Source: an uncultured Clostridia bacterium (GTDB lineage Bacteria; Bacillota; Clostridia; Lachnospirales; CAG-274). From it: 64,000 bases of DNA. The notes below the pieces were generated by a model that was not told the origin of the DNA, searched no databases, and saw only the letters and a list, made by a program, of their open reading frames with translations. Below are positions 1 through 64,000 of the stretch, piece after piece. The stretch is from contig CANQBJ010000001.1 of the NCBI GenBank assembly GCA_947589665.1, forward strand, positions 1 through 64,000. Direction: 5' to 3'. The translations under genes were made by a program, and so were the position numbers. The stretch's first letter is position 1. Every line of letters begins with the position of its first letter.

Positions 1-95
1 CGCAAGGGGAAGTGGCAGCCCAACCACTTCGTTGAATTTAAAATACATTTGCGTTGGGCTGTCGATAGGGTCGAGTTTCTAACATAACCAAAGCT
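1..95 (-). repeat. Diverged, reversed relative of the structured repeat family, cut by window start
   Basis: Read on the minus strand this stretch follows the same order as the six repeats listed further on: a TCGACC box, an arm CAGCCCAAC, a spacer, the matching arm GTTGGGCTG, then CCCCTTGCG. The two arms (about 17-25 and 52-60) form a perfect 9-bp stem, whereas the other copies use CAGCC/GGCTG with GC next to it, so the stem is kept while its bases differ. Spacing from CGCAAGGGG to GGTCGA is within a base or so of the other copies. No clear terminal inverted repeat is visible. The assignment is inferred from architecture. Confidence 0.45.
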
Positions 96-157
96 TTAAC
101 ACGACAGATTCTTAAGTAACCGTTATATTACCATTATTACCTTTTCTTTCGTATATT

Positions 158-1771
158 TTATTCTAAGCTTCTTATTGCCTTACGGAGAGGAAGAATAAAG
201 TTAGGTGATACGGAAAGCTCGTCAATACCCATTTTCACAAAGGTTTCCGTAAGCTCAGGGTCTGCTCCAAGCTCACCGCATATGCCCACCCATGTATTGT
301 GCTTATGACCGTTTTCAACAGCCATTTTTATCATCCTCAATATTGCAGGGTGATGGGTGTCATTTATGCTGTCTAGCTTTAAGTTCTGCCTGTCTATTGC
401 AAGAGTGTACTGGGTAAGGTCATTGGTGCCTATGCTGAAAAAATCCACCTCTTTAGCAAGCTCCTCGCTTATCATTACCGATGCGGGAGTTTCTATCATG
501 ACTCCTATTTCGGGGTTTCCGCAGGCAATACCGCTTGCCTTAAGCTCTGAGCTTATTTCCTCTATGTATTTTTTGGAGCGCCTTACCTCGTCTACGGAAA
601 TTATCATAGGGAACATTATTCCTATATTTCCATAGGCGCTTGCTCTTAACAATGCCCGCAGCTGTGTTTTAAACACTTCGGGTCTGTCAAGACAAATCCT
701 TATTGCCCTGTAGCCGAGAGCGGGATTATCCTCCTTATCAAGCCCGAAGTAGTCTATCTGCTTGTCTGCGCCTATATCCAGCGTTCTTATGACCACAAGC
801 TTTCCCGCCATGGATTCCGCTACTGTCTTATATGCCGCAAACTGCTCCTCCTCTGTAGGATAGTCCTCCTTCTCAAGATAAAGAAATTCACTTCTGAAAA
901 GTCCTATCCCCTCAGCGTCATTTTCAAGGACCGCAGGCAGGTCTCCCGTACCGCCTATATTTGAATACAGTCTTATTTTTCTGCCGCTCTTTGTTACGGT
1001 TTCCTTGCCCTTCATTTCCTTAAGGAGTTTTTTCTTTTCCTCTTCTTCCTTCTGCATTGTCCTGTATTTTGCAAGGGTCTCTGCGTCAGGCTCTATTATT
1101 ATCTCTCCCTTTATGCCGTCTACTATAGCCGTAACGCCGTCTATCTCCTCACTGAAGTCCACACCTATAAGAGCGGGTATGCTCATAGTCCTTGCAAGTA
1201 TGGCAGTATGTGAATTTGATGAGCCATATTTTGTTACAAAGGCAAGTATCCTGCTTTTGTCAAGCTGTACCGTTTCGCTGGGAGAAAGGTCCTCCGCCGC
1301 CAGTATAACAGACTCCTCGGAGCCTTCTGCAATGCCGCTTTCACCCTTGAGGACTGATATAAGTCTTTCCGAAATATCCTTTATATCCGCTGCTCTGGCT
1401 TTTAAGTATTCATCCTCCATAGCAGAAAACATTTCCGCAAAGTTATCCGACGTAACGGCAACGGCAAATTCCGAATTTACCTCCTGTCCTCTTATGATAT
1501 TTTCTATGGAGTCGGTATAATCCTGATCCTGCAGCATCATACGGTGTACGTCAAATATCATTGCTCCCGACTCTCCTACCTCTTTAAGAGCCTTTTCATA
1601 AAGAGCCTCAAGCTCCCTGTCGGTCCTTTCCATAGCGGTCTTTAATCTTTCAAGCTCCTCCTCTGTGTTTTCAACTCTGTATCTTCTTACATTGCTTCTT
1701 TCCTTTTTGAGGACATTCACTCTGCCGATAGCAATTCCCGCAAATACTGTTTTTCCCTTTAAGACATACAC
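158..1771 (-). CDS. ptsI: Phosphoenolpyruvate-protein phosphotransferase (PTS enzyme I)
   Basis: Enzyme I takes phosphate from phosphoenolpyruvate and passes it to HPr, the first step of PTS sugar uptake, in the cytoplasm. The 537-residue product has about the length usual for the family. It carries the swivelling His domain with the phospho-acceptor His at about 188 in GSSNSHTAI (the family usually reads GGxTSH, so the residues before the His are unusual), and a C-terminal PEP-binding TIM barrel with typical stretches such as GTNDLTQY and GICGE. The start is GTG, supported by a GGAGG ribosome-binding site seven bases upstream. It is the last gene of the PTS operon, 26 bp after HPr. General ptsHI genes are often separate, so placement with the permease genes suggests a dedicated enzyme. 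Confidence 0.95.
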   Translation of the reverse strand: MYVLKGKTVFAGIAIGRVNVLKKERSNVRRYRVENTEEELERLKTAMERTDRELEALYEKALKEVGESGAMIFDVHRMMLQDQDYTDSIENIIRGQEVNSEFAVAVTSDNFAEMFSAMEDEYLKARAADIKDISERLISVLKGESGIAEGSEESVILAAEDLSPSETVQLDKSRILAFVTKYGSSNSHTAILARTMSIPALIGVDFSEEIDGVTAIVDGIKGEIIIEPDAETLAKYRTMQKEEEEKKKLLKEMKGKETVTKSGRKIRLYSNIGGTGDLPAVLENDAEGIGLFRSEFLYLEKEDYPTEEEQFAAYKTVAESMAGKLVVIRTLDIGADKQIDYFGLDKEDNPALGYRAIRICLDRPEVFKTQLRALLRASAYGNIGIMFPMIISVDEVRRSKKYIEEISSELKASGIACGNPEIGVMIETPASVMISEELAKEVDFFSIGTNDLTQYTLAIDRQNLKLDSINDTHHPAILRMIKMAVENGHKHNTWVGICGELGADPELTETFVKMGIDELSVSPNFILPLRKAIRSLE

Positions 1772-1797
1772 ATTATCTCCTCCTTATAAACAGAGCA

Positions 1798-2055
1798 TTA
1801 TATGTTTTCCGTAACAAATGCCTTAAAGCTTTCGGCATCCTGTGTCTCCGATTCTCCCTCTACCTCAACGGTAAGGACATCTCCGCCCTTGACTCCAAGA
1901 GCCATTACATTGAAAAGCCTTTTTGCATCTGCTGATTTGTCGCCGTTTTTAATAGTGACCTTGCTTTTGCATTTCATAGCTTCCTTTATAAGCTGACCTG
2001 CAGGTCTTGCGTGGAGACCATTGGGGTCCTGTACTGTAAATTCAAATGATACCAT
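1798..2055 (-). CDS. HPr family phosphocarrier protein lacking regulatory Ser46
   Basis: HPr relays phosphate from enzyme I to EIIA. The 85-residue product has the active-site motif GLHARPA with His15. Aligned to Firmicutes HPr, the stretch KSIMGVMSLG, whose Ser46 is phosphorylated by HPr kinase, reads KRLFNVMALG here, so position 46 is Arg. From established knowledge such a protein could carry phosphate for transport but could not be modified by HprK or act as a Ser46-P CcpA corepressor. It lies 11 bp after the HAD gene and 26 bp before ptsI. I infer a transport-only HPr dedicated to this operon, with a canonical HPr probably elsewhere in the genome. Confidence 0.93.
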   Translation of the reverse strand: MVSFEFTVQDPNGLHARPAGQLIKEAMKCKSKVTIKNGDKSADAKRLFNVMALGVKGGDVLTVEVEGESETQDAESFKAFVTENI

Positions 2056-2066
2056 AATTATCCTCC

Positions 2067-2873
2067 TTATTGTATTATTTTCAAATCATAAAGGGCATAT
2101 GCTATGCCTGCCTCATTATTGCTTATAGTTATATAATCAGCCTTATCCTTAAGCTCCTTGACTGCATTGCCCATGGCGATACCCATACCTGCCTTTTCTA
2201 TAAGGGGTATATCAAGCTCTTCATCGCCGAAGGCCACAGTATTTTCAAGAGGTATGTCATATATTTCACAGAGCCTTTCAAGAGCGGTACCCTTGTCAAC
2301 ACCTTTCGGTATTACCTCCAGATATGTGTCGGAGGAAAAGCCAAGCTGTGCGTTGAACTCCATACTGCTCAGAATTTTGTGTATTTTTTTGACAATATCG
2401 GGAGAGCCTGTGACAAGAGCCTTGTTTATGACAGCATTTCTGTTAAGTATAATACTGTCAAGCTCATCTATTGTAACTACGTCGGGGCTTGCCGCCACAT
2501 ACAGCATTTCAGCCCGAACCCACTTGTTCATAGCTGTAACATACCAGTTTTCTCCCGAAAAGAACCAGCAGTCGCCGCCTTCCTTCTTTGCAATATCATA
2601 TACCCGATAGGCTGTTTCCCTGCTTATGTATTGGGAATAAAGACATTTGTCCCCCTCGAATATATAAGCTCCCGCAATAGCGGCTTTAAGACACCTTATG
2701 CCAAGCTGCTCTTCTATATGTCTTACTCCGGCAGGATATCTGCCCGATACAAGGGCAAGCCTTATGCCCATATCCGACGCTTTCTTAAGGGCAGCTATAT
2801 TTTTATCGGAAATGTTCTTATTATCGTTTACAAGTGTTCCGTCAATATCCATACATATAAGCGATATTTTCAT
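2067..2873 (-). CDS. Cof-type HAD-superfamily phosphatase
   Basis: A 268-residue HAD hydrolase of the Cof/YidA type, which typically removes phosphate from sugar phosphates or related small molecules. The nucleophile motif DIDGTL is at residues 9-14 and the C-terminal metal motif FGDEELD is clear. The family cap domain lies between them. Length is typical. It sits inside the PTS operon, after the small membrane protein and before HPr. I infer that it dephosphorylates the sugar phosphate made by this PTS or relieves sugar-phosphate stress; the substrate cannot be read from sequence. Confidence 0.9.
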   Translation of the reverse strand: MKISLICMDIDGTLVNDNKNISDKNIAALKKASDMGIRLALVSGRYPAGVRHIEEQLGIRCLKAAIAGAYIFEGDKCLYSQYISRETAYRVYDIAKKEGGDCWFFSGENWYVTAMNKWVRAEMLYVAASPDVVTIDELDSIILNRNAVINKALVTGSPDIVKKIHKILSSMEFNAQLGFSSDTYLEVIPKGVDKGTALERLCEIYDIPLENTVAFGDEELDIPLIEKAGMGIAMGNAVKELKDKADYITISNNEAGIAYALYDLKIIQ

Positions 2874-2885
2874 ATTTTCACACCT

Positions 2886-3167
2886 TTACATATTTTCCGC
2901 CGCCGCCAATATGTTTTTTACATTTTCTGCGCCTCTTTTAAGTCCCAGATTTATGAGTAAGGCTGCCACGGCAGATAAAACAAGAAGGACAATACCAATA
3001 ATACCTATCAGCATATGTACGCTCTCTCCCATAAAGCCAAACACTATAAGAGCTACGCTTACAGTTGAGATTCCTATGGCAGCGGCAAGCCATTTTCTTA
3101 TTGTATCAAGAGCCTTGCTCTGAGCTTTTGCCTCTGCCAGAAGCTCCTTTTTGCTCAGTTGTTTCAT
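2886..3167 (-). CDS. Small membrane protein of unknown function in the PTS operon
   Basis: I do not recognise this 93-residue protein. It has a charged N-terminal helix of about 25 residues, then two hydrophobic segments (about 27-48 and 52-76), and ends in a Lys/Arg-bearing tail, so it is probably a two-helix membrane protein with both ends in the cytoplasm. A ribosome-binding site (AAGGAGG) precedes the ATG. It lies 23 bp after IID and 12 bp before the HAD gene, so it is clearly part of the operon. It could be an accessory subunit of the PTS permease, but nothing in the sequence shows this. Confidence 0.75.
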   Translation of the reverse strand: MKQLSKKELLAEAKAQSKALDTIRKWLAAAIGISTVSVALIVFGFMGESVHMLIGIIGIVLLVLSAVAALLINLGLKRGAENVKNILAAAENM

Positions 3168-3190
3168 GATATTATCCTCCTTTTTTTATT

Positions 3191-4024
3191 TTAGTATGAA
3201 AGACCCGGATCAAAGAAGCCGAGAAGTACACCTACGAACGCTATTACTACCAGAATAAGCATTACTATAGTCGGTGATATTTTTTTCTTGCTCATAAGCC
3301 ACCAGCATAAAATAACCGTTGCCGCTGACAAAAGCTTGGGACATATTCCGTCTAAGGTACTCTGAAGGTCTATAATAGTACCGCCGTCTGCGTTAAGCAT
3401 CTTAAAAGATGTTGTAATATTTATCCAGCTTGCGGCAACGGCGCCAATAACTATAGTACCAAGCATAACTACTGCTTCTCTTATGGCATTTGCCTTTTCG
3501 CCGACTATTATCTCAACAGCCTTGCCGCCCAGCTCGTAGCCCTTGTAGTAGAGAAATCTCATACCTAATGTCACAACAAGGTTCCATACTACTATGTAGA
3601 ATATTGCGCCAAGAGGTGAACCGCCGCCTGACAGGCCAAGAGCTATACCCAGAAGTATGGGGATAAGAGTACCTACTACAAGGGAATCGCCTATACCTGC
3701 TACGGGACCCATAAGTCCTGCTCTTATACCGTTTATCATTTCGCCGTCAATAGCCTCGCCGTTTGCCTTAGCCTCCTCAAGTCCTGCTGTAACGCCTACG
3801 ATGACTGTACCAAGCTGAGGCTCCGTATTAAAGAAAGCCGTATATGTCTGAAGGGCTTCCTGCTGCTCCTCGGGTGTATCGTACAGCTCCTTTATGATAG
3901 GGAGCATTGAGCAAAGATAGCCGAAGGTCTGCATATGCTCCTGTGAAAAGCAGGTAAGATGTCCGTAATACCAGTTTCTGAATGATTTAGCCAATGTTTT
4001 CTTGGAAATTTTTTTCTCTGCCAT
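3191..4024 (-). CDS. PTS mannose/fructose/sorbose family IID component
   Basis: The IID subunit forms the membrane sugar channel together with IIC in mannose-family PTS permeases. The product of 277 residues starts at the ATG at 4024, which has a GAGGAGG site upstream and gives MAEKKISKKTL; an upstream ATG in the same frame lies inside the end of IIC and lacks such support. Typical IID stretches are seen, such as NGIRAGLMGPVAGIGDS (about residues 110-126) and a hydrophobic C-terminal half. The IIC stop is one base away, which implies translational coupling. Confidence 0.93.
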   Translation of the reverse strand: MAEKKISKKTLAKSFRNWYYGHLTCFSQEHMQTFGYLCSMLPIIKELYDTPEEQQEALQTYTAFFNTEPQLGTVIVGVTAGLEEAKANGEAIDGEMINGIRAGLMGPVAGIGDSLVVGTLIPILLGIALGLSGGGSPLGAIFYIVVWNLVVTLGMRFLYYKGYELGGKAVEIIVGEKANAIREAVVMLGTIVIGAVAASWINITTSFKMLNADGGTIIDLQSTLDGICPKLLSAATVILCWWLMSKKKISPTIVMLILVVIAFVGVLLGFFDPGLSY

Positions 4025-4025
4025 A

Positions 4026-4880
4026 TTAAATATCCTCCTCATCATCGTCATCATACACAGTACCATCTGATGCGGAAACATGAGCGGTCTTATACTGGAG
4101 TATTCTTATATTGTAAAGAATAACTGCAAAGAAACCGCCGATAACAGCTGCGCCTATAAGGTTCACACCCATAAGGGCTGCAAGTACAAAGCCGAAGAAA
4201 AACGTAAGAAGGTCTGTGGGCTTTGATGCAACCTGCTTTAAAAGTATTCCGACACCGACTGCCGGCAGCAGACTGCCTACGGTAAAGAGAGTTTTCATTG
4301 CTATGCCGTCCATAGGAAGATAATTCTTTATGATATCCACCATATCGGAACCCATCATTGTAATGATAACTGTAGGCAGGAAGCTGCATATAAAGTGGGA
4401 TATCCAGGGAAGCACCATATCTACTGCATAAAGCTGATTGAACTTGCCTTTTTCCACTGCTCTCCAGCCTATGTGCTGCCATACAAGGTTGATAGTGGCT
4501 GTGCCGTAGAATAATACCGTACCCAATGTACCTACTGCTGAACCAAGGGCTACTGCCATTCCCGTACCCTCTGTAGATGCAGGATCAAGACCAAGACCCT
4601 TTATAGCTACCATTGCAAGAGGAATACCTATATAGCTTATGGCTCTGACGTCTGCCGATACTGTTCCGCCGGGGGTAACAAGGGCTATGTATACCACCTG
4701 TATTGCTGCGCCTATTATAATGCCTGTCTTGACATCGCCCATTATAAGACCTACTATAAGACCTGCAACAAGGGGTCTGCCCAGTGTATAGTTGCCTATG
4801 GTCGTGCCGCCCATACCGGGCACACTTGACAGGCAGGCAAATAAGCCGAATATTATCGCCTGTAATAAACTTATCTCCAT
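4026..4880 (-). CDS. PTS mannose/fructose/sorbose family IIC component
   Basis: Polytopic membrane protein of 284 residues, the sugar-translocating IIC partner of IID. It opens with a hydrophobic helix (about residues 3-20) and has the glycine-rich stretch GMGGTTIGNYTLGRPLVAGL typical of the family, followed by several further hydrophobic helices, and it ends in an acidic tail (DDDDEED). It lies between IIB (34 bp upstream) and IID (one base downstream). The sugar carried is not deducible from the sequence. Confidence 0.92.
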   Translation of the reverse strand: MEISLLQAIIFGLFACLSSVPGMGGTTIGNYTLGRPLVAGLIVGLIMGDVKTGIIIGAAIQVVYIALVTPGGTVSADVRAISYIGIPLAMVAIKGLGLDPASTEGTGMAVALGSAVGTLGTVLFYGTATINLVWQHIGWRAVEKGKFNQLYAVDMVLPWISHFICSFLPTVIITMMGSDMVDIIKNYLPMDGIAMKTLFTVGSLLPAVGVGILLKQVASKPTDLLTFFFGFVLAALMGVNLIGAAVIGGFFAVILYNIRILQYKTAHVSASDGTVYDDDDEEDI

Positions 4881-4914
4881 TTTTCATACTCCTTTCAGAA
4901 TAAAATTTAAGTTA

Positions 4915-5409
4915 TCAGAAGCCGAACTGTCCTCTGAATTTCTTCCAGTTGCCTATGGCATCGCTCTTTGTAAGGGCAAATTCTACCTCGTAGCCCTTTT
5001 GCATTATGCTTTCAAGAGCCTCTGCCTCCTCCTGTGTAATAGACTGATTGTTGCCCAGCTTTACGGTGCCCGGTCTGTCGTTGCAGGGACCTATTATCAC
5101 CGTCTTTACATCGCTTTGCTTAAAGTCTGCCTCCACAAGTATCTTTGCCATATCTACAGGATTTTTGGTAATAAGGAAATATCTGTCCTTGCTGTCAAGG
5201 ACCTTTTGTGACTTTGCAAGAAACTCCTCAATAGTCCAGACAAATGTTTTCTTGCCGCTGGCGTTCTTGTAGGCTGCCTTTAATACGGGAGTTTTTGCCG
5301 CTGCATCGTTTACGGCAATAAGTCCGTCGCAGGGATATTCAAGAGCCCATCTTGTGCAGGTCTGACCGTGTATCATACGGTCATCTACTCTTACAAATGA
5401 AATTGACAT
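4915..5409 (-). CDS. PTS mannose/fructose/sorbose family IIB component
   Basis: IIB takes phosphate from IIA and transfers it to the sugar during transport. The 164-residue product has the N-terminal active-site sequence VRVDDRMIHGQ, with the phospho-accepting His at position 14, as is typical for the mannose family. It is a separate polypeptide rather than fused to IIA. It sits 27 bp after IIA and 34 bp before IIC with a good ribosome-binding site. Length and motif agree with the family, so I am confident of the class but not of the substrate. Confidence 0.94.
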   Translation of the reverse strand: MSISFVRVDDRMIHGQTCTRWALEYPCDGLIAVNDAAAKTPVLKAAYKNASGKKTFVWTIEEFLAKSQKVLDSKDRYFLITKNPVDMAKILVEADFKQSDVKTVIIGPCNDRPGTVKLGNNQSITQEEAEALESIMQKGYEVEFALTKSDAIGNWKKFRGQFGF

Positions 5410-5436
5410 AAAATTTTGCCTCCTTTTAAATGATTT

Positions 5437-5865
5437 TTATATTTCGTCTTCGGTATCCTCTGAGCCGAAGTCCATTTTCTTTAATTCGTCCCTGGCTGCC
5501 TCCAGTATATATGTATCCAGCTCCTCCGCTGTCATAACGTCCTTCATAAGTGAGGCATTGAGAACCAGCGGCAGGTTGCTCCCTCCATATATAAGCGCAG
5601 CCCCCATAAGTCCCATTTCGCTCAATACATTTGCCGCCATTGTAAGAGGTGAGCCGCCTCCTATATCGCCGAAAAGCAATATCTCGTCATCGGGTGTAAT
5701 GCCGCTGAGCTTTTCCTTGAATTCCTTTGTATACACCTCGGACCCCATATCGGGAGTAAGACCCATGGCAATTATATCGTTGCGCTGACCACCATCAAGC
5801 ATTTTAAGAGCGCTTTCCATACCATAGGCAAAGTCGCCGTGGCTTACAATGATAATGTACTTCAT
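5437..5865 (-). CDS. PTS mannose/fructose/sorbose family IIA component
   Basis: IIA receives phosphate from HPr and passes it to IIB. The 142-residue protein begins MKYIIIVSHGDFAYG, with the phospho-acceptor His at position 9, and shows the stretch FGDIGGGSP (about residues 66-74) characteristic of this fold. It is the first gene of the minus-strand PTS operon IIA-IIB-IIC-IID-small membrane protein-HAD-HPr-EI. The upstream region holds a 15-bp inverted repeat (see the entry at 5907-5980) but no convincing vegetative promoter, so expression is probably activator-dependent. Confidence 0.94.
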   Translation of the reverse strand: MKYIIIVSHGDFAYGMESALKMLDGGQRNDIIAMGLTPDMGSEVYTKEFKEKLSGITPDDEILLFGDIGGGSPLTMAANVLSEMGLMGAALIYGGSNLPLVLNASLMKDVMTAEELDTYILEAARDELKKMDFGSEDTEDEI

Positions 5866-5906
5866 AAAATTCCTCCTCTCGGATATTTTCCGTGCTTATT
5901 TTAATG

Positions 5907-5980
5907 GAGGAAATGAATATCCGCTGTAGGTAATGGTTAAACGAAACGGCAGAGCTTCAAGGGGTGATATTCATTTCCTC
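5907..5980. promoter_or_regulatory. 15-bp perfect inverted repeat upstream of the PTS operon
   Basis: GAGGAAATGAATATC at 5907-5921 is repeated in perfect inverted form at 5966-5980, with 44 bases between. The right-hand arm lies about 100 bp and the left-hand arm about 45 bp upstream of the IIA start. There is no T-run, so it is unlikely to be a terminator. It could be a pair of regulator sites or a leader hairpin. The divergent-looking arrangement next to the two-component operon makes that regulator a candidate, by inference only. Confidence 0.5.
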
Positions 5981-6006
5981 TTATGGCTATATAATAATAA
6001 AAAAAA

Positions 6007-6031
6007 GACACATGAACAGCTGTCATGTGTC
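6007..6031 (-). terminator. Rho-independent terminator of the binding-protein/two-component operon
   Basis: The arms GACACATGA (6007-6015) and TCATGTGTC (6023-6031) form a 9-bp perfect stem with a 7-base loop. Read on the minus strand the stem is followed by a run of eight T residues. It is about 50 bp past the stop of the solute-binding protein gene. Confidence 0.88.
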
Positions 6032-6050
6032 ATTACTTTTAAGTTATTTT

Positions 6051-6069
6051 TGTCATATTCAATATGACA
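6051..6069. repeat. 19-bp near-perfect palindrome
   Basis: TGTCATATT and AATATGACA flank a single C, giving a perfect 9-bp dyad just downstream of the solute-binding protein gene and before its terminator. It could be an operator-type site or an RNA hairpin at the 3' end of the operon. No function can be assigned. Confidence 0.4.
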
Positions 6070-6083
6070 TTTGTCATAGGGCA

Positions 6084-7397
6084 TCAAGCGCCGTTGTGTA
6101 TATAGTTATTTATATCCCTTTGCTTTTTAATAAGGGACATACTTATATTGAAATCTCCCGAAAGTATTTCATTTACTGCAGAATCTATCATTCTCACGGC
6201 AGAATCATAATTTCCGAAGGACGGTGTTACCGTAGCGTTTTCCATGGCGTAGTCCAGAAGGGAGGATTTTATGCTTTCCTCTTTTTCAAGCATATTTATA
6301 ATATCCGGAGAATTCGTAACATTCCTTAAGGGAGATGCCCCTTCGGAATATTCAAATATAAGGGATTGTATTTCCTCGTCATAGGTAAGTATTTTCATAA
6401 GCTCCCAGGCATATTTTTCATTGTGGGTATCATTGTTCATAGCCATAAGAAGAGTGTACATATAGGATGTATTTTCTCCTTTCGGTCCCTTTGGCATTGT
6501 TATACAGTCCCATTCAAAGCTTGAAAACTTTTTTACTCTCAGGGGATAGGGCTTATAGGCTCTGTACTGTGAAAACATAAGAGGCTGAAAAGCAGCGTTT
6601 CCCAAATCAAAATCATTTGATGTAACTGTATAGCCGTCATTGAGCTTATTAAGCCTTTCAATAAAGGCAAGAGCCTCTGCCGAGCCTTCGCTGCTCAGGT
6701 TTACAATACTGCCGTCACTGCCAAAAAGCTCAACACCGTTTGATACCATAGCGTCCTCCCATGTATAATTACATACGCCGAATGTATCGTTTATACCGTC
6801 GTTGTTGCTGTCTTGGGTAATACTGCTGCATATGTTGTAAAAATCCTCCCATGTCCAGTCTGATGAAGGCATAGAAATACCTGCCTTTGAAAGTATGCTT
6901 TTATTTACAAACATAAGATTTACAGCACTTTCATAGGGCAGTGCATACTGTGTGTCCTTATAGCTGCCGCAGGAGAAAGCGGAAGAATAAAACTTGTCCG
7001 TGTCAAAGTCATTATCCTTTTCCATAATTTGCGAAAGATCCTTCATAGCTCCAAGCTCCGAAAGAGAATTGAAGTCCTTGTCAAACACAAAGAATACATC
7101 GGGAGCATTGCCCTCCAGAAGCCTTTCATAGAGCCATGAGGAATAATTTCCCTTCGTTATGCCGCTTATATACTCTACCCTTACATCGGGATATTTCTCA
7201 TTGAATTTCTCTATGGCTCTGTCCAGTATTTTGTATGAATTTCCGTTCTGAACATCCCAGTAGCTGCCTGTAAAGGCGCCTACGGTTATTACATTTCTGC
7301 TGCCCAGACCATAAAAATCCGTATATATTGAAATAACTGCCAGTATATTTATAACTACAATTAAAAGCAATACTCTTTTTTTAGCTTTCTTAGACAT
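6084..7397 (-). CDS. Extracellular solute-binding protein, family 1, probably membrane-anchored
   Basis: A 437-residue protein with an N-terminal basic patch (KKAKKR) and one hydrophobic segment (about residues 8-26) but no lipobox Cys, so it is probably anchored by an uncleaved helix. The rest resembles sugar-binding family 1 proteins, for example the stretches IEKFNEKYPDVRVEYISG and GNAPDVFF and the later Trp-rich ligand region. It is the last gene of an operon with a periplasmic-binding protein, histidine kinase and response regulator, and no ABC permease or ATPase gene is nearby. It may therefore act in sensing, or serve a transporter encoded elsewhere. Confidence 0.85.
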   Translation of the reverse strand: MSKKAKKRVLLLIVVINILAVISIYTDFYGLGSRNVITVGAFTGSYWDVQNGNSYKILDRAIEKFNEKYPDVRVEYISGITKGNYSSWLYERLLEGNAPDVFFVFDKDFNSLSELGAMKDLSQIMEKDNDFDTDKFYSSAFSCGSYKDTQYALPYESAVNLMFVNKSILSKAGISMPSSDWTWEDFYNICSSITQDSNNDGINDTFGVCNYTWEDAMVSNGVELFGSDGSIVNLSSEGSAEALAFIERLNKLNDGYTVTSNDFDLGNAAFQPLMFSQYRAYKPYPLRVKKFSSFEWDCITMPKGPKGENTSYMYTLLMAMNNDTHNEKYAWELMKILTYDEEIQSLIFEYSEGASPLRNVTNSPDIINMLEKEESIKSSLLDYAMENATVTPSFGNYDSAVRMIDSAVNEILSGDFNISMSLIKKQRDINNYIHNGA

Positions 7398-7410
7398 ATA
7401 TATCCCTCGT

Positions 7411-8082
7411 TTATTCTGCGTCTGCCTCGTTTATTATGCCTGTCTGAACAGCCCATATAGCAAGCTGTGTTCTGTCCCTCAGGTCAAGCTTGCTCAATAT
7501 AGAGCTAAGATAATTTCTTACGGTGCCCTCGGACAGATGAAGCTCATAGGCTATTTCCTTGTTGGAAAGACCCTTTCCTACCTGCTTTATAACTCTGAGC
7601 TCCGTCTTGCCCAGAGAATCATAAGCCTTCCTGTCTACATTAAGAGCAATATTGGTCTGCGCCATATGTCTGAACATTTTAAGCACCTTCAAGGCTATAT
7701 CTTCGTTGAGAAGCTCCGTTCCGCTGTATACCTTTCTTATGGCGCCAAAAAGCTCCTTTGTTGAAACGCCCTTCAGAAGATATCCGCTGGCTCCGTATTT
7801 CAGAGCATTGAAAACATATTCATCATCGTCAAAGGTAGTCAGTATTATTATTTTTATATCGGGATAATTTTCCTTTATAAGCTTTGTACAGGTAACACCG
7901 TCTATTTCAGGCATTCTTATATCCATAAGTATTATATCGGGGCGTCTTTCCCTTACGGAGCGTATTACGTCCCTGCCTGTGGCAACGCTGTCTGTCACCT
8001 CAAAATCCTCTACAGAGCTTATTAATATTTCAAGACTTTGCCTCATAAGCTCTTGGTCGTCTGCTATAGTTATCTTTATCAT
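7411..8082 (-). CDS. NarL/LuxR-family response regulator
   Basis: Cytoplasmic transcription regulator of 223 residues. The receiver domain carries the acidic pocket (IADDQ) and the phospho-acceptor Asp54 in ILMDIRMPEID; the C-terminal LuxR-type helix-turn-helix is clear in VGKGLSNKEIAYELHLSEG at about residues 170-190. It follows the histidine kinase by 14 bp, so the two form a pair. Likely targets by position are its own operon and the neighbouring PTS operon, which is inference. Confidence 0.93.
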   Translation of the reverse strand: MIKITIADDQELMRQSLEILISSVEDFEVTDSVATGRDVIRSVRERRPDIILMDIRMPEIDGVTCTKLIKENYPDIKIIILTTFDDDEYVFNALKYGASGYLLKGVSTKELFGAIRKVYSGTELLNEDIALKVLKMFRHMAQTNIALNVDRKAYDSLGKTELRVIKQVGKGLSNKEIAYELHLSEGTVRNYLSSILSKLDLRDRTQLAIWAVQTGIINEADAE

Positions 8083-8096
8083 AAGCTCCTTCTCCT

Positions 8097-9422
8097 TTAT
8101 TTAAGCCTTACAGGCAATGCTGCCCTTACCCTGAAGCCTTGGCTTCCGTCAACACTGAGACTGCCGCCAAGCATATCCAGTCTTTCCTTCATATGGCTTA
8201 ATCCAAAGCCGTTTTTTATTTTCTTACAGCCTATGCCGTTGTCTGATATATCTATTATAATATCTCCGTTTTCATTTGTTATCGAAATATTTATTTCAGT
8301 CGCTCTTCCGTGCCTCATGGAATTTGTAATACTTTCCTGTATTATCCTGTATATTACGTCCTCCTCATCATTACTGAGGTTCCCTAAATCGGCGGAATTT
8401 TCATAGTTTATATGCACTCTTGTGGAAAGCACCATTTCGGATATCATTTTTTCAAGAGCCTCGGCAAAAGGCAGTGTTTCCAGTACATCGGGACGCAGCG
8501 CCTTCACGGAGCGTCTTACATAAGTCATACCCTGTCTTGCTGCATTTGCTATATTCTCAAGCTGCTTTTGGGCAACCTCGGGAGCCACTGTTATAAGCTC
8601 ATTGCAGGCATCTATGCCTGTAACAACCCCTGTCAGAACATGACCGAGGGTATCGTGTATCTCTCTTGCAAGACGGTTTCTCTCCTCTACCTTTGTCATA
8701 TTCGCAATTTTCTCCGCATTTTCCTCAAGCTGTATGTTAGCGGCTTTAAGCTGCTTGTTCAGATCGTTAAGCTGCTTATTCATATTCTGCATATGCCTGT
8801 TTTCTATGGTCTGACGGTGTATTATAAATATCATATACACTATAAAAAGCAGTGAATTAAGGCTTGCGCACAGACTTATTGCTCCTGATATCAGCCATCT
8901 TACATATGTATTGTAGTAAGAAATGTATGCAGAAAGAGGTACAAGCCCCAAAAAGCCGTCAAGTATGTCTGAATTTGCTATTATATAAATAATAAAAGCA
9001 GTCGCAAGCATAAAATATGTATATTTCGTAGTCCTTATATATCTCATATAGTCGGCAAAAATAAGAAGTATAAGTCCCGTATAGCTGAAATTCACAATAT
9101 ATGTAAGCCAGCCTGCCAGTAATAACTCCGCTATACAGCAGTATACCACCGTTCTTGTATTTCTCTTTTCAATATTTATCATAAGCATAAGAGTACACAG
9201 ACCCAAAAACGCCAAAATAGGTGTTTTCCATGGCGCGCCTTGAATATGGGGAAGCTGAGAAAGAAAATCCTTTGCACTGCCTTCTCCTATTATGCCATAT
9301 GTACTCATACACATTAAAAGGGCAATAAAAAGAACGACCATGAAACTCATGTTTTTCATAAGTATCATAGCAAATTCGGGCAGGCTTTTTTCAGTTATGA
9401 CTTTTTTGTTTTCTACTGCCAT
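8097..9422 (-). CDS. Membrane sensor histidine kinase, HisKA_3 type
   Basis: A 441-residue kinase of the NarL/DesK class. About six hydrophobic segments occupy residues 25-200, with little extracytoplasmic loop sequence. They are followed by a coiled coil (about 205-245), the dimerisation motif with phospho-acceptor His256 in REIHDTLGH, and an ATPase domain with DNGIGC and GFGLSHMKER. Because it has no obvious external sensor domain, it is likely to be informed by another protein. Its start overlaps the end of the upstream binding-protein gene by 10 bp, so the two are translationally coupled. Confidence 0.92.
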   Translation of the reverse strand: MAVENKKVITEKSLPEFAMILMKNMSFMVVLFIALLMCMSTYGIIGEGSAKDFLSQLPHIQGAPWKTPILAFLGLCTLMLMINIEKRNTRTVVYCCIAELLLAGWLTYIVNFSYTGLILLIFADYMRYIRTTKYTYFMLATAFIIYIIANSDILDGFLGLVPLSAYISYYNTYVRWLISGAISLCASLNSLLFIVYMIFIIHRQTIENRHMQNMNKQLNDLNKQLKAANIQLEENAEKIANMTKVEERNRLAREIHDTLGHVLTGVVTGIDACNELITVAPEVAQKQLENIANAARQGMTYVRRSVKALRPDVLETLPFAEALEKMISEMVLSTRVHINYENSADLGNLSNDEEDVIYRIIQESITNSMRHGRATEINISITNENGDIIIDISDNGIGCKKIKNGFGLSHMKERLDMLGGSLSVDGSQGFRVRAALPVRLK

Positions 9423-10387
9423 CTTTCAACACCATACTTATCTATATTTTCGCTGTTTATAAGCTCTACGGGAACGAGTATAAGGCTTTCACATTCCTTG
9501 CCTTCCAAAAGCCGATATATGACATCTCCTGTCCTTTTTCCTATTTCAGTGGGAAACTGGGCAGCCGTTCCCTTCATTATATTTTCTTTAATAAGACCCT
9601 TGGCGTCGGGAGCGCCGTCAACACCGTATACATCGGTATCCTTCAATATTCCGTTTTCCTCAAGGGCTGCCACTGCGCCTACCGCCGCCAGATCATTCAA
9701 TGCAAATACAGCATCAAACCTCTCTCCCGTTTTAATAAATTCATTCATAACAGGCTCTGCCAGTTCAAGCTGACCCTCGCAGTCAAGCTCTGCCGCAATT
9801 TCTATATTTTCACTGCCTGCCACAGCGTCCTTGAAGCCCTGTATCCTGTCTATGCCCGATTTGGCAATATTGTGGGTAAGAAGTACGAAACGCTTTTTTT
9901 CGCCCTTGCTCACCACATATTTTCCTATAATCTCTCCGGCAGCATAATTATCCGACTTTATAGTGCAGTCCGCAAGAGAGTCGTCATATACCTCGGAATC
10001 CACAACGATTATTTTTATTCCGTCAGCCTTTGCTCTTTCAAGGGCAGGTGTCAGAGTTTTCCAGCTTACGGGAGTAACAACGAGTACATCAATTCCATCG
10101 TCTATCATTGAATTTATCTGTTCAAGCTGTTTTTCCTCATCAAGAGCGGGATCGTAGAGTATGAATGTATCTCCCTCTGATTCCACCCTTGCCGCGATTT
10201 CCTCATTCAGTATGGTATAGAATTCATTATTCATAGTCATATAGCTGACGCCTATTTTATGGCAATTTTCCTTTTGGTCAACAGAATAGTCATGACCTCC
10301 GCAGAAGAGATAAACAACCGCAAGAAAAATAAGAATATCGGCCACGGCTATAATTAACTTAAATGTTCTTTTGTAGTATCTCCGCAT
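9413..10387 (-). CDS. Sugar-binding periplasmic-binding-protein-like sensor (Peripla_BP_4 type)
   Basis: A ribose/galactose-binding-type protein of 324 residues. I chose the ATG at 10387 because it places a basic segment (MRRYYKRTFK) directly before one hydrophobic helix (about residues 11-28), a signal anchor; an ATG in frame at 10438 would add 17 residues and cannot be excluded. A Cys follows the helix but without a standard lipobox. The two-lobed binding-protein fold is indicated by stretches such as DVLVVTPVSW, VVDSEVYDD and FDAVFALNDLAAVG. It is first in the operon with the kinase, response regulator and second binding protein. The arrangement resembles the XylFII-LytS type of sugar sensing, in which a binding protein informs the kinase. 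Confidence 0.88.
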   Translation of the reverse strand: MRRYYKRTFKLIIAVADILIFLAVVYLFCGGHDYSVDQKENCHKIGVSYMTMNNEFYTILNEEIAARVESEGDTFILYDPALDEEKQLEQINSMIDDGIDVLVVTPVSWKTLTPALERAKADGIKIIVVDSEVYDDSLADCTIKSDNYAAGEIIGKYVVSKGEKKRFVLLTHNIAKSGIDRIQGFKDAVAGSENIEIAAELDCEGQLELAEPVMNEFIKTGERFDAVFALNDLAAVGAVAALEENGILKDTDVYGVDGAPDAKGLIKENIMKGTAAQFPTEIGKRTGDVIYRLLEGKECESLILVPVELINSENIDKYGVERWQ

Positions 10388-10467
10388 AAAAATCACCGAC
10401 CATTCACAAATTCTTTTCCGAAAAACTAAACATCTCACACTATGCCTTTGATAGTGCTCATACTTCG

Positions 10468-10496
10468 ATTATATCAAAACAAAACTTGTATTGCAA
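10468..10496 (-). promoter_or_regulatory. Promoter of the binding-protein/two-component operon
   Basis: On the minus strand a TTGCAA -35 box (10491-10496) is 17 bases from a perfect TATAAT -10 box (10468-10473). Transcription would begin about 75 bp before the ATG at 10387. Confidence 0.75.
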
Positions 10497-10772
10497 TAAT
10501 TATACGGTAAGCCGACCAACACTTTTATAATTAATTTATATATCTTTATCTGTATTGAAATTATAGTTAAACGCATAAAAATAAAAATTCCGGCAAAAGG
10601 GTAAATATTTAATTTATATATTAAAATAACCACCTGCTACACTAAAATAACAGGTGGTCATCTGCCCTTAATTTGGTGTTATCCCAACTATTGACAAAGA
10701 GCCTCTATACTTATATATTCCGAAAAGATATAAAGTAAGGCAGAACATTATGCTCTGCCTTTTTGTGCAAAT
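10497..10772. other. Intergenic region with two hairpins
   Basis: This AT-rich gap holds no coding frame that I can support. It contains a hairpin with arms ACCACCTG (10629-10636) and CAGGTGGT (10651-10658) and a second with arms AGGCAGA/TCTGCCT at about 10739-10761. The second lies just past the stop of the Rpn-like gene and could terminate it. The role of the first is unknown. Confidence 0.5.
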
Positions 10773-11753
10773 CTATTTAAGCAATTCCTCATACTTGGCA
10801 TAGTCAGACTTCGGAACCTTCAATGCCTCCAAAGCTTTTTCCAGAGATACGCCAAAGCTTTCCATAACACTCTTTATATTTTCCAGTAAGTTTTTTTCTA
10901 TCCCTTGTGCTATACCCTTTTCTATCCCTTGTGCTATACCCTTTTCCACACCTTTATCAAATACACCTAAGCTATAATCACACATTTCATACACCTCCGT
11001 CTGCATTTCCTCACTCATCTTTATATCATATTCATTTTCAAGCACTTGTTTCTTTTTATCTATGCTTACATCTTCCGAGAACAGCACATCAAGCATTTTG
11101 AGAAGTCCCGAATAATTATCGTCATTCTCACCGCCGAGGCAGACAAGGACGATCTCATCCGTATCATAATACTTTTTGAGATCAGGTACCTTTCCCACTA
11201 AATTTGTTTCGGTAAGATGTATTCTCGTTATGGTATTTCTGACATTAGCATAGGGATTTGTCAGTACCCAAATGGAAATTACCTTTTTGATGTTTTCATA
11301 CTCACTGTTTACAAATTCTCTGCCGTACTGGTGTGACAGCATACGAGCGCAATAATATCTTGCTCTCCTGAGCAGATTATCCCAGGACTTTATTCTGCTC
11401 TGTGCCTCTATATTAATTATAAGCTTTACTTGCTCATTTGATACGGGAATACAGACATCAAAGAGAATGTCATATCTTGCCACACCCTCATCTATGGAGA
11501 CATCCTCGGTATTTTTGCCGTCTATTACGACTCTTTCATCCTGATGAACGGTCTCCTCTGATATAAGAGGCTTATTTTCTATGTATCTGTCTGCTATTTC
11601 ATTTACATCAATGTCTTTAAATTCCTCAAGACATCCTTTCAGAATATGCGCCAGTATTATTTTAAAGGACAATACCTTTTTACAGGCCTCGTCAAGCTTG
11701 GGATTTCTTTGAGCAGCTTCTATTGTTCTTGAAACAGGTGTGTTGGTTTCCAT
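10773..11753 (-). CDS. Rpn family recombination-promoting nuclease/putative transposase
   Basis: A 326-residue protein of the PD-(D/E)XK nuclease family related to Rpn (YhgA-like) proteins. The N-terminal part contains the acidic and IEAQ-type nuclease core (DILFDVCIPV followed by INIEAQSR, about residues 94-122) typical of the family. Near the C-terminus there is a short tandem repeat, GIAQGIEKGIAQGIEK, encoded by two perfect 24-bp units at 10897-10920 and 10921-10944; such repeats are common in this family. It is a single-gene unit, transcribed away from the hydrogenase-maturation genes. From family knowledge it may aid RecA-independent recombination; its cellular role is not settled. Confidence 0.85.
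   Translation of the reverse strand: METNTPVSRTIEAAQRNPKLDEACKKVLSFKIILAHILKGCLEEFKDIDVNEIADRYIENKPLISEETVHQDERVVIDGKNTEDVSIDEGVARYDILFDVCIPVSNEQVKLIINIEAQSRIKSWDNLLRRARYYCARMLSHQYGREFVNSEYENIKKVISIWVLTNPYANVRNTITRIHLTETNLVGKVPDLKKYYDTDEIVLVCLGGENDDNYSGLLKMLDVLFSEDVSIDKKKQVLENEYDIKMSEEMQTEVYEMCDYSLGVFDKGVEKGIAQGIEKGIAQGIEKNLLENIKSVMESFGVSLEKALEALKVPKSDYAKYEELLK
10897..10944. repeat. Two perfect 24-bp tandem repeats inside the Rpn-like gene
   Basis: Two identical 24-bp units lie head to tail and are in frame, each encoding eight residues (EKGIAQGI register). Being in frame and identical, they could change in number without disrupting the gene. Confidence 0.9.
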
Positions 11754-11830
11754 ATTTTAGACCTCATATAACTGTATTCCTCTGTGTTTTTATTTTATTA
11801 TAAGAGCAATGAAATGTCAAGTGGACAAAA

Positions 11831-11874
11831 TTCGCGCTGCTGACGTAGCCATGTTCGCGCTGCTGACGTAGCCA
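11831..11874. repeat. 21-bp direct repeat between the Rpn-like gene and the hydrogenase-maturation operon
   Basis: The sequence starting TTCGCGCTGCTGACGTAGCC at 11831 is repeated exactly at 11854, with two bases between. It is GC-rich inside very AT-rich flanks and lies about 40 bp upstream of the probable promoter of the TM1266-like gene. It may be a regulator-binding site or a fragment of a foreign repeat; nothing decides between these. Confidence 0.6.
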
Positions 11875-11914
11875 CTCCGGGGTTTTATATTGTCAATTTT
11901 GGATAAAATTTTTG

Positions 11915-11943
11915 TTGATATGTAATAAGAAATGTGATATTAT
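11915..11943 (+). promoter_or_regulatory. Probable promoter of the hydrogenase-maturation operon
   Basis: TTGATA (11915-11920) is separated by 17 bases from TATTAT (11938-11943); TATAAT also occurs at 11941. It lies 35-60 bp upstream of the GTG start of the first gene. Confidence 0.55.
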
Positions 11944-11977
11944 AATTAATAATAATTATTGACAAGGTGGTGATAAC

Positions 11978-12220
11978 GTGACAGATACAAGAGTAGCTCT
12001 TATAGGCATTATTGTAAGCGACACCAATTCTGCAGGAGGAATAAACGATCTTCTCCATGAATACAGCGACTACATAGTATCGCGAATGGGTGTCCCCTAC
12101 AGACAGAAAAATATATCTATAATAAGTATAGTGCTGGATGCGCCTAATGACATTATAAATGCTTTATCAGGAAAGCTGGGACAGCTTGAAGGAGTAAGCA
12201 CAAAGACAATTTACAGCTAA
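11978..12220 (+). CDS. TM1266-type iron-only hydrogenase system putative regulator
   Basis: An 80-residue protein that matches the small TM1266-like family (an ACT/NikR-C-like fold) repeatedly found beside [FeFe]-hydrogenase maturation genes. Typical features are the opening RVALIGIIVSD, the middle DYIVSRMGVPY, and the end LGQLEGVSTKTIYS. Translation starts at a GTG with an AAGGTGG site seven bases upstream. It is first in an operon with hydG (start 50 bp downstream) and hydF. The family is named a putative regulator, but its ligand and target are not known to me, and it lacks any DNA-binding domain. Confidence 0.88.
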   Translation: MTDTRVALIGIIVSDTNSAGGINDLLHEYSDYIVSRMGVPYRQKNISIISIVLDAPNDIINALSGKLGQLEGVSTKTIYS

Positions 12221-12269
12221 ATTGCTGACAGGAAAGGTAATACCTGACCTGAAAGGAAGGAGAATAAAA

Positions 12270-13688
12270 ATGTATAACCCAAAATCTATGAAAGCAGAGG
12301 AATTTATATCTCACGAGGAGATAATGGAGACCCTTGAGTATGCCGAGGCTAATAAAAACAATATTGAGCTTATAGACTCTATTATTGAAAAGGCAAGGAA
12401 GAAAAAGGGCTTATCTCACAGGGATGCCTCTGTTCTTTTAGTTTGCGAGGACGAGGAAAAGAACAACGAGATATACGCTCTTGCAAAGGAGATAAAGCAG
12501 GAGTTTTACGGCAACAGAATAGTTATGTTTGCGCCTCTTTATCTTTCCAATTACTGTGTAAACGGCTGTGTATACTGTCCTTATCATATGAAGAACAAAC
12601 ACATTGCCAGAAAAAAGCTTACTCAGGAGGAAATAAAGCGAGAGGTAATAGCTCTCCAGGATATGGGACACAAGCGTCTTGCTCTTGAAACAGGCGAGGA
12701 CCCTGTAAACAATCCTATAGAGTACGTTCTTGAGAGTATTAAGACAATATACGGCATAAAGCACAAGAACGGCGCTATAAGGCGAGTAAATGTAAATATT
12801 GCCGCAACTACAGTTGAGAATTACAAAAAGCTCAAGGACGCAGGCATAGGCACATATATACTCTTCCAGGAGACCTATCACAAAGAAAGCTATGAAAAGC
12901 TTCATCCGACAGGACCTAAGAGCAACTATGCTTACCATACCGAGGCTCACGACAGGGCTATGACAGCAGGTATTGACGATGTGGGCTTTGGTGTACTTTT
13001 CGGTCTTGAAAAGTATAAATACGAGTTTGCGGGACTTCTTATGCATGCCGAGCATATGGAGGCAGTATTCGGTGTTGGTCCCCATACCATAAGCGTGCCG
13101 AGAATAAGACATGCCGATGACATAGATGCAGACAGCTTTAAGGACGGAATAAACGATGATATATTTGCCAAGATAGTTGCCTGTATAAGAATAGCGGTGC
13201 CGTACACAGGTATGATAGTTTCCACAAGAGAGAGCAAGGCTTGCCGTGAAAGAGTGCTGGAGCTTGGCATATCCCAGATAAGCGGCGGCTCAAGAACAAG
13301 CGTAGGCGGTTATGCGGAGCCTGAGCCTGAGGACAGCAAGAGCGAGCAGTTCGACGTAGAGGACAAGAGAACTCTTGACGAGGTCGTAAACTGGCTTATG
13401 AGAAGAGGACATATACCGAGCTTTTGTACTGCCTGCTACAGAGAGGGCAGAACAGGAGACCGTTTCATGAGCCTTTGCAAGTCAGGACAGATATCCAACT
13501 GCTGTCTGCCCAACGCTCTTATGACTCTTGACGAGTATCTGGAGGACTATGCGTCAGAGGATACCAAGAGGATAGGCAAGGAGCTTATTGCAAGAGAGAT
13601 AGAGAACATTCCCAAGGAAAAGGTAAGAGAAATAGTTAAACAGCATCTTTACGATATTGAAGGCGGACAGAGGGATTTCCGATTTTAG
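12270..13688 (+). CDS. hydG: [FeFe]-hydrogenase H-cluster maturase HydG (radical SAM)
   Basis: HydG is a radical-SAM tyrosine lyase that makes the CO and cyanide ligands of the hydrogenase H-cluster. The 472-residue product has the radical-SAM CX3CX2C motif (Cys96, Cys100, Cys103 in CVNGCVYC) and the C-terminal auxiliary cluster motif CX2CX22C beginning CTAC, both intact. The ATG at 12270 has a strong site (AAGGAAGGAG) upstream; a TTG at 12222 in frame would add 16 residues but lacks one. It is followed 12 bp later by hydF. Neither hydE nor the hydrogenase structural gene is in the window. Confidence 0.96.
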   Translation: MYNPKSMKAEEFISHEEIMETLEYAEANKNNIELIDSIIEKARKKKGLSHRDASVLLVCEDEEKNNEIYALAKEIKQEFYGNRIVMFAPLYLSNYCVNGCVYCPYHMKNKHIARKKLTQEEIKREVIALQDMGHKRLALETGEDPVNNPIEYVLESIKTIYGIKHKNGAIRRVNVNIAATTVENYKKLKDAGIGTYILFQETYHKESYEKLHPTGPKSNYAYHTEAHDRAMTAGIDDVGFGVLFGLEKYKYEFAGLLMHAEHMEAVFGVGPHTISVPRIRHADDIDADSFKDGINDDIFAKIVACIRIAVPYTGMIVSTRESKACRERVLELGISQISGGSRTSVGGYAEPEPEDSKSEQFDVEDKRTLDEVVNWLMRRGHIPSFCTACYREGRTGDRFMSLCKSGQISNCCLPNALMTLDEYLEDYASEDTKRIGKELIAREIENIPKEKVREIVKQHLYDIEGGQRDFRF

Positions 13689-13700
13689 GGAGGCACAGGT

Positions 13701-14891
13701 ATGAGCTTAAATTCCACACCTAAGTCAGACAGAATACACATAGGTATATTTGGCAGACGAAATGCGGGAAAATCCAGTATAATAAATGCTATTACAGGAC
13801 AGAGCCTTGCCATAGTGTCAGCTATAAAGGGTACTACTACGGACCCCGTTTATAAGGCAATGGAGCTTTTGCCCCTTGGTCCCGTTATGATAATAGATAC
13901 TCCGGGACTTGACGATATGGGAGAACTGGGAGCAAAAAGGATAGAAAAGGCTTACGATGTGCTTAACAAGACGGATATCGCTTTGCTTGTAGCTGACGGC
14001 ACACAGGGTATATCCCAGGAGGACAGGGAGATAATATCTGCCTTTGAGGATAAAAAGCTGCCCTATATCATAATAATGAATAAGTGCGACGAGGTAACGG
14101 AAAAATACGCAGTTGAAAAGGGTATGTGGGTAAGCGCAAGGACAGGGGAGAATATACATCAGCTTAAGGAAACCATAGCGGGACTTGTGCCAAACGAGGA
14201 TATGACTCTCAAAATAATAGGCGATAAGCTTGATGTAAACGATACGGTCGTGCTTGTGATACCCATAGACAAGGCTGCGCCAAAGGGCAGGCTTATACTT
14301 CCTCAGCAGCAGACTATAAGGGATATACTTGAGGCAGGAGCGACCGCTCTTGTCACCAGAGATACCGAGCTTAAGGCGACACTGGAGAATATGGCAAAGC
14401 CGCCTAAAATGGTAATCACCGATTCCCAGGCCTTCGGCTATGTGAAAACGGTTGTACCCCAAAGCGTACCTCTTACCTCCTTTTCAATACTCTTTGCCCG
14501 TTACAAGGGGGATATACAGGGGGCTATAAAGGCGGTAAAAGCCATAGAAAATCTTTGTGACGGCGATAAGGTACTTATTGCTGAGGGCTGCACACATCAC
14601 AGACAGTGCGACGATATCGGCACAGTCAAGATACCGCGATGGCTCAAAGCCCATATAAACAAGGACATAACCTATGAGTTTTGCAGCGGTACCGAATTTC
14701 CGAAGGACTTAAAGCAGTACAAGGCAGTCATACACTGTGGCGGCTGTATGCTTAACGAAAAGGAAATGAAGCACAGGATATCCCTGTGCAACGAACAGGA
14801 CGTTCCCGTTACCAACTACGGTATATTCATAGCCTATACACAGGGCATACTGGAAAGAAGCGTAGAGATTTTTCCTGAGCTTAAGATATGA
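13701..14891 (+). CDS. hydF: [FeFe]-hydrogenase maturation GTPase HydF
   Basis: HydF is the scaffold on which the diiron subcluster is assembled before transfer to the hydrogenase. The 396-residue product has an N-terminal GTPase domain with P-loop GRRNAGKS (18-25), DTPG (66-69) and NKCD (127-130), a middle dimerisation domain, and the C-terminal cluster ligands Cys297-x-His299 and His345-Cys346-x2-Cys349, matching the family CxH...HCxxC pattern. It is last in the operon and followed by a bidirectional terminator. Confidence 0.96.
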   Translation: MSLNSTPKSDRIHIGIFGRRNAGKSSIINAITGQSLAIVSAIKGTTTDPVYKAMELLPLGPVMIIDTPGLDDMGELGAKRIEKAYDVLNKTDIALLVADGTQGISQEDREIISAFEDKKLPYIIIMNKCDEVTEKYAVEKGMWVSARTGENIHQLKETIAGLVPNEDMTLKIIGDKLDVNDTVVLVIPIDKAAPKGRLILPQQQTIRDILEAGATALVTRDTELKATLENMAKPPKMVITDSQAFGYVKTVVPQSVPLTSFSILFARYKGDIQGAIKAVKAIENLCDGDKVLIAEGCTHHRQCDDIGTVKIPRWLKAHINKDITYEFCSGTEFPKDLKQYKAVIHCGGCMLNEKEMKHRISLCNEQDVPVTNYGIFIAYTQGILERSVEIFPELKI

Positions 14892-15006
14892 CAAAATTAC
14901 TTTAAAAACGGTATCTGAGCCTCTATCACAATTCTCCGCAGTGTGAATTTTTAACTTCGATCTCACCAGTAGAAGGGTTGTTAAACAAAAATATTTCAAA
15001 AAATCC

Positions 15007-15039
15007 AAAAGAAGTTACCATAATGCGGTAACTTCTTTT
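15007..15039. terminator. Bidirectional terminator after hydF and the amidohydrolase gene
   Basis: The arms AAAAGAAGTTACC and GGTAACTTCTTTT enclose a 7-base loop, with T-runs available on both strands. It lies between the convergent ends of hydF and the amidohydrolase gene. Confidence 0.85.
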
Positions 15040-15083
15040 TTATGCTTAAGGCAACAGTCCTTATGAATTTATAATATCAATAA

Positions 15084-16802
15084 CTATCGCTTGCCTGCAA
15101 ACTTCCTTTCAAGGTTATTAATTATGCGTTTGTAGTCCTCATCTTCGCTGCTCCTGAATTTACTTCTGGATATGCCATTAAGGGATAAATCCAGACTGTG
15201 TAGGTCTTTTTCAAGGTCGACTTTCCAATCGGGAGGAAGATAGACCGCCTTAGACTTCAGGCTGCGGGTATTTGTGGGAATAAGGGCAAAATTTCTATTG
15301 AGCCGTTGAAAGTATGGAAATTCGCCGTAAATGATATTGCCGCCTATAGCTACCATCTGTACGCTGTCATCCTGAGATGAATAAAACGCGTCCAAGGCAG
15401 TATTTATATTACCGTCAATATTTTTACTTCCCTTTATTATAAAGAAATCGGCAAAATTACCCTTTTTGATATTTCCCGTTTTTTTGGAGCCTATGAGCTT
15501 TGCCGCATTTACCGTTACCATTTTAAGTATATTGACGGCTATATTAGTGTCGTGGGGATATCTGTGCTTCAGATACTTATAGGCAAACTTGCACTCGTCC
15601 CAGACATGCTTTGAACCGCTTGGCGACCAGTCTGAACCAAGCGCCAGCGTAATGCCGCTTTCCTTTAATCTATCATAAAAATCAGGAGTATCCTCGTACA
15701 GAAGAAGATTAGATACGGGAGACCATATTATACCTATGCCGTGGTCGGATAAAAACTTAATTGTCGCCTTGTCGTTAAGGTCGGCGCCGCAGGCATGTAT
15801 AAGATTGATATGAAGAGCCTTTACAGAGCCTTCGGATATATCTCCCGCCGCTATATGGCTGTTAAGCACTTTAATAAGTCGAGGCAGCTCCTTTGCGGAA
15901 TACCCGTCACAGCCCAGACCGTCGGGCTTGAGAACACCTGCTCTGCCCTCTGCAAGATGAACTATGTAGCCGAGATATTTTTTCTCGCCGTGGGTTATGG
16001 AACGCAGATAGTATATAAGCGCATCCTCACCCTTTGGCACAGGCTCCCAGCCTGAGGTATCTATATGAGGCTGGATATTTCTGTATACCCCATCAGGCGC
16101 AAAAAGGTCCACTACCGAATTTATAACTGCGTCCTCCGATGACGTTATTCCAAGCTCCTTTGGTGACTGAGTGCCTCGCAGCAGCATATGAGGAGTTTTT
16201 ATAAAGGTGCCGTTTTCCTCACCCGATACATACAGGTCTGTCTTTTCTGCAAAATAGTTGTATCTGAATATAGGCTCATCCTCGTAAATAGCATCCTCGT
16301 AAATAGTATCCTCGACAGTCAGCACTTCTCTGTCGGGCACATTTATTTTAGCAGGCTCCTGTAGTATAGTAGTGCCTCCCGCTACAGCCTGTATCTCGGC
16401 AAAATACAAAAGCAAGTCTCCCGCAGTCAGACCACGGTCGTTTATAGTCTTGTTCCAGTTTTCGCTGAGAGCATTCATGGGCTGCTTTATAGCCTTGTCG
16501 TAAGCGTCGCATTTTCTCCACTCAAATCTGTTATCCCATGGATGGAGAACACTTTTCGGCCTTTCCCATATGGGGAGCATATTGTATTCATGATGGGAAT
16601 GCAGGTCTGCAAGCCCGGGGAATATCACTTCATTCTCAGGCAAATCTATTTTTGGCATTTCCGTTTTGTGCTCATATGGTAAAATATCATATATGGTATC
16701 GTTTATAACAACAATGGTTGCTTTTTTGCAGAAAGCCTTTCCCTCTGAAAAATAAACATAATTTCCTCTTATGGCATAAGCATCGCTATTTGGTGACAGC
16801 AT
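15084..16802 (-). CDS. Amidohydrolase family protein (large, substrate unknown)
   Basis: A 572-residue metal-dependent hydrolase. The metal-binding HxH is in LADLHSHHEYN (about residues 62-72), further ligands are probably the His in LHINLIHACG and the Asp in LGSDWSPSG, and the small beta-sandwich subdomain that caps these enzymes frames the barrel at both ends. It is longer than most deaminases of the family (about 400-450 residues), with extra sequence in the middle and a C-terminal tail of about 80 residues rich in charged residues. It has no signal peptide and stands alone as a minus-strand unit. Related enzymes deaminate or hydrolyse ring compounds; I cannot assign a substrate. Confidence 0.8.
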   Translation of the reverse strand: MLSPNSDAYAIRGNYVYFSEGKAFCKKATIVVINDTIYDILPYEHKTEMPKIDLPENEVIFPGLADLHSHHEYNMLPIWERPKSVLHPWDNRFEWRKCDAYDKAIKQPMNALSENWNKTINDRGLTAGDLLLYFAEIQAVAGGTTILQEPAKINVPDREVLTVEDTIYEDAIYEDEPIFRYNYFAEKTDLYVSGEENGTFIKTPHMLLRGTQSPKELGITSSEDAVINSVVDLFAPDGVYRNIQPHIDTSGWEPVPKGEDALIYYLRSITHGEKKYLGYIVHLAEGRAGVLKPDGLGCDGYSAKELPRLIKVLNSHIAAGDISEGSVKALHINLIHACGADLNDKATIKFLSDHGIGIIWSPVSNLLLYEDTPDFYDRLKESGITLALGSDWSPSGSKHVWDECKFAYKYLKHRYPHDTNIAVNILKMVTVNAAKLIGSKKTGNIKKGNFADFFIIKGSKNIDGNINTALDAFYSSQDDSVQMVAIGGNIIYGEFPYFQRLNRNFALIPTNTRSLKSKAVYLPPDWKVDLEKDLHSLDLSLNGISRSKFRSSEDEDYKRIINNLERKFAGKR

Positions 16803-16986
16803 AAAAACACCTCCTTAATATAAACCCTTTTTTAATCATATCATATTTAATAATATAATACAATATGTTTTTGTAAACATACAAATCAATTTAATTCATT
16901 GAAATATGCTGCTGTAAATAAGATGATACAAAATTACTATACTCCGCCCTTTGGCGACTGATTTTATGAATTTTTATATTACGGCA

Positions 16987-17015
16987 TTGACAAATCAATT
17001 CTATTAGGGTATAAA
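16987..17015 (+). promoter_or_regulatory. Promoter of the NlpC/P60-like gene
   Basis: A perfect TTGACA -35 box (16987-16992) is 17 bases from TATAAA (17010-17015), about 50 bp upstream of the ATG. Confidence 0.8.
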
Positions 17016-17064
17016 TAAACTAAGTAAACATTATATTGAATATATTTTGTAAGGAAGGATAAAT

Positions 17065-18588
17065 ATGAACAGCAATGACAAGCTTTTGGTATCCGTTGAT
17101 ATAGGCATCAGAGGAAACAGCCTTCTGAATTACTTCATGGATTTCAAGGCAAATATACTGGGTCCCGAAGACTTTGCAGTTGACGGAGATACCGTATATA
17201 TACTTAATTCTATTGACAACACGGTACTTGAATTTAAAAATAATAAATTCATATGCAGTCATAATGCAGGTCTTGTTTACGGTATAAAGGTCGCTGCATC
17301 AAATGGGGCTATCTATATACTGCGCAATGATTTTTCAATAATGCGTATAGGCACCGATATTACGGAAACTATGGCTCTTTACAACGTACAGACGGAGGCC
17401 ATAGTTGATTTCATGGTTTTGGGAGAAAAGATATATATTGTCTTTTTCGACGGTATGAAAGGTATTACATATGAATTTGACTTTGATACCGCAGGCATTG
17501 ACATAAATAAGGTAAAAAGCTATAACGGCCGTATTTTTGACGAAAATACACTTTATGAAACACAGCTTACAGCCTATGATATGCAAACAGGCGGCAGCGG
17601 AAGGATCATAATTACAGACCTTGACGGCAGAAATGCCCGTGAGATACCCATACATACTAAGCATTTTCTTTCCGGAGCGCAGTATTTCGGCAGTGATGGG
17701 GAAGGCGGCACATATCTGAAAATATATGAATCTGAGACTGACGACCGCTATCAGACAATAGTTGAGTCAAGGCTAGTCTTTATCGATCCCCAGGGTCAGG
17801 AAAAGTATGTGCGCCAGCTTCCCGAACAGTATAAACATATAACCAATCAGGATAAAAGCATAAACGGACAGATATATTCCCTGAATGCCTTTAAAAACGG
17901 CGTAGAGCTTATTATAACGGCAAAGCCCGATGAAGAATCTACACGAGAATATACATCACGGCTTGATGAGGTCATTCCGCCATCAATGTCTTCGGAAACA
18001 ATTACCCCCGATCCCACAAAGGCAATAACCAGAGAACAGATAATGCAAAATGCCATGGATTTTCATTCCTTTAACTGGAGCTGTAACGAGGTAAATCTTC
18101 TGCCTCTTCCGGGCTGGGCAGCACCTCGCTTTGTTATGGGTCCCGGAAACTATACCTCTATGCCGTACTGCTGGGGCGGAAACTGTACTATGGAAGAGTA
18201 CTATGCGGGTATGGCAAGCGGCGGACGTGTAGGAAATATAAACTCTCCGGGCCCTGCCCTTGTTCCCGATACCTTTGGTCACGACTGCTCAGGCTTTGTG
18301 GGACTGTGCTGGGGAGAAACTCAGAAATACAGCACCAACACTATACAAGGCATTGCCGATCCCATAAGCAGTTCGGACCTTAAGGCAGGAGACGCTTTGG
18401 ACGCTCCCTTTTACCACATACTCCTTTTTGAAAAAAGAGACGGCTGGGGAAATTATATACTCTTTGAATCTACTGTATTCAGCCGTTTTGACAGAGTTTC
18501 ACATACTATTAGACCTATCACCAGCTTAAAAAACTTTATTCCTCTGCGGTATAAAAATGTAGAGGACAGCGGAATGCAGAGTATGTAA
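17065..18588 (+). CDS. NlpC/P60-like cysteine peptidase domain behind a beta-propeller-like N-terminus
   Basis: A 507-residue protein. Residues about 30-290 consist of repeated short strands with patterns such as DGDTVYILNS and NGAIYILRN, resembling a beta-propeller of the NHL/SMP-30 type. A low-complexity linker (about 300-320) leads to a C-terminal domain with the NlpC/P60 signature: Cys408 in GHDCSGFVGLCW and a candidate catalytic His451 in FYHILLFEK. Such domains usually cut peptidoglycan peptides outside the cell, yet no signal peptide or lipobox is visible at the start MNSNDKLLVSVDIG. The start has an AAGGAAGG site. I infer either an intracellular role or an export route not seen here. 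Confidence 0.65.
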   Translation: MNSNDKLLVSVDIGIRGNSLLNYFMDFKANILGPEDFAVDGDTVYILNSIDNTVLEFKNNKFICSHNAGLVYGIKVAASNGAIYILRNDFSIMRIGTDITETMALYNVQTEAIVDFMVLGEKIYIVFFDGMKGITYEFDFDTAGIDINKVKSYNGRIFDENTLYETQLTAYDMQTGGSGRIIITDLDGRNAREIPIHTKHFLSGAQYFGSDGEGGTYLKIYESETDDRYQTIVESRLVFIDPQGQEKYVRQLPEQYKHITNQDKSINGQIYSLNAFKNGVELIITAKPDEESTREYTSRLDEVIPPSMSSETITPDPTKAITREQIMQNAMDFHSFNWSCNEVNLLPLPGWAAPRFVMGPGNYTSMPYCWGGNCTMEEYYAGMASGGRVGNINSPGPALVPDTFGHDCSGFVGLCWGETQKYSTNTIQGIADPISSSDLKAGDALDAPFYHILLFEKRDGWGNYILFESTVFSRFDRVSHTIRPITSLKNFIPLRYKNVEDSGMQSM

Positions 18589-18637
18589 AAATACTTCGGC
18601 TGCTTAGAGGACAGATACATCATATAGTGCATAACAA

Positions 18638-18665
18638 AAGAGAGCGTCGGCATGGGCGCTCTCTT
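18638..18665 (+). terminator. Terminator of the NlpC/P60-like gene
   Basis: AAGAGAGCG (18638-18646) pairs with CGCTCTCTT (18657-18665) and is followed by a T-rich tract. It sits between the convergent ends of this gene and the small membrane protein gene at 18674-19093, and may serve both. Confidence 0.8.
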
Positions 18666-18673
18666 AATATTTT

Positions 18674-19093
18674 TTATATTTTTTCACAGGTACCAAGTCC
18701 GAGGAACACACCGCTTAGTACGAAAGACCATATATCCGTATATTTATATAACATAAGGAAATATGCACTTGTCATACCGTGTATAAAGCAGCCTGCCAGC
18801 ATAATGTAGTAAAACAGTATCCAAACAACAGAAAGAGATGTGAAAGCATTTGCGGCAGTCCTTGATGTAACTCTCAGACACAGCCCCGAAACAACTGTAG
18901 TTATAAGCGCTGAAAGTGAAAATGCTATTGCGGGCAGGGCGGCTTGTTCATACAAAAGCTTATATTCCATACCGCTGTACGAAAGCGCCGTTTTTTCGGC
19001 TATACCGTTTGCTGTATAATATATGGCATAGGCAATACCTGAAAATAATAGTATCAGGCTTATTATTATAACGATCTTGTTTTGTCTTTTCAT
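18674..19093 (-). CDS. Hypothetical membrane protein at the end of the M56/BlaI cassette
   Basis: I do not recognise this 139-residue protein. It has four hydrophobic segments (about residues 6-27, 46-70, 83-105 and 112-132), starting after a short basic stretch MKRQNK. A GAGGAGG site precedes the ATG. It lies 15 bp after the first M56 metalloprotease gene, so it is probably co-transcribed with the cassette. Its role may be linked to membrane stress or to the protease pair, but nothing in the sequence proves this. Confidence 0.7.
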   Translation of the reverse strand: MKRQNKIVIIISLILLFSGIAYAIYYTANGIAEKTALSYSGMEYKLLYEQAALPAIAFSLSALITTVVSGLCLRVTSRTAANAFTSLSVVWILFYYIMLAGCFIHGMTSAYFLMLYKYTDIWSFVLSGVFLGLGTCEKI

Positions 19094-19108
19094 AAGTCAT
19101 CCTCCTCT

Positions 19109-20722
19109 TTAGTATCTGTTTACCCTATCGGGCAATGTATCGGGATCGCCTATGGAATGTGAGCTTACAATATAAGCCTTCTGACTGTCAGAGACATACC
19201 TGTCTATAAGAACACCTGCCGTATCCGTATCAAAAAGCTGCACATAGTAATATCTTCCCAAGTCCATAACTCTTTTATCTGTGTTATGCACTTTTTTCAT
19301 ATACCTGTACACGTCAGGCAGAAGGTCGCTGTAATGTATATCCGCCGCTTTTTCTATAGCCTTTGCCTCAGTTATGAGCGTCCTGCCTTCCGTGCTGCAT
19401 AGGCTTATTATTTTTATTCCCCTTAGGGCGTCGCTGTCGGTGTATATACTGCTACACCTGAACACGGTGCCTATATCCTCTGCGGAAATGTACAGAGAGC
19501 CCTTTGCCTTAAGGGGCGGGGCATTAAGCTGCTGTTGTTTTCCGTATACTGTCACCATAGGGGTATCGGCGCCTATCGTTACCTTCATACCTGAATTTTT
19601 TATTATTAGGGTATCTGCCTGCTGCTCCACGTCTACGTTCAGCTTTTCTGCTATAGCTCTGACAGGCACATATGTAATGCCATTTCTGGTAAGCACCTGC
19701 TTTTCGGAAACTATACTGCCGTTTGCAAAGAGCAGTACAGGTGCGTCAGTGGGATATGCATATGTATCATTGGCATTCGGTATGATCACACGGGTATCGG
19801 AAGGGCCTTCCGCCATAGGGTCTGTAGTGCATATAAAGGCGGCAATTATAATAAGTACAATGCCTGAAGGCGCAATTATCCTTTTGGGGCTTTTGTAGGA
19901 AATCACATTTTTTATACGTTTTTCGGCAGAGCCTTCGCCAAAGGAAATGGACATAGGTCTGCGGTTAAGGGCAAAGGACAGTATGGATGCGGAATAATCG
20001 CCCTTTATTTCCTCGCCCATAGCCTCAATTACGGCCTCGTCGCAGCTTTCCTCCATATCCGCGGTCATACTGCGGTATGCAAGCCATACAAGAGGGTCAA
20101 ACCAGTGTATGCTCACAAGGAGCGATGCTGTCGCTTTTATAAGGGTATCGTGCCTTTTTATGTGATGCCTTTCGTGGCATACTATATATGACATTTCCCT
20201 TTCGCTCATACGGAAAGGAATATATATTTTAGGCTTAAAAATTCCCATAACAAAGGGTGTGGGGATATTGTCGCACTGATATATATTATCCCGATATATA
20301 ACTGCTTTGTTTACCATTTCGGCTGTTTTGATATACAATACGATTTTATATATCAAAATAGCTAAAAACACTCCCAGCCATATTAAAAACAGTATTTTTA
20401 TAGGGTCTACAACTGATGTTACTCCCATATCCAAAGCAGTATTAACAGACGTACTGACAGGTGCTGTATTCACAGGGGGAATTTCTCTGTGTACTATATT
20501 GACAGGCATATATTCCGTATTTCTTAAAAATGAAATGTTGAATAAGCTGAATACAGAGGATACTGAAAAAGGGAATATAAGCCGAAACCCTGCAAATATC
20601 CAGAGTATATAGGAATATATTTTAGGCATTCTTTTTATAAAAAGTCTTACTATATATATTACTGCAATAACATAGGCAGCTGTGATATTCATGTTTATGA
20701 GCTGTATTATAAATCTGTTCAT
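19109..20722 (-). CDS. M56 (BlaR1/MecR1-like) membrane metalloprotease with a copper-amine-oxidase-N-like sensor domain
   Basis: A 537-residue membrane protein. N-terminal helices (about 12-30, 36-55 and 108-130) surround a cytoplasmic zinc protease domain with HERHH at 183-187 and the downstream acidic motif DMEESCDEA; a further helix at about 283-300 crosses the membrane. In BlaR1 a penicillin-binding domain would follow; here the external part is instead a stalk-like domain of the copper amine oxidase N type (about 325-430, with TYVPVRAIAEKL) plus a C-terminal region I do not recognise. From the family, ligand sensing outside activates the protease, which leads to BlaI cleavage. It is fourth in the cassette. 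Confidence 0.85.
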   Translation of the reverse strand: MNRFIIQLINMNITAAYVIAVIYIVRLFIKRMPKIYSYILWIFAGFRLIFPFSVSSVFSLFNISFLRNTEYMPVNIVHREIPPVNTAPVSTSVNTALDMGVTSVVDPIKILFLIWLGVFLAILIYKIVLYIKTAEMVNKAVIYRDNIYQCDNIPTPFVMGIFKPKIYIPFRMSEREMSYIVCHERHHIKRHDTLIKATASLLVSIHWFDPLVWLAYRSMTADMEESCDEAVIEAMGEEIKGDYSASILSFALNRRPMSISFGEGSAEKRIKNVISYKSPKRIIAPSGIVLIIIAAFICTTDPMAEGPSDTRVIIPNANDTYAYPTDAPVLLFANGSIVSEKQVLTRNGITYVPVRAIAEKLNVDVEQQADTLIIKNSGMKVTIGADTPMVTVYGKQQQLNAPPLKAKGSLYISAEDIGTVFRCSSIYTDSDALRGIKIISLCSTEGRTLITEAKAIEKAADIHYSDLLPDVYRYMKKVHNTDKRVMDLGRYYYVQLFDTDTAGVLIDRYVSDSQKAYIVSSHSIGDPDTLPDRVNRY

Positions 20723-20754
20723 TACGTTACCTCATATATAAAATCACGGTTGCG

Positions 20755-21702
20755 CTAGTAGCTTAATGTAATTAATCCGCTTTCTGCATTATAAGCAATA
20801 CCTGCGCCCAAAGCCTCGCTTACGGCTCTCATAGGTATGTATGTTTTACCATTTATTATTTCGGCAGGTACATCTGTATTATAGATCTCTCCGTTTATTT
20901 TGTAGCAAGGCTTATTTATAATAAACTCCACATTTTTTTCGCCCTTTACAACAGCAGTTTTGCTCTCAGCTATCCATTCGACCTGACAGTTCATAGCTTC
21001 TCCTATAGCTCTGAGAGGTACAAGAAGTCTGTCATTTTTAATTACTGCTCCCATTTCATCGGCACTGACTACCATAATGGGTCTGTGCATTTCGTCGGCA
21101 TACTGCCACAGGCTCATTTCCTCGTCGTTAAGAGATACATTTGTTTCTATATCCAGTGGCTTTGTAATATCCACGACAGTTCTTTCAGCCTCAACAGGCA
21201 CAGGTACAGGCAGGTCCTTTTCATTCTCATAATAGGGAGAAAGCAGCACGTTTTTATCTCCAAAGGTAGCAAATGTACGCATTGTATCGCCTTGGTGTAT
21301 TATATACGCATTGCCATCCTTAAGTTCATCCCAGCAGCTTTCGTCACCGCTCATTATAAGACCGTCATAGCTTGAAGAGGCAATATCAAGACCGTGTTTA
21401 AATTCAGAAACGTCTATATTTCCTTTTATAACACCGTTTGATATAATAGGGAAACGATAGAAACAGCCGTTGGTACTGCCGTCGGTGTATTCAATGGCAA
21501 AGGGCGTGCCTATTACAAAATCTCTGCCTATGTGACGAGCGATCGTGTCTGCATATCCGTTGGGAAATTTTTCCTTAAGCACCTTAATTGCCTCTGAGCA
21601 GTCCTGTGTTTCAATAAGTATGGGTTTGTCTGCATTTACATTTGCATATACGGCAGCAGGCATAAATACTGCAGCCATAAGCATTGCTAAAAATTTCTTC
21701 AT
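20755..21702 (-). CDS. Secreted protein joining the two sensor-type domains of the neighbouring M56 proteins
   Basis: A 315-residue protein with a clear signal peptide (about residues 1-20, ending in AVYA). Residues about 26-190 match the external domain of the M56 protein encoded at 21839-23731: both begin with ILIETQDCS, continue with VIG-PFA-E, and share RTVVDITKP. Residues about 205-315 form a copper-amine-oxidase-N-like stalk domain with LLVPLRAIGEAM and TYIPMRAVSEAL, like the external part of the other M56 protein (19109-20722). It thus contains both domains without the protease. I infer a secreted ligand-binding or decoy partner for the two sensors. It is 136 bp after one protease gene and 32 bp before the other. 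Confidence 0.8.
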   Translation of the reverse strand: MKKFLAMLMAAVFMPAAVYANVNADKPILIETQDCSEAIKVLKEKFPNGYADTIARHIGRDFVIGTPFAIEYTDGSTNGCFYRFPIISNGVIKGNIDVSEFKHGLDIASSSYDGLIMSGDESCWDELKDGNAYIIHQGDTMRTFATFGDKNVLLSPYYENEKDLPVPVPVEAERTVVDITKPLDIETNVSLNDEEMSLWQYADEMHRPIMVVSADEMGAVIKNDRLLVPLRAIGEAMNCQVEWIAESKTAVVKGEKNVEFIINKPCYKINGEIYNTDVPAEIINGKTYIPMRAVSEALGAGIAYNAESGLITLSY

Positions 21703-21838
21703 ATAATGACCTCCTTATGTTTTTTTACATTTCTGTATATAAAATCGTAATTCAGTGCATAGAGTATGCCTTGAAGGATATGCAGCCAAAGGATATAACT
21801 AAAGAGCAGTGATTATTGCCGCTGCTGTACTCTTTTTA

Positions 21839-23731
21839 TTACTTTAGCCAGGATTCAGACCTTACGGATATATGACCTACTATTTGTTCGTCATTTCCCA
21901 TGTTCAACAGGGCATCATGTATTTCTGACCTTTCCCATTTTATGCCTGTTGTAGGGTCTGAATCAGTATACATTGTAAAAGCTCCGTTTTCATCTACAGT
22001 GAAGCGCAGCAGGAAGTTCATTGTTTTAGGCTGCAAATATTCTCTATAGTATGTATCATCACGGTTATTTTTTGAATTTGCAGCAATATCAGGCTCTCTG
22101 TCAAAATTCTTATGATCCATTGTAAAGGTCAGAATAATTTCAGCTTCCTTGCCGATCGTATTTTCCCTGTAATTGAAAACACTCATATCCAGTATCTCAT
22201 AATAGGGAGAAAATGTTTTAAAGGCTTCATTATAGAGATAGTCTGCTATTTTTTTGTAATACTTATATTCTGACATATCCCTTTCATAAATACTGAACTG
22301 TCTTTCCTGCGGTATAGCTATATTCATAGGCTTTGTAATGTCCACAACTGTTCTTTTTATATCTTCAGGCAGAGCGTCAGAGGATATTTCATCTCTGTCA
22401 TGTGTACGGGATATATTAATTTTATTATCCCCCGAAACAGCATATATACCTCCTGATTTGTCCATGTATATAATATAGGCAATGCCCGCATTGCCATCTC
22501 TGAGCCTTTCAAGACTGCTCTCATCTATATCTGCAAAAAGCCCCTTGCCTATACCTGCTGCCGTAATACCCTCTTCGGGAGTAATGGCTGCCGATATAAA
22601 GCCTGTTATAACACCATGATTAAGCAAAGGAAAATAATAATAGCTATTGCTTTTACCCTCGCATTCAAGGGCAAAGGGCATACCTATTACAACATTTTGC
22701 CCTCCATATCTTATTACCTCATCCATATATCCATTTATAAGCTTTTCCTTCATAAGCATAACTGCTTGGGAACAATCCTGTGTTTCAATAAGTATATGCT
22801 TGTCCGCAGAATAAATCACGGAATTTGTGGTGCAGATAGCTGCAGTAACTATTATAAGCACGATACCGAGAACAGAAATTATCTTTTTAGGTTTTTTATA
22901 TGACAGCACATTTTTTATACGTCTTTTTGCCGAGCCTTCGCCGAATGAAAGGGGCATAGGTCTGCGGTTAAGGGCAAAGGACAGTATGGATGCGGAATAA
23001 TCGCCCTTTATTTCCTCGCCCATAGCCTCAATTACAGCCTCGTCACAGCTTTCCTCCATATCCGCGGTCATACTGCGGTATGCAAGCCATACAAGGGGGT
23101 CAAACCAGTGTATGCTCACAAGGAGCGACGCTGCCGCTTTTATAAGGGTATCGTGCCTTTTTATGTGATGCTTTTCGTGGCATATTATGTAGGAAAGCTC
23201 CTTTTTACTCATTCGGAAAGGAATATATATCTTAGGCTTAAAAATCCCCATAACAAAGGGTGTGGGGATATTGTCGCACTGATATATATTATCCTTATAT
23301 ATGACTGCTTTGCTTACCATTTTATATGTATTGATATACAGTATAGCCTTATGTACAATAATAGTCAAAAATACTCCGAGCCATATTAAAAACATTATGC
23401 TTAACATAGTATCTGTGCCTGCCGTGGGAGGTAAGCTGTTTGCGGAAGAACTCAGTTGTTCTGCTGCCGTGTTTACTGTAGGTACTGCTGCATTTCCCAT
23501 ATCGTAAGGCACATATTTCATACCTGTATTTCTCAGAAATGATATATTGAACAGGCTCAGGGCAGAGGGTAGGGAAAAGGGACATACAAGCCGAAAGCCT
23601 GCAAATATCCAGAGCATATATGAATATTTTTTAGGCAGTTTTATTATAAAAAGCCTTATTATATATATGGCAGCAATTACATAGGCGGCTGTGATATTCA
23701 TATTTATAAGCCTTGTTATAAATGTTGCCAT
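21839..23731 (-). CDS. M56 (BlaR1/MecR1-like) membrane metalloprotease with a novel external domain
   Basis: A 630-residue paralogue of the protease encoded at 19109-20722. It has the same helices and zinc site (HEKHH at 185-189, DMEESCDEA at about 224-232), with a helix at about 283-302. The external part (about 308-630) starts with ILIETQDCS and matches the secreted protein encoded at 20755-21702 over about 170 residues, then continues with a unique C-terminal region. No penicillin-binding serine motifs are visible. It begins 4 bp after blaI, so it is its closest partner. By analogy with BlaR1, ligand binding outside would trigger cleavage of the BlaI-type repressor; the ligand is unknown. 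Confidence 0.87.
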   Translation of the reverse strand: MATFITRLINMNITAAYVIAAIYIIRLFIIKLPKKYSYMLWIFAGFRLVCPFSLPSALSLFNISFLRNTGMKYVPYDMGNAAVPTVNTAAEQLSSSANSLPPTAGTDTMLSIMFLIWLGVFLTIIVHKAILYINTYKMVSKAVIYKDNIYQCDNIPTPFVMGIFKPKIYIPFRMSKKELSYIICHEKHHIKRHDTLIKAAASLLVSIHWFDPLVWLAYRSMTADMEESCDEAVIEAMGEEIKGDYSASILSFALNRRPMPLSFGEGSAKRRIKNVLSYKKPKKIISVLGIVLIIVTAAICTTNSVIYSADKHILIETQDCSQAVMLMKEKLINGYMDEVIRYGGQNVVIGMPFALECEGKSNSYYYFPLLNHGVITGFISAAITPEEGITAAGIGKGLFADIDESSLERLRDGNAGIAYIIYMDKSGGIYAVSGDNKINISRTHDRDEISSDALPEDIKRTVVDITKPMNIAIPQERQFSIYERDMSEYKYYKKIADYLYNEAFKTFSPYYEILDMSVFNYRENTIGKEAEIILTFTMDHKNFDREPDIAANSKNNRDDTYYREYLQPKTMNFLLRFTVDENGAFTMYTDSDPTTGIKWERSEIHDALLNMGNDEQIVGHISVRSESWLK

Positions 23732-23735
23732 AGGC

Positions 23736-24095
23736 TCACCTCATATTTTCGTCAATTATTTTTTTGAGCTTATCCGCCTCTTTCTGCGATATCCTTCTGC
23801 TGTCCAGAAATGTCGTTACCAGATCGGATATGGAGCCGTTAAATGTCCTGTCCACAAAAAATTCCGTTTCTTCAAGCTGTACCCTTTCCTTTGGTATCAC
23901 ACTTGTTATCACTGCGTTGTCGCTTTTTATGAAGCCTCTTTCGCAAAGCCGCTTTATAACAGTATATGTAGTGGACTTTTTCCAGCCCAGCTTTTTAAGG
24001 CAGAGCTTTACAAGCTCGCCTGAGTTTATTGGCACGCTTTCCCACACTATAGTCATAAATCTGTATTCGCTGTCACAAAGTCTGTAGTTATCCAT
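23736..24095 (-). CDS. BlaI/MecI/CopY-family repressor
   Basis: A 119-residue winged-helix repressor. It opens with the family pattern YRLCDSEYRFMTIVWES and has the recognition-helix region KSTTYTVIKRLCERGFI (about residues 35-51), followed by the C-terminal dimerisation part. Family repressors are cleaved after an M56 protease is activated. It is the first gene of a minus-strand cassette of five genes. Two sites TCTACAnnnnTAGA-like sit on its own promoter, which supports autoregulation. Confidence 0.93.
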   Translation of the reverse strand: MDNYRLCDSEYRFMTIVWESVPINSGELVKLCLKKLGWKKSTTYTVIKRLCERGFIKSDNAVITSVIPKERVQLEETEFFVDRTFNGSISDLVTTFLDSRRISQKEADKLKKIIDENMR

Positions 24096-24118
24096 AGTCC
24101 TGTCTCCTTTATATTATA

Positions 24119-24171
24119 TCTACAGTTGTAGACCTCATATTAAGTCTACAACAATAGACCAATTTTGTCAA
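24119..24171 (-). promoter_or_regulatory. BlaI-type promoter with two operator palindromes
   Basis: On the minus strand TTGACA (24166-24171) is 17 bases from TAGACT (24143-24148). One operator-like dyad, GTCTACAACAATAGAC (24144-24159), fills the spacer and the -10 box; a second, TCTACAGTTGTAGA (24119-24132), has perfect 6-bp arms and lies at the expected transcription start. The TACA/TGTA core agrees with known BlaI/MecI operators. Confidence 0.85.
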
Positions 24172-24189
24172 TGATATTTTTACAAAAAA

Positions 24190-24221
24190 ACACCGATATC
24201 CATAAATATGAAGATCGGTGT
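24190..24221 (-). terminator. Terminator of the transglutaminase-like gene
   Basis: The arms ACACCGAT (24190-24197) and ATCGGTGT (24214-24221) form the stem; on the minus strand it is followed by seven T residues. It separates the transglutaminase gene from the BlaI promoter. Confidence 0.85.
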
Positions 24222-24227
24222 TGAAAA

Positions 24228-25562
24228 TTATCCTATCATAAGGGAATTGAATTTTATAGAGTCCAGAAGATCGATATTTGCATTTCCTGTCATATTATGG
24301 GCAGTCTGAGGTTTTATGCCTGACGCCTGTCTTAAAAGCTCTCTTGCGTCCTCAAGGTCGATCAGATTGTTGTTGTCGATATCCAGATATCTGTAGTTGT
24401 ATGTCCTTGTGCTATAAACAGGGAAGCCCATATCCTCTATATACATTTTCTGCGCTATAGTCGGCGCCTCAAGATCTGTCTGATAAGCTATATCGTGATC
24501 ATGTCCTCCGTCAAGCTCCTTCATTTTCTCTGTGCCTATGAGCAGATATGTATAATTCTGCATTGTGCTGCTATAGCCTGTTGTATCGCACCATGTAGGG
24601 TCGCTGAAATAAAATCTGCCGTCAAGCTTTACTGCATTCCATTTATGAGTTGAGCTTGTCATACACATAGCCTTTACTCCCGTCTTATTGCAAAGTATCT
24701 TTAAGGCCTCGGCATAGCCCTCGCATACAGGATATTTTGTATCATCATTACCTTCGCCGTATAAAAGTGCGGAAGGGGCTATATAGGGATAGCGCAGACC
24801 ATCTATAAATTCCTTGGGATATTTGCTCTTATTTGCTATATAGGTATTATAGGTGTTGTGCTGCGTCAGCCATTCCGTAAAATATTTTACCTTGTAGAAA
24901 TCGGATACATTTTCGGGCAGGGCTGAAATTATTTCATTTACTTTGCTGTCCATAGCCTGTATATCGGCATCAAGCTGCTCCTGTGACGTATAACATCCGG
25001 GCCAATAGTTTTCATAATCTGTTCTTCCATGTAGCTGCGCATCAATAGATATTCTGTCTTTATATATGTTGATGCTTATGCCATAGGCAAGCTTATTGAG
25101 ATCGACCCAGAATTTTTCGGGATGATCCATATAGAAATAAACATATGCGGGACGGGATAAAAGCTTTACAAGAGGATAGCCTGTAGCCTCCTGTATCTTC
25201 TGATTATAATTATCCTTATCCGCTCCGCTGACAGGTATTTCAATATGTACAAGCTCCGACATAGATACACCGTCCTTCATATTATCTGCTGAGGACGCAT
25301 AGCCGTTATATATGGCTTTTTCATAATCTGTAAGCTGGTCATAATACAGCGTGGAGTCTATATCGCTGACTGCCATAGGCATAGGCATATCGCTGCCCTC
25401 TGCAAAGAAAATATCGGTAAAGGCAATGTCGTCACCATCTAAGAGCCTTTGAGCAATTTCTTCCTCGGTATATTTTTCTTCGGGTTCCTTCAGGGTTCGG
25501 GCATATGTATTGCATACGCAAAGCGCCGTCAGTATGATCGTGAGCAATATTGCCTTTTTCAT
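24228..25562 (-). CDS. Secreted transglutaminase-like protein with a C-terminal dockerin-like module
   Basis: A 444-residue protein with a signal peptide (about residues 1-21). The transglutaminase-like core has Cys280 in YPVCEGYAEA, His306 in THKWNAV and Asp321 in YFSDPTW, the usual Cys-His-Asp triad. Residues about 393-444 look like a type I dockerin: a first calcium loop with Asp394, Asp396, Asn398, Asp402 and Asp405 and its helix, then a second, weaker half (NANIDLLDS). Dockerins bind cohesins in cellulosome-like assemblies, so the protein may be displayed or complexed at the cell surface. No cohesin is in the window. It may act as a protease rather than as a cross-linker. Confidence 0.82.
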   Translation of the reverse strand: MKKAILLTIILTALCVCNTYARTLKEPEEKYTEEEIAQRLLDGDDIAFTDIFFAEGSDMPMPMAVSDIDSTLYYDQLTDYEKAIYNGYASSADNMKDGVSMSELVHIEIPVSGADKDNYNQKIQEATGYPLVKLLSRPAYVYFYMDHPEKFWVDLNKLAYGISINIYKDRISIDAQLHGRTDYENYWPGCYTSQEQLDADIQAMDSKVNEIISALPENVSDFYKVKYFTEWLTQHNTYNTYIANKSKYPKEFIDGLRYPYIAPSALLYGEGNDDTKYPVCEGYAEALKILCNKTGVKAMCMTSSTHKWNAVKLDGRFYFSDPTWCDTTGYSSTMQNYTYLLIGTEKMKELDGGHDHDIAYQTDLEAPTIAQKMYIEDMGFPVYSTRTYNYRYLDIDNNNLIDLEDARELLRQASGIKPQTAHNMTGNANIDLLDSIKFNSLMIG

Positions 25563-25563
25563 A

Positions 25564-26613
25564 TCAGTACCTCCTTAGTGCTTCTATTAATTTCTCCATT
25601 TGTTCCCGTGTTCCTATTGTTATTCTGAGATATTGGTCTATCCTCGGCTTATTGAAATATCTTACTATTATATTCTGTTCCCTCAGATATTCAAAAAGCG
25701 TCTTGGCATCTATGCTTTTATTTGTAGTAAATATGAAATTGGCCGAGCTTGGAAGAGTGTCAAAGCCAAGCTCGGAAAGTCTGTCCACTGTCCACTTTCT
25801 TGTGCTTATGATATTGCCGCAGCATTTATTAAAATACTCCCTATCCTTTGCAGACGCCTCGGCTATTATCTGAGAAAGAGAGTTAAGAGTGTAGCTGTTG
25901 AAACTGTTCTTCACTGTTTCCATGGCCTCTATGAGTTTTTTGTCTGCCATGGCATAGCCTACCCTTATGCCTGCTAAGGCTCTGGACTTGGAGTAGGTCT
26001 GTACTACTACAAAATTATCGTATTTATGTATAAGCTCTGCGGCTGACCTTCCGCCGAAGTCTATATATGCTTCGTCAATTATGACTATACAGTCCCTGTT
26101 GTTTTCTATTATTTCCTCTATGCTCTCAAGCCCCATATATATTCCTGTAGGCGCATTGGGATTGGCTATTACCACGCCGCCGTTTTCTCCGAAATAGTCC
26201 TCCTTCACTATCCTGAAGCTATTGTCAAGGGGTATTCTCCTATAGGGTATGCTGTAAAGGGAACACCATACGTCATAAAATGAATAGGTTATGTCGGGGA
26301 AAAGCACTGCCCTGTCCGAATTGAAAAATGTCATAAAGCTGAGAGCAAGCACCTCGTCTGAGCCGTTGCCAAGAAATATTTCGTCTTGGCTGACATTATA
26401 TGTATCCATTAATACGGCTTTCAGACCCTTGCATACAAAGCTGGGATAAAGCCTTAAATTTTCGCAGTTGTATTCCTCTATAGCCTTTTTCACCATAGGT
26501 GAGGGGGGATAGGGGCTTTCGTTTGTGTTAAGCTTTATTATATCCTTGCCCTCAGGCTGTTCTCCAGGCACATAGGGTTCTATTTTTCTTATTTTATCTC
26601 TCCATAATTCCAT
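25564..26613 (-). CDS. hisC: Histidinol-phosphate aminotransferase
   Basis: A class I/II pyridoxal-phosphate aminotransferase of 349 residues. It has the HisC-like start LNTNESPYPPSP, NPNAPTG (about 151-157) and the cofactor lysine Lys209 in TYSKSRALAGIRVGYA. In histidine synthesis it converts imidazole acetol phosphate to histidinol phosphate. No other his genes are nearby, so a related role with another aromatic or phosphorylated substrate is possible. It is one base pair from the transglutaminase gene and is divergent from dnaE. Confidence 0.85.
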   Translation of the reverse strand: MELWRDKIRKIEPYVPGEQPEGKDIIKLNTNESPYPPSPMVKKAIEEYNCENLRLYPSFVCKGLKAVLMDTYNVSQDEIFLGNGSDEVLALSFMTFFNSDRAVLFPDITYSFYDVWCSLYSIPYRRIPLDNSFRIVKEDYFGENGGVVIANPNAPTGIYMGLESIEEIIENNRDCIVIIDEAYIDFGGRSAAELIHKYDNFVVVQTYSKSRALAGIRVGYAMADKKLIEAMETVKNSFNSYTLNSLSQIIAEASAKDREYFNKCCGNIISTRKWTVDRLSELGFDTLPSSANFIFTTNKSIDAKTLFEYLREQNIIVRYFNKPRIDQYLRITIGTREQMEKLIEALRRY

Positions 26614-26669
26614 TTTTGTTCACCTCATGGTTAAAGTATAACATATTTTATCAAATAAGTATATAATTT

Positions 26670-26697
26670 TTGCAAAAAGTGTGGTATACTTTATATA
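26670..26697 (+). promoter_or_regulatory. Possible dnaE promoter
   Basis: TTGCAA (26670-26675) is 16 bases from TATATA (26692-26697), 30 bp upstream of the ATG. The match is fair, not strong. Confidence 0.4.
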
Positions 26698-26726
26698 GGT
26701 ATATTTTAGTATATGGAGAAAGCACT

Positions 26727-29700
26727 ATGACAAAGCAGTTCACACATTTACACGTTCATACTGAATACAGCTTACTTGACGGCTCGGCTAAAATAGGTGA
26801 GCTTGTTTTGCGTGCAAAGGAGCTTGGAATGAATTCCCTTGCAATAACAGACCACGGCGCCATGTACGGCTGTATAGATTTTTACAAGGCGGCAAAGGCA
26901 GCGGGTATAAAGCCCATAATAGGCTGCGAGGTATATGTTGCAAATACCTCACGCTTTGACAAGGATGCCTCCGAGGAAAATTTTTACTATCATCTTGTGC
27001 TGCTTGCAAAGGACAACGCAGGCTATTCCAATCTTACAAAGCTTGTGTCATACGGCTTTACGGAGGGCTTTTATAAAAAGCCCAGAGTCGATATGGAATT
27101 GCTTGAAAAATATCACGAGGGACTTATAGCCTTAAGCGCCTGCCTTGCGGGACCTGTGGCAAGGACCGTGCTTAGGAAGGGCTATAACTATGCCAAGGAA
27201 GTGGCGCTTAAGTACTATGACATTTTCGGAGAGGGCAATTTTTATCTTGAGCTTCAGGATCACGGTATGCCTGAGCAGAGAGAGGTAAATCAGGCGCTTA
27301 TAAGAATGAATGCCGAAACAAATATACCTCTTGTCGTTACAAATGATTCACACTACATACTGTCAGAGGATGCCGAGGCCCACGATATACTTCTGTGCAT
27401 ACAGACGGGAGTTAATGTAAATACGCCTAACAGGATGCGTTATGAGGGCGGACAGTTCTATCTCAAATCTCCCGAGGAAATGTACTCCCTTTTCCCCTAT
27501 GCTCAGCAGGCATGTGAAAATACCAATAAAATAGCGGAGCAGTGCAATGTGGAATTTGAGTTCCACAAATACAAGCTGCCTAAGTTTGACGTTCCGGAGG
27601 GCTACACTGCCTTTGAATATCTTAAGAGCATATGCGAAAAAGGCATAAAGGAAAGATATGAGGTCGTTACGCCTGAGCTCAAAGAGAGAATGGACTATGA
27701 GCTTAGCGTTATAAACTCTATGGGCTTTGTAGATTACTTCCTTATAGTATGGGATTTCATAAAGTATGCCAAGGACAACGATATTCCCGTTGGTCCCGGA
27801 AGAGGCTCCGCCGCAGGCTCCATAGTTGCCTACAGCCTTAAGATAACGGATATCGACCCTATAGAATACTCTCTTATATTTGAGCGTTTTCTCAATCCCG
27901 AAAGAGTTACAATGCCCGATATAGATATAGACTTCTGCTATGAAAGACGTCCCGAGGTAATAGATTATGTAATAAGGAAATACGGCGCAGACCAGGTGGC
28001 TCAGATAATAACCTTTGGTACAATGGCTGCCAGAAATGCCATAAGAGATGTGGCAAGGGCTTTGGATATGTCCTATGCTGACGGCGACAGAATAGCAAAG
28101 CTTATACCTAACGAGCTGCATATCACTATAGAAAAGGCTCTTAAGAAAAACCGTGAGCTTGCCACAATATATGAAAGTGAGCCCGATGTTAAAAAGCTTA
28201 TAGATATGTCTATGAAGCTGGAGGGACTTCCCCGCCATACTTCTACTCACGCCGCAGGCGTTATAATATCAGACAAGCCTGTTATGGACTATGTTCCTCT
28301 TAACCTGAATGTAAAGGATAATTCTGTGACCACGGAGTATGATATGACTACCTGTGAGGAGCTGGGACTTCTTAAAATGGACTTTTTAGGTCTGAGGACA
28401 CTTACGGTAATAAAGAATGCCTTTGACGAGATCAACAGAAGATACGGAACAAATTATAACGGAAACAATATAGATTATAATGACAAGGAAACCTACGAGC
28501 TTATAGCTTCGGGAAGGACACAGGGTGTTTTTCAGCTTGAAAGCAGCGGTATGATATCCTTTATGAAGGAGCTTAAGCCATCCTGTATGGAGGATATAAT
28601 TGCAGGTATATCACTTTACCGCCCGGGTCCCATGGATTTTATACCGCAGTATATATACGGCAAGAACAATCCCGACAAGGCTACCTACAGGCATCCTGCC
28701 CTTGAACCTATACTTAAGGATACCTATGGCTGTATAGTATATCAGGAACAGGTCATGCAGATAGTACAAAGTCTTGCAGGCTATTCTCTTGGCCGTAGCG
28801 ATATGGTAAGACGTGCTATGTCCAAGAAAAAGGCTGATGTTATGGCTAAGGAAAGGGAGTACTTCATACACGGTATAGATGATGTGCCGGGATGTATTGC
28901 CAACGGTATACCCGAGGATGTGGCAAATACCATATTTGACGAAATGATAAGCTTTGCCTCCTATGCCTTCAATAAGTCACACGCCGCCGCCTATGCGGTA
29001 GTCGCTTTTCAGACGGCATGGCTCAAGACACACTATCCCGTTGAATTTATGGCAGCCCTTATGACAAGCGTACTGGGTAATCCCACAAAGCTGGCAGGAT
29101 ATATTGTAAACTGCCGCCGTATGGGTATAAGGATACTGCCTCCCGATATCAATCAGGGATTTTCGGGATTTTCTGCCTCAGACGATGGCAATATAATATA
29201 TGGACTTTCTTCGGTAAAGGGCGTAGGCACACAGATAATAGACTATATGTCTGCGGAAAGAGAACGAAACGGCTATTTTACAAGCCTTACGGACTTTATA
29301 GAGAGAATGGGCAGCAATGTCAACTCAAAGGCTATTGAAAACCTTATACTGGCAGGCGCCTTTGATTCACTGGGCGGCAAAAGGGCTCAGTATATGGCAT
29401 ACTATGCCCCTGTTTACGACGGCTTTAAGAACAGCAGGAAAAGGAATATAGAGGGTCAGCTTGACCTCTTTGGTATGGCGGAGCAAAGCAGGAGTACTGC
29501 CGATATGCTTCCGGATATGGAAGAATATGACCACAAGAAAAAGCTGTCTTTGGAAAAGGAAATACTCGGACTTTATGTAAGCGGCAATCCTCTTGACAAA
29601 TACTGGGACACAATTAAAAAGCATATTTCGGCTACCACTGCCGACTTTCCCGCAGATGAAGAGGACTTTGACGCAGAGGGCAAAATAAGGGATAAGGAGG

Positions 29701-30179
29701 CTGTAAAGGCAGCAGGCATAATATCCGCTGTGACCACTAAGTATACAAAAAATGATAAGCTTATGGCATTTGTTACTCTTGAGGATATGTACGGCACAAT
29801 AGAGGTCATAGTTTTCCCCGATACCTACGGCAGATATATGGAATATATAAAAGAGGATAATATTATTCTTGTAACGGGAAGGGCTACTATTGCCGAGGAT
29901 CAGCCGTCTAAAATAATTTGCGAGAGCATTATCCCCTACGAAAAATTAGAGGACTCCGACAAGACTCTATGGATAAAGCTGCCTAAGACCTCCGATAAAA
30001 AGACAGAGGATATTACGGAAGTCCTTTCTCAACACAGAGGAAATTCAAAGGTAATAGTATATGTGGAGGAAACAGGCAAAAAACTCTATGCCTCCGCCAA
30101 TAATTATGTTAAAATAGATGATGCCCTCGTTGACCGGCTTAAGAATATGCTTGGCGACGGGTGTGTTGTGATAAGGTAA
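26727..30179 (+). CDS. dnaE: DNA polymerase III subunit alpha
   Basis: The replicative C-family polymerase, 1150 residues, of DnaE rather than PolC type, since it has no inserted exonuclease domain. The N-terminal PHP domain keeps its metal histidines (His7, His9, His11 in THLHVHTEYS). The polymerase core has GPGRGSAAGS (356-365) and the catalytic aspartates of PDIDIDF (397-403). A helix-hairpin-helix region follows and an OB domain lies at about 1000-1090 (GIISAVTTKY). The ATG at 26727 has a GGAG site; an in-frame ATG at 26670 overlaps the promoter. Its TAA stop is the first three bases of a structured repeat (30177-30493). Confidence 0.97.
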   Translation: MTKQFTHLHVHTEYSLLDGSAKIGELVLRAKELGMNSLAITDHGAMYGCIDFYKAAKAAGIKPIIGCEVYVANTSRFDKDASEENFYYHLVLLAKDNAGYSNLTKLVSYGFTEGFYKKPRVDMELLEKYHEGLIALSACLAGPVARTVLRKGYNYAKEVALKYYDIFGEGNFYLELQDHGMPEQREVNQALIRMNAETNIPLVVTNDSHYILSEDAEAHDILLCIQTGVNVNTPNRMRYEGGQFYLKSPEEMYSLFPYAQQACENTNKIAEQCNVEFEFHKYKLPKFDVPEGYTAFEYLKSICEKGIKERYEVVTPELKERMDYELSVINSMGFVDYFLIVWDFIKYAKDNDIPVGPGRGSAAGSIVAYSLKITDIDPIEYSLIFERFLNPERVTMPDIDIDFCYERRPEVIDYVIRKYGADQVAQIITFGTMAARNAIRDVARALDMSYADGDRIAKLIPNELHITIEKALKKNRELATIYESEPDVKKLIDMSMKLEGLPRHTSTHAAGVIISDKPVMDYVPLNLNVKDNSVTTEYDMTTCEELGLLKMDFLGLRTLTVIKNAFDEINRRYGTNYNGNNIDYNDKETYELIASGRTQGVFQLESSGMISFMKELKPSCMEDIIAGISLYRPGPMDFIPQYIYGKNNPDKATYRHPALEPILKDTYGCIVYQEQVMQIVQSLAGYSLGRSDMVRRAMSKKKADVMAKEREYFIHGIDDVPGCIANGIPEDVANTIFDEMISFASYAFNKSHAAAYAVVAFQTAWLKTHYPVEFMAALMTSVLGNPTKLAGYIVNCRRMGIRILPPDINQGFSGFSASDDGNIIYGLSSVKGVGTQIIDYMSAERERNGYFTSLTDFIERMGSNVNSKAIENLILAGAFDSLGGKRAQYMAYYAPVYDGFKNSRKRNIEGQLDLFGMAEQSRSTADMLPDMEEYDHKKKLSLEKEILGLYVSGNPLDKYWDTIKKHISATTADFPADEEDFDAEGKIRDKEAVKAAGIISAVTTKYTKNDKLMAFVTLEDMYGTIEVIVFPDTYGRYMEYIKEDNIILVTGRATIAEDQPSKIICESIIPYEKLEDSDKTLWIKLPKTSDKKTEDITEVLSQHRGNSKVIVYVEETGKKLYASANNYVKIDDALVDRLKNMLGDGCVVIR

Positions 30180-30493
30180 ATTTTTGTTTATCGACCTCTC
30201 AGTCAGCCCCGCTCACAGCTATTTTTATATAAACTTTTGCCGCGGCTGACAGCTCCATTGCAGCGGAAGAAGTTATCCGCCGATACGAAGTATCGCTTTT
30301 GCCGAAGGCAAAAGTGCTGAACCTGATTAGGGGAGCCTTAGGTGGGCGCTTTGCAAAATCCCTTATTTACTTAGAAAAAGCAATACCTAATCGATTGCCA
30401 TAGCTTTCCGGTACACAGCCTCCCCTAACCAGGGGAGGGGGACCGCCGGTAGGCGGTGGAGAGGTTTATTTTATTCAACTAAACAAAAATTTA
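30177..30493 (+). mobile_element. Structured MITE-like repeat, copy A (enlarged, subtype 1)
   Basis: A 317-bp element bounded by perfect 14-bp terminal inverted repeats, TAAATTTTTGTTTA (30177-30190) and TAAACAAAAATTTA (30480-30493). Inside lie CAGCC/GGCTG, an enlarged second hairpin holding two extra perfect stems (CGATAC/GTATCG and CTTTTGCC/GGCAAAAG, at about 30280-30314), CCTCCCCT/AGGGGAGG and CCGCC/GGCGG. No coding frame of note. The left end coincides with the dnaE stop codon. It fills the whole gap between dnaE and azlC. Confidence 0.85.
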
Positions 30494-30520
30494 TAATAAA
30501 ACACAGAGGAAGAATTTACA

Positions 30521-31216
30521 ATGAATTTCAAGACATTAAAATATGCAGTAAAGACCTCAATGCCCGTAATACTGGGCTATCTGCCCTCAGGCTTTGCCTT
30601 TGGGCTTATGATGAGCGCCATAGGAGAGAGCATACTTGTTTCGTTTATAATGGCGGTCACTATGTATGCAGGCGCAGGTCAGTACATAGCTGTAGATTTT
30701 ATAAAGAACAACGCAACATTTTTGACTATAATAATAACGACCTTCCTTATCAATTCAAAGCACCTGTTCTATGGTATATCGCTTATAGAGAAGTTCAATA
30801 AGACAGGTAAGAAAAAGCCCTATCTTATATTTGCTCTTACAGATGAGACCTACGCTTTGCTTACGGGTACGGAATATCCCAAGGACGTAAGAGAGGACTG
30901 GTATATTTTTCTTGTATCTGCCATAAATCAGCTTAGCTGGATAACAGGCTGTACTCTGGGAGCCCTTTTCGGCAATGTTGTAAAATTTGATACAACAGGG
31001 CTTGACTTTGCCATGACAGCCCTTTTCCTGGTTATACTCACTGACCAGACAAGGGTATTCAAATCCAAGATACCCTTTATAGTAGGGGGTCTGTCAGCCC
31101 TTATAGCAATGGCAGTGCTTGGCAAGGGCAATATGCTCTTAGGCGGCGCAGTGCTTTCTGTAGTGACGCTCCTTGTATTACATAAGAAAGGTTTTGGTAA
31201 AAATGACAACGACTAA
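30521..31216 (+). CDS. azlC: Branched-chain amino acid exporter, large subunit AzlC
   Basis: A 231-residue membrane protein of the AzlC family, which with AzlD exports branched-chain amino acids. The family pattern is clear in GYLPSGFAFGLMMSAIG (about residues 19-35) and in MYAGAGQYIAVDF (about 47-59), with hydrophobic segments throughout. It starts after a GAGGAAG site 28 bp past the structured repeat, and its end overlaps azlD by 14 bases, so the two are coupled. Confidence 0.92.
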   Translation: MNFKTLKYAVKTSMPVILGYLPSGFAFGLMMSAIGESILVSFIMAVTMYAGAGQYIAVDFIKNNATFLTIIITTFLINSKHLFYGISLIEKFNKTGKKKPYLIFALTDETYALLTGTEYPKDVREDWYIFLVSAINQLSWITGCTLGALFGNVVKFDTTGLDFAMTALFLVILTDQTRVFKSKIPFIVGGLSALIAMAVLGKGNMLLGGAVLSVVTLLVLHKKGFGKNDND

Positions 31217-31523
31217 GCTTTGTATAGCAATAGCCCTTATGGCGGCGATAACCTTCTGCACAAGGCTCTTTCCCTTTGTGGTGTTCGGTAGAGGCGAAAA
31301 GCCTGCGCCTATTATAATGTACCTTGGCAAATATCTGCCGCCTGCCCTTATTACAGCCATTGTGGTATATTGCTTTAAGGATATAAGCTTCTTCTCAGGC
31401 ACTCACGGTATTCCCGAAATACTTGCCGCTGCTGTGGTAATAGCCCTACACTACAAATTCAGAAATACTATGCTGAGTATTGCCGCAGGAACGATATTGT
31501 ATATGGTGCTGCTGAGGATATAG
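31203..31523 (+). CDS. azlD: Branched-chain amino acid exporter, small subunit AzlD
   Basis: A 106-residue membrane protein with four hydrophobic segments, typical of AzlD, including the opening AIALMAAITFCTRLFPFVVFG and the central YLGKYLPPALITAIVVY. I chose the ATG at 31203 (MTTTKLC), which lies after an AAAGG-containing site and overlaps the end of azlC; an in-frame ATG at 31173 would give a non-conserved ten-residue extension. It acts with AzlC as a two-component exporter in the cytoplasmic membrane. Confidence 0.9.
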   Translation: MTTTKLCIAIALMAAITFCTRLFPFVVFGRGEKPAPIIMYLGKYLPPALITAIVVYCFKDISFFSGTHGIPEILAAAVVIALHYKFRNTMLSIAAGTILYMVLLRI

Positions 31524-31532
31524 GAGGATGTT

Positions 31533-32036
31533 ATGAGTTTAAAAGATGAGGTAAGAGAAAAAATCGAGATGAACGAAGCGGCTGATAAAAGGATCAAGGA
31601 TGCCATGAACTTTGCAAAATGGGATATAAATGAAGCCAGGGATAAAATCCTCAGCTATGCAGAACACGGAATTTATAAGCCTTCTCCCGACGGCAAAAAA
31701 ATAATAAAGGTGTATGTAAATACAACACTGCATTTCAGAAACTTTTTGGAAGCCGAGGCAAAGCCTATCACGGTTGAGGACATATCCTTTTTCAGCAAAA
31801 AAACACATACCGAATACGACTGCGGCAATATTGTAAAGGATAGGATAATGTATGATACATATATGAAGGAGTTAAACAGGCTTGCCGCAGAAGAGGATAT
31901 AAGTGTAAGACCTGTTATGAAATATTATCAAGCCGGAAAAAGCGACTATATCGATATCTTTTACAGAGTACGTCAAAGTTTTTTGGGCTTTAGCCGTGAG
32001 AACGAATTTTTTCTTGAATGTATCGTTGAGGTATAA
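31533..32036 (+). CDS. Hypothetical soluble protein
   Basis: I do not recognise this 167-residue protein. It has no signal peptide or membrane segment. The N-terminal half looks helical and charged (EVREKIEMNEAADKRIKDAM) and the C-terminal half mixes strands and helices. A GGAGG site is in place before the ATG, and it begins 9 bp after azlD, so it is probably in the same operon. Its size, codon usage and clean spacing support a real gene, but no function can be proposed. Confidence 0.7.
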   Translation: MSLKDEVREKIEMNEAADKRIKDAMNFAKWDINEARDKILSYAEHGIYKPSPDGKKIIKVYVNTTLHFRNFLEAEAKPITVEDISFFSKKTHTEYDCGNIVKDRIMYDTYMKELNRLAAEEDISVRPVMKYYQAGKSDYIDIFYRVRQSFLGFSRENEFFLECIVEV

Positions 32037-32056
32037 AATTCAATATTACATAACAA

Positions 32057-32087
32057 AACCCTCGAAAACATTTGTTTCCGGGGGTTT
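32057..32087. terminator. Bidirectional terminator between the azlD-linked gene and rpsI
   Basis: The arms AAACCCTCGAAAACA and TGTTTCCGGGGGTTT form a long stem with only one poor pair. It lies between convergent genes. Confidence 0.7.
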
Positions 32088-32102
32088 GATATTTGTGTAT
32101 GA

Positions 32103-32495
32103 TTATCTCTTTGAGAACTGAGGTGCTCTTCTTGCAGCCTTTAAGCCGTACTTCTTTCTTTCCTTCATTCTTGGGTCTCTTGTTAAGAAACCTGCCTTCT
32201 TTAAAGGAGCTCTGAAGTCTGCATCTGCCTCTAATAAAGCCCTTGCTATACCGTGTCTGATAGCGCCTGCCTGGCCTGTAGTACCGCCGCCGTTTACATT
32301 TACCATAATGTCGAATTTAGCAGTAGTGCCTGTAGCCTCTAAGGGCTGTCTTACTATAAGCTTTAATGTTTCGAGACCGAAAAAGTCGTCTATATCTCTT
32401 TTATTGATAGTGATCTTTCCTGTACCGGGAACAAGATAAACTCTTGCAACAGAGCTTTTTCTTCTGCCTGTACCGTAATATCTAGCTTCTGCCAT
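32103..32495 (-). CDS. rpsI: 30S ribosomal protein S9
   Basis: Ribosomal protein S9, 130 residues, with the characteristic opening [16 protein letters not shown] and the basic C-terminus [11 protein letters not shown], whose tail contacts the P-site tRNA. It follows rplM by 15 bp, the usual L13-S9 operon order. Confidence 0.98.
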
Positions 32496-32510
32496 GATGT
32501 AACCTCCTTA

Positions 32511-32948
32511 TTAATACTTAAGCTCTAATACTTCCGGATGCTGTGCCTGATGGCAATGGTCGGGACCTGCGTAAACATGCAGCTTCTTTAACATATTTTT
32601 GCCAAGAGTGTTCTTAGGGAGCATACCCTTGACTGCAAGCTTTACAACATCCTCAGGCTTTTTGTTCATCATAGCTCTTAAGGTAGTCTCCTTGAAACCG
32701 CCTGTGTATGCAGAATGTCTTCTGTAGAGCTTATTGTCGAGCTTTTTGCCTGTAACTGCGATCTTGTCAGCATTTACTACTATAACGTAGTCGCCTGTAT
32801 CTAAGTGAGGTGTATATATAACCTTGTTCTTACCCTTAAGAACAGCGGCTACCTGAGATGCAAGACGACCAAGAGTCTGACCTTCTGCATCAACAACATA
32901 CCATTTTCTTTCTATTTCAGCTGTTTTAGCTATAAATGTTGTTCTCAT
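32511..32948 (-). CDS. rplM: 50S ribosomal protein L13
   Basis: Ribosomal protein L13, 145 residues, with typical stretches [18 protein letters not shown], the HSAYTGG region and [11 protein letters not shown]. It is the first gene of the rplM-rpsI operon. It is preceded by a long leader of about 170 bases that probably carries an L13-binding autoregulatory RNA. Confidence 0.98.
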
Positions 32949-32959
32949 TAGAAAATCTC

Positions 32960-33117
32960 CTTCCGAAAAAATAAAACATGCGCCCGAAGTCCGGTGAGAA
33001 ACAGACCTCTGTGGCTAAAAAATACATTTTGTCCGTATACCCCAATGTCCGAAAAGGCATACAGACCTGTTTATATGAATCCTTGGCGGGGCTAATGCCG
33101 CAGATCTATATTCCAAA
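32960..33117 (-). promoter_or_regulatory. rplM 5' leader, probable L13 leader RNA
   Basis: From the promoter just upstream, about 170 untranslated bases precede rplM. The part closest to the gene reads, on the minus strand, GCCACAGAGGTC then CACCGGAC followed by a short GC-rich stem (CCGAAGTCCGG region at 32983-32993 on the plus strand). This resembles the Firmicutes L13 leader as I recall it. Identification is by position and partial resemblance; a covariance-model search would settle it. Confidence 0.5.
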
Positions 33118-33124
33118 CAGGACT

Positions 33125-33153
33125 ATTTTACTACATATAAGCCGACCTGTCAA
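33125..33153 (-). promoter_or_regulatory. Promoter of rplM-rpsI
   Basis: On the minus strand a perfect TTGACA (33148-33153) is 17 bases from TAAAAT (33125-33130). Confidence 0.85.
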
Positions 33154-33212
33154 GGAAAAAATTGCACAATTATAGGTTTTATGCTAAAAATTTATTGTAA
33201 AGGAATATAACA

Positions 33213-33241
33213 TTGCTTTTTATACGCGGATATTATATAAT
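33213..33241 (+). promoter_or_regulatory. Promoter of the DUF975-like membrane protein gene
   Basis: TTGCTT (33213-33218) is 17 bases from a perfect TATAAT (33236-33241). Confidence 0.65.
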
Positions 33242-33276
33242 CAAATCAGAAAATATATCGTAAAGGGAGGATAATT

Positions 33277-34149
33277 ATGAGCTTTAAGGAATTAAGACAG
33301 GAAACAAAGACGCTTTTTAAGACATCACAGGCGCATCCCTATCTTGTTGTATTGGGCATTTATATTCTTATATATGCAGTAAGCACGGCTATACAAGGGG
33401 GCATATTGGGTACGGGCATACTGAAAGCCTATAATGCAGGCTCCGGCAGCAGTGCCCTTATGGTATGTATATATACTCTGTTGTATGTTGCCTATCTTAT
33501 ATTTGTAGTATGGGCGGGACTTTCGCTGAACTGGTATTATCTTAGGATATCCCGCAGGGAAAAAGCGTCGGATTCGTTTAAGATAGCTTTTAAGGCACTT
33601 CCCGGCTATATAGTATACAGCATACTTTGTTCACTTCTGATAATAGCGGCTGCACTGCTGCCCTTAATATTTGCTTTAGTTCTGGCTGCGGCAAATGCTC
33701 CCGTCTGGATAATTGTTCTGCTCCTTGCAGTAATGACAGTAACGGCTGTATATATGAGCCTTACCTTTGCATTCGGTCACAACTGCTATTACGACAGAGG
33801 GGAAAAGAGCATAGTACAGACTGTAAAAAGCAATTTTGAAGCAACAAGAGGACACAGGCTGCAGATACTTAAGTTAATAATAATATACGGACTGCCTCTT
33901 TTTGTAATATACGGTGTTGCCTTCGGACTTTTCGCATACCTTGCTATAACGGTACAGAGTACAGATGTAAATAAAATTATGTTAGGAGCGGCGTGCATAA
34001 TGTTATTGGCATTTGTGCTTTTGGCAGTGTATGCCGTATGGATGCTACCCAATTTGTATACAAGCCTTAGCATTATGTACAACAATATTACAAAACACAT
34101 TTCCCAGCCCGAACAGGAACATGGAGATATCGTGGCTATTGAGGAATAA
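33277..34149 (+). CDS. Polytopic membrane protein, DUF975-like
   Basis: A 290-residue membrane protein with about six hydrophobic segments, and an N-terminal amphipathic start (MSFKELRQETKTLF) that resembles DUF975-type proteins, a family I cannot separate with certainty from related membrane proteins. The segment LNWYYLRISRREKAS with a following cytoplasmic part, and a region resembling F-GHNCYYDRG, fit that family. It is a single-gene unit with its own promoter and a terminator. The function of the family is unknown. Confidence 0.65.
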   Translation: MSFKELRQETKTLFKTSQAHPYLVVLGIYILIYAVSTAIQGGILGTGILKAYNAGSGSSALMVCIYTLLYVAYLIFVVWAGLSLNWYYLRISRREKASDSFKIAFKALPGYIVYSILCSLLIIAAALLPLIFALVLAAANAPVWIIVLLLAVMTVTAVYMSLTFAFGHNCYYDRGEKSIVQTVKSNFEATRGHRLQILKLIIIYGLPLFVIYGVAFGLFAYLAITVQSTDVNKIMLGAACIMLLAFVLLAVYAVWMLPNLYTSLSIMYNNITKHISQPEQEHGDIVAIEE

Positions 34150-34184
34150 TAATGCTTGAAAGCGTATCGATTTTATCAATACGC

Positions 34185-34223
34185 AAAACAGGCTATCGCA
34201 TTTTTAATGCGATAGCCTGTTTT
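34185..34223. terminator. Bidirectional terminator between the DUF975-like gene and rplL
   Basis: Perfect 18-base arms, AAAACAGGCTATCGCATT (34185-34202) and its complement (34206-34223), with a 3-base loop. A second stem (GCGTAT/ATACGC with further pairing, 34162-34184) stands directly beside it. Confidence 0.92.
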
Positions 34224-34239
34224 ATTGATAAATATCAAA

Positions 34240-34617
34240 TTACTTAATAGTAACCTTAGCGCCAACCTCTTCGAGCTTAGCCTTGCAGCTGTCAGCGTCT
34301 TCCTTAGAAGCGCCTTCCTTGATCATCTTAGGAGCGCTGTCAACTAATTCCTTAGCTTCCTTAAGACCAAGACCTGTGATTTCTCTTACGACCTTTATAA
34401 CCTTGATCTTCTCAGAACCGATCTCAGTTAACTCTACGTCGAACTCAGTCTTTTCCTCAGCAGCGTCGCCGCCAGCAGCGGGACCTGCAGCAACTACCAT
34501 ACCTGCAGCAGCAGATACACCGAATTCTTCCTCAGCAGCCTTTACTAAATCGTTAAGCTCAAGAACTGTAAGTTCCTTAACAGCAGCAATAATTTCTTCG
34601 ATTGATAATTTAGCCAT
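34240..34617 (-). CDS. rplL: 50S ribosomal protein L7/L12
   Basis: L7/L12, 125 residues, forms the stalk that recruits translation factors. It has the N-terminal dimerisation helix region, an Ala/Gly-rich hinge (about residues 35-50) and the C-terminal domain with [21 protein letters not shown]. The ATG at 34617 (MAKLSIEEI) follows a GGAGG site; an in-frame ATG five codons earlier lies on that site. It follows rplJ in the usual order. Confidence 0.98.
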
Positions 34618-34677
34618 TTTGTTTTCCTCCATTTTAAAGATTTAATAGAATTTCTCAAATTAAAGTATAGGCATAAC

Positions 34678-35199
34678 TTATGCCTCTGCGGGTGCCTCTG
34701 CCTCGGCAGGAGCCTCGCCGTCCTTGTCTGCGATCGCCTGGATAACTCTTGCAAAAGAACCCATAGGTGACTTGAAGCTTCCAAGAAGCTTTGAAAGAAG
34801 TACATCTCTTGGCGGGATATCTGCAACAGCGACCATGCCATCTGCATCGTAGCAGGTGCCTTCTATAACACCGGCCTTGAATTCAAGCACCTTGGCATTT
34901 TTTCTGAACTTGTTGATAATGCCTGCAGCAGTGGTAGGATCCTCGTAGCATATAGCTATAGCGCTGGGACCTGCAAAGTATTCCTTTAAGCCCTCAAACT
35001 GAGTACCGTCAACTGCAAAGCTCATCATAGTGTTCTTATAAACCTTGTAATCAACACCTGCTTCTCTTAACTGCTTTCTCAGATCGGTATCCTGAGCAAC
35101 AGTAAGACCTCTGGCATCGACCAGTACAGCAGAAGTAGCCTTCTCAAGCTTTTCCTTGATCTCGTTTATAACAACCTGCTTCTGTTCAACATTTGCCAT
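34678..35199 (-). CDS. rplJ: 50S ribosomal protein L10
   Basis: L10, 173 residues, the base of the L7/L12 stalk. It starts MANVEQKQVVINEIKEKLEKA, and has the family pattern LRKQLREAGVDYKVYKNT. The ATG at 35199 is backed by a GGAGG site; a longer frame upstream would run through the leader RNA. The acidic Ala/Glu-rich tail (EAPAEAEAPAEA) is the L12-binding end. Confidence 0.97.
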   Translation of the reverse strand: MANVEQKQVVINEIKEKLEKATSAVLVDARGLTVAQDTDLRKQLREAGVDYKVYKNTMMSFAVDGTQFEGLKEYFAGPSAIAICYEDPTTAAGIINKFRKNAKVLEFKAGVIEGTCYDADGMVAVADIPPRDVLLSKLLGSFKSPMGSFARVIQAIADKDGEAPAEAEAPAEA

Positions 35200-35232
35200 A
35201 ACCTTTACACCTCCTATAGAATATGAGCCGTA

Positions 35233-35337
35233 TAAAAAAACTCTCTGCCCGCGGACAGAGAGAGATAAATACAAATACGATGTATCCTCGGCAGGTAGAT
35301 ATACGTTACGACTTTCGTCACCTGCTGTCTACGGCAC
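35233..35337 (-). promoter_or_regulatory. L10 leader RNA with attenuator
   Basis: On the minus strand the leader has the characteristic parts GACAGCAGGTG (from about 35335) and CCTGCCGAGGA (to about 35285) of the L10 leader, which binds L10. Between it and rplJ is a stem CTCTCTG/CAGAGAG (35241-35262) followed by seven T residues, a transcription terminator. The arrangement shows regulation of rplJ-rplL by attenuation. Confidence 0.88.
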
Positions 35338-35344
35338 TTTTGAT

Positions 35345-35373
35345 ATAATAACATATTATGTATATTTTGTCAA
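35345..35373 (-). promoter_or_regulatory. Promoter of rplJ-rplL
   Basis: On the minus strand a perfect TTGACA (35368-35373) is 17 bases from TATTAT (35345-35350), directly before the L10 leader. Confidence 0.88.
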
Positions 35374-35375
35374 TA

Positions 35376-35762
35376 TTATTTTTTCAATTTCTCCAGCACG
35401 TTCCTGCCTATAGCCATATTTGTGCCGCTGTGGTCTATCACTATGCCTGTGTAGGAGGCATTTTCGCTTTCCACCAGGTCCAGAATTGCCTTGAAGTCCA
35501 GCTCTACAAACTGGACGTCGCTCCGCCACTTGGATATTTCGTCTACTGTTGTAAACACCATTAAATAGTTATGTCCCTCTGATGCTATGGAGAAGTGGGA
35601 AATTTCGCTTAAGGTCTCTCTTCCGTTCTCGCCCTTGTGAGTTTTAGCTATCATAGGCACAAGAAAGCTCTCCTTGGTCAGCTCGCTTATAAATTCTGCC
35701 TTAGCCTCTCTTGTGTTTTCGTTTTTGACCCTTTCCATTATCATGGATAATCTTTTGCTCAT
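35376..35762 (-). CDS. SseB family protein (single-domain)
   Basis: A 128-residue SseB N-domain-like protein, recognised by the pattern EISHFSIASEGHNYLMVFTTVDEISKW, which matches the larger protein encoded just upstream (SMKTSGGLEYLVTFTSMEEMNKW). SseB proteins are named for enhanced serine sensitivity in E. coli; the molecular role is not settled. It follows the larger SseB gene by 9 bp, so the two look like a duplication in one operon. It stops only two bases before the -35 box of rplJ. Confidence 0.8.
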   Translation of the reverse strand: MSKRLSMIMERVKNENTREAKAEFISELTKESFLVPMIAKTHKGENGRETLSEISHFSIASEGHNYLMVFTTVDEISKWRSDVQFVELDFKAILDLVESENASYTGIVIDHSGTNMAIGRNVLEKLKK

Positions 35763-35771
35763 TGCATGTCC

Positions 35772-36563
35772 TCACTTCTTATAGAATGGCTCTACACCCT
35801 GTATACTCTTTTTTGCTACCTTGTCAAAGGCAGGCATAAGACCTATGGTATCGCCTTTTTTGATTACTGTGTGCGCGGCTGCCGCCACCTTGTCAAACTC
35901 CTCCTTAAGTCCTTCGCCCTGTGAGCAGAAGTCAACTATTATAATGGGAGTAGCCTTTTCCTCGCCCTTTCTTATGGTCTGCATAATATAGGCTGCCCTT
36001 ATGCACTCTCTTTGTGACATATAGTCTGTAAGTGCCTTTATAAGAGGCTTCGGCGGGTTTTTGACAACGGTGAGTCCCATATTGTTCTTTGTTTCGATCC
36101 TTTCGGGACGTATTATCATTGTGAGATCATTGACTCTTTCCACACCTTCGATAAAGTTTTTCTTAACGGCTACATTACAGCCGCAGGGGTCTATGACAAA
36201 TCCGTCATAGCTCTCCTTTTCGTTCATAACTATTCTCTTGATGCTGTCGTATCGGCGCACAAGATACATTTTATTGGGATTTTTGTTCCACTTGTTCATT
36301 TCCTCCATAGAGGTGAAGGTCACAAGATATTCAAGACCGCCGCTTGTTTTCATAGAAAGAAAATTAACAGTAGCGTCCTCGGGTATAGTATTGTTCACAG
36401 GCTCAGGGATTATAAGCACAGGCAATATAAGTGATGAGCCTACAAGAGCCTGTATAAACCACAGCCTGTCCTCTCTCGTGCCTGTTTTTTTCATTTTTTC
36501 CGCAAGCTCTGCCAGTCTTTTGTTATCTATGGTATCTGTCCTTGGGGTATCGGAATTTGCCAT
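35772..36563 (-). CDS. SseB family protein (two-domain)
   Basis: A 263-residue protein with an SseB N-terminal domain (about residues 15-130) followed by a C-terminal domain (about 145-255) of the SseB_C type, seen in PKPLIKALTDYMSQRECIRAAYIMQ and IIIVDFCSQGEGLKEEFDKVA. No signal peptide or membrane segment is present, so it acts in the cytoplasm. It is upstream of the smaller SseB gene and 86 bp downstream of the nitronate monooxygenase-like gene. The function of the family is poorly known. Confidence 0.82.
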   Translation of the reverse strand: MANSDTPRTDTIDNKRLAELAEKMKKTGTREDRLWFIQALVGSSLILPVLIIPEPVNNTIPEDATVNFLSMKTSGGLEYLVTFTSMEEMNKWNKNPNKMYLVRRYDSIKRIVMNEKESYDGFVIDPCGCNVAVKKNFIEGVERVNDLTMIIRPERIETKNNMGLTVVKNPPKPLIKALTDYMSQRECIRAAYIMQTIRKGEEKATPIIIVDFCSQGEGLKEEFDKVAAAAHTVIKKGDTIGLMPAFDKVAKKSIQGVEPFYKK

Positions 36564-36649
36564 TATTTACCTCTTTCTGCAAAAAAGGACGACACTATCC
36601 TCCGTTTTTACGGCTGACTGCCCCCTCATGTCATCCCTTTAAGTCCTTT

Positions 36650-37699
36650 TTATTCTCTTGTCAATTCGTCAATTATATCCTTGACGGTAGTTATCTTGTC
36701 TATCTTATATACATTCTCGCCGCAGAATACAAGAGCATTGTCCATATCTCCGTTGGCGCCGTTGAAAAGTGCTGCTGATATGCAGTAGGGCGTTGTGGCG
36801 GGATCGCAGTGGTGCAGACATCTGAAGCATCTAGTTACCTTGCATCCCTTTGGCACAACATTCTTAATAAAATTATTGCGGATAGCTCTGCCGGGCATAC
36901 CCACAGGGCTTTTGACTATAGCGACGTCCTCTCTTTTGGCGTCTACATAGGCCTGCTTAAAGGCTATGTCTGCGTCACATTCCTCAGTAGCCACAAAGCG
37001 TGTTGCCATCTGAACACCGTCAAGCCCCAGGTCGTTTAAGCAGTGGTCTATATCCTCCTTGTAAAATACGCCTCCGCCGAATACGACAGGTATCCTTTTA
37101 CCTGTTTTTTCCTCAAACTCCCTGCGTGCTTCAAGTATATTAAGTATTTCTCCGTCAAAATTATCTATGTTCTCTGCCTCATCGGCTTTAAAGCCCAGAT
37201 GACCGCCTGCCTTGGGACCCTCTATCACTACAAGGTCTGCCACTCTGTCATATTTTTTTATCCAGCGTGAAAGTATTACCTTAAACGCCTTTGCTGAGGA
37301 AACTATGGGAGCCAGCTTTATATGCGCTCCCTGGGCATACTTAGGCAGGTCCATAGGCAGACCCGCTCCGGATATTATAATATCGGCGCCGTTTTCTATA
37401 CAGCATTTTACATATTCTTCATAGTGTGTGGCCGCTACCATAATATTGACGCCTATGATGCCGCCTTTTGAAATTTCCTTGGCAAGCTTTATTTCCCTTG
37501 ACAGGGCTCTCATATTTGCCTCAACGGTATTGGTATAGAAATCCTTTTCCCTGAAACCGGGCTGCGCGGCGCTTATAACGCCTATTGCGCCTTCCCTTGC
37601 AACTGCTCCCGCAAGCTTGTGCAGACTGATGCCTACACCCATACCCCCCTGTATTATAGGAATTTTTGCTGTTATATCGCCTATAACCAATTCTTTCAT
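36650..37699 (-). CDS. Nitronate monooxygenase-like flavoprotein
   Basis: A 349-residue FMN-dependent TIM barrel of the NPD/nitronate monooxygenase group. It has the N-terminal IPIIQGGMGVGIS, the FMN-binding GPKAGGHLGF (about residues 162-171) and VVFGGGVF with GVQMATRFVATEE, all standard for the family. Similar proteins include FabK-type enoyl-ACP reductases, but no fatty-acid genes are near, so I prefer the nitronate monooxygenase-like call. It has its own promoter. Confidence 0.85.
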   Translation of the reverse strand: MKELVIGDITAKIPIIQGGMGVGISLHKLAGAVAREGAIGVISAAQPGFREKDFYTNTVEANMRALSREIKLAKEISKGGIIGVNIMVAATHYEEYVKCCIENGADIIISGAGLPMDLPKYAQGAHIKLAPIVSSAKAFKVILSRWIKKYDRVADLVVIEGPKAGGHLGFKADEAENIDNFDGEILNILEARREFEEKTGKRIPVVFGGGVFYKEDIDHCLNDLGLDGVQMATRFVATEECDADIAFKQAYVDAKREDVAIVKSPVGMPGRAIRNNFIKNVVPKGCKVTRCFRCLHHCDPATTPYCISAALFNGANGDMDNALVFCGENVYKIDKITTVKDIIDELTRE

Positions 37700-37759
37700 A
37701 ATATTACCTCATCTATATAAAACCTGCTTTGAAGCCTGTAATTAATTTCATACAGTGTA

Positions 37760-37788
37760 ATTATATCATCTTTAAATGCCTTTGTCCA
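37760..37788 (-). promoter_or_regulatory. Promoter of the nitronate monooxygenase-like gene
   Basis: On the minus strand TGGACA (37783-37788) is 17 bases from a perfect TATAAT (37760-37765), about 60 bp upstream of the start codon. Confidence 0.82.
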
Positions 37789-37807
37789 CAATTAATTTAT
37801 ATCAAAA

Positions 37808-38725
37808 TCATATTAAGTTTGCCAGCATTATCACAACAGGCAGTGAAATTGCCGAAAGGAGAGTCGATACTGTATATAACTCTGAGGCATATACGGCGTT
37901 CCTGTTGTAGCGTATGGCAAACATTGTGCAGGAGGCGCCTACGGGGCAGGCTATTTCTATTATCGATGTCATAGTAAGGACCTCGTCGGCTCTGAAAAGC
38001 CGCAGTATTACTGCCGCTGCTATGGGGATTATCAAGAGCTTTAAAAGGCACACATAGTAAAGACGCATATTTCTGACTGCCTTTATAATGTCTGACTGCG
38101 CCATAGTCACACCTGCCACTATCATGGCAAGAGGCGTGTTCATATCCGCAATATGGCTGAAAGCCTCGTCTGCCTGGGCAAAGAGCCTTATCCTGAGACA
38201 AAAGCATACTATACCCAGAAGAGCCGCTATTACACAGGGCGAGCATATGCCCTTTAATATATGCTTTGCACTGGTCTTGCCCGTCATAAGCATATAGCCC
38301 TGTGTCCACAGAAGTATGTTGAACACAGCTATATAGGAGGCAAGATAAAATACGCCCTCCTGTCCGAAAAGAGCGTTTATGATAGGTATGCCTATAAATC
38401 CGCAGTTGGAGTATATGGCGGAAACTCTTTCTATATCGTAATTTTCATTTTTACTGCTTATGGCGATATATGAAATAAGTATTGCTGCTGCGTGGCATAT
38501 AAATGCAAATAATATGGATATCCACAGCCTTACAAAAAGCTCATGGGTGAAATCCATCTGAAAGCTCATAAATATCACTACGGGATTTACCACAAGCAAA
38601 AGCAGGTTTGAAAGAGTTGAATTGCCTTCCCTTGTGACTATATTTGTCTTGTAGGCTATTACTCCCGCAATCAGTATTATGAACATTACTATCATTTTCT
38701 GAAAAGCTATAAGTGCCAGTTCCAT
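37808..38725 (-). CDS. AEC family transporter
   Basis: A 305-residue membrane protein with about ten hydrophobic segments, of the auxin efflux carrier (AEC) type, which exports organic acids in bacteria such as malate permeases. Typical stretches are ISAIYSNCGFIGIPIINALFG and TLSNLLLLVVNPVVIFMSF. It starts one base past the end of ybaK, so it is in the same operon. The substrate is unknown. Confidence 0.88.
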   Translation of the reverse strand: MELALIAFQKMIVMFIILIAGVIAYKTNIVTREGNSTLSNLLLLVVNPVVIFMSFQMDFTHELFVRLWISILFAFICHAAAILISYIAISSKNENYDIERVSAIYSNCGFIGIPIINALFGQEGVFYLASYIAVFNILLWTQGYMLMTGKTSAKHILKGICSPCVIAALLGIVCFCLRIRLFAQADEAFSHIADMNTPLAMIVAGVTMAQSDIIKAVRNMRLYYVCLLKLLIIPIAAAVILRLFRADEVLTMTSIIEIACPVGASCTMFAIRYNRNAVYASELYTVSTLLSAISLPVVIMLANLI

Positions 38726-38726
38726 A

Positions 38727-39221
38727 TTAGCTCTCCTTGTGTATTATATCTTCAAATTTGCCGTTTATAACGGATATAAGGTCCTTTGGTCTCATAATTA
38801 TCTGTGAGCCTATACGTCCGCCGCTTATTATTATTTTATCAAGAGCCTTTGCGCTGCCGTCCACTACGGTAACAAAGCTTTTCTTCATACCTAAGGGAGA
38901 GCAGCCGCCTCTTATGTAGCCCGTTATCTTGTTTATATCCCTTACATGTATCATTTCAACAGACTTTTCGCCTACGCTTTTCGCCGCCTTCTTAAGATCA
39001 AGCTCCTCTGCAACAGGTATCACGAATACAAAAAAATCCTTGCTTTTGCCTTCTGTCACCAGTGTTTTGTACATAAGCTCTTCAGGCTCTCCCAGCTTAC
39101 GTGCTATGGATATACCGTCTACGAACTCGTCGCATTCATAGGTCACTACCTCATAGTCTATTTTGTTTCTGTCCAGTATACGCATTGCGTTTGTCTTTAT
39201 GTCCTTATCCTTCTTTGCCAT
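38727..39221 (-). CDS. ybaK: Cys-tRNA(Pro) deacylase YbaK/EbsC
   Basis: A 164-residue YbaK-type editing protein, which removes Cys from mischarged tRNA-Pro. It has the conserved central KTLVTEG, VIPVAEELDLKKAAKSVG, GYIRGGCSPLGMKK and the C-terminal KIIISGGRIGSQI. Length is normal. It lies 20 bp after the amidohydrolase gene and just before the AEC transporter gene in a minus-strand series. Confidence 0.92.
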   Translation of the reverse strand: MAKKDKDIKTNAMRILDRNKIDYEVVTYECDEFVDGISIARKLGEPEELMYKTLVTEGKSKDFFVFVIPVAEELDLKKAAKSVGEKSVEMIHVRDINKITGYIRGGCSPLGMKKSFVTVVDGSAKALDKIIISGGRIGSQIIMRPKDLISVINGKFEDIIHKES

Positions 39222-39241
39222 TTCTCTACCCGTCTGAATTT

Positions 39242-40504
39242 CTAAATTTGCTTTATCCTTTCCGTTATCTCAGTACATTTGCCGTAAAGTTTTTCTATAT
39301 CCTCGCCTATGAAGAACTCTCCCCTTTCATAGAGTATATTTCCGTTTACCATAGTAAGGGCAATGTTTTCATTGCCGCCGCTGTATACTATATTCTTGAC
39401 AATATTGTTCACAGGCTGCATATTGGGTCTGTCAAGGTCTATCATTATGATATCCGCAAGCTTGCCCTCTGCAAGACAGTCGTTGTCCGTACCCATGGCA
39501 TAAGCGCCGTTCTTGCAAGCCATTTCAATGACCCTTTCAGGCACAAGGGCAGATGCGTCCTCCGTCTGTAGCTTCTGCAAAGCTGTGGCAAGATACATTT
39601 CTCTGAACATAGAAAGGGCATTGTTGCTTGCGGGACCGTCCGTACCTATGGCAAGCCTTATATCCTCCTTATCAAGCCTTGAAAGAGGCGCTATACCGCT
39701 TGCCAGCTTGCAGTTGGAGGCAGGGTTCGTAACTGCCGTTATGTCTTTTTTCTCTTTCAGTATTTCAATATCCCTGCCGCTTAAGTGTACACAGTGGAAA
39801 AGACTTCCGCCGTAGTCAATAAGCCCTAGGTCGTTAAAAAGTTCAACAGGGCTTTTGCCGTGGCGCTGTATGCACTCTGCCACTTCCTTTTTTGTCTCAG
39901 AGCAGTGAGTGGAAACGGGAGCTTTATATTTCCCTGCTATATCCGCGATATCCCTGAGTATAGATATATCCGTTGTATACTCTGCATGAAAGCCAAGCTG
40001 GAAGCTGACGGTATCACAGTAATTGTTGTATTTGTCATAGTTTTCCTCAAGCTCTGGGGCGCTTGACGTAAAGTTGTTCACAGAGCCACATATGGCCGTG
40101 CGAAAGCCTGTGGACTTAGCTGCCTCTGCAATAGCGTGGGGAAACATATACATATCGAAGGCAGAGGTTATGCCTCCCGATACAAATTCCGCCACAGCCA
40201 GCTTTGACAAATAGTATGCGTCGTCGTCCGTAAGCCTTGCCTCCATAGGGAATACCGTTTCATTGAGCCATCTGTCAAGAGGCAGATCGTCGGCGCAGGA
40301 ACGCAGGAAGGTCATAGGCGAATGGGTATGAGCATTCTTGAAGCCCGGCATAAGCACATTGCCCTTGCAGTCTATCTCGCGTTCAAATACGCCGTGCTTA
40401 GCCCTTCCTATGTATTCAATTTTATTTCCCTTTACCCACAGCTCATTGTTTTCTATGATATTAAAATTGCCGTCGAGTATTTTACAGTTATAAAATCTTA
40501 TCAT
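39242..40504 (-). CDS. Amidohydrolase, SAH/MTA or adenosine deaminase-like
   Basis: A 420-residue deaminase of the MtaD/SsnA type. The metal-binding HxH is His59 and His61 in NAHTHSPMTFLRSCADDLPL; further ligands are the His in VSTHCSETKKE and the Asp in IGTDGPASNN. The ATG at 40504 overlaps the purine nucleoside phosphorylase stop (ATGA), so the two are translationally coupled; a longer frame further upstream lies within that gene. The pairing suggests joint salvage of nucleosides: deamination of adenosine, methylthioadenosine or S-adenosylhomocysteine and phosphorolysis of the product. The exact substrate cannot be read. Confidence 0.87.
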   Translation of the reverse strand: MIRFYNCKILDGNFNIIENNELWVKGNKIEYIGRAKHGVFEREIDCKGNVLMPGFKNAHTHSPMTFLRSCADDLPLDRWLNETVFPMEARLTDDDAYYLSKLAVAEFVSGGITSAFDMYMFPHAIAEAAKSTGFRTAICGSVNNFTSSAPELEENYDKYNNYCDTVSFQLGFHAEYTTDISILRDIADIAGKYKAPVSTHCSETKKEVAECIQRHGKSPVELFNDLGLIDYGGSLFHCVHLSGRDIEILKEKKDITAVTNPASNCKLASGIAPLSRLDKEDIRLAIGTDGPASNNALSMFREMYLATALQKLQTEDASALVPERVIEMACKNGAYAMGTDNDCLAEGKLADIIMIDLDRPNMQPVNNIVKNIVYSGGNENIALTMVNGNILYERGEFFIGEDIEKLYGKCTEITERIKQI

Positions 40505-41316
40505 TTCAGTCCTCCGAATGCTTCTGCAGACGCCTTTATGATCCTTTTGAAAAGTGGAGCCGCCTTGTCCGCCGCCTCCTGTACATCCTTGTGGCTTAGG
40601 GGTTCGTCTGTCATTCCTGCCGCAAGATTGGATATACAGGAAATTCCGCAGACTCTCATACCGCAGTGCTTTGCCGCTATTGCCTCGCATACTGTACTCA
40701 TACCTACTGCGTCTGCGCCCAGCTTCTCAAGGAGCTTTATTTCGGCAGGCGTTTCAAAATTGGGACCGCAGGTCTGGGCATATATTCCCTCTTTTAAAAA
40801 CACACCGCTGTCCCCTGCCTTTTTCTTTATAATGTCTATAAGCTCTCTGTCATATACATTTGTCATATCGGGAAATCTTACTCCCAGCTCCTCTATATTT
40901 TTGCCTCTCAGCGGAGAAGGCACGAAAAATGATATATGATCCTTTATTATCATAAGGTCGCCGGGGTCAAGGTCAAAGCCTATGCCTCCTGCGGCATTTG
41001 TAAGCATAAGTATTTCTGCGCCCAGAAGCTTCATTATCCTTATAGGCAGCACTACCTTCTCCATATCGTAGCCCTCGTAATAGTGTACTCTTCCCTGCAT
41101 TATCACAACAGGCGTGCTTCCTATATAGCCAAATACAAATCTGCCCTTGTGTCCCTCTACGGTAGATATGGGAAAATCGGGTATATCGTTGTAATCGACA
41201 ACTGCTCTTATGCTTATTTCATCGGCAAGGGCGCCTAAGCCTGAGCCAAGCACTATAGCGACCCTTGGCACAAAGTCGGTCTTTTCTCTTATGGCATTTA
41301 TTATATTCTCAAACAT
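40501..41316 (-). CDS. Purine nucleoside phosphorylase
   Basis: A 271-residue trimeric-type (PNP I) enzyme that splits inosine and guanosine with phosphate. Typical stretches are VAIVLGSGLGALADEI (about 19-34), GHKGRFVFGYIG, MQGRVHYYEGYD, LTNAAGGI and the active-site region GVYAQTCGPNFETPAEIKLL-like sequence near residue 185, with GMSTVCEAIAAKHCGM. It lies 11 bp after apbE and overlaps the deaminase gene. Length agrees with the family. Confidence 0.94.
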   Translation of the reverse strand: MFENIINAIREKTDFVPRVAIVLGSGLGALADEISIRAVVDYNDIPDFPISTVEGHKGRFVFGYIGSTPVVIMQGRVHYYEGYDMEKVVLPIRIMKLLGAEILMLTNAAGGIGFDLDPGDLMIIKDHISFFVPSPLRGKNIEELGVRFPDMTNVYDRELIDIIKKKAGDSGVFLKEGIYAQTCGPNFETPAEIKLLEKLGADAVGMSTVCEAIAAKHCGMRVCGISCISNLAAGMTDEPLSHKDVQEAADKAAPLFKRIIKASAEAFGGLK

Positions 41317-41327
41317 AAAATCCCTCC

Positions 41328-42311
41328 TTATTCTTCGGTTATTATGCGGTCCTCATTATCTACCCATACTGCCTTAAAGCCCTTTTCCTTAGCTATTTTT
41401 CTGCCCTGCTCACAGGGAAGTATGAAAAGATAGGTTGAATATATATCTCCCTCCAGGGAGCTTTCGCTTACTATTGTAACGGACTTGTTTTTATCCGCAG
41501 GCATAAGCGTGTCCTTGTCTATTATGTGGTGATATATACTGCCGTTGTATATATAGAACCTCTGATAGTTCCCGCTTGAAACGGCAGATTGATTTTCAAT
41601 ATCCATTTTATACACAAATTCGGTGCTGCCCTCCTCAGGCTTCTGCACTCCTATTTTCCAGCAAGGCTTTCTGCTGTCTGTTAGTCCTATTACATTGCCG
41701 CCTAGGTTCAGAAGTCCTGCGGTAATCCCTCTTTCATTAAGGTACTTCCTTGCCTTGTCTGCCGCATAGCCCTTTGCTATGGCGCCCAGGTCTATGGAGG
41801 CGTCCTTATCCTTTATAAATATGGTCATATCCTTATCATTGAGAACTATATTGTCTATGTCTGTATGCTCCGCCGCCGCTTTTAGCTCCTCCACAGTGGG
41901 TATGGCTGCATTTTCGGGATCATCAAGAGCCCTTTCCCTGTAATTATGCCATATGTTCAGTACGGAGCCCATAGCTATATTTATATAGCCATCGGTCTTG
42001 TCATAGGCGGCTACTCCCTCCTTCACTATATTGTAAAGGTCCTCTTCAACTTTAACAGGGGCAATGCCTGCATTGTCGTTTACTGTCTTTATATTTGCCT
42101 CATCGTAGGTGTTATATATGTCAAAGAGTCTGTGAAGCCTCAGCATTTCATCGTGAAGTCCGTCGGATATCTGGTCGAACTCAGACTGGGAATTGCAGTA
42201 AAGCTGCAGCGTCGTATAGGTGTCGAATATATCGAAGTACTGTGTGCTGTATTCCTTCTGTCCACAGCCCGTAAGAAATAAAAGGCAAAGTATAATAAAT
42301 ATTTTTTTCAT
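41328..42311 (-). CDS. apbE: FAD:protein FMN transferase, ApbE lipoprotein
   Basis: ApbE attaches FMN to Thr/Ser of target flavoproteins outside the membrane. The 327-residue product is a lipoprotein with lipobox LTGC (Cys16), which places it outside the cell membrane. It shows the family motifs DTYTTL, DLGAIAKGYAADKA (about residues 174-187), LLNLGGNV and the C-terminal SSGNYQRF with HHIIDKDT. It is last of the three-gene cassette (NusG_II, Gx transporter, ApbE), and overlaps the transporter gene by four bases. A likely client flavoprotein is not encoded in the cassette. Confidence 0.94.
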   Translation of the reverse strand: MKKIFIILCLLFLTGCGQKEYSTQYFDIFDTYTTLQLYCNSQSEFDQISDGLHDEMLRLHRLFDIYNTYDEANIKTVNDNAGIAPVKVEEDLYNIVKEGVAAYDKTDGYINIAMGSVLNIWHNYRERALDDPENAAIPTVEELKAAAEHTDIDNIVLNDKDMTIFIKDKDASIDLGAIAKGYAADKARKYLNERGITAGLLNLGGNVIGLTDSRKPCWKIGVQKPEEGSTEFVYKMDIENQSAVSSGNYQRFYIYNGSIYHHIIDKDTLMPADKNKSVTIVSESSLEGDIYSTYLFILPCEQGRKIAKEKGFKAVWVDNEDRIITEE

Positions 42312-42817
42312 CTGTTTGCCTCCTTAAGGGGATATGAAAGCACGGGCAAAAGCGTCTTTAAGAGTATGCCCGTGATGGAGCCCATTACCACTCCCGAAAC
42401 AATAAGAACGGGCAAATACATATAAGCATAGGCATTGAGCATAACGGAAACTGCCATTATCTGACCTATGTTGTGGGCTATGGCTCCCGATATGCTCAGC
42501 AGCAGATAGGATATCCTTTCCTTAAAAATACTGTGGAGAAATATTATCACAAGTATGGAAAGCATACCTCCGCAAAGACTGAGTATGCCTGCCACTGCTC
42601 CCCTTGTTATAAGTACGAATATGCCCTTTGCTATATTAAGGGCAAAGGCATATTTCCTGCCTATGAAAAACAGCGTAAACATTACCACTATGTTGGCAAG
42701 TCCCAGCTTTACTCCGGGTATGGCAGTAAAGGACGGAAGCATAGACTCAAATATGGAAAGCACTATTGTAAGAGTAAGGAGCATTGCCATATATGTAATA
42801 TATTTTGTTCTGTTCAT
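42308..42817 (-). CDS. Gx transporter family protein (heptaprenyl diphosphate synthase component I-like)
   Basis: A 169-residue membrane protein with about five hydrophobic segments, of the family called Gx transporter or HepS component I. Typical stretches are IPGVKLGLANIVVMFTLFFIG and GAIAHNIGQIMAV. The ATG at 42817 (MNRTKY) is preceded by a GAGGTG site; an upstream ATG in frame would run through the NusG_II gene. From studies of flavin-based electron transfer loci, this family appears next to ApbE and NusG_II proteins (as EetB-like and EetA-like, as I recall). The role here is inferred from that context. Confidence 0.85.
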   Translation of the reverse strand: MNRTKYITYMAMLLTLTIVLSIFESMLPSFTAIPGVKLGLANIVVMFTLFFIGRKYAFALNIAKGIFVLITRGAVAGILSLCGGMLSILVIIFLHSIFKERISYLLLSISGAIAHNIGQIMAVSVMLNAYAYMYLPVLIVSGVVMGSITGILLKTLLPVLSYPLKEANR

Positions 42818-42825
42818 AATGCACC

Positions 42826-43188
42826 TCACAATACAGCGTCGGTATCGCCGCCCGCTATCCTCAGCACCAGCCTGTTGGGCAGACAGACGGCAGTCTGTCC
42901 CTTCTTGTCTATAAAGCCTGTGTTCACACATATCTTGTCGGGACAGTCGGAGCTTACAAACCTTGCCTTGCCGTCCTTTACCTCAAATACTACCTCCATT
43001 CCCTCGGGAGAATAGGAGGCGTCCCTGCTCAAATCAAGGGTTTTGATGACTTTGCCGTCAAGAAGTATCTCGGCCTTTTCACCCTCTTTTATAAAGGGCT
43101 TTATGCCGAAATACAGTACTATGGCTATCATAATTATTATGCCTATCATTATTATATCCTTATTTCTGAAAAAAACATTTTTATCCAT
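42826..43188 (-). CDS. NusG domain II-containing membrane-anchored protein (EetA-like)
   Basis: A 120-residue protein with one N-terminal transmembrane helix (about residues 10-30) and an extracytoplasmic domain carrying the NusG_II motif SSDCPDKICVNTG and the following TAVCLPNRLVLRI. Three Cys residues are present in the motif region. It starts the operon that continues with the Gx transporter 8 bp downstream, apbE, and the nucleoside genes. From the context it may be part of a membrane flavin/electron transfer unit. Confidence 0.85.
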   Translation of the reverse strand: MDKNVFFRNKDIIMIGIIIMIAIVLYFGIKPFIKEGEKAEILLDGKVIKTLDLSRDASYSPEGMEVVFEVKDGKARFVSSDCPDKICVNTGFIDKKGQTAVCLPNRLVLRIAGGDTDAVL

Positions 43189-43377
43189 ATTATTTCACCA
43201 ATATAATTTTAATTTGTTTTTCAGACGATGTCAATAGGCGAGATATCAAAACTGAGGGCAGCAATAAAAACGACCTGCTTCCGAGAGTATATCATCTCTG
43301 AAAACAGGTCGTTTCAGGGGCTGTCGCAATAAGCATTAAAGAAAAATAAGCTACTGCGATAGGCTTTTTGATTTTTA
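43189..43377. other. Intergenic region with two hairpins
   Basis: This gap has no supported gene. It contains a stem AACGACCTG (43269-43277) / CAGGTCGTT (43305-43313), with a second AGAG/CTCT pairing inside, and a longer imperfect stem (GCTGTCGCA / TGCGATAGG, about 43320-43363) followed by a T-rich run that could act as a terminator on the plus strand. The structured repeat at 43378-43651 begins directly afterwards. Confidence 0.5.
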
Positions 43378-43651
43378 TTAATTTTTGTTTATATGAATAG
43401 GTTCGACCTCTCAGTCAGCCCCGCTCACAGTTATTTTTATATAAGCTCTTGCCGCGGCTGACAGCTCCCCTTGCGAAGGGGAGCTTTAGGTGTGTGGCTT
43501 TCAAAGTCGCTTATTTACTTAGAAAAACAACAACTAAGCTGCTGCCACAGCCTTTGCGGTAAATAACCTCCCCTAGCGTTAGCGTCGGAGGGGAGGGGGA
43601 CCATGCGCAGCATGGTGGAAGGGTCGTTTTTCTACGTTAAACACAAATTTA
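43378..43651 (+). mobile_element. Structured MITE-like repeat, copy B (subtype 2)
   Basis: A 274-bp element with left end TTAATTTTTGTTTA (43378-43391) and right end TAAACACAAATTTA (43638-43651), which are inverted repeats with two or three mismatches. Hairpins: CAGCC/GGCTG; AGCTCCCCTT/AAGGGGAGCT; CCTCCCCT/GGGGAGG with a longer loop; CCATGC/GCATGG. It lies between convergent or unrelated genes and contains no coding frame. Confidence 0.85.
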
Positions 43652-43739
43652 ATGCAACAATCCTTACTTATATACAAAATTCGTATCAAATAAAAAACAC
43701 CGATTTTCGGGGGTCCTGGACCCCCGAAAATCATGACGG

Positions 43740-44138
43740 TCATATACAGCCGACCAGTCTGTTGGACAGCCCCAGTATGCCGCAGAGCATTTCCATTATT
43801 TTTATCTGCAGGGTATTTATCTTATCCAAAAAGCTATGTACAGCCGAATAATCCCTGTCCTTTCTGTAAAGCTCTATTGAAATATGGGAATAGTTTTCTT
43901 CAAGGGTCTGTCTGTATTCTTCAAGAGAAGACTTTATATCCTCCTTGCCCCGAACGTATTCTCTGTACATATCTATCTGCTCGCTTTCAAGAGCTGCCTT
44001 AGAGCTTGAGCGTGCAGAAAGCCTTGAGTTTATTATTTTCTCATTTTCAACGGTTCTTTTGAGCATACTGTCTATTATTTCCTTGTTGGCATAGACCGAT
44101 TTTATCATGGCCTCTACGTTGTTTTGTGTAGGCTCCAT
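43740..44138 (-). CDS. Hypothetical coiled-coil protein
   Basis: I do not recognise this 132-residue protein. It is soluble, highly charged and probably all helical, with long amphipathic stretches (about residues 15-55 and 60-90). The ATG at 44138 (MEPTQNN) has an AGGAGG site; an in-frame ATG eight codons earlier lies on that site. It stands alone, with the structured repeat behind it and a divergent lipoprotein gene ahead. Its helical, low-complexity character loosely recalls flagellar chaperones or export partners, but no specific match is visible and no flagellar gene is near. Confidence 0.6.
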   Translation of the reverse strand: MEPTQNNVEAMIKSVYANKEIIDSMLKRTVENEKIINSRLSARSSSKAALESEQIDMYREYVRGKEDIKSSLEEYRQTLEENYSHISIELYRKDRDYSAVHSFLDKINTLQIKIMEMLCGILGLSNRLVGCI

Positions 44139-44340
44139 ACAAATACCTCCTCGTATTTCCATCTCCTTGCTCTATAGGATAACACATAATTCTAAAGAAA
44201 AAATTAAGCCCAGGTTATATATTTATTAAAATTTGCTTTGAAATATTAATATATAAAGTCTTATGCTATATTGACAAATCAGGACAGAAATATTAAAATA
44301 AAGACAGATATTGATTATAGATATTTATGAGGATAAATTT

Positions 44341-45360
44341 ATGATAAAGAAACTGTGTTTAATATTTTCGGCATTATCCATTGTGCTGAGCGGCTGCAGC
44401 AGAGTACAGGAAAACGATATTGCCGTCAATGAGCCTGTAAGCGAACAGCCTGCGGCGGAAGAGGAGGCTCCTGCCGAAAAGACTGAAATAAAAATAGGCA
44501 CCACAAAGGGCGCAGGCTCAGTAAGTATAGCCCATCTTGTGGCAAACGGCGAGGACGATTCAGCCTATGAGAAGTACAGCGCAAAGGTATATCCTTCTGC
44601 CAATGAGCTTATGGGCGAGTTTGCCAAGGGCGAGGTAGATGCAGCCATACTTCCTCCCGACAAGGCGGCAAAGCTCTACAACGAATACGAATATAAATGC
44701 CGTGTCGTGGCAGTGTCAGGCACCTGCAATTACTATATTATGGAAAGCGGTACAGGGGAATGTAACGATATTACAGAGCTTGACGGCAGAGAAATAGCCA
44801 TAAACGAGGCGGATAAAATGGCAGAGCCTCTACTCAGCAAAATAGCCGATTACAACAATATTTCATTTACATACAGATATGAGGAGAACAGCGACAGGCT
44901 GGTATCAGGCCTTGAGAACGGTACTATATCCCTTGCGCTTTTGCAGGAGCCATACTGCTCTGAGGCAGAGCTTAAAAACAGCAATGTATCTGTAGTGCTG
45001 GACCTTTACGACTACTGGGACGAGGCGGCAGACTGTCCTCTTGCCACAAGCTGTCTTGTAGTGTCCGATAAATTTATAAAGAATGACCCTCAGGTGCTGG
45101 ATCTCTTTATAAGGGATTATATTGCCTCCGTTTCCATAACTAAGCACAATTCAAAGGAAACTGCCGATCTTAGCGAGAAGTATGCTCTTTTTGACAGCAG
45201 AGAGGCTGTTGAGAAGGCGCTGCCGGGCTGCGGCATAGGTATACAGACAGGCGCTGATATGAAGGAAGGCCTGGGCAGGCTTTACGCTTTGCTCTATGAC
45301 CTGAGCATAGACAGTGTAGGCAGAAAAATACCCGACGATAATTTTTACTACATTAATTAA
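44341..45360 (+). CDS. Substrate-binding lipoprotein of the NMT1/THI5-like (ABC nitrate/taurine) type
   Basis: A 339-residue lipoprotein (lipobox LSGC, Cys19) with an acidic linker rich in Glu, Pro and Ala (about residues 25-50) before the binding domain. The domain resembles NMT1/THI5-like substrate-binding proteins, for example in KIGTTKGAGSVSIAHL, KGEVDAAILPPDKAAKL and VSDKFIKNDPQVLDLFI. The ATG at 44341 was chosen so that the basic-hydrophobic signal starts the protein; an in-frame ATG at 44311 has no good site. No permease or ATPase gene is adjacent, so it works with a transporter elsewhere. The ligand is unknown. Confidence 0.82.
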   Translation: MIKKLCLIFSALSIVLSGCSRVQENDIAVNEPVSEQPAAEEEAPAEKTEIKIGTTKGAGSVSIAHLVANGEDDSAYEKYSAKVYPSANELMGEFAKGEVDAAILPPDKAAKLYNEYEYKCRVVAVSGTCNYYIMESGTGECNDITELDGREIAINEADKMAEPLLSKIADYNNISFTYRYEENSDRLVSGLENGTISLALLQEPYCSEAELKNSNVSVVLDLYDYWDEAADCPLATSCLVVSDKFIKNDPQVLDLFIRDYIASVSITKHNSKETADLSEKYALFDSREAVEKALPGCGIGIQTGADMKEGLGRLYALLYDLSIDSVGRKIPDDNFYYIN

Positions 45361-45417
45361 TCTGCAAGAAATATAAGGTGTTTCTTTCAAGCGTTTGGAT
45401 TTTATTGACACGCTGAA

Positions 45418-45440
45418 ATTCCCGATAATTTGTCGGGAAT
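45418..45440 (+). terminator. Terminator after the substrate-binding lipoprotein gene
   Basis: ATTCCCGA (45418-45425) pairs with TCGGGAAT (45433-45440), and a run of seven T residues follows on the plus strand. Confidence 0.9.
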
Positions 45441-45455
45441 TTTTTTATACTGCAC

Positions 45456-45484
45456 TTGTAAAATACTGCGAAATGTTTTAAAAT
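45456..45484 (+). promoter_or_regulatory. Promoter of pyrK-pyrD
   Basis: TTGTAA (45456-45461) is 17 bases from TAAAAT (45479-45484). The transcription start would be only about 20 bp upstream of the pyrK ATG. Confidence 0.65.
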
Positions 45485-45510
45485 GGTTATAGTAAAAAAG
45501 GAGGCAATAT

Positions 45511-46275
45511 ATGAAACATATAGAAAAAGCAAAGGTAATATCCAACAGATATATAGCCGATGATATATGCGACCTTGTAATAGAATGTCCTAATATAGCA
45601 AAAGAGGCAGGGGCGGGACAGTTTGTAGAGGTATATCCCGACAACGGCGAAAATCTCCTTGCCAGACCCATAAGCATATGTGAGATAGATAAAACAAAGG
45701 GTACCGTAAGGCTTGTATTCCGTATAGTGGGAAAGGGTACGGCGCTTTTTTCCGAGCTTAAGTCCGGTGATATCATAAGAGTGCTGGGTCCCTGCGGCAA
45801 CGGTTACAGGCTTATGGAGGACAGCAAAAAGACTGCTCTTCTGGTAGGCGGAGGCATAGGTATACCTCCTCTTCTGGAGACCTGCAAGGAGCTTGAATGC
45901 AATAAGATAGCTGTGCTTGGCTACAGCTCAGGCTCATTTCTGGCAGAGGAGTTTACAAGGGCGGGAGCTAAGGTGTATATATCTACGGACGACGGTTCGG
46001 AAGGCTTTAAGGGAAATACCGTAGACCTGCTTAAAGCAGAGGATATAAAGGCGGATGTCATATATTCCTGCGGTCCTAAGATAATGCTTAAGTTCCTTTC
46101 TCAGTGGGCAATGGAGCGTGGTATTGATTGCTATGTTTCCATGGAGGAAAGAATGGCCTGCGGCATAGGTGCCTGTGTGGGCTGCGTAATACCTATTAAG
46201 GACGGCGGGGACTGGACATATAAAAAGGTATGCAAGGACGGACCCGTATTTGACTGCAAAGAGGTGATATGGTAA
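45511..46275 (+). CDS. pyrK: Dihydroorotate dehydrogenase electron transfer subunit PyrK
   Basis: PyrK carries FAD and a [2Fe-2S] cluster and passes electrons from dihydroorotate oxidation to NAD, working with PyrD (type 1B). The 254-residue product has the FAD-binding RPIS (52-55), the NAD-binding GGGIGIPPLLE (113-123) and the cluster cysteines Cys217, Cys222, Cys225 and Cys241 in MACGIGACVGC...VC. Start has a GGAGG site. It overlaps pyrD by one base (TAATG). Confidence 0.96.
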   Translation: MKHIEKAKVISNRYIADDICDLVIECPNIAKEAGAGQFVEVYPDNGENLLARPISICEIDKTKGTVRLVFRIVGKGTALFSELKSGDIIRVLGPCGNGYRLMEDSKKTALLVGGGIGIPPLLETCKELECNKIAVLGYSSGSFLAEEFTRAGAKVYISTDDGSEGFKGNTVDLLKAEDIKADVIYSCGPKIMLKFLSQWAMERGIDCYVSMEERMACGIGACVGCVIPIKDGGDWTYKKVCKDGPVFDCKEVIW

Positions 46276-47177
46276 TGGATACAAAGGTAAATATATGCGG
46301 TGTAGAGCTTAAAAATCCCGTTATGACCGCTTCGGGGACCTTCGGCAGCGGAAGAGAGTTTTCTGAGCTTACAGACCTTAACGGTATAGGAGGCGTTGTG
46401 GTAAAGGGCGTTGCGGCAGTGCCGTGGAAGGGAAATCCCGCTCCCAGAATAGCCGAGGTATACGGCGGTATGCTTAATTCCGTAGGCTTGCAAAATCCCG
46501 GAGTAGACTATTTCATTGAAAACGACATACCATTTTTAAGACAGTTCGATACTAAAATAGTAGTAAATGTATGCGGCCATTCCATAGATCAGTACAAGGA
46601 CGTTGTCAGAAAGCTGAGAGGGCAGGACGTGGATATGCTGGAATTAAATATTTCCTGTCCCAATGTAGATGAGGGCGGTATGGCATTCGGCACCGATCCC
46701 GTTATGGTGGAAAAGGTAGTATACGAGGTAAAAAAGGATGCGGACAAGCCCCTTATAGTAAAGCTCAGTCCCAATGTAACGGATATTACCGCTACTGCCA
46801 AGGCGGCGGCCAGGGGCGGAGCCGATGCTCTCAGCCTTATAAACACCCTTACGGGAATGAAGATAGACATACACAAGAGGGCGCCTGTGCTTTACAGGAA
46901 AATAGGAGGAATGAGCGGTCCTGCCGTAAAGCCTATTGCTCTGAGAATGGTGTATGAGGTATGCAAATGTGTAGACGTACCCGTTATAGGTATGGGCGGC
47001 ATATCAAACGGCGAGGACGCTGTTGAGTTCATAATGGCAGGGGCTACGGCAGTTGCCATAGGCACAGCCAATTTTATAAATCCCCGCGCTACGGCAGATA
47101 CCGTAAGAGGTATCGAAGAATATATGGAAAAGTACAATGTTTCAGACCTCAGTGAAATAAGAGGAATAATAGAATAG
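46275..47177 (+). CDS. pyrD: Dihydroorotate dehydrogenase, type 1B catalytic subunit
   Basis: The FMN enzyme that oxidises dihydroorotate to orotate in pyrimidine synthesis. The 300-residue product has PVMTASGTFGSG near the N-terminus, the active-site Cys in LNISCPNVDEGG (Cys is the type 1 catalytic base) and the C-terminal FMN phosphate site VPVIGMGGISNGEDA. The ATG at 46275 is favoured over an ATG two codons earlier because the GAGGTG site is then at the better distance. The pair with PyrK is as expected for NAD-linked type 1B enzymes. Confidence 0.96.
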   Translation: MDTKVNICGVELKNPVMTASGTFGSGREFSELTDLNGIGGVVVKGVAAVPWKGNPAPRIAEVYGGMLNSVGLQNPGVDYFIENDIPFLRQFDTKIVVNVCGHSIDQYKDVVRKLRGQDVDMLELNISCPNVDEGGMAFGTDPVMVEKVVYEVKKDADKPLIVKLSPNVTDITATAKAAARGGADALSLINTLTGMKIDIHKRAPVLYRKIGGMSGPAVKPIALRMVYEVCKCVDVPVIGMGGISNGEDAVEFIMAGATAVAIGTANFINPRATADTVRGIEEYMEKYNVSDLSEIRGIIE

Positions 47178-47188
47178 GAGATGAGCAA

Positions 47189-47920
47189 ATGAAAAAATTC
47201 AGATTTATAGCCCTTATAGCTCTATCGGCTATGCTTGCTTTTACAGCCTGCGGGAAGAAGGATGCAGAAGCACCCGAAACACAGCAGAGCGAAGACACAG
47301 GAGACACTGCCGTAATGAATGCTGTACAGGAGCTTGAAGCCGCTGCAAATGAGCTTAACGCCGCCGTAGAGGACGCCTTTAATAAGGGTACTATAGATCA
47401 GGCAAGATACGATGAGTTCAAGGGCTATGTTTCAAGAATAGCCGAAATAAAAAACAGCGGTAATGTATCAGACGAAATAAAGAAGGAGCTTGCCTCCATA
47501 AAGAGCGATCTGGCGGTCATAGCCTCACAGGTAGCGGCGTCAAATGATGTAATAGACAGTCTTGTGGCTAAGGACGACAGTCTGGAGGTAAAGGACAGTA
47601 CGGAGGAAAAGCCTGCCGAGAGCGATGAGGCTGCTCCCAAGGAAAGCGCAACAGCTACGCTTAAAAGCAGGGTACAGGAATTTTCTGCAAATTATATTTC
47701 ACTGCAGAATGAAATGTCCAGAAGGTCCGAGACGGGAGAGATATCACAGGAGGACTATATGTCCCTTATACAGACAGGCATAGAGATAGCTCAACTTAAG
47801 GAAAAGACAGATATAGGACAGGCAACCCAGGATATAGAAAACGAGTTCAACTCACTGAAAGCCGAGGTATATGATTTTGCCGTAAAGACAGGCTCAGAGC
47901 TTGCGGACAAATTCAAATAA
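47189..47920 (+). CDS. Hypothetical lipoprotein with helical repeats
   Basis: A 243-residue lipoprotein with signal and lipobox FTAC (Cys21) and then an almost entirely helical, charged protein, mostly coiled-coil-like (about residues 45-115 and 155-240) around a Glu/Lys/Ala-rich linker. I do not recognise a domain. It starts 11 bp after pyrD with its own site and may be carried on the same transcript by chance. Anchored on the outside of the membrane, it could contact the cell wall or other surface proteins, but no function is supported. Confidence 0.72.
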   Translation: MKKFRFIALIALSAMLAFTACGKKDAEAPETQQSEDTGDTAVMNAVQELEAAANELNAAVEDAFNKGTIDQARYDEFKGYVSRIAEIKNSGNVSDEIKKELASIKSDLAVIASQVAASNDVIDSLVAKDDSLEVKDSTEEKPAESDEAAPKESATATLKSRVQEFSANYISLQNEMSRRSETGEISQEDYMSLIQTGIEIAQLKEKTDIGQATQDIENEFNSLKAEVYDFAVKTGSELADKFK

Positions 47921-47927
47921 AATTATA

Positions 47928-47956
47928 TTGAAATATATATGAACAGGTATTATAAT
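47928..47956 (+). promoter_or_regulatory. Promoter of the SLH surface protein gene
   Basis: TTGAAA (47928-47933) is 17 bases from a perfect TATAAT (47951-47956), 33 bp upstream of the ATG. Confidence 0.82.
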
Positions 47957-47988
47957 CAAATTAAATCATACTATCAGGAGGGAAATAT

Positions 47989-49920
47989 ATGAAAAAAAGA
48001 TTGACAGCCATACTACTCAGCACTGTACTGGCATTTGCACCTGTTGTAAGCGTATATGCCGACGAAACGGCAGAGGCGCCTGTTGAAGACAGTTCTTCCG
48101 AAAGCACAGAGACGCCTACGGAGGAAGTGAAGAAGGAGCCTGAGACCGAGGCTCCCACAAAGGCGCCCGAGAAGGCAACGGAAGCTCCCACAAAGGCGCC
48201 CGAAAAGGCAACGGAGGCTCCCACAAAGGCACCCGAAAAGGCTACGGAGACCACTACAAAGGCACCGAGCAACAGCTCAAACAACAGTTCAAAAAGCGAC
48301 ACTATTACCAAAACAAAGGACGTAGAAGTCGGTGTAGATGATACATTGAATCTTTACAAATATGTAGACGACAGCTACAGCGCAAACGACTATGACTGGT
48401 ACTCCGATTCAAAGAGCTATGCCACTGTTTCATCAAAGGGCGTAGTTACGGGAAAGAAAAGGGGCAGCGCCACTGTTACGGCTACATACAGTTCAGGCAA
48501 CACAAAGCGTGAGTATACCTTTAATGTAGAAATAAGCAGCTCAGGCTCATCCTCTAGCAGCGGCAAGAAGATAAGCATTGACGTAGGCGACACAAAGGAC
48601 CTTTATTCCTATGTGGATGACGACTACGATGCAAGAGACTACGACTGGGATTCCAACTCATCCTGCGTAACCGTTACACTTAAGGGTGTTATAAAGGGTG
48701 TAAGAGAAGGTACTGCCAAAATAACGGCTACCTATGACGAGGATGACGAGGACCTTGAATATACCTTTAACGTAACTGTAGGCGACGGCGACTCAAGTTC
48801 TTCTTCATCATCTTCTTCAAGCTCAAAGATAAAGGCAAAGACAAGCTGGGAATTTTACCTTGATAAAGGTGACGAAGTAGATGTAAGCGCAATTCTTGAG
48901 GACGATCCCGATGAATACGACTGGGATTCAGACGATGAGGATATTGCTACCTATGATGAGGATGAAGGCGTTATATCCGCTGAGGACGAGGGTGAAGCCA
49001 GAATAAGGGCAAGAGGCGACGAGGACTATACCTTTAGGATCAATGTAGACAATGACTATACCTTTAAGGAGATAACAATAGACGGTGACGACGAGGAAGA
49101 GTTAGAGAGATATCTTGACTATGATGTAGATGAATACGATTTTTCATCTGACAGGACAGATGTTGTTACAGTCAGTAGAAAGGGTATCGCAACAGGCAAG
49201 GCAAACGGTATTGCAACAATACTCTGTGAGCATGAGGACGGAGATATTACTCAGATAATGGTAGAGGTAAAGGGCATAAAGGCAACTACCACCACTAAAG
49301 AGACCACTACAGAGGCTACTACGGCAAAGCCTGTTTCAAAGCCTGTATCCGATCCATTTTCAGCAGTAAGCTTTACCGATATATCACACAGGGCATGGGC
49401 TATAAATGCCATTAACTCCATGGCATCAAAGGGTATCATAGCAGGTGTCGGCAACAATAAGTTTTCACCTGATGCCAACTGCAAGAGGTGTGATTTTGTT
49501 ATAGTACTTACAAAGATATTGGGTGTAGACGGCGATATAGCCGCAGAAAATTTCAGCGATGTGGCTAAGGACTCATATTACTACAACTATGTGGGAATAG
49601 CCAAGAGCCTTGGTATAGATGCGGGAGTCAAGAACGATAAGTTCAGACCCGACGACTATATTACAAGAGAAGAAATAATGGTCATGGTATATCAGGGACT
49701 TTCATCAAAGGGTGTTGAAATGAATACCGATACCTCAGTACTTGTTAATTATTCCGATTCAATAGAGGTATCTGCAGCTGATGAAGAGGCTGTTGCCGCT
49801 CTCATAAACGGCGGCTATGTGACAGGCACATCAGCTACAACTCTTGAACCCTCTGCCAATATAACAAGGGCTCAGATGGCTGTACTTATGGATAATGTTT
49901 ACAGCAAGCTTTACAATTAA
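47989..49920 (+). CDS. S-layer homology domain surface protein with four bacterial Ig-like domains
   Basis: A 643-residue secreted protein: signal peptide (about 1-24), an acidic then Thr/Pro/Lys-rich linker with three 11-residue repeats (EAPTKAPEKAT, about 54-86), four Big_2-like domains (about 108-180, 195-262, 280-350 and 360-430, recognisable by VTGKKRGSATVTATY-type strands and extremely rich in Asp and Glu), a Thr-rich linker, and three SLH domains (about 465-520, 525-585 and 588-643, e.g. FTDISHRAWAINAINSMASKGI). SLH domains tie the protein to pyruvylated cell-wall polymers. It has its own promoter and terminator. The role is structural or adhesive by inference. Confidence 0.93.
   Translation: MKKRLTAILLSTVLAFAPVVSVYADETAEAPVEDSSSESTETPTEEVKKEPETEAPTKAPEKATEAPTKAPEKATEAPTKAPEKATETTTKAPSNSSNNSSKSDTITKTKDVEVGVDDTLNLYKYVDDSYSANDYDWYSDSKSYATVSSKGVVTGKKRGSATVTATYSSGNTKREYTFNVEISSSGSSSSSGKKISIDVGDTKDLYSYVDDDYDARDYDWDSNSSCVTVTLKGVIKGVREGTAKITATYDEDDEDLEYTFNVTVGDGDSSSSSSSSSSSKIKAKTSWEFYLDKGDEVDVSAILEDDPDEYDWDSDDEDIATYDEDEGVISAEDEGEARIRARGDEDYTFRINVDNDYTFKEITIDGDDEEELERYLDYDVDEYDFSSDRTDVVTVSRKGIATGKANGIATILCEHEDGDITQIMVEVKGIKATTTTKETTTEATTAKPVSKPVSDPFSAVSFTDISHRAWAINAINSMASKGIIAGVGNNKFSPDANCKRCDFVIVLTKILGVDGDIAAENFSDVAKDSYYYNYVGIAKSLGIDAGVKNDKFRPDDYITREEIMVMVYQGLSSKGVEMNTDTSVLVNYSDSIEVSAADEEAVAALINGGYVTGTSATTLEPSANITRAQMAVLMDNVYSKLYN
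48148..48246. repeat. Three 33-bp in-frame tandem repeats in the SLH gene linker
   Basis: Three near-identical 33-bp units, each encoding EAPTKAPEKAT, lie head to tail at 48148, 48181 and 48214; the first two differ by two silent changes. They form the linker between the signal peptide and the Ig-like domains and could vary in number between strains. Confidence 0.93.
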
Positions 49921-49930
49921 CGCATAGACA

Positions 49931-49963
49931 AAAAAGGCTCGGCATTCCTGCCGAGCCTTTTTT
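49931..49963. terminator. Bidirectional terminator between the SLH gene and the FMN-binding-like gene
   Basis: GGCTCGGCA (49936-49944) pairs with TGCCGAGCC (49949-49957), and A-runs and T-runs flank the stem so that it works on both strands. The two genes converge here. Confidence 0.95.
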
Positions 49964-50362
49964 TCAGCGTCTTGCCTGCTCCAGTGCATTGTCCACTGCG
50001 TCCAGGAGTATGCCCTCCGCTACCTCATAGTCCTTGTTAAGCTCAATATCGGTGCTTTGGTTTTCTATGACAGCAGCCGCCAGCTCATCAAAGCAGGAGT
50101 TGAATGTAGGATAGAAAACCGCCTGTGTTTCACCCATATCGCCTAGGGTTATGCTCTCTATGGCATTTCTGCTTACCTTTACCTCAAGCTCCACAGGGGA
50201 ACCGTGGAGTATTATGCCTGAGGTATAGGTGCCCTCCTTATATTCACCCTTTCCGCCGAATATAAATATTACTGCCGCCGCAATAACGGCTATTCCCAGT
50301 ATTGCAAATACTGCCGTTCGTATTATGTCCTTAAGCTTTACTACAAAAATTCTGGACTGCAT
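49964..50362 (-). CDS. Membrane-anchored FMN-binding-like protein without the flavinylation motif
   Basis: A 132-residue protein with one N-terminal helix (about residues 16-36) and a small domain after it. The domain follows the pattern of FMN_bind domains: a start YKEGTYTSG, strands LEVKVSRNAIESITLGD, then a helix and the NQSTDI segment. In true FMN_bind domains a SGAT-type motif with the Thr that receives FMN follows the segment; here that place reads LNKDYEVAEGIL, so the accepting Thr is missing, and the end AVDNALEQA matches the family again. I infer a degenerate or differently acting relative. Confidence 0.6.
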   Translation of the reverse strand: MQSRIFVVKLKDIIRTAVFAILGIAVIAAAVIFIFGGKGEYKEGTYTSGIILHGSPVELEVKVSRNAIESITLGDMGETQAVFYPTFNSCFDELAAAVIENQSTDIELNKDYEVAEGILLDAVDNALEQARR

Positions 50363-50408
50363 ATGTATACTCCTTTCCTGAATTTTTTTATCATTTAATA
50401 AAATTATA

Positions 50409-50437
50409 TTATCAATAAAGCATATTTATGTTATACT
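50409..50437 (+). promoter_or_regulatory. Possible addB promoter
   Basis: TTATCA (50409-50414) is 17 bases from TATACT (50432-50437), about 30 bp before the ATG. The match is fair. Confidence 0.45.
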
Positions 50438-50467
50438 TATGTAAATGGATGCGGAAGGGGATACTCT

Positions 50468-53400
50468 ATGAGTCTCAGATACATATTTGGAAAGACAGGC
50501 AGCGGAAAGACCGCCCTGTGTATAAAGGAAATAACTGAAAAAGACAATATAGACAATACCTTGCTCTATATCGTGCCAGAGCAGTTTTCCATGGAGTCCG
50601 AAAGACTTCTGGTATCTGCCAATAAAAAGGGTACTATTATGAATACAAGCGTTTTCAGCTTCAGACATCTTGCCTATCATCTTATAGGCAAGTTCGGAAG
50701 CAGGGGAAGGGCTATGCTGGACGATGTGAGCAAGGCTATGCTTGTGCGCAAGATAGCATATTCCCTTGGGGACAAGCTTGTGTTTTTCGGCAGAAGCATA
50801 GACAAGCAGGGCTTTATAGACGAGCTTTGCGATACCATAGGCGAGCTTATGCACTACAGCATAACACCCGCTATGATAATGACTGCCATTGAGAGTATGG
50901 AGGAGGGCAATCTCAAAATGAAGCTTTCCGACATACTGCTTATATATGAAAGCTATACCGAATATCTGGAAAAGGACTATATATCAAAGGACGATATGCT
51001 GGATATACTTGCAGAGTACATAGCCGAAAGCGGTATTTGTAATGACGAAATATGGATAGACGGATTTATGGGCTTTACGCCTCAGGAGTACAAGGTAATA
51101 GAAAAGCTTCTTCAATGCGCTAAAAGAGTAAATATCACCCTTGATATAAACAGCAGCCGTATATCCTACAGCGATATCGATCCCTTTGATCCATTCTATA
51201 AGACAAAGCATACCGTAAACAGGCTCACACGTCTTGCGGGAGAAATAGGTGTAAATATAGAAAGGCCTCTGTATCTCAGCGGTAACTACAGGCAGAGGGA
51301 TAAGGCTCTTAAGCATCTTTCGGAGAACTACTTAAGCTATGTTCCGCCAAAATACAGTGAAAAGACAGACAGAATACAGATATACAAGGGTACGGACAAG
51401 TATTCGGAAATAGACCATGTATGCAGAAATGTTGTAAAGCTTGTAAGGGACAAGGGCTGGTACTATAGGGATATAGCTGTGATCACAGGCTCCTCCGACT
51501 ATGAGATACCTCTCTGCCACAGCCTTAACAAATACGGCATACCCAACTTTCTGGATCAGAGAAGAAGTATTATGAGCCATCCCTTTACCGAGTTCGTGCT
51601 TTCTGCCACAGATACGGCAGCGTTGGGCTTTGGCCATATATTCAGGCTTTTAAAGACAGGCTATGCAGATATTGATGAAGAAGACGTTTTTGAGATAGAA
51701 AATTATGTTATAGCCAACGGCATAAAGGGTCATATGTGGAAACAGGAGGAGTGGAAGTACGGCTTTTATGAAAGAAGTCCCTTTGACCATGACCGCATAA
51801 ACAGTATAAAGGACCATATACTCAATATACTTTCCCCTCTTACGGATAACATAAGACCCGGTAAAAAATACAGTGTAAGAGAAATAACACAGCGGCTTTT
51901 TGAATTTATAAAAATATCGGGAGCCGAGGAGGTACACAGTGATATCATTGCAAAAAACCAAGAGGATAACGATATTGCTCTGGCAGATATAAACACAGGT
52001 GTGTGGAACACAATAGCCGAGACTCTGGAGAAGGTCGTAAATATATTAGGCGATGAAATGGTAACGGCAAAGGAATATGCAAAAATAGTCAGATCGGGAC
52101 TTTCGGCAGCCACTATAGGAGTTGTGCCTGCCCTACAGGATATGCTCATAGTAGGCAACATAGGAAGAACAATACTTCCCGATGTAAAGGCTGTGTTTAT
52201 GCTGGGAGTAAACGAGGGCTGCGTGCCTGCCTACAGGGAAACAAGAGGTATATTCAATGACGGCGAAAGAGAGTATCTGAGTGCCAATGCCTTTGAGGTG
52301 GCTCCCGACAGCACACAGGAGATAAATTCGGAACGCTTTGAGATATATAGCTGTCTTGCAAAGCCCTCCGAGTATCTTTGCCTGTCCTATGCCGCAGGCA
52401 ATATACGGGGAGAGGGGCTTACTGCCTCTCCCGTTATATTCAAGGTACTTGATATATTTGAAAATATGGAGGTATATCCCATTGAGGATAAGCTCTCCGA
52501 TATTAAGGATATAACGGCAAAGGAGCCTGCCTTTGACAGCCTTATAGCCGAAATATCCGAGGGCGGCGGACTTTCGCCGCTGTATCGGGGTATTTACAAT
52601 TACTTTATGAAGGATGAGTATTATTCCTCAAGGCTTGAAACCGTTGTCAGAGGCATAGCCGAACAGTCGGATATAGAGTATCTTAATGAAAAGATAACAA
52701 ACAGCATTTATCCCGAAAGCATATATTCAAGTATTTCAAGGCTTGAGTCCTTTGCAAAATGCCCATACTCATTTTTTATGAAGTATATAATAAAGGCGGA
52801 GGAAAGGGCAGTTTACGATATAAAGCCAAGAGATGCAGGCAATCTGTATCACTATGTACTGGAGGACTTTTCCAAGCATCTGCGCGAGAACAATACGGAC
52901 TGGCGAAGTCTTGACGACAGCAGTATATCCGATATAATAGATAAAAGTGTGGACAGCATCACTGCCGATATGGGAACGGATATACTTACATCCACTGCCC
53001 GCTACAGACAGCTTACACAGAGGGTAAAGCGTATACTTAAGCGCAGTGTAAGTGCTTTGGCTCAGCAGATAAGGGAAGGCTTATTCGAGCCTCTGGGCTA
53101 TGAGATAGGCTTTGGACCCAATGAAAAGCTGCCGCCTATAGTAATAGAGCTTGACAAGGGCAGAAGAATGGTAATGACGGGAAGAATAGACCGAGTGGAT
53201 ATTATGGAAAGCGATGGCAAGGTCTATACCAGGATAACGGACTATAAAAGCTCCGAAAAGGATATAAGCCTAAGCGATCTGTATTACGGCATACAGCTGC
53301 AGCTACCCATGTATATAGACGCATTTGTAAAGAGCAGCAAAAGAGTGACGGGAAAGGACTATGTGCCTGCAGGTATGTTTTATTTCCATATAAACGACCC

Positions 53401-53824
53401 TGTTGTAAATGCTCTGCCCTCGGACAGCATTGAGAGAATATCCGAGCTTATATCGGAGGGCTGCAGTCTCAGAGGTATGATACTTGACGATGAAAGGGTA
53501 TACAGGGCTATGGATAAGGACCTTGTGATAGACGAAAAGACAAGGGCTAAGGATATACACAGTATTTTCAGGGCTGCGGCAGTATCATCCAGTGACTTTG
53601 ACACTATCAGGCAGTTTGTAAACAATGCCGCAAGGGATATAGGCAACGAGATAACAAAGGGCAGCGTAAAGACAGAGCCGCTTATTTCCTCTGGGGTATG
53701 CAATTACTGCCCTTACGGCGGCATATGCCGTTATGCCTTTGGCAAGGGTAGTGAAAGAAAGGAAGACTGCAATAGCAGAAACGCCTGGGAAAAAATAAGG
53801 CAGCGAAATGAAGAGTTGAAATAA
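50468..53824 (+). CDS. addB: ATP-dependent helicase/nuclease subunit AddB
   Basis: AddB is half of the AddAB double-strand-break repair complex and supplies a second nuclease and an inactive helicase. The 1118-residue product has a Walker A motif GKTGSGKT (8-15), an extended helicase-like region, and at the C-terminus the PD-(D/E)XK nuclease motif ITDYKSSEKD (about residue 924) and the iron-sulfur cluster cysteines: one in FAKCPYSFF (about 764) and three in CNYCPYGGIC (about 1078-1087). No addA gene is adjacent on either side, although the two are usually next to each other. Confidence 0.93.
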   Translation: MSLRYIFGKTGSGKTALCIKEITEKDNIDNTLLYIVPEQFSMESERLLVSANKKGTIMNTSVFSFRHLAYHLIGKFGSRGRAMLDDVSKAMLVRKIAYSLGDKLVFFGRSIDKQGFIDELCDTIGELMHYSITPAMIMTAIESMEEGNLKMKLSDILLIYESYTEYLEKDYISKDDMLDILAEYIAESGICNDEIWIDGFMGFTPQEYKVIEKLLQCAKRVNITLDINSSRISYSDIDPFDPFYKTKHTVNRLTRLAGEIGVNIERPLYLSGNYRQRDKALKHLSENYLSYVPPKYSEKTDRIQIYKGTDKYSEIDHVCRNVVKLVRDKGWYYRDIAVITGSSDYEIPLCHSLNKYGIPNFLDQRRSIMSHPFTEFVLSATDTAALGFGHIFRLLKTGYADIDEEDVFEIENYVIANGIKGHMWKQEEWKYGFYERSPFDHDRINSIKDHILNILSPLTDNIRPGKKYSVREITQRLFEFIKISGAEEVHSDIIAKNQEDNDIALADINTGVWNTIAETLEKVVNILGDEMVTAKEYAKIVRSGLSAATIGVVPALQDMLIVGNIGRTILPDVKAVFMLGVNEGCVPAYRETRGIFNDGEREYLSANAFEVAPDSTQEINSERFEIYSCLAKPSEYLCLSYAAGNIRGEGLTASPVIFKVLDIFENMEVYPIEDKLSDIKDITAKEPAFDSLIAEISEGGGLSPLYRGIYNYFMKDEYYSSRLETVVRGIAEQSDIEYLNEKITNSIYPESIYSSISRLESFAKCPYSFFMKYIIKAEERAVYDIKPRDAGNLYHYVLEDFSKHLRENNTDWRSLDDSSISDIIDKSVDSITADMGTDILTSTARYRQLTQRVKRILKRSVSALAQQIREGLFEPLGYEIGFGPNEKLPPIVIELDKGRRMVMTGRIDRVDIMESDGKVYTRITDYKSSEKDISLSDLYYGIQLQLPMYIDAFVKSSKRVTGKDYVPAGMFYFHINDPVVNALPSDSIERISELISEGCSLRGMILDDERVYRAMDKDLVIDEKTRAKDIHSIFRAAAVSSSDFDTIRQFVNNAARDIGNEITKGSVKTEPLISSGVCNYCPYGGICRYAFGKGSERKEDCNSRNAWEKIRQRNEELK

Positions 53825-53875
53825 GTACAAAAATAGGTTATAATTTAATTAACAAATATTTGGGAGGAATGTAAA

Positions 53876-55060
53876 ATGGTATCCGATAAAATGGCAAAGC
53901 TCGTTGCGGGCAGTTCTATTATAAGGGCAATGTTCCAAGACGGCAAAATAATGGCTGAAAAGTACGGCAAGGAAAATGTATATGACTTTTCACTGGGCAA
54001 TCCTTCAATAGTACCTCCGCCTACGGTCAAGGAGGCTATTGCGGATCTGGCTCTCAACTCTCCTGAAATGGAGCTACACGGCTATATGTCAAACGAGGGT
54101 TATGACGATGTAAGACAGACTGTTGCAGAGTATATTAACAAAACCTACGGCACAGACTACAGCGCCAAGAATATAATTATGACAGTAGGCGCCGCAGGCG
54201 GTCTTAACGTAGCCCTTAAGTCACTTATAAATCCCGGCGACGAGGTACTGCTTGTAGCACCCTACTTCGGCGAGTATGACAACTATATTGCCAACTTCGA
54301 CGGTGTAAAGGTAGTTATAAGCCCTGACTATGAAAGATTTTCCATTAACTTTGAGGAGCTTGAGAAGAAAATAACTCCCAAGACAAGGTTTATGATAATA
54401 AACAGTCCCAACAATCCTACAGGCGCTGTATACAGTGAAGAGGATATAATAAGGTTAGCCGAGATACTTGACAGAAAGCAGAAGGAATACGGCATATCTA
54501 TATTCCTTTTCAGCGACGAACCCTACAGGGAAATAGCCTTTAACGGCATTGAAGTACCATATATCACAAAGTACTATTCAAACGCTATAGTAGGCTATTC
54601 CTATTCCAAAAGCCTTTCTCTTCCGGGCGAAAGGATCGGCTATCTTGTAGTACCTACTGAGCTTGACGACTTTGAGGACACTATTGTTGCCATGAGCGTT
54701 GCTACAAGGATAATGGGCTTTGTAAATGCGCCCAGCCTTATGCAGAAGGTAGTAGCCAGATGTATAGGTCAGACCTCAGACCTTAAGGTATACGAGGAGA
54801 ACAAGGAAATACTCTATAAGGCTCTTACTGAGTACGGCTACGAATGTGTGGAGCCCGGCGGTACCTTCTATATGTTCCCTAAGTGTCCTATTCCCGATGA
54901 CAAGGAATTTTGCGCTAAGGCTAAGGATTTCAGGCTTGTTATAGTTCCCGGCTCAGGTTTTAGCTGCCCCGGTTATTTCAGAATTGCCTTCTGCGTGGAT
55001 AAGTCCACCGTTGTCAATTCTCTTGACAGCTTTAAAAAGCTTATTGATTTTTATAAATAA
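53876..55060 (+). CDS. Pyridoxal-phosphate aminotransferase, aspartate aminotransferase-like
   Basis: A class I/II aminotransferase of 394 residues. Typical stretches are FSLGNPS, NSPNNPTGAVYSEED (about 176-190), DEPYREIAF and the cofactor lysine Lys245 in SYSKSLSLPGERIGY. It resembles the large group annotated as aspartate or broad-specificity aminotransferases in Clostridia; the actual substrate is not known. It lies 51 bp after addB with its own TATAAT and a good ribosome-binding site, and ends before a terminator (about 55067-55092). Confidence 0.9.
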   Translation: MVSDKMAKLVAGSSIIRAMFQDGKIMAEKYGKENVYDFSLGNPSIVPPPTVKEAIADLALNSPEMELHGYMSNEGYDDVRQTVAEYINKTYGTDYSAKNIIMTVGAAGGLNVALKSLINPGDEVLLVAPYFGEYDNYIANFDGVKVVISPDYERFSINFEELEKKITPKTRFMIINSPNNPTGAVYSEEDIIRLAEILDRKQKEYGISIFLFSDEPYREIAFNGIEVPYITKYYSNAIVGYSYSKSLSLPGERIGYLVVPTELDDFEDTIVAMSVATRIMGFVNAPSLMQKVVARCIGQTSDLKVYEENKEILYKALTEYGYECVEPGGTFYMFPKCPIPDDKEFCAKAKDFRLVIVPGSGFSCPGYFRIAFCVDKSTVVNSLDSFKKLIDFYK

Positions 55061-55066
55061 TCGAAG

Positions 55067-55092
55067 GGCTGCCGTGTTAAAATGCGGCAGCC
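55067..55092 (+). terminator. Terminator of the aminotransferase gene
   Basis: GGCTGCCG (55067-55074) pairs with CGGCAGCC (55085-55092), followed by a short T-rich tract. Confidence 0.75.
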
Positions 55093-55160
55093 TCTTGTTG
55101 TCTTGCAGTATGAATGGTTTTTTTGACTGACTATGGCTTTTATGTGGGAAAGTGGTAAGA

Positions 55161-55412
55161 TAAATTTGTGTTTATCGACCTCTCAGTCAGCCCCGCTCAC
55201 AGCTATTTTTATATGAGCTTTTGCCGCGGCTGACAGCTCCCCTTGCGAAGGGGAGCTTTAGGTAGGTGCTTAGCAAAAGCTCTTATTTACTTAGAAAAAG
55301 CAATACCTAATCTACTGCCATAGCTTTCCGGTACACAGCCTCCCCTAATCAGGGGAGGGGGACCGCCGGTAGGCGGTGGAGAGGTCAAAATTATTGCCTA
55401 AACATCAGTTAA
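55161..55412 (+). mobile_element. Structured MITE-like repeat, copy C (subtype 1, first of a tandem pair)
   Basis: It starts with the terminal repeat TAAATTTGTGTTTA (55161-55174). Hairpins: CAGCC/GGCTG, AGCTCCCCTT/AAGGGGAGCT, CCTCCCCT/AGGGGAGG and CCGCC/GGCGG, and the closing box GAGAGGTC complements the opening GACCTCTC perfectly. The right end (TAAACATCAGTTAA, about 55399-55412) has decayed and overlaps the left end of the next copy. Confidence 0.8.
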
Positions 55413-55681
55413 AGTTGTGTCTGGTAGAATAACTCGACCTCTCAGTCAGCCCCGCTCACAGTTATTTTTATATAAGCTTTTGCCGCGGCTGACAGCTCCC
55501 CTTGCGAAGGGGAGCTTTAGGTATGCGCCTTTCAAAGTCGCTTATTTACTTAGAATAAATAGCAATTATGCTTTAGTCGCCGCCTCACGGTAAACGACCT
55601 CCCCTAGCGTAGCGTCGGAGGGGAGGGGGACCAACCGGAGGTTGGTGGAAGGGTCGCCTTACTCCCCTAAACGAAAATTTA
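55410..55681 (+). mobile_element. Structured MITE-like repeat, copy D (subtype 2, second of a tandem pair)
   Basis: The left end, TAAAGTTGTGTCTG (55410-55423), is decayed; the right end, TAAACGAAAATTTA (55668-55681), is intact. The hairpins are CAGCC/GGCTG, AGCTCCCCTT/AAGGGGAGCT, CCTCCCCT/AGGGGAGG with a longer loop, and CCAACC/GGTTGG, which differs from CCATGC/GCATGG of other subtype-2 copies yet still pairs. Head to tail with copy C; the good outer ends of the pair frame both. Confidence 0.82.
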
Positions 55682-55704
55682 TCTCATCACTTCACTTGCA
55701 TTAA

Positions 55705-55771
55705 AAAAACATAGCTTATTTAGTTAAAGCCCCATTTCTGTTTGGAAATTTAACTAATAATCTATGTTTTT
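55705..55771 (-). terminator. Terminator of the WalKR-like operon
   Basis: Long stem: AAAAACATAG (55705-55714) pairs with CTATGTTTTT (55762-55771), with inner TTAGTTAAA/TTTAACTAA pairing. On the minus strand the stem overlaps the kinase stop codon; a T-run follows it. Confidence 0.75.
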
Positions 55772-57536
55772 ATTCGTGTATTGCTCTTGATTTTGGGAAA
55801 ATAAGTACCATAGTGGTGCCTACGCCCTGTTCGCTGTATACCTCTATCCTGCCGCCGTGAGCGTCCATTATTTCCTTAGCTATAGCAAGTCCAAGACCGT
55901 TTCCGCCCATTGCTCTGCTCCTTGCCTTGTCCACTCTGTAAAATCTCTCAAATATCCTGTTAAGAGCCTCTTTAGGCATTCCGATGCCGTTATCCTCTAT
56001 CTCAAGGTGGTAGGAATTTTTCTTTTCGTTTATATTTATCTTTATTACCGCTCCCTCGTCGCTGTATTTCATAGCATTTGACATAATGTTGGTAATTACC
56101 TGATTTACTCTGCCAACATCTGCGTATATAGGCATTTCCTTATCGGGCGGTGTGAAGAGAATGCTCTGATTTTTATTTTCTGCAACTATTACATTTTGTC
56201 TGCAACAGCCCTTTACTATCTCCACAAGGTCCGCCTCTGTTCTGTTGAGCTTATTTACCTTGGTATCAAAGCGTGACAGGTCCAGAAGATCGTCTCTTAA
56301 AAGCTTCATTCTGTCTGCGGCTACATTTATTTCCCTTAAGAAATCCATAGCTACGCTCTTGTCGTCTATAGCTCCGTCCAGAAGCAGCTCGGCATAGCCC
56401 TTTATGGTAGTAAGAGGAGTGCCTATCTCATGGCTTACGTTGGCAACGAACTCCTGACGCATATTGTTAAGCTGGCTTTGCTTTGTAATATCGTGGAGAA
56501 CAGCTATCATGCCGTTTGTCTTGCTCTTTATGGCATAGGGTATAAGGGCAACGGATATATATTTGTCATTTTCATTTATGGTAAGATCCATTATAGAATT
56601 GGGCTGTATGTCGGATACGCTTACATTCAGCTTATTCAAAAGCCACTTAAGAGATATATTCACATCGTCTATATCCAGCATTTCATAAGAGGACTTATTT
56701 ATATGTATAAGGTTTCCTCTTTCGTCAAAAGCGAGTATACCGTCTGTCATATTGTGGAGGACAATTTCCAGCTTATTTCTTTGATCCACTACTTCGCCAA
56801 GGCTTTTCTTAAGCTCCCGCGCCATTGTGTTGAAGCTTTTTGTAAGCTGACCTATTTCGTCATTGCTCTTTACGACTGCCCTCTGTTCAAGACGTCCCTT
56901 TGCCATCATATCCGCCTTTTTTGTAAGAACGGCTATAGGCGACGTTATGGTATTGGCAAATATAAAGCCTATTATGGCAGTGAATATAAGCGCCAGCACG
57001 CTTGCTACGACTATACTTCTTGTAGTCTGCGCAATAGTAGTGTCTATGGCATCTGCCGCCATCTGTACATAGGCAACATACTCCACCCTGCCGTCTTCAC
57101 CCTTGCATGGATAGGAATAGCCCATTACCTTTGCAGTCTGTCCGTTGCTGTCGGTTATCCTTATATTGTCTGTAAAGGCCTCCTGCCCGCTAAGGGCGGA
57201 TATTATTCCCGAATTTGTAAATCTGGGAAATTCCTCTGAATTGGCAGCAGTTGAACTGGCGATTGTGTTGCCATCAGAGTCCAGTATATGTCCGCTTATA
57301 GTCCTCTGAGATGAGCTTATAAAGGACAGATTGGCAAGACTGTCCTGAAAGTATCGGCTGTCATACTGGTCTACTACCTGCTCCTCTATATATATGGCAT
57401 ACTGTCTGAGCTCCTCAGATGCCTTGCTTTTTTCACGGTTTTCGGTACTGATAACAAGAACGGTACCTGTCAGTATCATTACTATGAATACTAATGAAAG
57501 GTACAGAAATACCAGCTTCCAACGAATACTTTTCAT
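55770..57536 (-). CDS. Sensor histidine kinase, WalK/PhoR-like
   Basis: A 588-residue membrane kinase with transmembrane segments at about 8-28 and 172-195 enclosing an external sensor domain of about 140 residues, then HAMP (about 196-248), PAS (about 255-350), HisKA with His369 in VANVSHEIGTPLTTIKGY, and an ATPase domain with EDNGIGMP and GNGLGLAIAKEI. The residues after the His (SHEIGTPL rather than SHELRTPL) are a minor variant. The ATG at 57536 is preferred to the TTG one codon before it. It follows the response regulator by nine bases; the layout matches the WalRK/PhoPR type, and WalK regulates cell-wall upkeep in many Firmicutes. Confidence 0.92.
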   Translation of the reverse strand: MKSIRWKLVFLYLSLVFIVMILTGTVLVISTENREKSKASEELRQYAIYIEEQVVDQYDSRYFQDSLANLSFISSSQRTISGHILDSDGNTIASSTAANSEEFPRFTNSGIISALSGQEAFTDNIRITDSNGQTAKVMGYSYPCKGEDGRVEYVAYVQMAADAIDTTIAQTTRSIVVASVLALIFTAIIGFIFANTITSPIAVLTKKADMMAKGRLEQRAVVKSNDEIGQLTKSFNTMARELKKSLGEVVDQRNKLEIVLHNMTDGILAFDERGNLIHINKSSYEMLDIDDVNISLKWLLNKLNVSVSDIQPNSIMDLTINENDKYISVALIPYAIKSKTNGMIAVLHDITKQSQLNNMRQEFVANVSHEIGTPLTTIKGYAELLLDGAIDDKSVAMDFLREINVAADRMKLLRDDLLDLSRFDTKVNKLNRTEADLVEIVKGCCRQNVIVAENKNQSILFTPPDKEMPIYADVGRVNQVITNIMSNAMKYSDEGAVIKININEKKNSYHLEIEDNGIGMPKEALNRIFERFYRVDKARSRAMGGNGLGLAIAKEIMDAHGGRIEVYSEQGVGTTMVLIFPKSRAIHE

Positions 57537-57545
57537 CAAATCACC

Positions 57546-58232
57546 TTATGAACTGAAATAATAGCCGATACCTCTCTTGGTAATAATATATCTTGGCTTG
57601 CCCGGATCGTCCTCTATCTTCTCTCTCAGACGTCTTATAGTCACGTCTACTGCCCTTACATCGCCGAAATATTCATATCCCCATACCTTTTCAAGCAAAG
57701 TTTCCCTGTTGAATATCTGAGTTTTCTGAGTGGCAAGGAAGGTAAGAAGCTCAAATTCTCTAAGCGTAAGGTTTATTACCTCGCCTCTTTTTGTCACCTC
57801 ATATCTGTCAAAGTCAATGGTAAGGTCGCCGTAGGTCTGTATATTGCCGTTTGTTTCAGGCATATCCTTTGCCGTACTTCTTCTCAGGTGCGCCTTTACC
57901 CTCGCTATAAGCTCTCTGTTGCCAAAGGGCTTTGTAACATAGTCGTCTGCGCCCATTTCAAGACCTATTACCTTATCCACCTCGTCTGCTCTGGCTGTCA
58001 GCATAATAATGGGAACATTGCTCTTCTCTCTTATCTTGCGGCATACCTCATAGCCGTCCATCTTGGGCATCATTATATCCAGCAGTATCAGATCGGGGCT
58101 TTCGCTTAAGGCAAGGTCTAAGCCTGTCTCTCCGTCCTCAGCCGTTATGACCTCATAGCCCTCTTTTTTCAGATTGTATGATATGATATTTACTATACTC
58201 GCCTCATCATCTACCACAAGTACCTTAGCCAT
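57546..58232 (-). CDS. OmpR-family response regulator, WalR/PhoP-like
   Basis: A 228-residue regulator: receiver domain with Asp52 in [13 protein letters not shown], and a winged-helix DNA-binding domain (about 130-228) with [43 protein letters not shown]-type sequence and TKRGIGYYF. Start codon has a GGAGGTG site. First gene of the operon with the kinase. WalR and PhoP cannot be told apart without wider comparison. A strong promoter lies just upstream. Confidence 0.94.
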
Positions 58233-58268
58233 ACAAAAAACACCTCCTCAAAATATATTTATATATAG

Positions 58269-58297
58269 ATTATAACCAAAAATTAGGAATATATCAA
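58269..58297 (-). promoter_or_regulatory. Promoter of the WalRK-like operon
   Basis: On the minus strand TTGATA (58292-58297) is 17 bases from a perfect TATAAT (58269-58274). Confidence 0.85.
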
Positions 58298-58340
58298 GTA
58301 AAGGTTTTTTATGTAATATATATGTAATATAAATGTAAAG

Positions 58341-58604
58341 CAAATTTGTGTTTATAGGAATAGATTCGACCTCTCAGTCAGCCCCGCTCACAGCTATTTT
58401 TATATGAGCTTTTGCCGCGGCTGACAGCTCCCCTTGCGAAGGGGAGCTTTAGGTGGGTGCTTTGCAAAAGCTCTTATTTACTTAGAAAAATAACAACTAA
58501 GCTGTTACCACCGCCTTGCGGTAAATGACCTCCCCTTCGCAAGGGGAGGGGGACCATGCGTAGCATGGTGGAAGGGTCGCCTTACTAACATAAACATTAA
58601 TTTA
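58341..58604 (+). mobile_element. Structured MITE-like repeat, copy E (subtype 2)
   Basis: A 264-bp element with ends CAAATTTGTGTTTA (58341-58354) and TAAACATTAATTTA (58591-58604), inverted repeats with three mismatches. Hairpins are CAGCC/GGCTG, AGCTCCCCTT/AAGGGGAGCT, ACCGC/GCGGT (about 58509-58521), CCTCCCCTT/AAGGGGAGG and CCATGC/GCATGG. It occupies the gap between the WalRK promoter and the CCA transferase gene, and is about 55 bp upstream of the latter. Confidence 0.85.
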
Positions 58605-58657
58605 CATTTCCAAAATAATGTGTTAAAATACATTTAAAACAACATAGGAGAAATGTT

Positions 58658-59824
58658 ATGAAACTGCCTAAAAATGTAAGGTTTATACTGGAACAACTTA
58701 ATAAGCACGGTTATGAGGGCTATATAGTAGGCGGCTGTGTCCGTGATTATCTTATGGGCATAGAGCCTCACGATTATGATATAACCACCTCTGCCCTGCC
58801 CTGTCAGGTCAAGGAAATATTTCCACATACCGTTGATACGGGCATACGTCACGGTACTGTTGCGGTCATACTGGACAGGACTGCCTATGAGGTCACCACC
58901 TACAGGATAGACGGAGAGTATAAGGACAACAGACATCCCGAAGAGGTCACATTTACGGATAGGCTTTCGGGGGACCTGTCAAGACGTGACTTTACGGTAA
59001 ATGCCATAGCCTATAACGACGATAAGGGCTTTGTAGACCTTTTTAACGGCAGAGAGGATATAGAAAACAGGATAATAAGAGGTGTGGGTGATCCCGACAA
59101 AAGATTTAAGGAGGACGCGCTGAGAATGATGAGGGCGCTGAGGTTTTCGGCTCAGCTGGATTTCAGCATAGAGGAAAATACTCTTAAGGCTATAAGGGAA
59201 AATGCCTGCCTTATAGAGAATATAAGCGCCGAAAGGGTCAGAGAGGAGCTTTTCAGACTTATAGGCTCCGACCACAACGAAAGGCTTGATATACTTAAAA
59301 ATTCGGGTATGGCTGAATATATACTGCCTGAGATATTTGATATAAGCATTGACTTTTCCGATATAAACAAGCTCAGCAAAAGCATTGCCCTAAGACTTGC
59401 CTATATGTTTTCTGCCATAGGCGAAAAGAGAGTAAAGGATATGCTTATAAGACTGAGGACAGACGGGAAGACAATTGCCCTGACAACGCTCCTTGTAAGA
59501 AACTGCAAAAGAACGGCAGAGGACAAGTATTCCATGAGATGTATAATAAATGCCGCCGAGGAAAACGCGCCTCTTCTTACAGAGCTTATATGCGCTTTGC
59601 AGGGCAGGAATATAAATACTGCCTTAGAGCTTTATAACAGCGTAAAAAATGACTGCTGTACCCTTAAGTCCCTTGCCTTAAAGGGTAGCGATATCACATC
59701 TATGGGTATAAGGGGCAAGGATGTAGGCAATATTTTAAACAGTGTACTGGACTATGTTATGCACTATCCTGAAAGGAACATAAGGGAAGAGCTTACAGCT
59801 TATATAAAGGAGATAACAAAATGA
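58658..59824 (+). CDS. CCA tRNA nucleotidyltransferase
   Basis: This enzyme adds or repairs the CCA 3' end of tRNAs. The 388-residue product has the class II signature GYIVGGCVRDYLMG and the catalytic DYDITTSA (about residues 39-46), then EVTTYRIDG, RRDFTVNAIAYN and DPDKRFKEDALRMMRALRF, all typical of class II nucleotidyltransferases. The C-terminus is a short tRNA-binding helical region without a visible HD domain. It starts an operon: its stop overlaps the SDR gene start by four bases. Confidence 0.95.
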   Translation: MKLPKNVRFILEQLNKHGYEGYIVGGCVRDYLMGIEPHDYDITTSALPCQVKEIFPHTVDTGIRHGTVAVILDRTAYEVTTYRIDGEYKDNRHPEEVTFTDRLSGDLSRRDFTVNAIAYNDDKGFVDLFNGREDIENRIIRGVGDPDKRFKEDALRMMRALRFSAQLDFSIEENTLKAIRENACLIENISAERVREELFRLIGSDHNERLDILKNSGMAEYILPEIFDISIDFSDINKLSKSIALRLAYMFSAIGEKRVKDMLIRLRTDGKTIALTTLLVRNCKRTAEDKYSMRCIINAAEENAPLLTELICALQGRNINTALELYNSVKNDCCTLKSLALKGSDITSMGIRGKDVGNILNSVLDYVMHYPERNIREELTAYIKEITK

Positions 59825-60567
59825 AGGCACTAATTACGGGAGGCAGCAGCGGTATAGGTCTTGAAATGGCAAAGCTTTTGTCCGAAAAGGGCTGTACTGT
59901 ATTTATAGCGGCAAGAAATAAGGATATGCTTAAGAAGGCGGCAGAGCAGATCAAGAACTGCCATACTGTAGCCGTAGACCTGAGCAGGCAGGAAAAATGC
60001 ATTGAACTCCACGATAAAATAAAGGATATAGACATACTTATAAACAATGCGGGCTTTGGCGCATGGGGTGAGTTTGTAAATACAGACATGGATAACGAAC
60101 TGAATATGATAGACCTTAACATAAAGGCTGTTCATATTCTCACAAAGCTGTATTTAAAGGATTTTATGGCAAAGGACAGAGGTCATATTCTTAATGTTTC
60201 CTCTCTTGCCGCCTTTGGCTCAGGTCCCCTTATGGCGGCGTACTATGGCACAAAGGCATATGTATACAAGCTGACAACGGCAATAAACGAGGAACTGAGA
60301 ATGAAAAAGAGCAATGTGAGGGTATCTGTTTTCTGCCCCGGCCCCGTGGACACGGGCTTTAACAGAAGAGCAGGAGTAAAATTCAGCGTAAAGCCCCTTA
60401 CTGCCGAATATGCGGCAAAATACTGTATTGACAGGATGCTCAAAGGCGATATGACAATAATACCGGGAAGAATGAGCAGACTGACGGCGCTTCTTTCTAA
60501 AGTAGCTCCAGAAAGGCTTATACTTAAGGTATGCTATATGGTACAGAAGAATAAGGGTACAAAATAA
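59821..60567 (+). CDS. Short-chain dehydrogenase/reductase
   Basis: An NAD(P)-dependent SDR of 248 residues with cofactor motif TGGSSGIG (7-14), NNAGFG (about 76-81) and the catalytic Tyr-x3-Lys in YYGTKAY, with Ser in NVSSLA ahead of it. The substrate is not deducible; similar enzymes act on lipids or ketones. It overlaps the CCA transferase gene by four bases and precedes the DUF305 gene by 51 bp. Confidence 0.92.
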   Translation: MKALITGGSSGIGLEMAKLLSEKGCTVFIAARNKDMLKKAAEQIKNCHTVAVDLSRQEKCIELHDKIKDIDILINNAGFGAWGEFVNTDMDNELNMIDLNIKAVHILTKLYLKDFMAKDRGHILNVSSLAAFGSGPLMAAYYGTKAYVYKLTTAINEELRMKKSNVRVSVFCPGPVDTGFNRRAGVKFSVKPLTAEYAAKYCIDRMLKGDMTIIPGRMSRLTALLSKVAPERLILKVCYMVQKNKGTK

Positions 60568-60618
60568 AAAAATAATCCTTTTGTATAAAGCATATACTTT
60601 ACAAAAGGAGATGATATT

Positions 60619-61185
60619 TTGAACAATCCCTACAGTTTAAGCAATGTTACCAAGGAGTATCTTAATGCCTTTCACTGTATTTTAGACGATATGATAAAGG
60701 GTATGACAGAGGCGGAGCTGACAGACAGCATATCGCATAATTTTATTGCCCAGATGATACCGCACCACAGGGCAGCTATTGAAATGAGCCGTAATATACT
60801 TAGCTATACCACAAATATACCCTTGCAGAACATAGCCGAAGGCATTATACAGGAGCAGACAAAGAGCATCGAAAATATGCTGGATATAAAGGAGTGCTGT
60901 TCTCAAAAAATAAATTCCGAAAGAGATGTATACCTTTATCAGAGAAGAGTTGACAGGATAATGGAAGCTATGTTCCGCGCTATGGAAAATGCAAGGACAA
61001 ACAACAATGTCAACGGTGATTTTATGCGTGAGATGATACCTCACCACAAGGGCGCTATAGAAATGAGCGAAAATGCTCTGCAATACGAAATTTGCCCCGA
61101 ACTCAAGCCCATACTCTACGCCATAATCTCTTCTCAGAGAAAGGGTATAATGGAAATGGAAAGACTGCTTATGCAGGGTATATAA
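60619..61185 (+). CDS. DUF305 family protein (duplicated HH motif)
   Basis: A 188-residue protein with two copies of the DUF305 metal-type motif: MIPHHRAAIEM (His49-His50) and MIPHHKGAIEM (His142-His143). The family is a ferritin-like four-helix bundle; many members are secreted and some bind copper. This one has no signal peptide and so should act in the cytoplasm. Translation starts at TTG with an AAAGGAG site 8 bases upstream. Its TAA stop is the first three bases of a structured repeat (61183-61455). Confidence 0.85.
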   Translation: MNNPYSLSNVTKEYLNAFHCILDDMIKGMTEAELTDSISHNFIAQMIPHHRAAIEMSRNILSYTTNIPLQNIAEGIIQEQTKSIENMLDIKECCSQKINSERDVYLYQRRVDRIMEAMFRAMENARTNNNVNGDFMREMIPHHKGAIEMSENALQYEICPELKPILYAIISSQRKGIMEMERLLMQGI

Positions 61186-61455
61186 ATTTTTGTTTAATTG
61201 AGTAAGCTCGACCTCTCAGTCAGCCCCGTTCACAGCTATTTTTATATGAGCTTTTGCCGCGGCTGACAGCTCCCCTTGCGAAGGGGAGCTTTAGGTGGGT
61301 GCTTTGCAAAAGCCCTTATTTACTTAGAAAAACAACAACTAAGCTGTTACCACCGCCTTACGGTAAATGACCTCCCCTAGCGTTAGCGTCGGAGGGGAGG
61401 GGGACCATGCGCAGCATGGTGGAAGGGTCGTTTTTCTACGATAAACACAAATTTT
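61183..61455 (+). mobile_element. Structured MITE-like repeat, copy F (subtype 2)
   Basis: A 273-bp element with ends TAAATTTTTGTTTA (61183-61196) and TAAACACAAATTTT (61442-61455). Hairpins are CAGCC/GGCTG, AGCTCCCCTT/AAGGGGAGCT, CCTCCCCT/GGGGAGG with the longer loop of copy B, and CCATGC/GCATGG. The left end coincides with the TAA stop of the DUF305 gene. Confidence 0.85.
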
Positions 61456-61498
61456 CATAATATTCTCTTTCCTATAAGCGCGTCATTTATATACACAC

Positions 61499-61531
61499 TA
61501 AAATACGGTGAGATTTCCTCACCGTATTTTA
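61499..61531. terminator. Bidirectional terminator after the aspartate kinase gene
   Basis: TAAAATACGGTGAG (61499-61512) pairs perfectly with CTCACCGTATTTTA (61518-61531) around a 5-base loop. It lies 12 bp beyond the lysC stop. Confidence 0.9.
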
Positions 61532-61542
61532 CAGACAGAGTA

Positions 61543-62766
61543 TTAATTTCTGTGATGCATATCATTAGTAATAAATTTATCATGTATGGCGATAGCGGCT
61601 CTGTCGGCATCCCTTTCAGATACAAGAATGGATATCTTGATTTCTGAGGTAGATATCATCTTGACATTGACGCCTGCGTCGTAGGTAGCCTCGAACATAG
61701 TGGCAGCAACACCGGGATTGGTAGCCATACCTGCGCCTACTACAGAGACCTTTGCAACATCTTCGTTATAGCTTATTTCCTTAAAGCCAAGCCTGTCAGC
61801 ATTTTTATTGAGTATCTCGACTGCTCTTTCCATATCGCCCTTTGATACCGTAAAGGAGATATCCTTTGAAAGCTCACGTCCTATAGACTGTATAATAAGG
61901 TCTACGCTTATTTTTTCCTTTGCCAGAAGTGAGAATATCTTAAAGGCTGAACCCGGCTGGTCCTTTATACCTACAACTGCTATCCTGGCTACATCTTTAT
62001 CTACGGCAACGCCGTTTACAAGCATTCTCTCCAATTTAGATTCCTCCTTAACAACAGTACCCTCTGCATCTGTCATACTGCTTCTTACTACTAGATTAAC
62101 ATTGTATTTCTTGGCAAGCTCTACCGAACGGTTGTGAAGCACCTTGGCGCCAAGACTGGCAAGCTCCAGCATTTCGTCATAGGTTATCTCATCAAGCTTG
62201 ACCGCATTCTTTACAAGACGCGGGTCACAGGTGTATACACCGTCTACGTCGGTATATATCTCACACAGGTCAGCCCCCAGCTTTGCCGCCAGAGCAACGG
62301 CTGAGGTATCTGAGCCGCCTCTTCCCAGAGTAGTTATGTCCAGATGCCTGTTCACTCCCTGAAAGCCCGTTATTATAACTATATTCTTCTTTGCAAGCTC
62401 ATTGTTTATCCTTTCTGTGGATATTTCCTTTATCCTTGCATTACTGTAGTTTGAAGTAGAATAGATATGGCACTGGAAAGCATTAAGGGAAATGACGGGA
62501 TAGCCCAGCTTTTCAATAGCCATTGCCATAAGGGCAACAGACTGCTGCTCTCCTGTGGAAAGGAGCATATCCATTTCTCTCCTGCTTGCGTTGGGGTTTA
62601 TTTCCATAGCCTTTTCTATAAGCTCATCTGTGGTATCTCCCTGTGCGCTCAGCACTACCACTACCTGATTGCCTTTCCTGTAGCTGTCCGTTATAGTATG
62701 GGCAACGTGGTTTATTCTCTCTGCGTTGGCAACAGATGAACCGCCGAATTTTTTTACTATCAACAT
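61543..62766 (-). CDS. lysC: Aspartate kinase
   Basis: Phosphorylates aspartate in the first step towards lysine, threonine and methionine. The 407-residue product has VKKFGGSSVANAERI at the start, the kinase core with TLGRGGSDTSAVALAA (about 150-165) and TDVDGVYTCDPR, and two C-terminal ACT domains (about 265-330 and 340-400, e.g. VVGIKDQPGSAFKIFSLLA) that typically bind lysine or threonine for feedback control. It lies 12 bp after the homoserine dehydrogenase gene. Confidence 0.96.
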   Translation of the reverse strand: MLIVKKFGGSSVANAERINHVAHTITDSYRKGNQVVVVLSAQGDTTDELIEKAMEINPNASRREMDMLLSTGEQQSVALMAMAIEKLGYPVISLNAFQCHIYSTSNYSNARIKEISTERINNELAKKNIVIITGFQGVNRHLDITTLGRGGSDTSAVALAAKLGADLCEIYTDVDGVYTCDPRLVKNAVKLDEITYDEMLELASLGAKVLHNRSVELAKKYNVNLVVRSSMTDAEGTVVKEESKLERMLVNGVAVDKDVARIAVVGIKDQPGSAFKIFSLLAKEKISVDLIIQSIGRELSKDISFTVSKGDMERAVEILNKNADRLGFKEISYNEDVAKVSVVGAGMATNPGVAATMFEATYDAGVNVKMISTSEIKISILVSERDADRAAIAIHDKFITNDMHHRN

Positions 62767-62778
62767 AATTATATCTCC

Positions 62779-64000
62779 TTAGCCTTCAATTCTTATTGTG
62801 TTGAGTATACCGTTTATACCTTCACTGTTTAAAAGCTGTTCAAGCCTTGCATCGGTCTGAGCCTCGCTTACCTTGTCAGTGACAAAGGCAAATTCGTCCT
62901 CCGTATCGGATACCTCTATAATGCTGTCCGTACCGAATATCCTCTTAACGGCAGCCGCAGCGCTGTCCTTTTCGCTGTATTCCACTCTCACGAGCTTACT
63001 GACCCTTACATCTTCAATGTTCATAAGCTCCTGCTTTTCCTCTGACCATTTTATGCCTAAGTTTATATTTTTGTGCCTTACGGCATCTACTATATCGCTT
63101 ACAACGGCGCTTGCCGTAGGCAGCTTGCCTGCGCCTCTGCCGTAAAACATAACATCGCCCAGCATATTGCCCTTCAGCAGTATGGCATTGAATACATCGT
63201 TTACCATACTTAAGGGATTATCTGCCTTTACAATGGCAGGAGAAACTCTTGCCCATACCCTTCCGTCTTCAAAGCCTGCCTTTCCCAAAAGCTTTATAAC
63301 TCCGCCAAGCTTTTTGGCATAGAGCATATCCGTTGTGGAAATGTTTGTGATACCCTCTGTGTATATATCCTCATAGCTTACGGTTTTTTCCGTAGCAAGT
63401 GAGGCAAGTATGGCTATTTTCCTGCAAGCGTCGTGACCCTCTACATCTGCGGCAGGGTTCCTTTCGGCATAGCCCTTTGCCTGAGCGTCCTTAAGCACAT
63501 CGTCATAGTCTATGCCCTCATTTTCCATTCTGGTGAGCATATAGTTGGTAGTGCCGTTCAGTATGCCCGTAACTGCCTCTATCCTGTCTGATGTGATGCT
63601 CCTGTTTATTGGCCTTATAATAGGTATGCCTCCGCCTACGCTTGCCTCAAAGAGAAAGTTTACATTGTTGTCCTTCGCTATCCTCATAAGCTCTGCGCCG
63701 TGAGCTGCCACAAGTTCCTTGTTGGATGTGCATACGCTCTTGCCGCTTTGCAGCGCGCTCTTTACAAAGGAATAGGCAGGGTTTATGCCGCCCATTACCT
63801 CTACGACCACTTCTACCTCGTCATCATTTAAAATATCGTCGTAGTTATGGGTTATTATATCCTGAACAGGTTCTCCCGGGAAATCCCTGAGATCCAGTAC
63901 ATACTTAATATCTACAGGCTGCTCCGCCTTGGACTCTATAAGCTCCTTGTTTGTGTTCATTACCTCTGCAACACCTGAGCCTACAGTACCGTAGCCTAAA
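62779..64000 (-). CDS. hom: Homoserine dehydrogenase (5' end beyond the window)
   Basis: Reduces aspartate semialdehyde to homoserine, at the branch towards threonine and methionine. The reading frame stays open to the window end, and the last bases encode LGYGTVGSGVAEV, the NAD(P)-binding GxGxVGxG motif, so the gene continues upstream beyond 64000. The visible 407 residues include SNKELVAAHG, GGGIPIIRPINRS, GILNGTTNYMLT (about 125-136 from position 63960) and DVEGHDACRKIAILASLA, and a C-terminal ACT-type region. It is upstream of lysC in the same operon. Confidence 0.96.
   Translation of the reverse strand, partial: LGYGTVGSGVAEVMNTNKELIESKAEQPVDIKYVLDLRDFPGEPVQDIITHNYDDILNDDEVEVVVEVMGGINPAYSFVKSALQSGKSVCTSNKELVAAHGAELMRIAKDNNVNFLFEASVGGGIPIIRPINRSITSDRIEAVTGILNGTTNYMLTRMENEGIDYDDVLKDAQAKGYAERNPAADVEGHDACRKIAILASLATEKTVSYEDIYTEGITNISTTDMLYAKKLGGVIKLLGKAGFEDGRVWARVSPAIVKADNPLSMVNDVFNAILLKGNMLGDVMFYGRGAGKLPTASAVVSDIVDAVRHKNINLGIKWSEEKQELMNIEDVRVSKLVRVEYSEKDSAAAAVKRIFGTDSIIEVSDTEDEFAFVTDKVSEAQTDARLEQLLNSEGINGILNTIRIEG

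What the first reader, a model, noticed from the sequence alone, without database searches (positions are those of the whole stretch)
18674..24171. BlaI/M56 cassette with mixed and matched sensor domains
A BlaI repressor leads an operon of two M56 proteases and a secreted protein. Neither protease has a penicillin-binding domain. One (19109-20722) has a copper-amine-oxidase-N-like domain outside; the other (21839-23731) has an unknown domain starting ILIETQDCS; the secreted protein (20755-21702) contains relatives of both joined together. This is a modular arrangement I have not seen described, and suggests a ligand-binding or competitor protein working with two receptors that release one repressor.
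Basis: partly seen in the sequence, partly recalled or inferred. Interest (0 to 1): 0.76.

Follow-up and report, generated by a model that had tools for sequence, protein, structure and literature searches.

The report
Receptor with protease-prodomain bait, twin receptor
A gut bacterium carries two sister membrane receptors that probably switch one repressor, and one of them has taken as its outside part the fold that normally keeps a secreted cysteine protease inactive, a fold also made by the secreted protein encoded beside it, which suggests that the cell senses a papain-type enzyme by offering it a bait.

Summary
In detail: BlaI, two M56 (BlaR1-type) proteases and a secreted protein form one operon, with a fifth small membrane gene. 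Neither receptor has a penicillin-binding domain, although the same genome has a separate true BlaR1. The 'unknown' ILIETQDCS domain is identified: in both the secreted protein and one receptor it is the staphopain-B prodomain fold (profile match to 1x9y E 1.7e-4; predicted structures, Z about 10). In related genomes it heads papain-like cysteine proteases, usually followed by a gene like the secreted one. Both receptor ectodomains have free, secreted relatives, so they look like captured secreted proteins. The receptors are duplicates whose cytosolic protease loops were kept alike by gene conversion (dS 0.20 against about 1.1 beside it) while extracellular loop 1 diverged. One promoter with a tandem BlaI operator, unique in the genome and conserved in seven of eight related cassettes, drives the operon. 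The exact three-protein combination occurs in no other genome searched (392 of the order): the modular logic is conserved, this assembly is lineage-specific. Best reading: a BlaR1-type circuit in which the prodomain is bait for a papain-fold enzyme and the secreted protein its inducible inhibitor. Ligand and inhibition are inferred.

The parts
24143..24171 (-). sigma-A-type promoter TTGACA-17-TAGACT of the operon
   Evidence: consensus scan, best match on the - strand of the region; the same -35 (TTGACAAA) lies at the same place in related cassettes
24144..24159 (-). BlaI operator 1, GTCTATTGTTGTAGAC, between -35 and -10
   Evidence: tandem pair found once in the genome; conserved in 7 of 8 related cassettes; 0 of 20000 shuffles
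24118..24133 (-). BlaI operator 2, GTCTACAACTGTAGAT, 26 bp downstream of operator 1
23736..24095 (-). BlaI/MecI-family repressor, 119 aa
   Evidence: Penicillinase_R E 3.8e-21; 63-74% identical to BlaI of the near cassettes
21839..23731 (-). M56B, BlaR1-type receptor, 630 aa
   Evidence: Peptidase_M56 E 4.1e-47, HExxH at 185, hydrophobic segments as in BlaR1
22322..22813 (-). M56B ectodomain part 1: staphopain-type prodomain (aa 307-470)
   Evidence: 37-41% identical to SEC; model against 1x9y Z 9.8, 149 residues; inside the genus SEC clade in the tree, 99/98
21839..22306 (-). M56B ectodomain part 2: possibly NTF2-like module (aa 476-630)
   Evidence: 38% identical over 125 aa to a stand-alone lipoprotein in G021; weak NTF2-like matches, Z 5-5.6, on a low-confidence stretch
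20755..21702 (-). SEC, secreted protein, 315 aa: signal peptide, prodomain, stalk domain
21148..21627 (-). SEC prodomain (aa 26-185)
   Evidence: model (pLDDT 83) against 1x9y prostaphopain B Z 10.3, 147 residues; Foldseek rank 1
20770..21051 (-). SEC Cu_amine_oxidN1 (stalk) domain (aa 218-311)
   Evidence: Pfam E 2.7e-25; E. coli amine oxidase N-terminal domain Z 9.4
19109..20722 (-). M56A, second BlaR1-type receptor, 537 aa
   Evidence: Peptidase_M56 E 2.5e-48; 73% identical to M56B over the first 305 aa; sister in the tree, 100/100
19148..19765 (-). M56A ectodomain: stalk domain plus C-terminal part (aa about 320-525)
   Evidence: Cu_amine_oxidN1 E 3.1e-10; aligns to free secreted proteins of G003, G011 and G065
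19943..20317 (-). M56A tract (codons 136-260) homogenised with M56B
   Evidence: dS 0.20 against 1.1 in neighbouring segments; 88% aa identity in the protease loop against 36% in extracellular loop 1
22946..23320 (-). the matching tract in M56B
18674..19093 (-). 139-aa membrane protein, last gene of the operon
   Evidence: ORF; three to four hydrophobic segments; only weak relatives
18638..18665 (.). G+C-rich inverted repeat with T run, probable terminator at the operon end
   Evidence: scan; consensus match only

Best explanation
The locus is a BlaI/BlaR1-type signalling operon rebuilt to sense something other than beta-lactams. BlaI sits on a tandem operator over the only strong promoter and holds the whole operon down. 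Two membrane receptors, M56A and M56B, have near-identical cytosolic zinc-protease loops and so probably cleave the same BlaI; each answers to its own ectodomain, probably through its own extracellular loop 1. M56B's ectodomain is a staphopain-type protease prodomain taken over from the lineage of the neighbouring secreted protein SEC, fused to a second module that occurs elsewhere as a lipoprotein. In its original setting this domain covers the active site of a papain-like cysteine protease. I propose that in M56B it is bait: when a papain-fold enzyme binds or cuts it, the receptor fires, BlaI is cleaved, and the operon, including SEC (a secreted prodomain on a stalk, that is, a soluble inhibitor or decoy), is made until the enzyme is titrated. 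M56A reports a second input through a stalk-type ectodomain also related to secreted proteins. Shown by sequence or prediction: architecture, homologies, fold, operator, duplication, conversion, capture. Inferred: BlaI cleavage by both receptors, enzyme binding, inhibition, negative feedback.
For: Architecture. Prodomain identity: profile to 1x9y E 1.7e-4; Foldseek rank 1; Z 10.3 and 9.8, next unrelated hits at 5.6 or less in the M56B search; the domain heads C39_2/C70/C10-like proteases in related genomes, one of which matches Pfam Staphopain_pro at E 6e-5, below its cut-off. Gene pairs: prodomain-protease followed by an SEC-like gene in G006 (twice), G021, G019 and G066, the layout of staphopain-staphostatin and SpeB-Spi (PMC3462683). 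Capture: tree; synteny DnaE-HisC-24228 gene-SEC in G003 without the cassette; M56A ectodomain relatives; M56B C-terminal relative. One repressor: tandem operator unique in the genome and conserved in 7 of 8 cassettes; gene conversion. BlaR1 cleaves BlaI directly, and its loop EL1 competes in the sensor active site (PMC9834060). An operon with one BlaI and two BlaR1s, and tandem operators, are known in C. thermocellum (PMC8457756). A membrane signalling protein that is itself the receptor for a hostile enzyme is known: RsiV-lysozyme (PMC4183432).
Against: No inhibition or ligand was or could be tested. The genome has no C39_2 peptidase, so no cognate enzyme is in sight. The fusion is in one metagenome-assembled genome only. 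The related two-gene cassettes hold no SEC, so SEC may be a passenger. M56B's ectodomain model is of modest confidence overall (pLDDT 63; prodomain part about 80).
Confidence: 0.42

Rival explanations
1. Homeostat for the cell's own papain-fold enzyme: SEC and M56B's prodomain bind the neighbouring secreted transglutaminase-like protein (24228-25562), and the receptor adjusts inhibitor or chaperone supply to it.
For: SEC and the transglutaminase-like gene are on one strand and near each other both here and in G003 (51% and 58% identity); the protein matches a transglutaminase-like structure (9crn, E 2.2e-5); transglutaminases share the papain-type fold (own knowledge).
Against: The gene lies outside the BlaI operon, upstream of its promoter; other orphan SEC genes (G002, G004, G007, G011, own contig 51) have no such neighbour in the stretch read.
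Confidence: 0.18
2. Passive capture: the BlaI-M56 unit landed beside SEC and took up domains; the receptors sense general envelope stress (for example cleavage or unfolding of the ectodomain), and SEC is a passenger in the operon.
For: Related BlaI-M56 cassettes are two-gene units with unrelated ectodomains, LytR_cpsA_psr among them; SEC at this site needs no cassette in G003.
Against: Purifying selection on the receptor cores (dN/dS about 0.3) and homogenised protease loops argue that both receptors work; the prodomain fold is kept over its full length in M56B.
Confidence: 0.25
3. A beta-lactam (or cell-wall) resistance operon with degenerate sensors.
For: BlaI and M56 families; the BlaR1 models of NCBIfam match the cores, far below cut-off.
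Against: No penicillin-binding domain and no beta-lactamase or PBP gene in the operon; the genome has a separate BlaI-BlaR1 pair with a transpeptidase domain.
Confidence: 0.05
4. One reading: SEC is a soluble ligand-binding or competitor protein that modulates both receptors.
For: SEC holds domain types found in both receptors.
Against: SEC's stalk domain is only weakly like M56A's; SEC-like proteins exist in many genomes with no such receptors next to them, so modulating receptors is unlikely to be their original role. Compatible with the best explanation as a side effect (titration).
Confidence: 0.1

Closest known systems
BlaI-BlaR1 / MecI-MecR1 (M56 family)
   Same: repressor plus M56 receptor in one operon, hydrophobic segments and HExxH zinc site as in BlaR1, C-terminal ectodomain, dyad operators over the promoter
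   Different: no penicillin-binding sensor; two receptors; ectodomains related to secreted proteins; no beta-lactamase or PBP gene
Clostridium thermocellum BlaI_0696 operon (BlaI, two BlaR1s, hypothetical)
   Same: one BlaI with two BlaR1-type receptors; inverted GTCTAT repeats in two pairs (PMC8457756)
   Different: its sensor domains were not examined here
Prostaphopain B proregion (S. aureus SspB, family C47; PDB 1x9y)
   Same: fold over the whole proregion (Z about 10)
   Different: here without the catalytic domain: alone on a stalk (SEC) or as a receptor ectodomain (M56B)
Staphostatin / Spi inhibitors
   Same: in relatives, a likely inhibitor gene follows the protease gene
   Different: SEC is exported and prodomain-like with a stalk; staphostatins are beta-barrel inhibitors thought to act in the cytoplasm, and no cognate protease gene is present here
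RsiV (lysozyme receptor of sigma-V)
   Same: a membrane signalling protein that binds the hostile enzyme itself (PMC4183432)
   Different: an anti-sigma factor cut by signal peptidase, not an M56 receptor with BlaI

Membership tests
BlaR1/MecR1 beta-lactam receptors | Peptidase_M56 domain with HExxH | tested here: met
   Pfam; HExxH at 183/185; hydrophobic segments
BlaR1/MecR1 beta-lactam receptors | C-terminal penicillin-binding (transpeptidase-like) sensor | tested here: not met
   absent in M56A and M56B; found in the genome's own contig-3 BlaR1 as positive control
BlaR1/MecR1 beta-lactam receptors | cognate BlaI gene in the same operon | tested here: met
   BlaI 4 bp upstream of M56B
BlaR1/MecR1 beta-lactam receptors | controls a beta-lactamase or PBP2a-type gene | tested here: not met
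   no such gene in the operon; the tandem operator occurs once in the genome
BlaI/MecI repressors | Penicillinase_R winged-helix domain | tested here: met
   E 3.8e-21
BlaI/MecI repressors | dyad operators over its own promoter | tested here: met
BlaI/MecI repressors | inactivation by receptor cleavage | not testable with these tools
   needs biochemistry
staphopain-type prodomain | sequence and fold of the proregion | tested here: met
   Pfam Staphopain_pro matches one related protease below cut-off and no member of A1 alone
staphopain-type prodomain | attached to a papain-like catalytic domain | tested here: not met
   not in SEC or M56B; met in relatives L031, L034, L115
Staphostatin/Spi-type protease inhibitors | gene next to the cognate protease | tested here: not met
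   no C39_2 peptidase in this genome; met in relatives
Staphostatin/Spi-type protease inhibitors | inhibits the protease | not testable with these tools
   needs an enzyme assay

The most novel reading that the evidence does not exclude
A bacterial membrane receptor that uses a captured zymogen prodomain as bait to detect a papain-type cysteine protease and, by destroying one shared repressor, induces a secreted version of the same prodomain as inhibitor, with a duplicated sister receptor feeding a second signal into the same repressor.
Probability: 0.3. Interest if true: 0.82.

Novelty: new variant of a known kind. Interest (0 to 1): 0.62.

Why it matters
BlaR1-type receptors are known almost only as beta-lactam sensors. 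Here one clade of M56 receptors with a conserved BlaI and operator carries exchangeable ectodomains that are recognisable as relatives of the cells' own secreted proteins, one of them a protease prodomain. That makes a testable proposal for what some non-penicillin M56 receptors sense: enzymes that act outside the cell, reported by a bait domain. The pair of receptors with converted protease loops and diverged extracellular loops is also a natural experiment on how such receptors change input while keeping output.

Tried and rejected
Pfam and NCBIfam name no family for the ILIETQDCS domain directly. A first whole-protein search in the species collection found no relative by its patterns, and a broad profile was too divergent for that tool; a narrower one gave 8 loci. 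The plasmid search hit only stalk domains. Considered and rejected: beta-lactam sensor (no transpeptidase domain; the genome has a separate real BlaR1); assembly chimera (the longest exact repeat between the receptors is 81 bp, and the ectodomain junctions lie outside the converted tract; two direct repeat copies leave no other linear order of the flanks); chance operator (single dyads genome-wide are at or below the control count, but the tandem pair is unique). The literature BlaI site TACA-N2-TGTA fits only one of the two dyads. The likeness of the conserved IGTPF motif to the IGTS motif of staphostatin was not taken as evidence, since the folds differ. Fold search with the second half of M56B gave only weak NTF2-like matches on a low-confidence stretch and settles nothing. 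Paper searches for M56 receptors with other sensor domains found no description of a prodomain or LCP ectodomain, but the library is partial.
Full report
What is there. The five genes lie head to tail on the - strand: BlaI (23736-24095), M56B (21839-23731), SEC (20755-21702), M56A (19109-20722) and a 139-residue membrane protein (18674-19093). Gaps are 4, 136, 32 and 15 bases. Pfam gives Penicillinase_R for BlaI, Peptidase_M56 for both receptors, Cu_amine_oxidN1 for M56A and SEC, and nothing for the ILIETQDCS domain; no penicillin-binding domain is present. The genome has further M56 genes, and one, on contig 3 beside its own BlaI, has a transpeptidase domain (E 1.1e-31), so a true beta-lactam receptor exists separately in this cell.

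What the ILIETQDCS domain is. M56B and SEC share it (37% identity over 212 residues). A profile of 13 relatives finds the proregion of prostaphopain B (1x9y) as best hit among all solved structures, E 1.7e-4. Predicted structures agree: the SEC model (pLDDT 83) matches 1x9y over residues 26-182 at Z 10.3, and its stalk domain matches the N-terminal domain of E. coli amine oxidase; the M56B ectodomain model matches the same 1x9y proregion at Z 9.8, with the next chains at 5.6 or less. In related genomes the same domain stands at the N-terminus of papain-like proteases of the C39_2/C70/C10 kind (L031, L034, L035, L115), where it is by position a true prodomain, and one of these reaches Pfam's Staphopain_pro (E 6e-5, below cut-off). 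Five of these protease genes (G006 twice, G021, G019, G066; the G066 copy has a broken frame, and the G021 locus is nearly the same as one of G006) are followed directly by an SEC-like gene, the layout of protease and inhibitor known from staphopain-staphostatin and SpeB-Spi (PMC3462683). SEC is thus best read as an orphan prodomain on a stalk.

How the receptors arose. M56A and M56B are sisters (100/100). Their closest relatives are M56 proteins at about 50% identity in BlaI-M56 two-gene cassettes of other genera, where BlaI is 63-74% identical to ours, yet the ectodomains are unrelated: two carry a LytR_cpsA_psr domain, others an unnamed domain, one is cut short. M56B's prodomain falls inside the SEC clade of its own genus (99/98), next to SEC of this genome and of G003 (89/64); the junction lies just after the last membrane helix, at the place where SEC's signal peptide ends. 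The rest of the M56B ectodomain has a free lipoprotein relative (38% over 125 residues). M56A's ectodomain aligns over most of its length to free secreted stalk proteins. Both receptors therefore wear domains of secreted proteins. In G003 the flanking genes DnaE, HisC and the 24228-25562 gene are followed by SEC with no BlaI or M56 between, so the cassette came in around a resident SEC, or was lost there.

How it is controlled. The promoter TTGACA-17-TAGACT is covered by two dyads GTCTATTGTTGTAGAC and GTCTACAACTGTAGAT, 26 bases apart. The tandem pair occurs once in the genome; the same pair, each dyad with at most one mismatch and 25-26 bases apart, lies before BlaI in seven of eight related cassettes (the eighth, L085, is the most distant, with a core only 31% identical), and in 0 of 20000 shuffles. 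Single dyads in the genomes are no commoner than the control pattern. In C. thermocellum two BlaI proteins bind such paired inverted repeats, and one of those operons also has two BlaR1 genes (PMC8457756). No promoter-like site on the - strand was found in the 136-base gap before SEC, so SEC and M56A are probably read from the BlaI promoter.

Two receptors, one repressor. Between M56A and M56B synonymous divergence is 0.20 in codons 136-260, the cytosolic protease loop, but about 1.1 in the segments on both sides of it, and dN/dS is about 0.3 overall; the protease loops are 88% identical, extracellular loop 1 only 36%. Gene conversion is the simplest account: it has kept the output parts alike while the input parts diverged. 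In BlaR1 of S. aureus the receptor itself cleaves BlaI, and extracellular loop 1 sits in the sensor's active site until the drug displaces it (PMC9834060). The pattern here is what one would expect if each receptor has its own ectodomain-loop pair and both act on the same BlaI.

Most likely working. A papain-fold enzyme binds or cuts the prodomain of M56B, the receptor cleaves BlaI, the operon opens, and SEC is secreted as soluble inhibitor or decoy. A membrane signalling protein that binds the hostile enzyme itself is known in RsiV, the receptor for lysozyme (PMC4183432). The steps from enzyme to induction are inference. The genome lacks a C39_2 peptidase, so the enzyme would come from outside or be another papain-fold protein, such as the transglutaminase-like neighbour, which is rival 1.

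Limits. The full combination was found only here: 48 genomes of the family and 392 of the order were searched for the domain, and M56B is the only receptor fusion, judged by the length of the open frames and the neighbourhoods read. All is from one metagenome-type assembly (104 contigs, 97.9% complete). A repeat-driven mis-assembly is unlikely (longest exact run 81 bases).

Noticed in passing
L082:4874-6703 (G014) and L083:4900-6744 (G021): BlaI-M56 cassettes whose receptor carries a LytR_cpsA_psr (LCP) domain outside (E 1.6e-28, 3.1e-28): an M56 receptor with the domain of cell-wall polymer ligases.
   Followed up: partly
24228-25562: Secreted transglutaminase-like protein with a dockerin-like C-terminus, near SEC both here and in G003; matches 9crn (E 2.2e-5) though Pfam finds nothing.
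   Followed up: partly
17065-18588: 507-aa protein whose C-terminal part reads like an NlpC/P60 cysteine peptidase (DCSGFV...H) but has no Pfam or PDB match.
   Followed up: partly
L031, L032, L035 (G006, G021): A different BlaI-like gene - M56 (387 aa) - 85 aa cassette lies divergently beside the prodomain-protease plus SEC-like genes: a second association of M56 signalling with this protease family, perhaps one old event.
   Followed up: partly
L026:6566-7540 (own genome, contig 51): A second orphan SEC-like gene in the same genome, without BlaI or M56 next to it.
   Followed up: partly
L114:7200-8171 (G066): The prodomain-protease gene has a broken frame while the two SEC-like genes behind it are intact.
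   Followed up: no
L127:6933-7442 (G021): Lipoprotein gene next to an elongation-factor-Tu gene; 38% identical to the second half of the M56B ectodomain.
   Followed up: partly
21499-21513 in SEC; related loci: The most conserved motif of the domain, IGTPF, resembles the IGTS inhibitory motif reported for staphostatin B; the folds differ, so probably coincidence.
   Followed up: no
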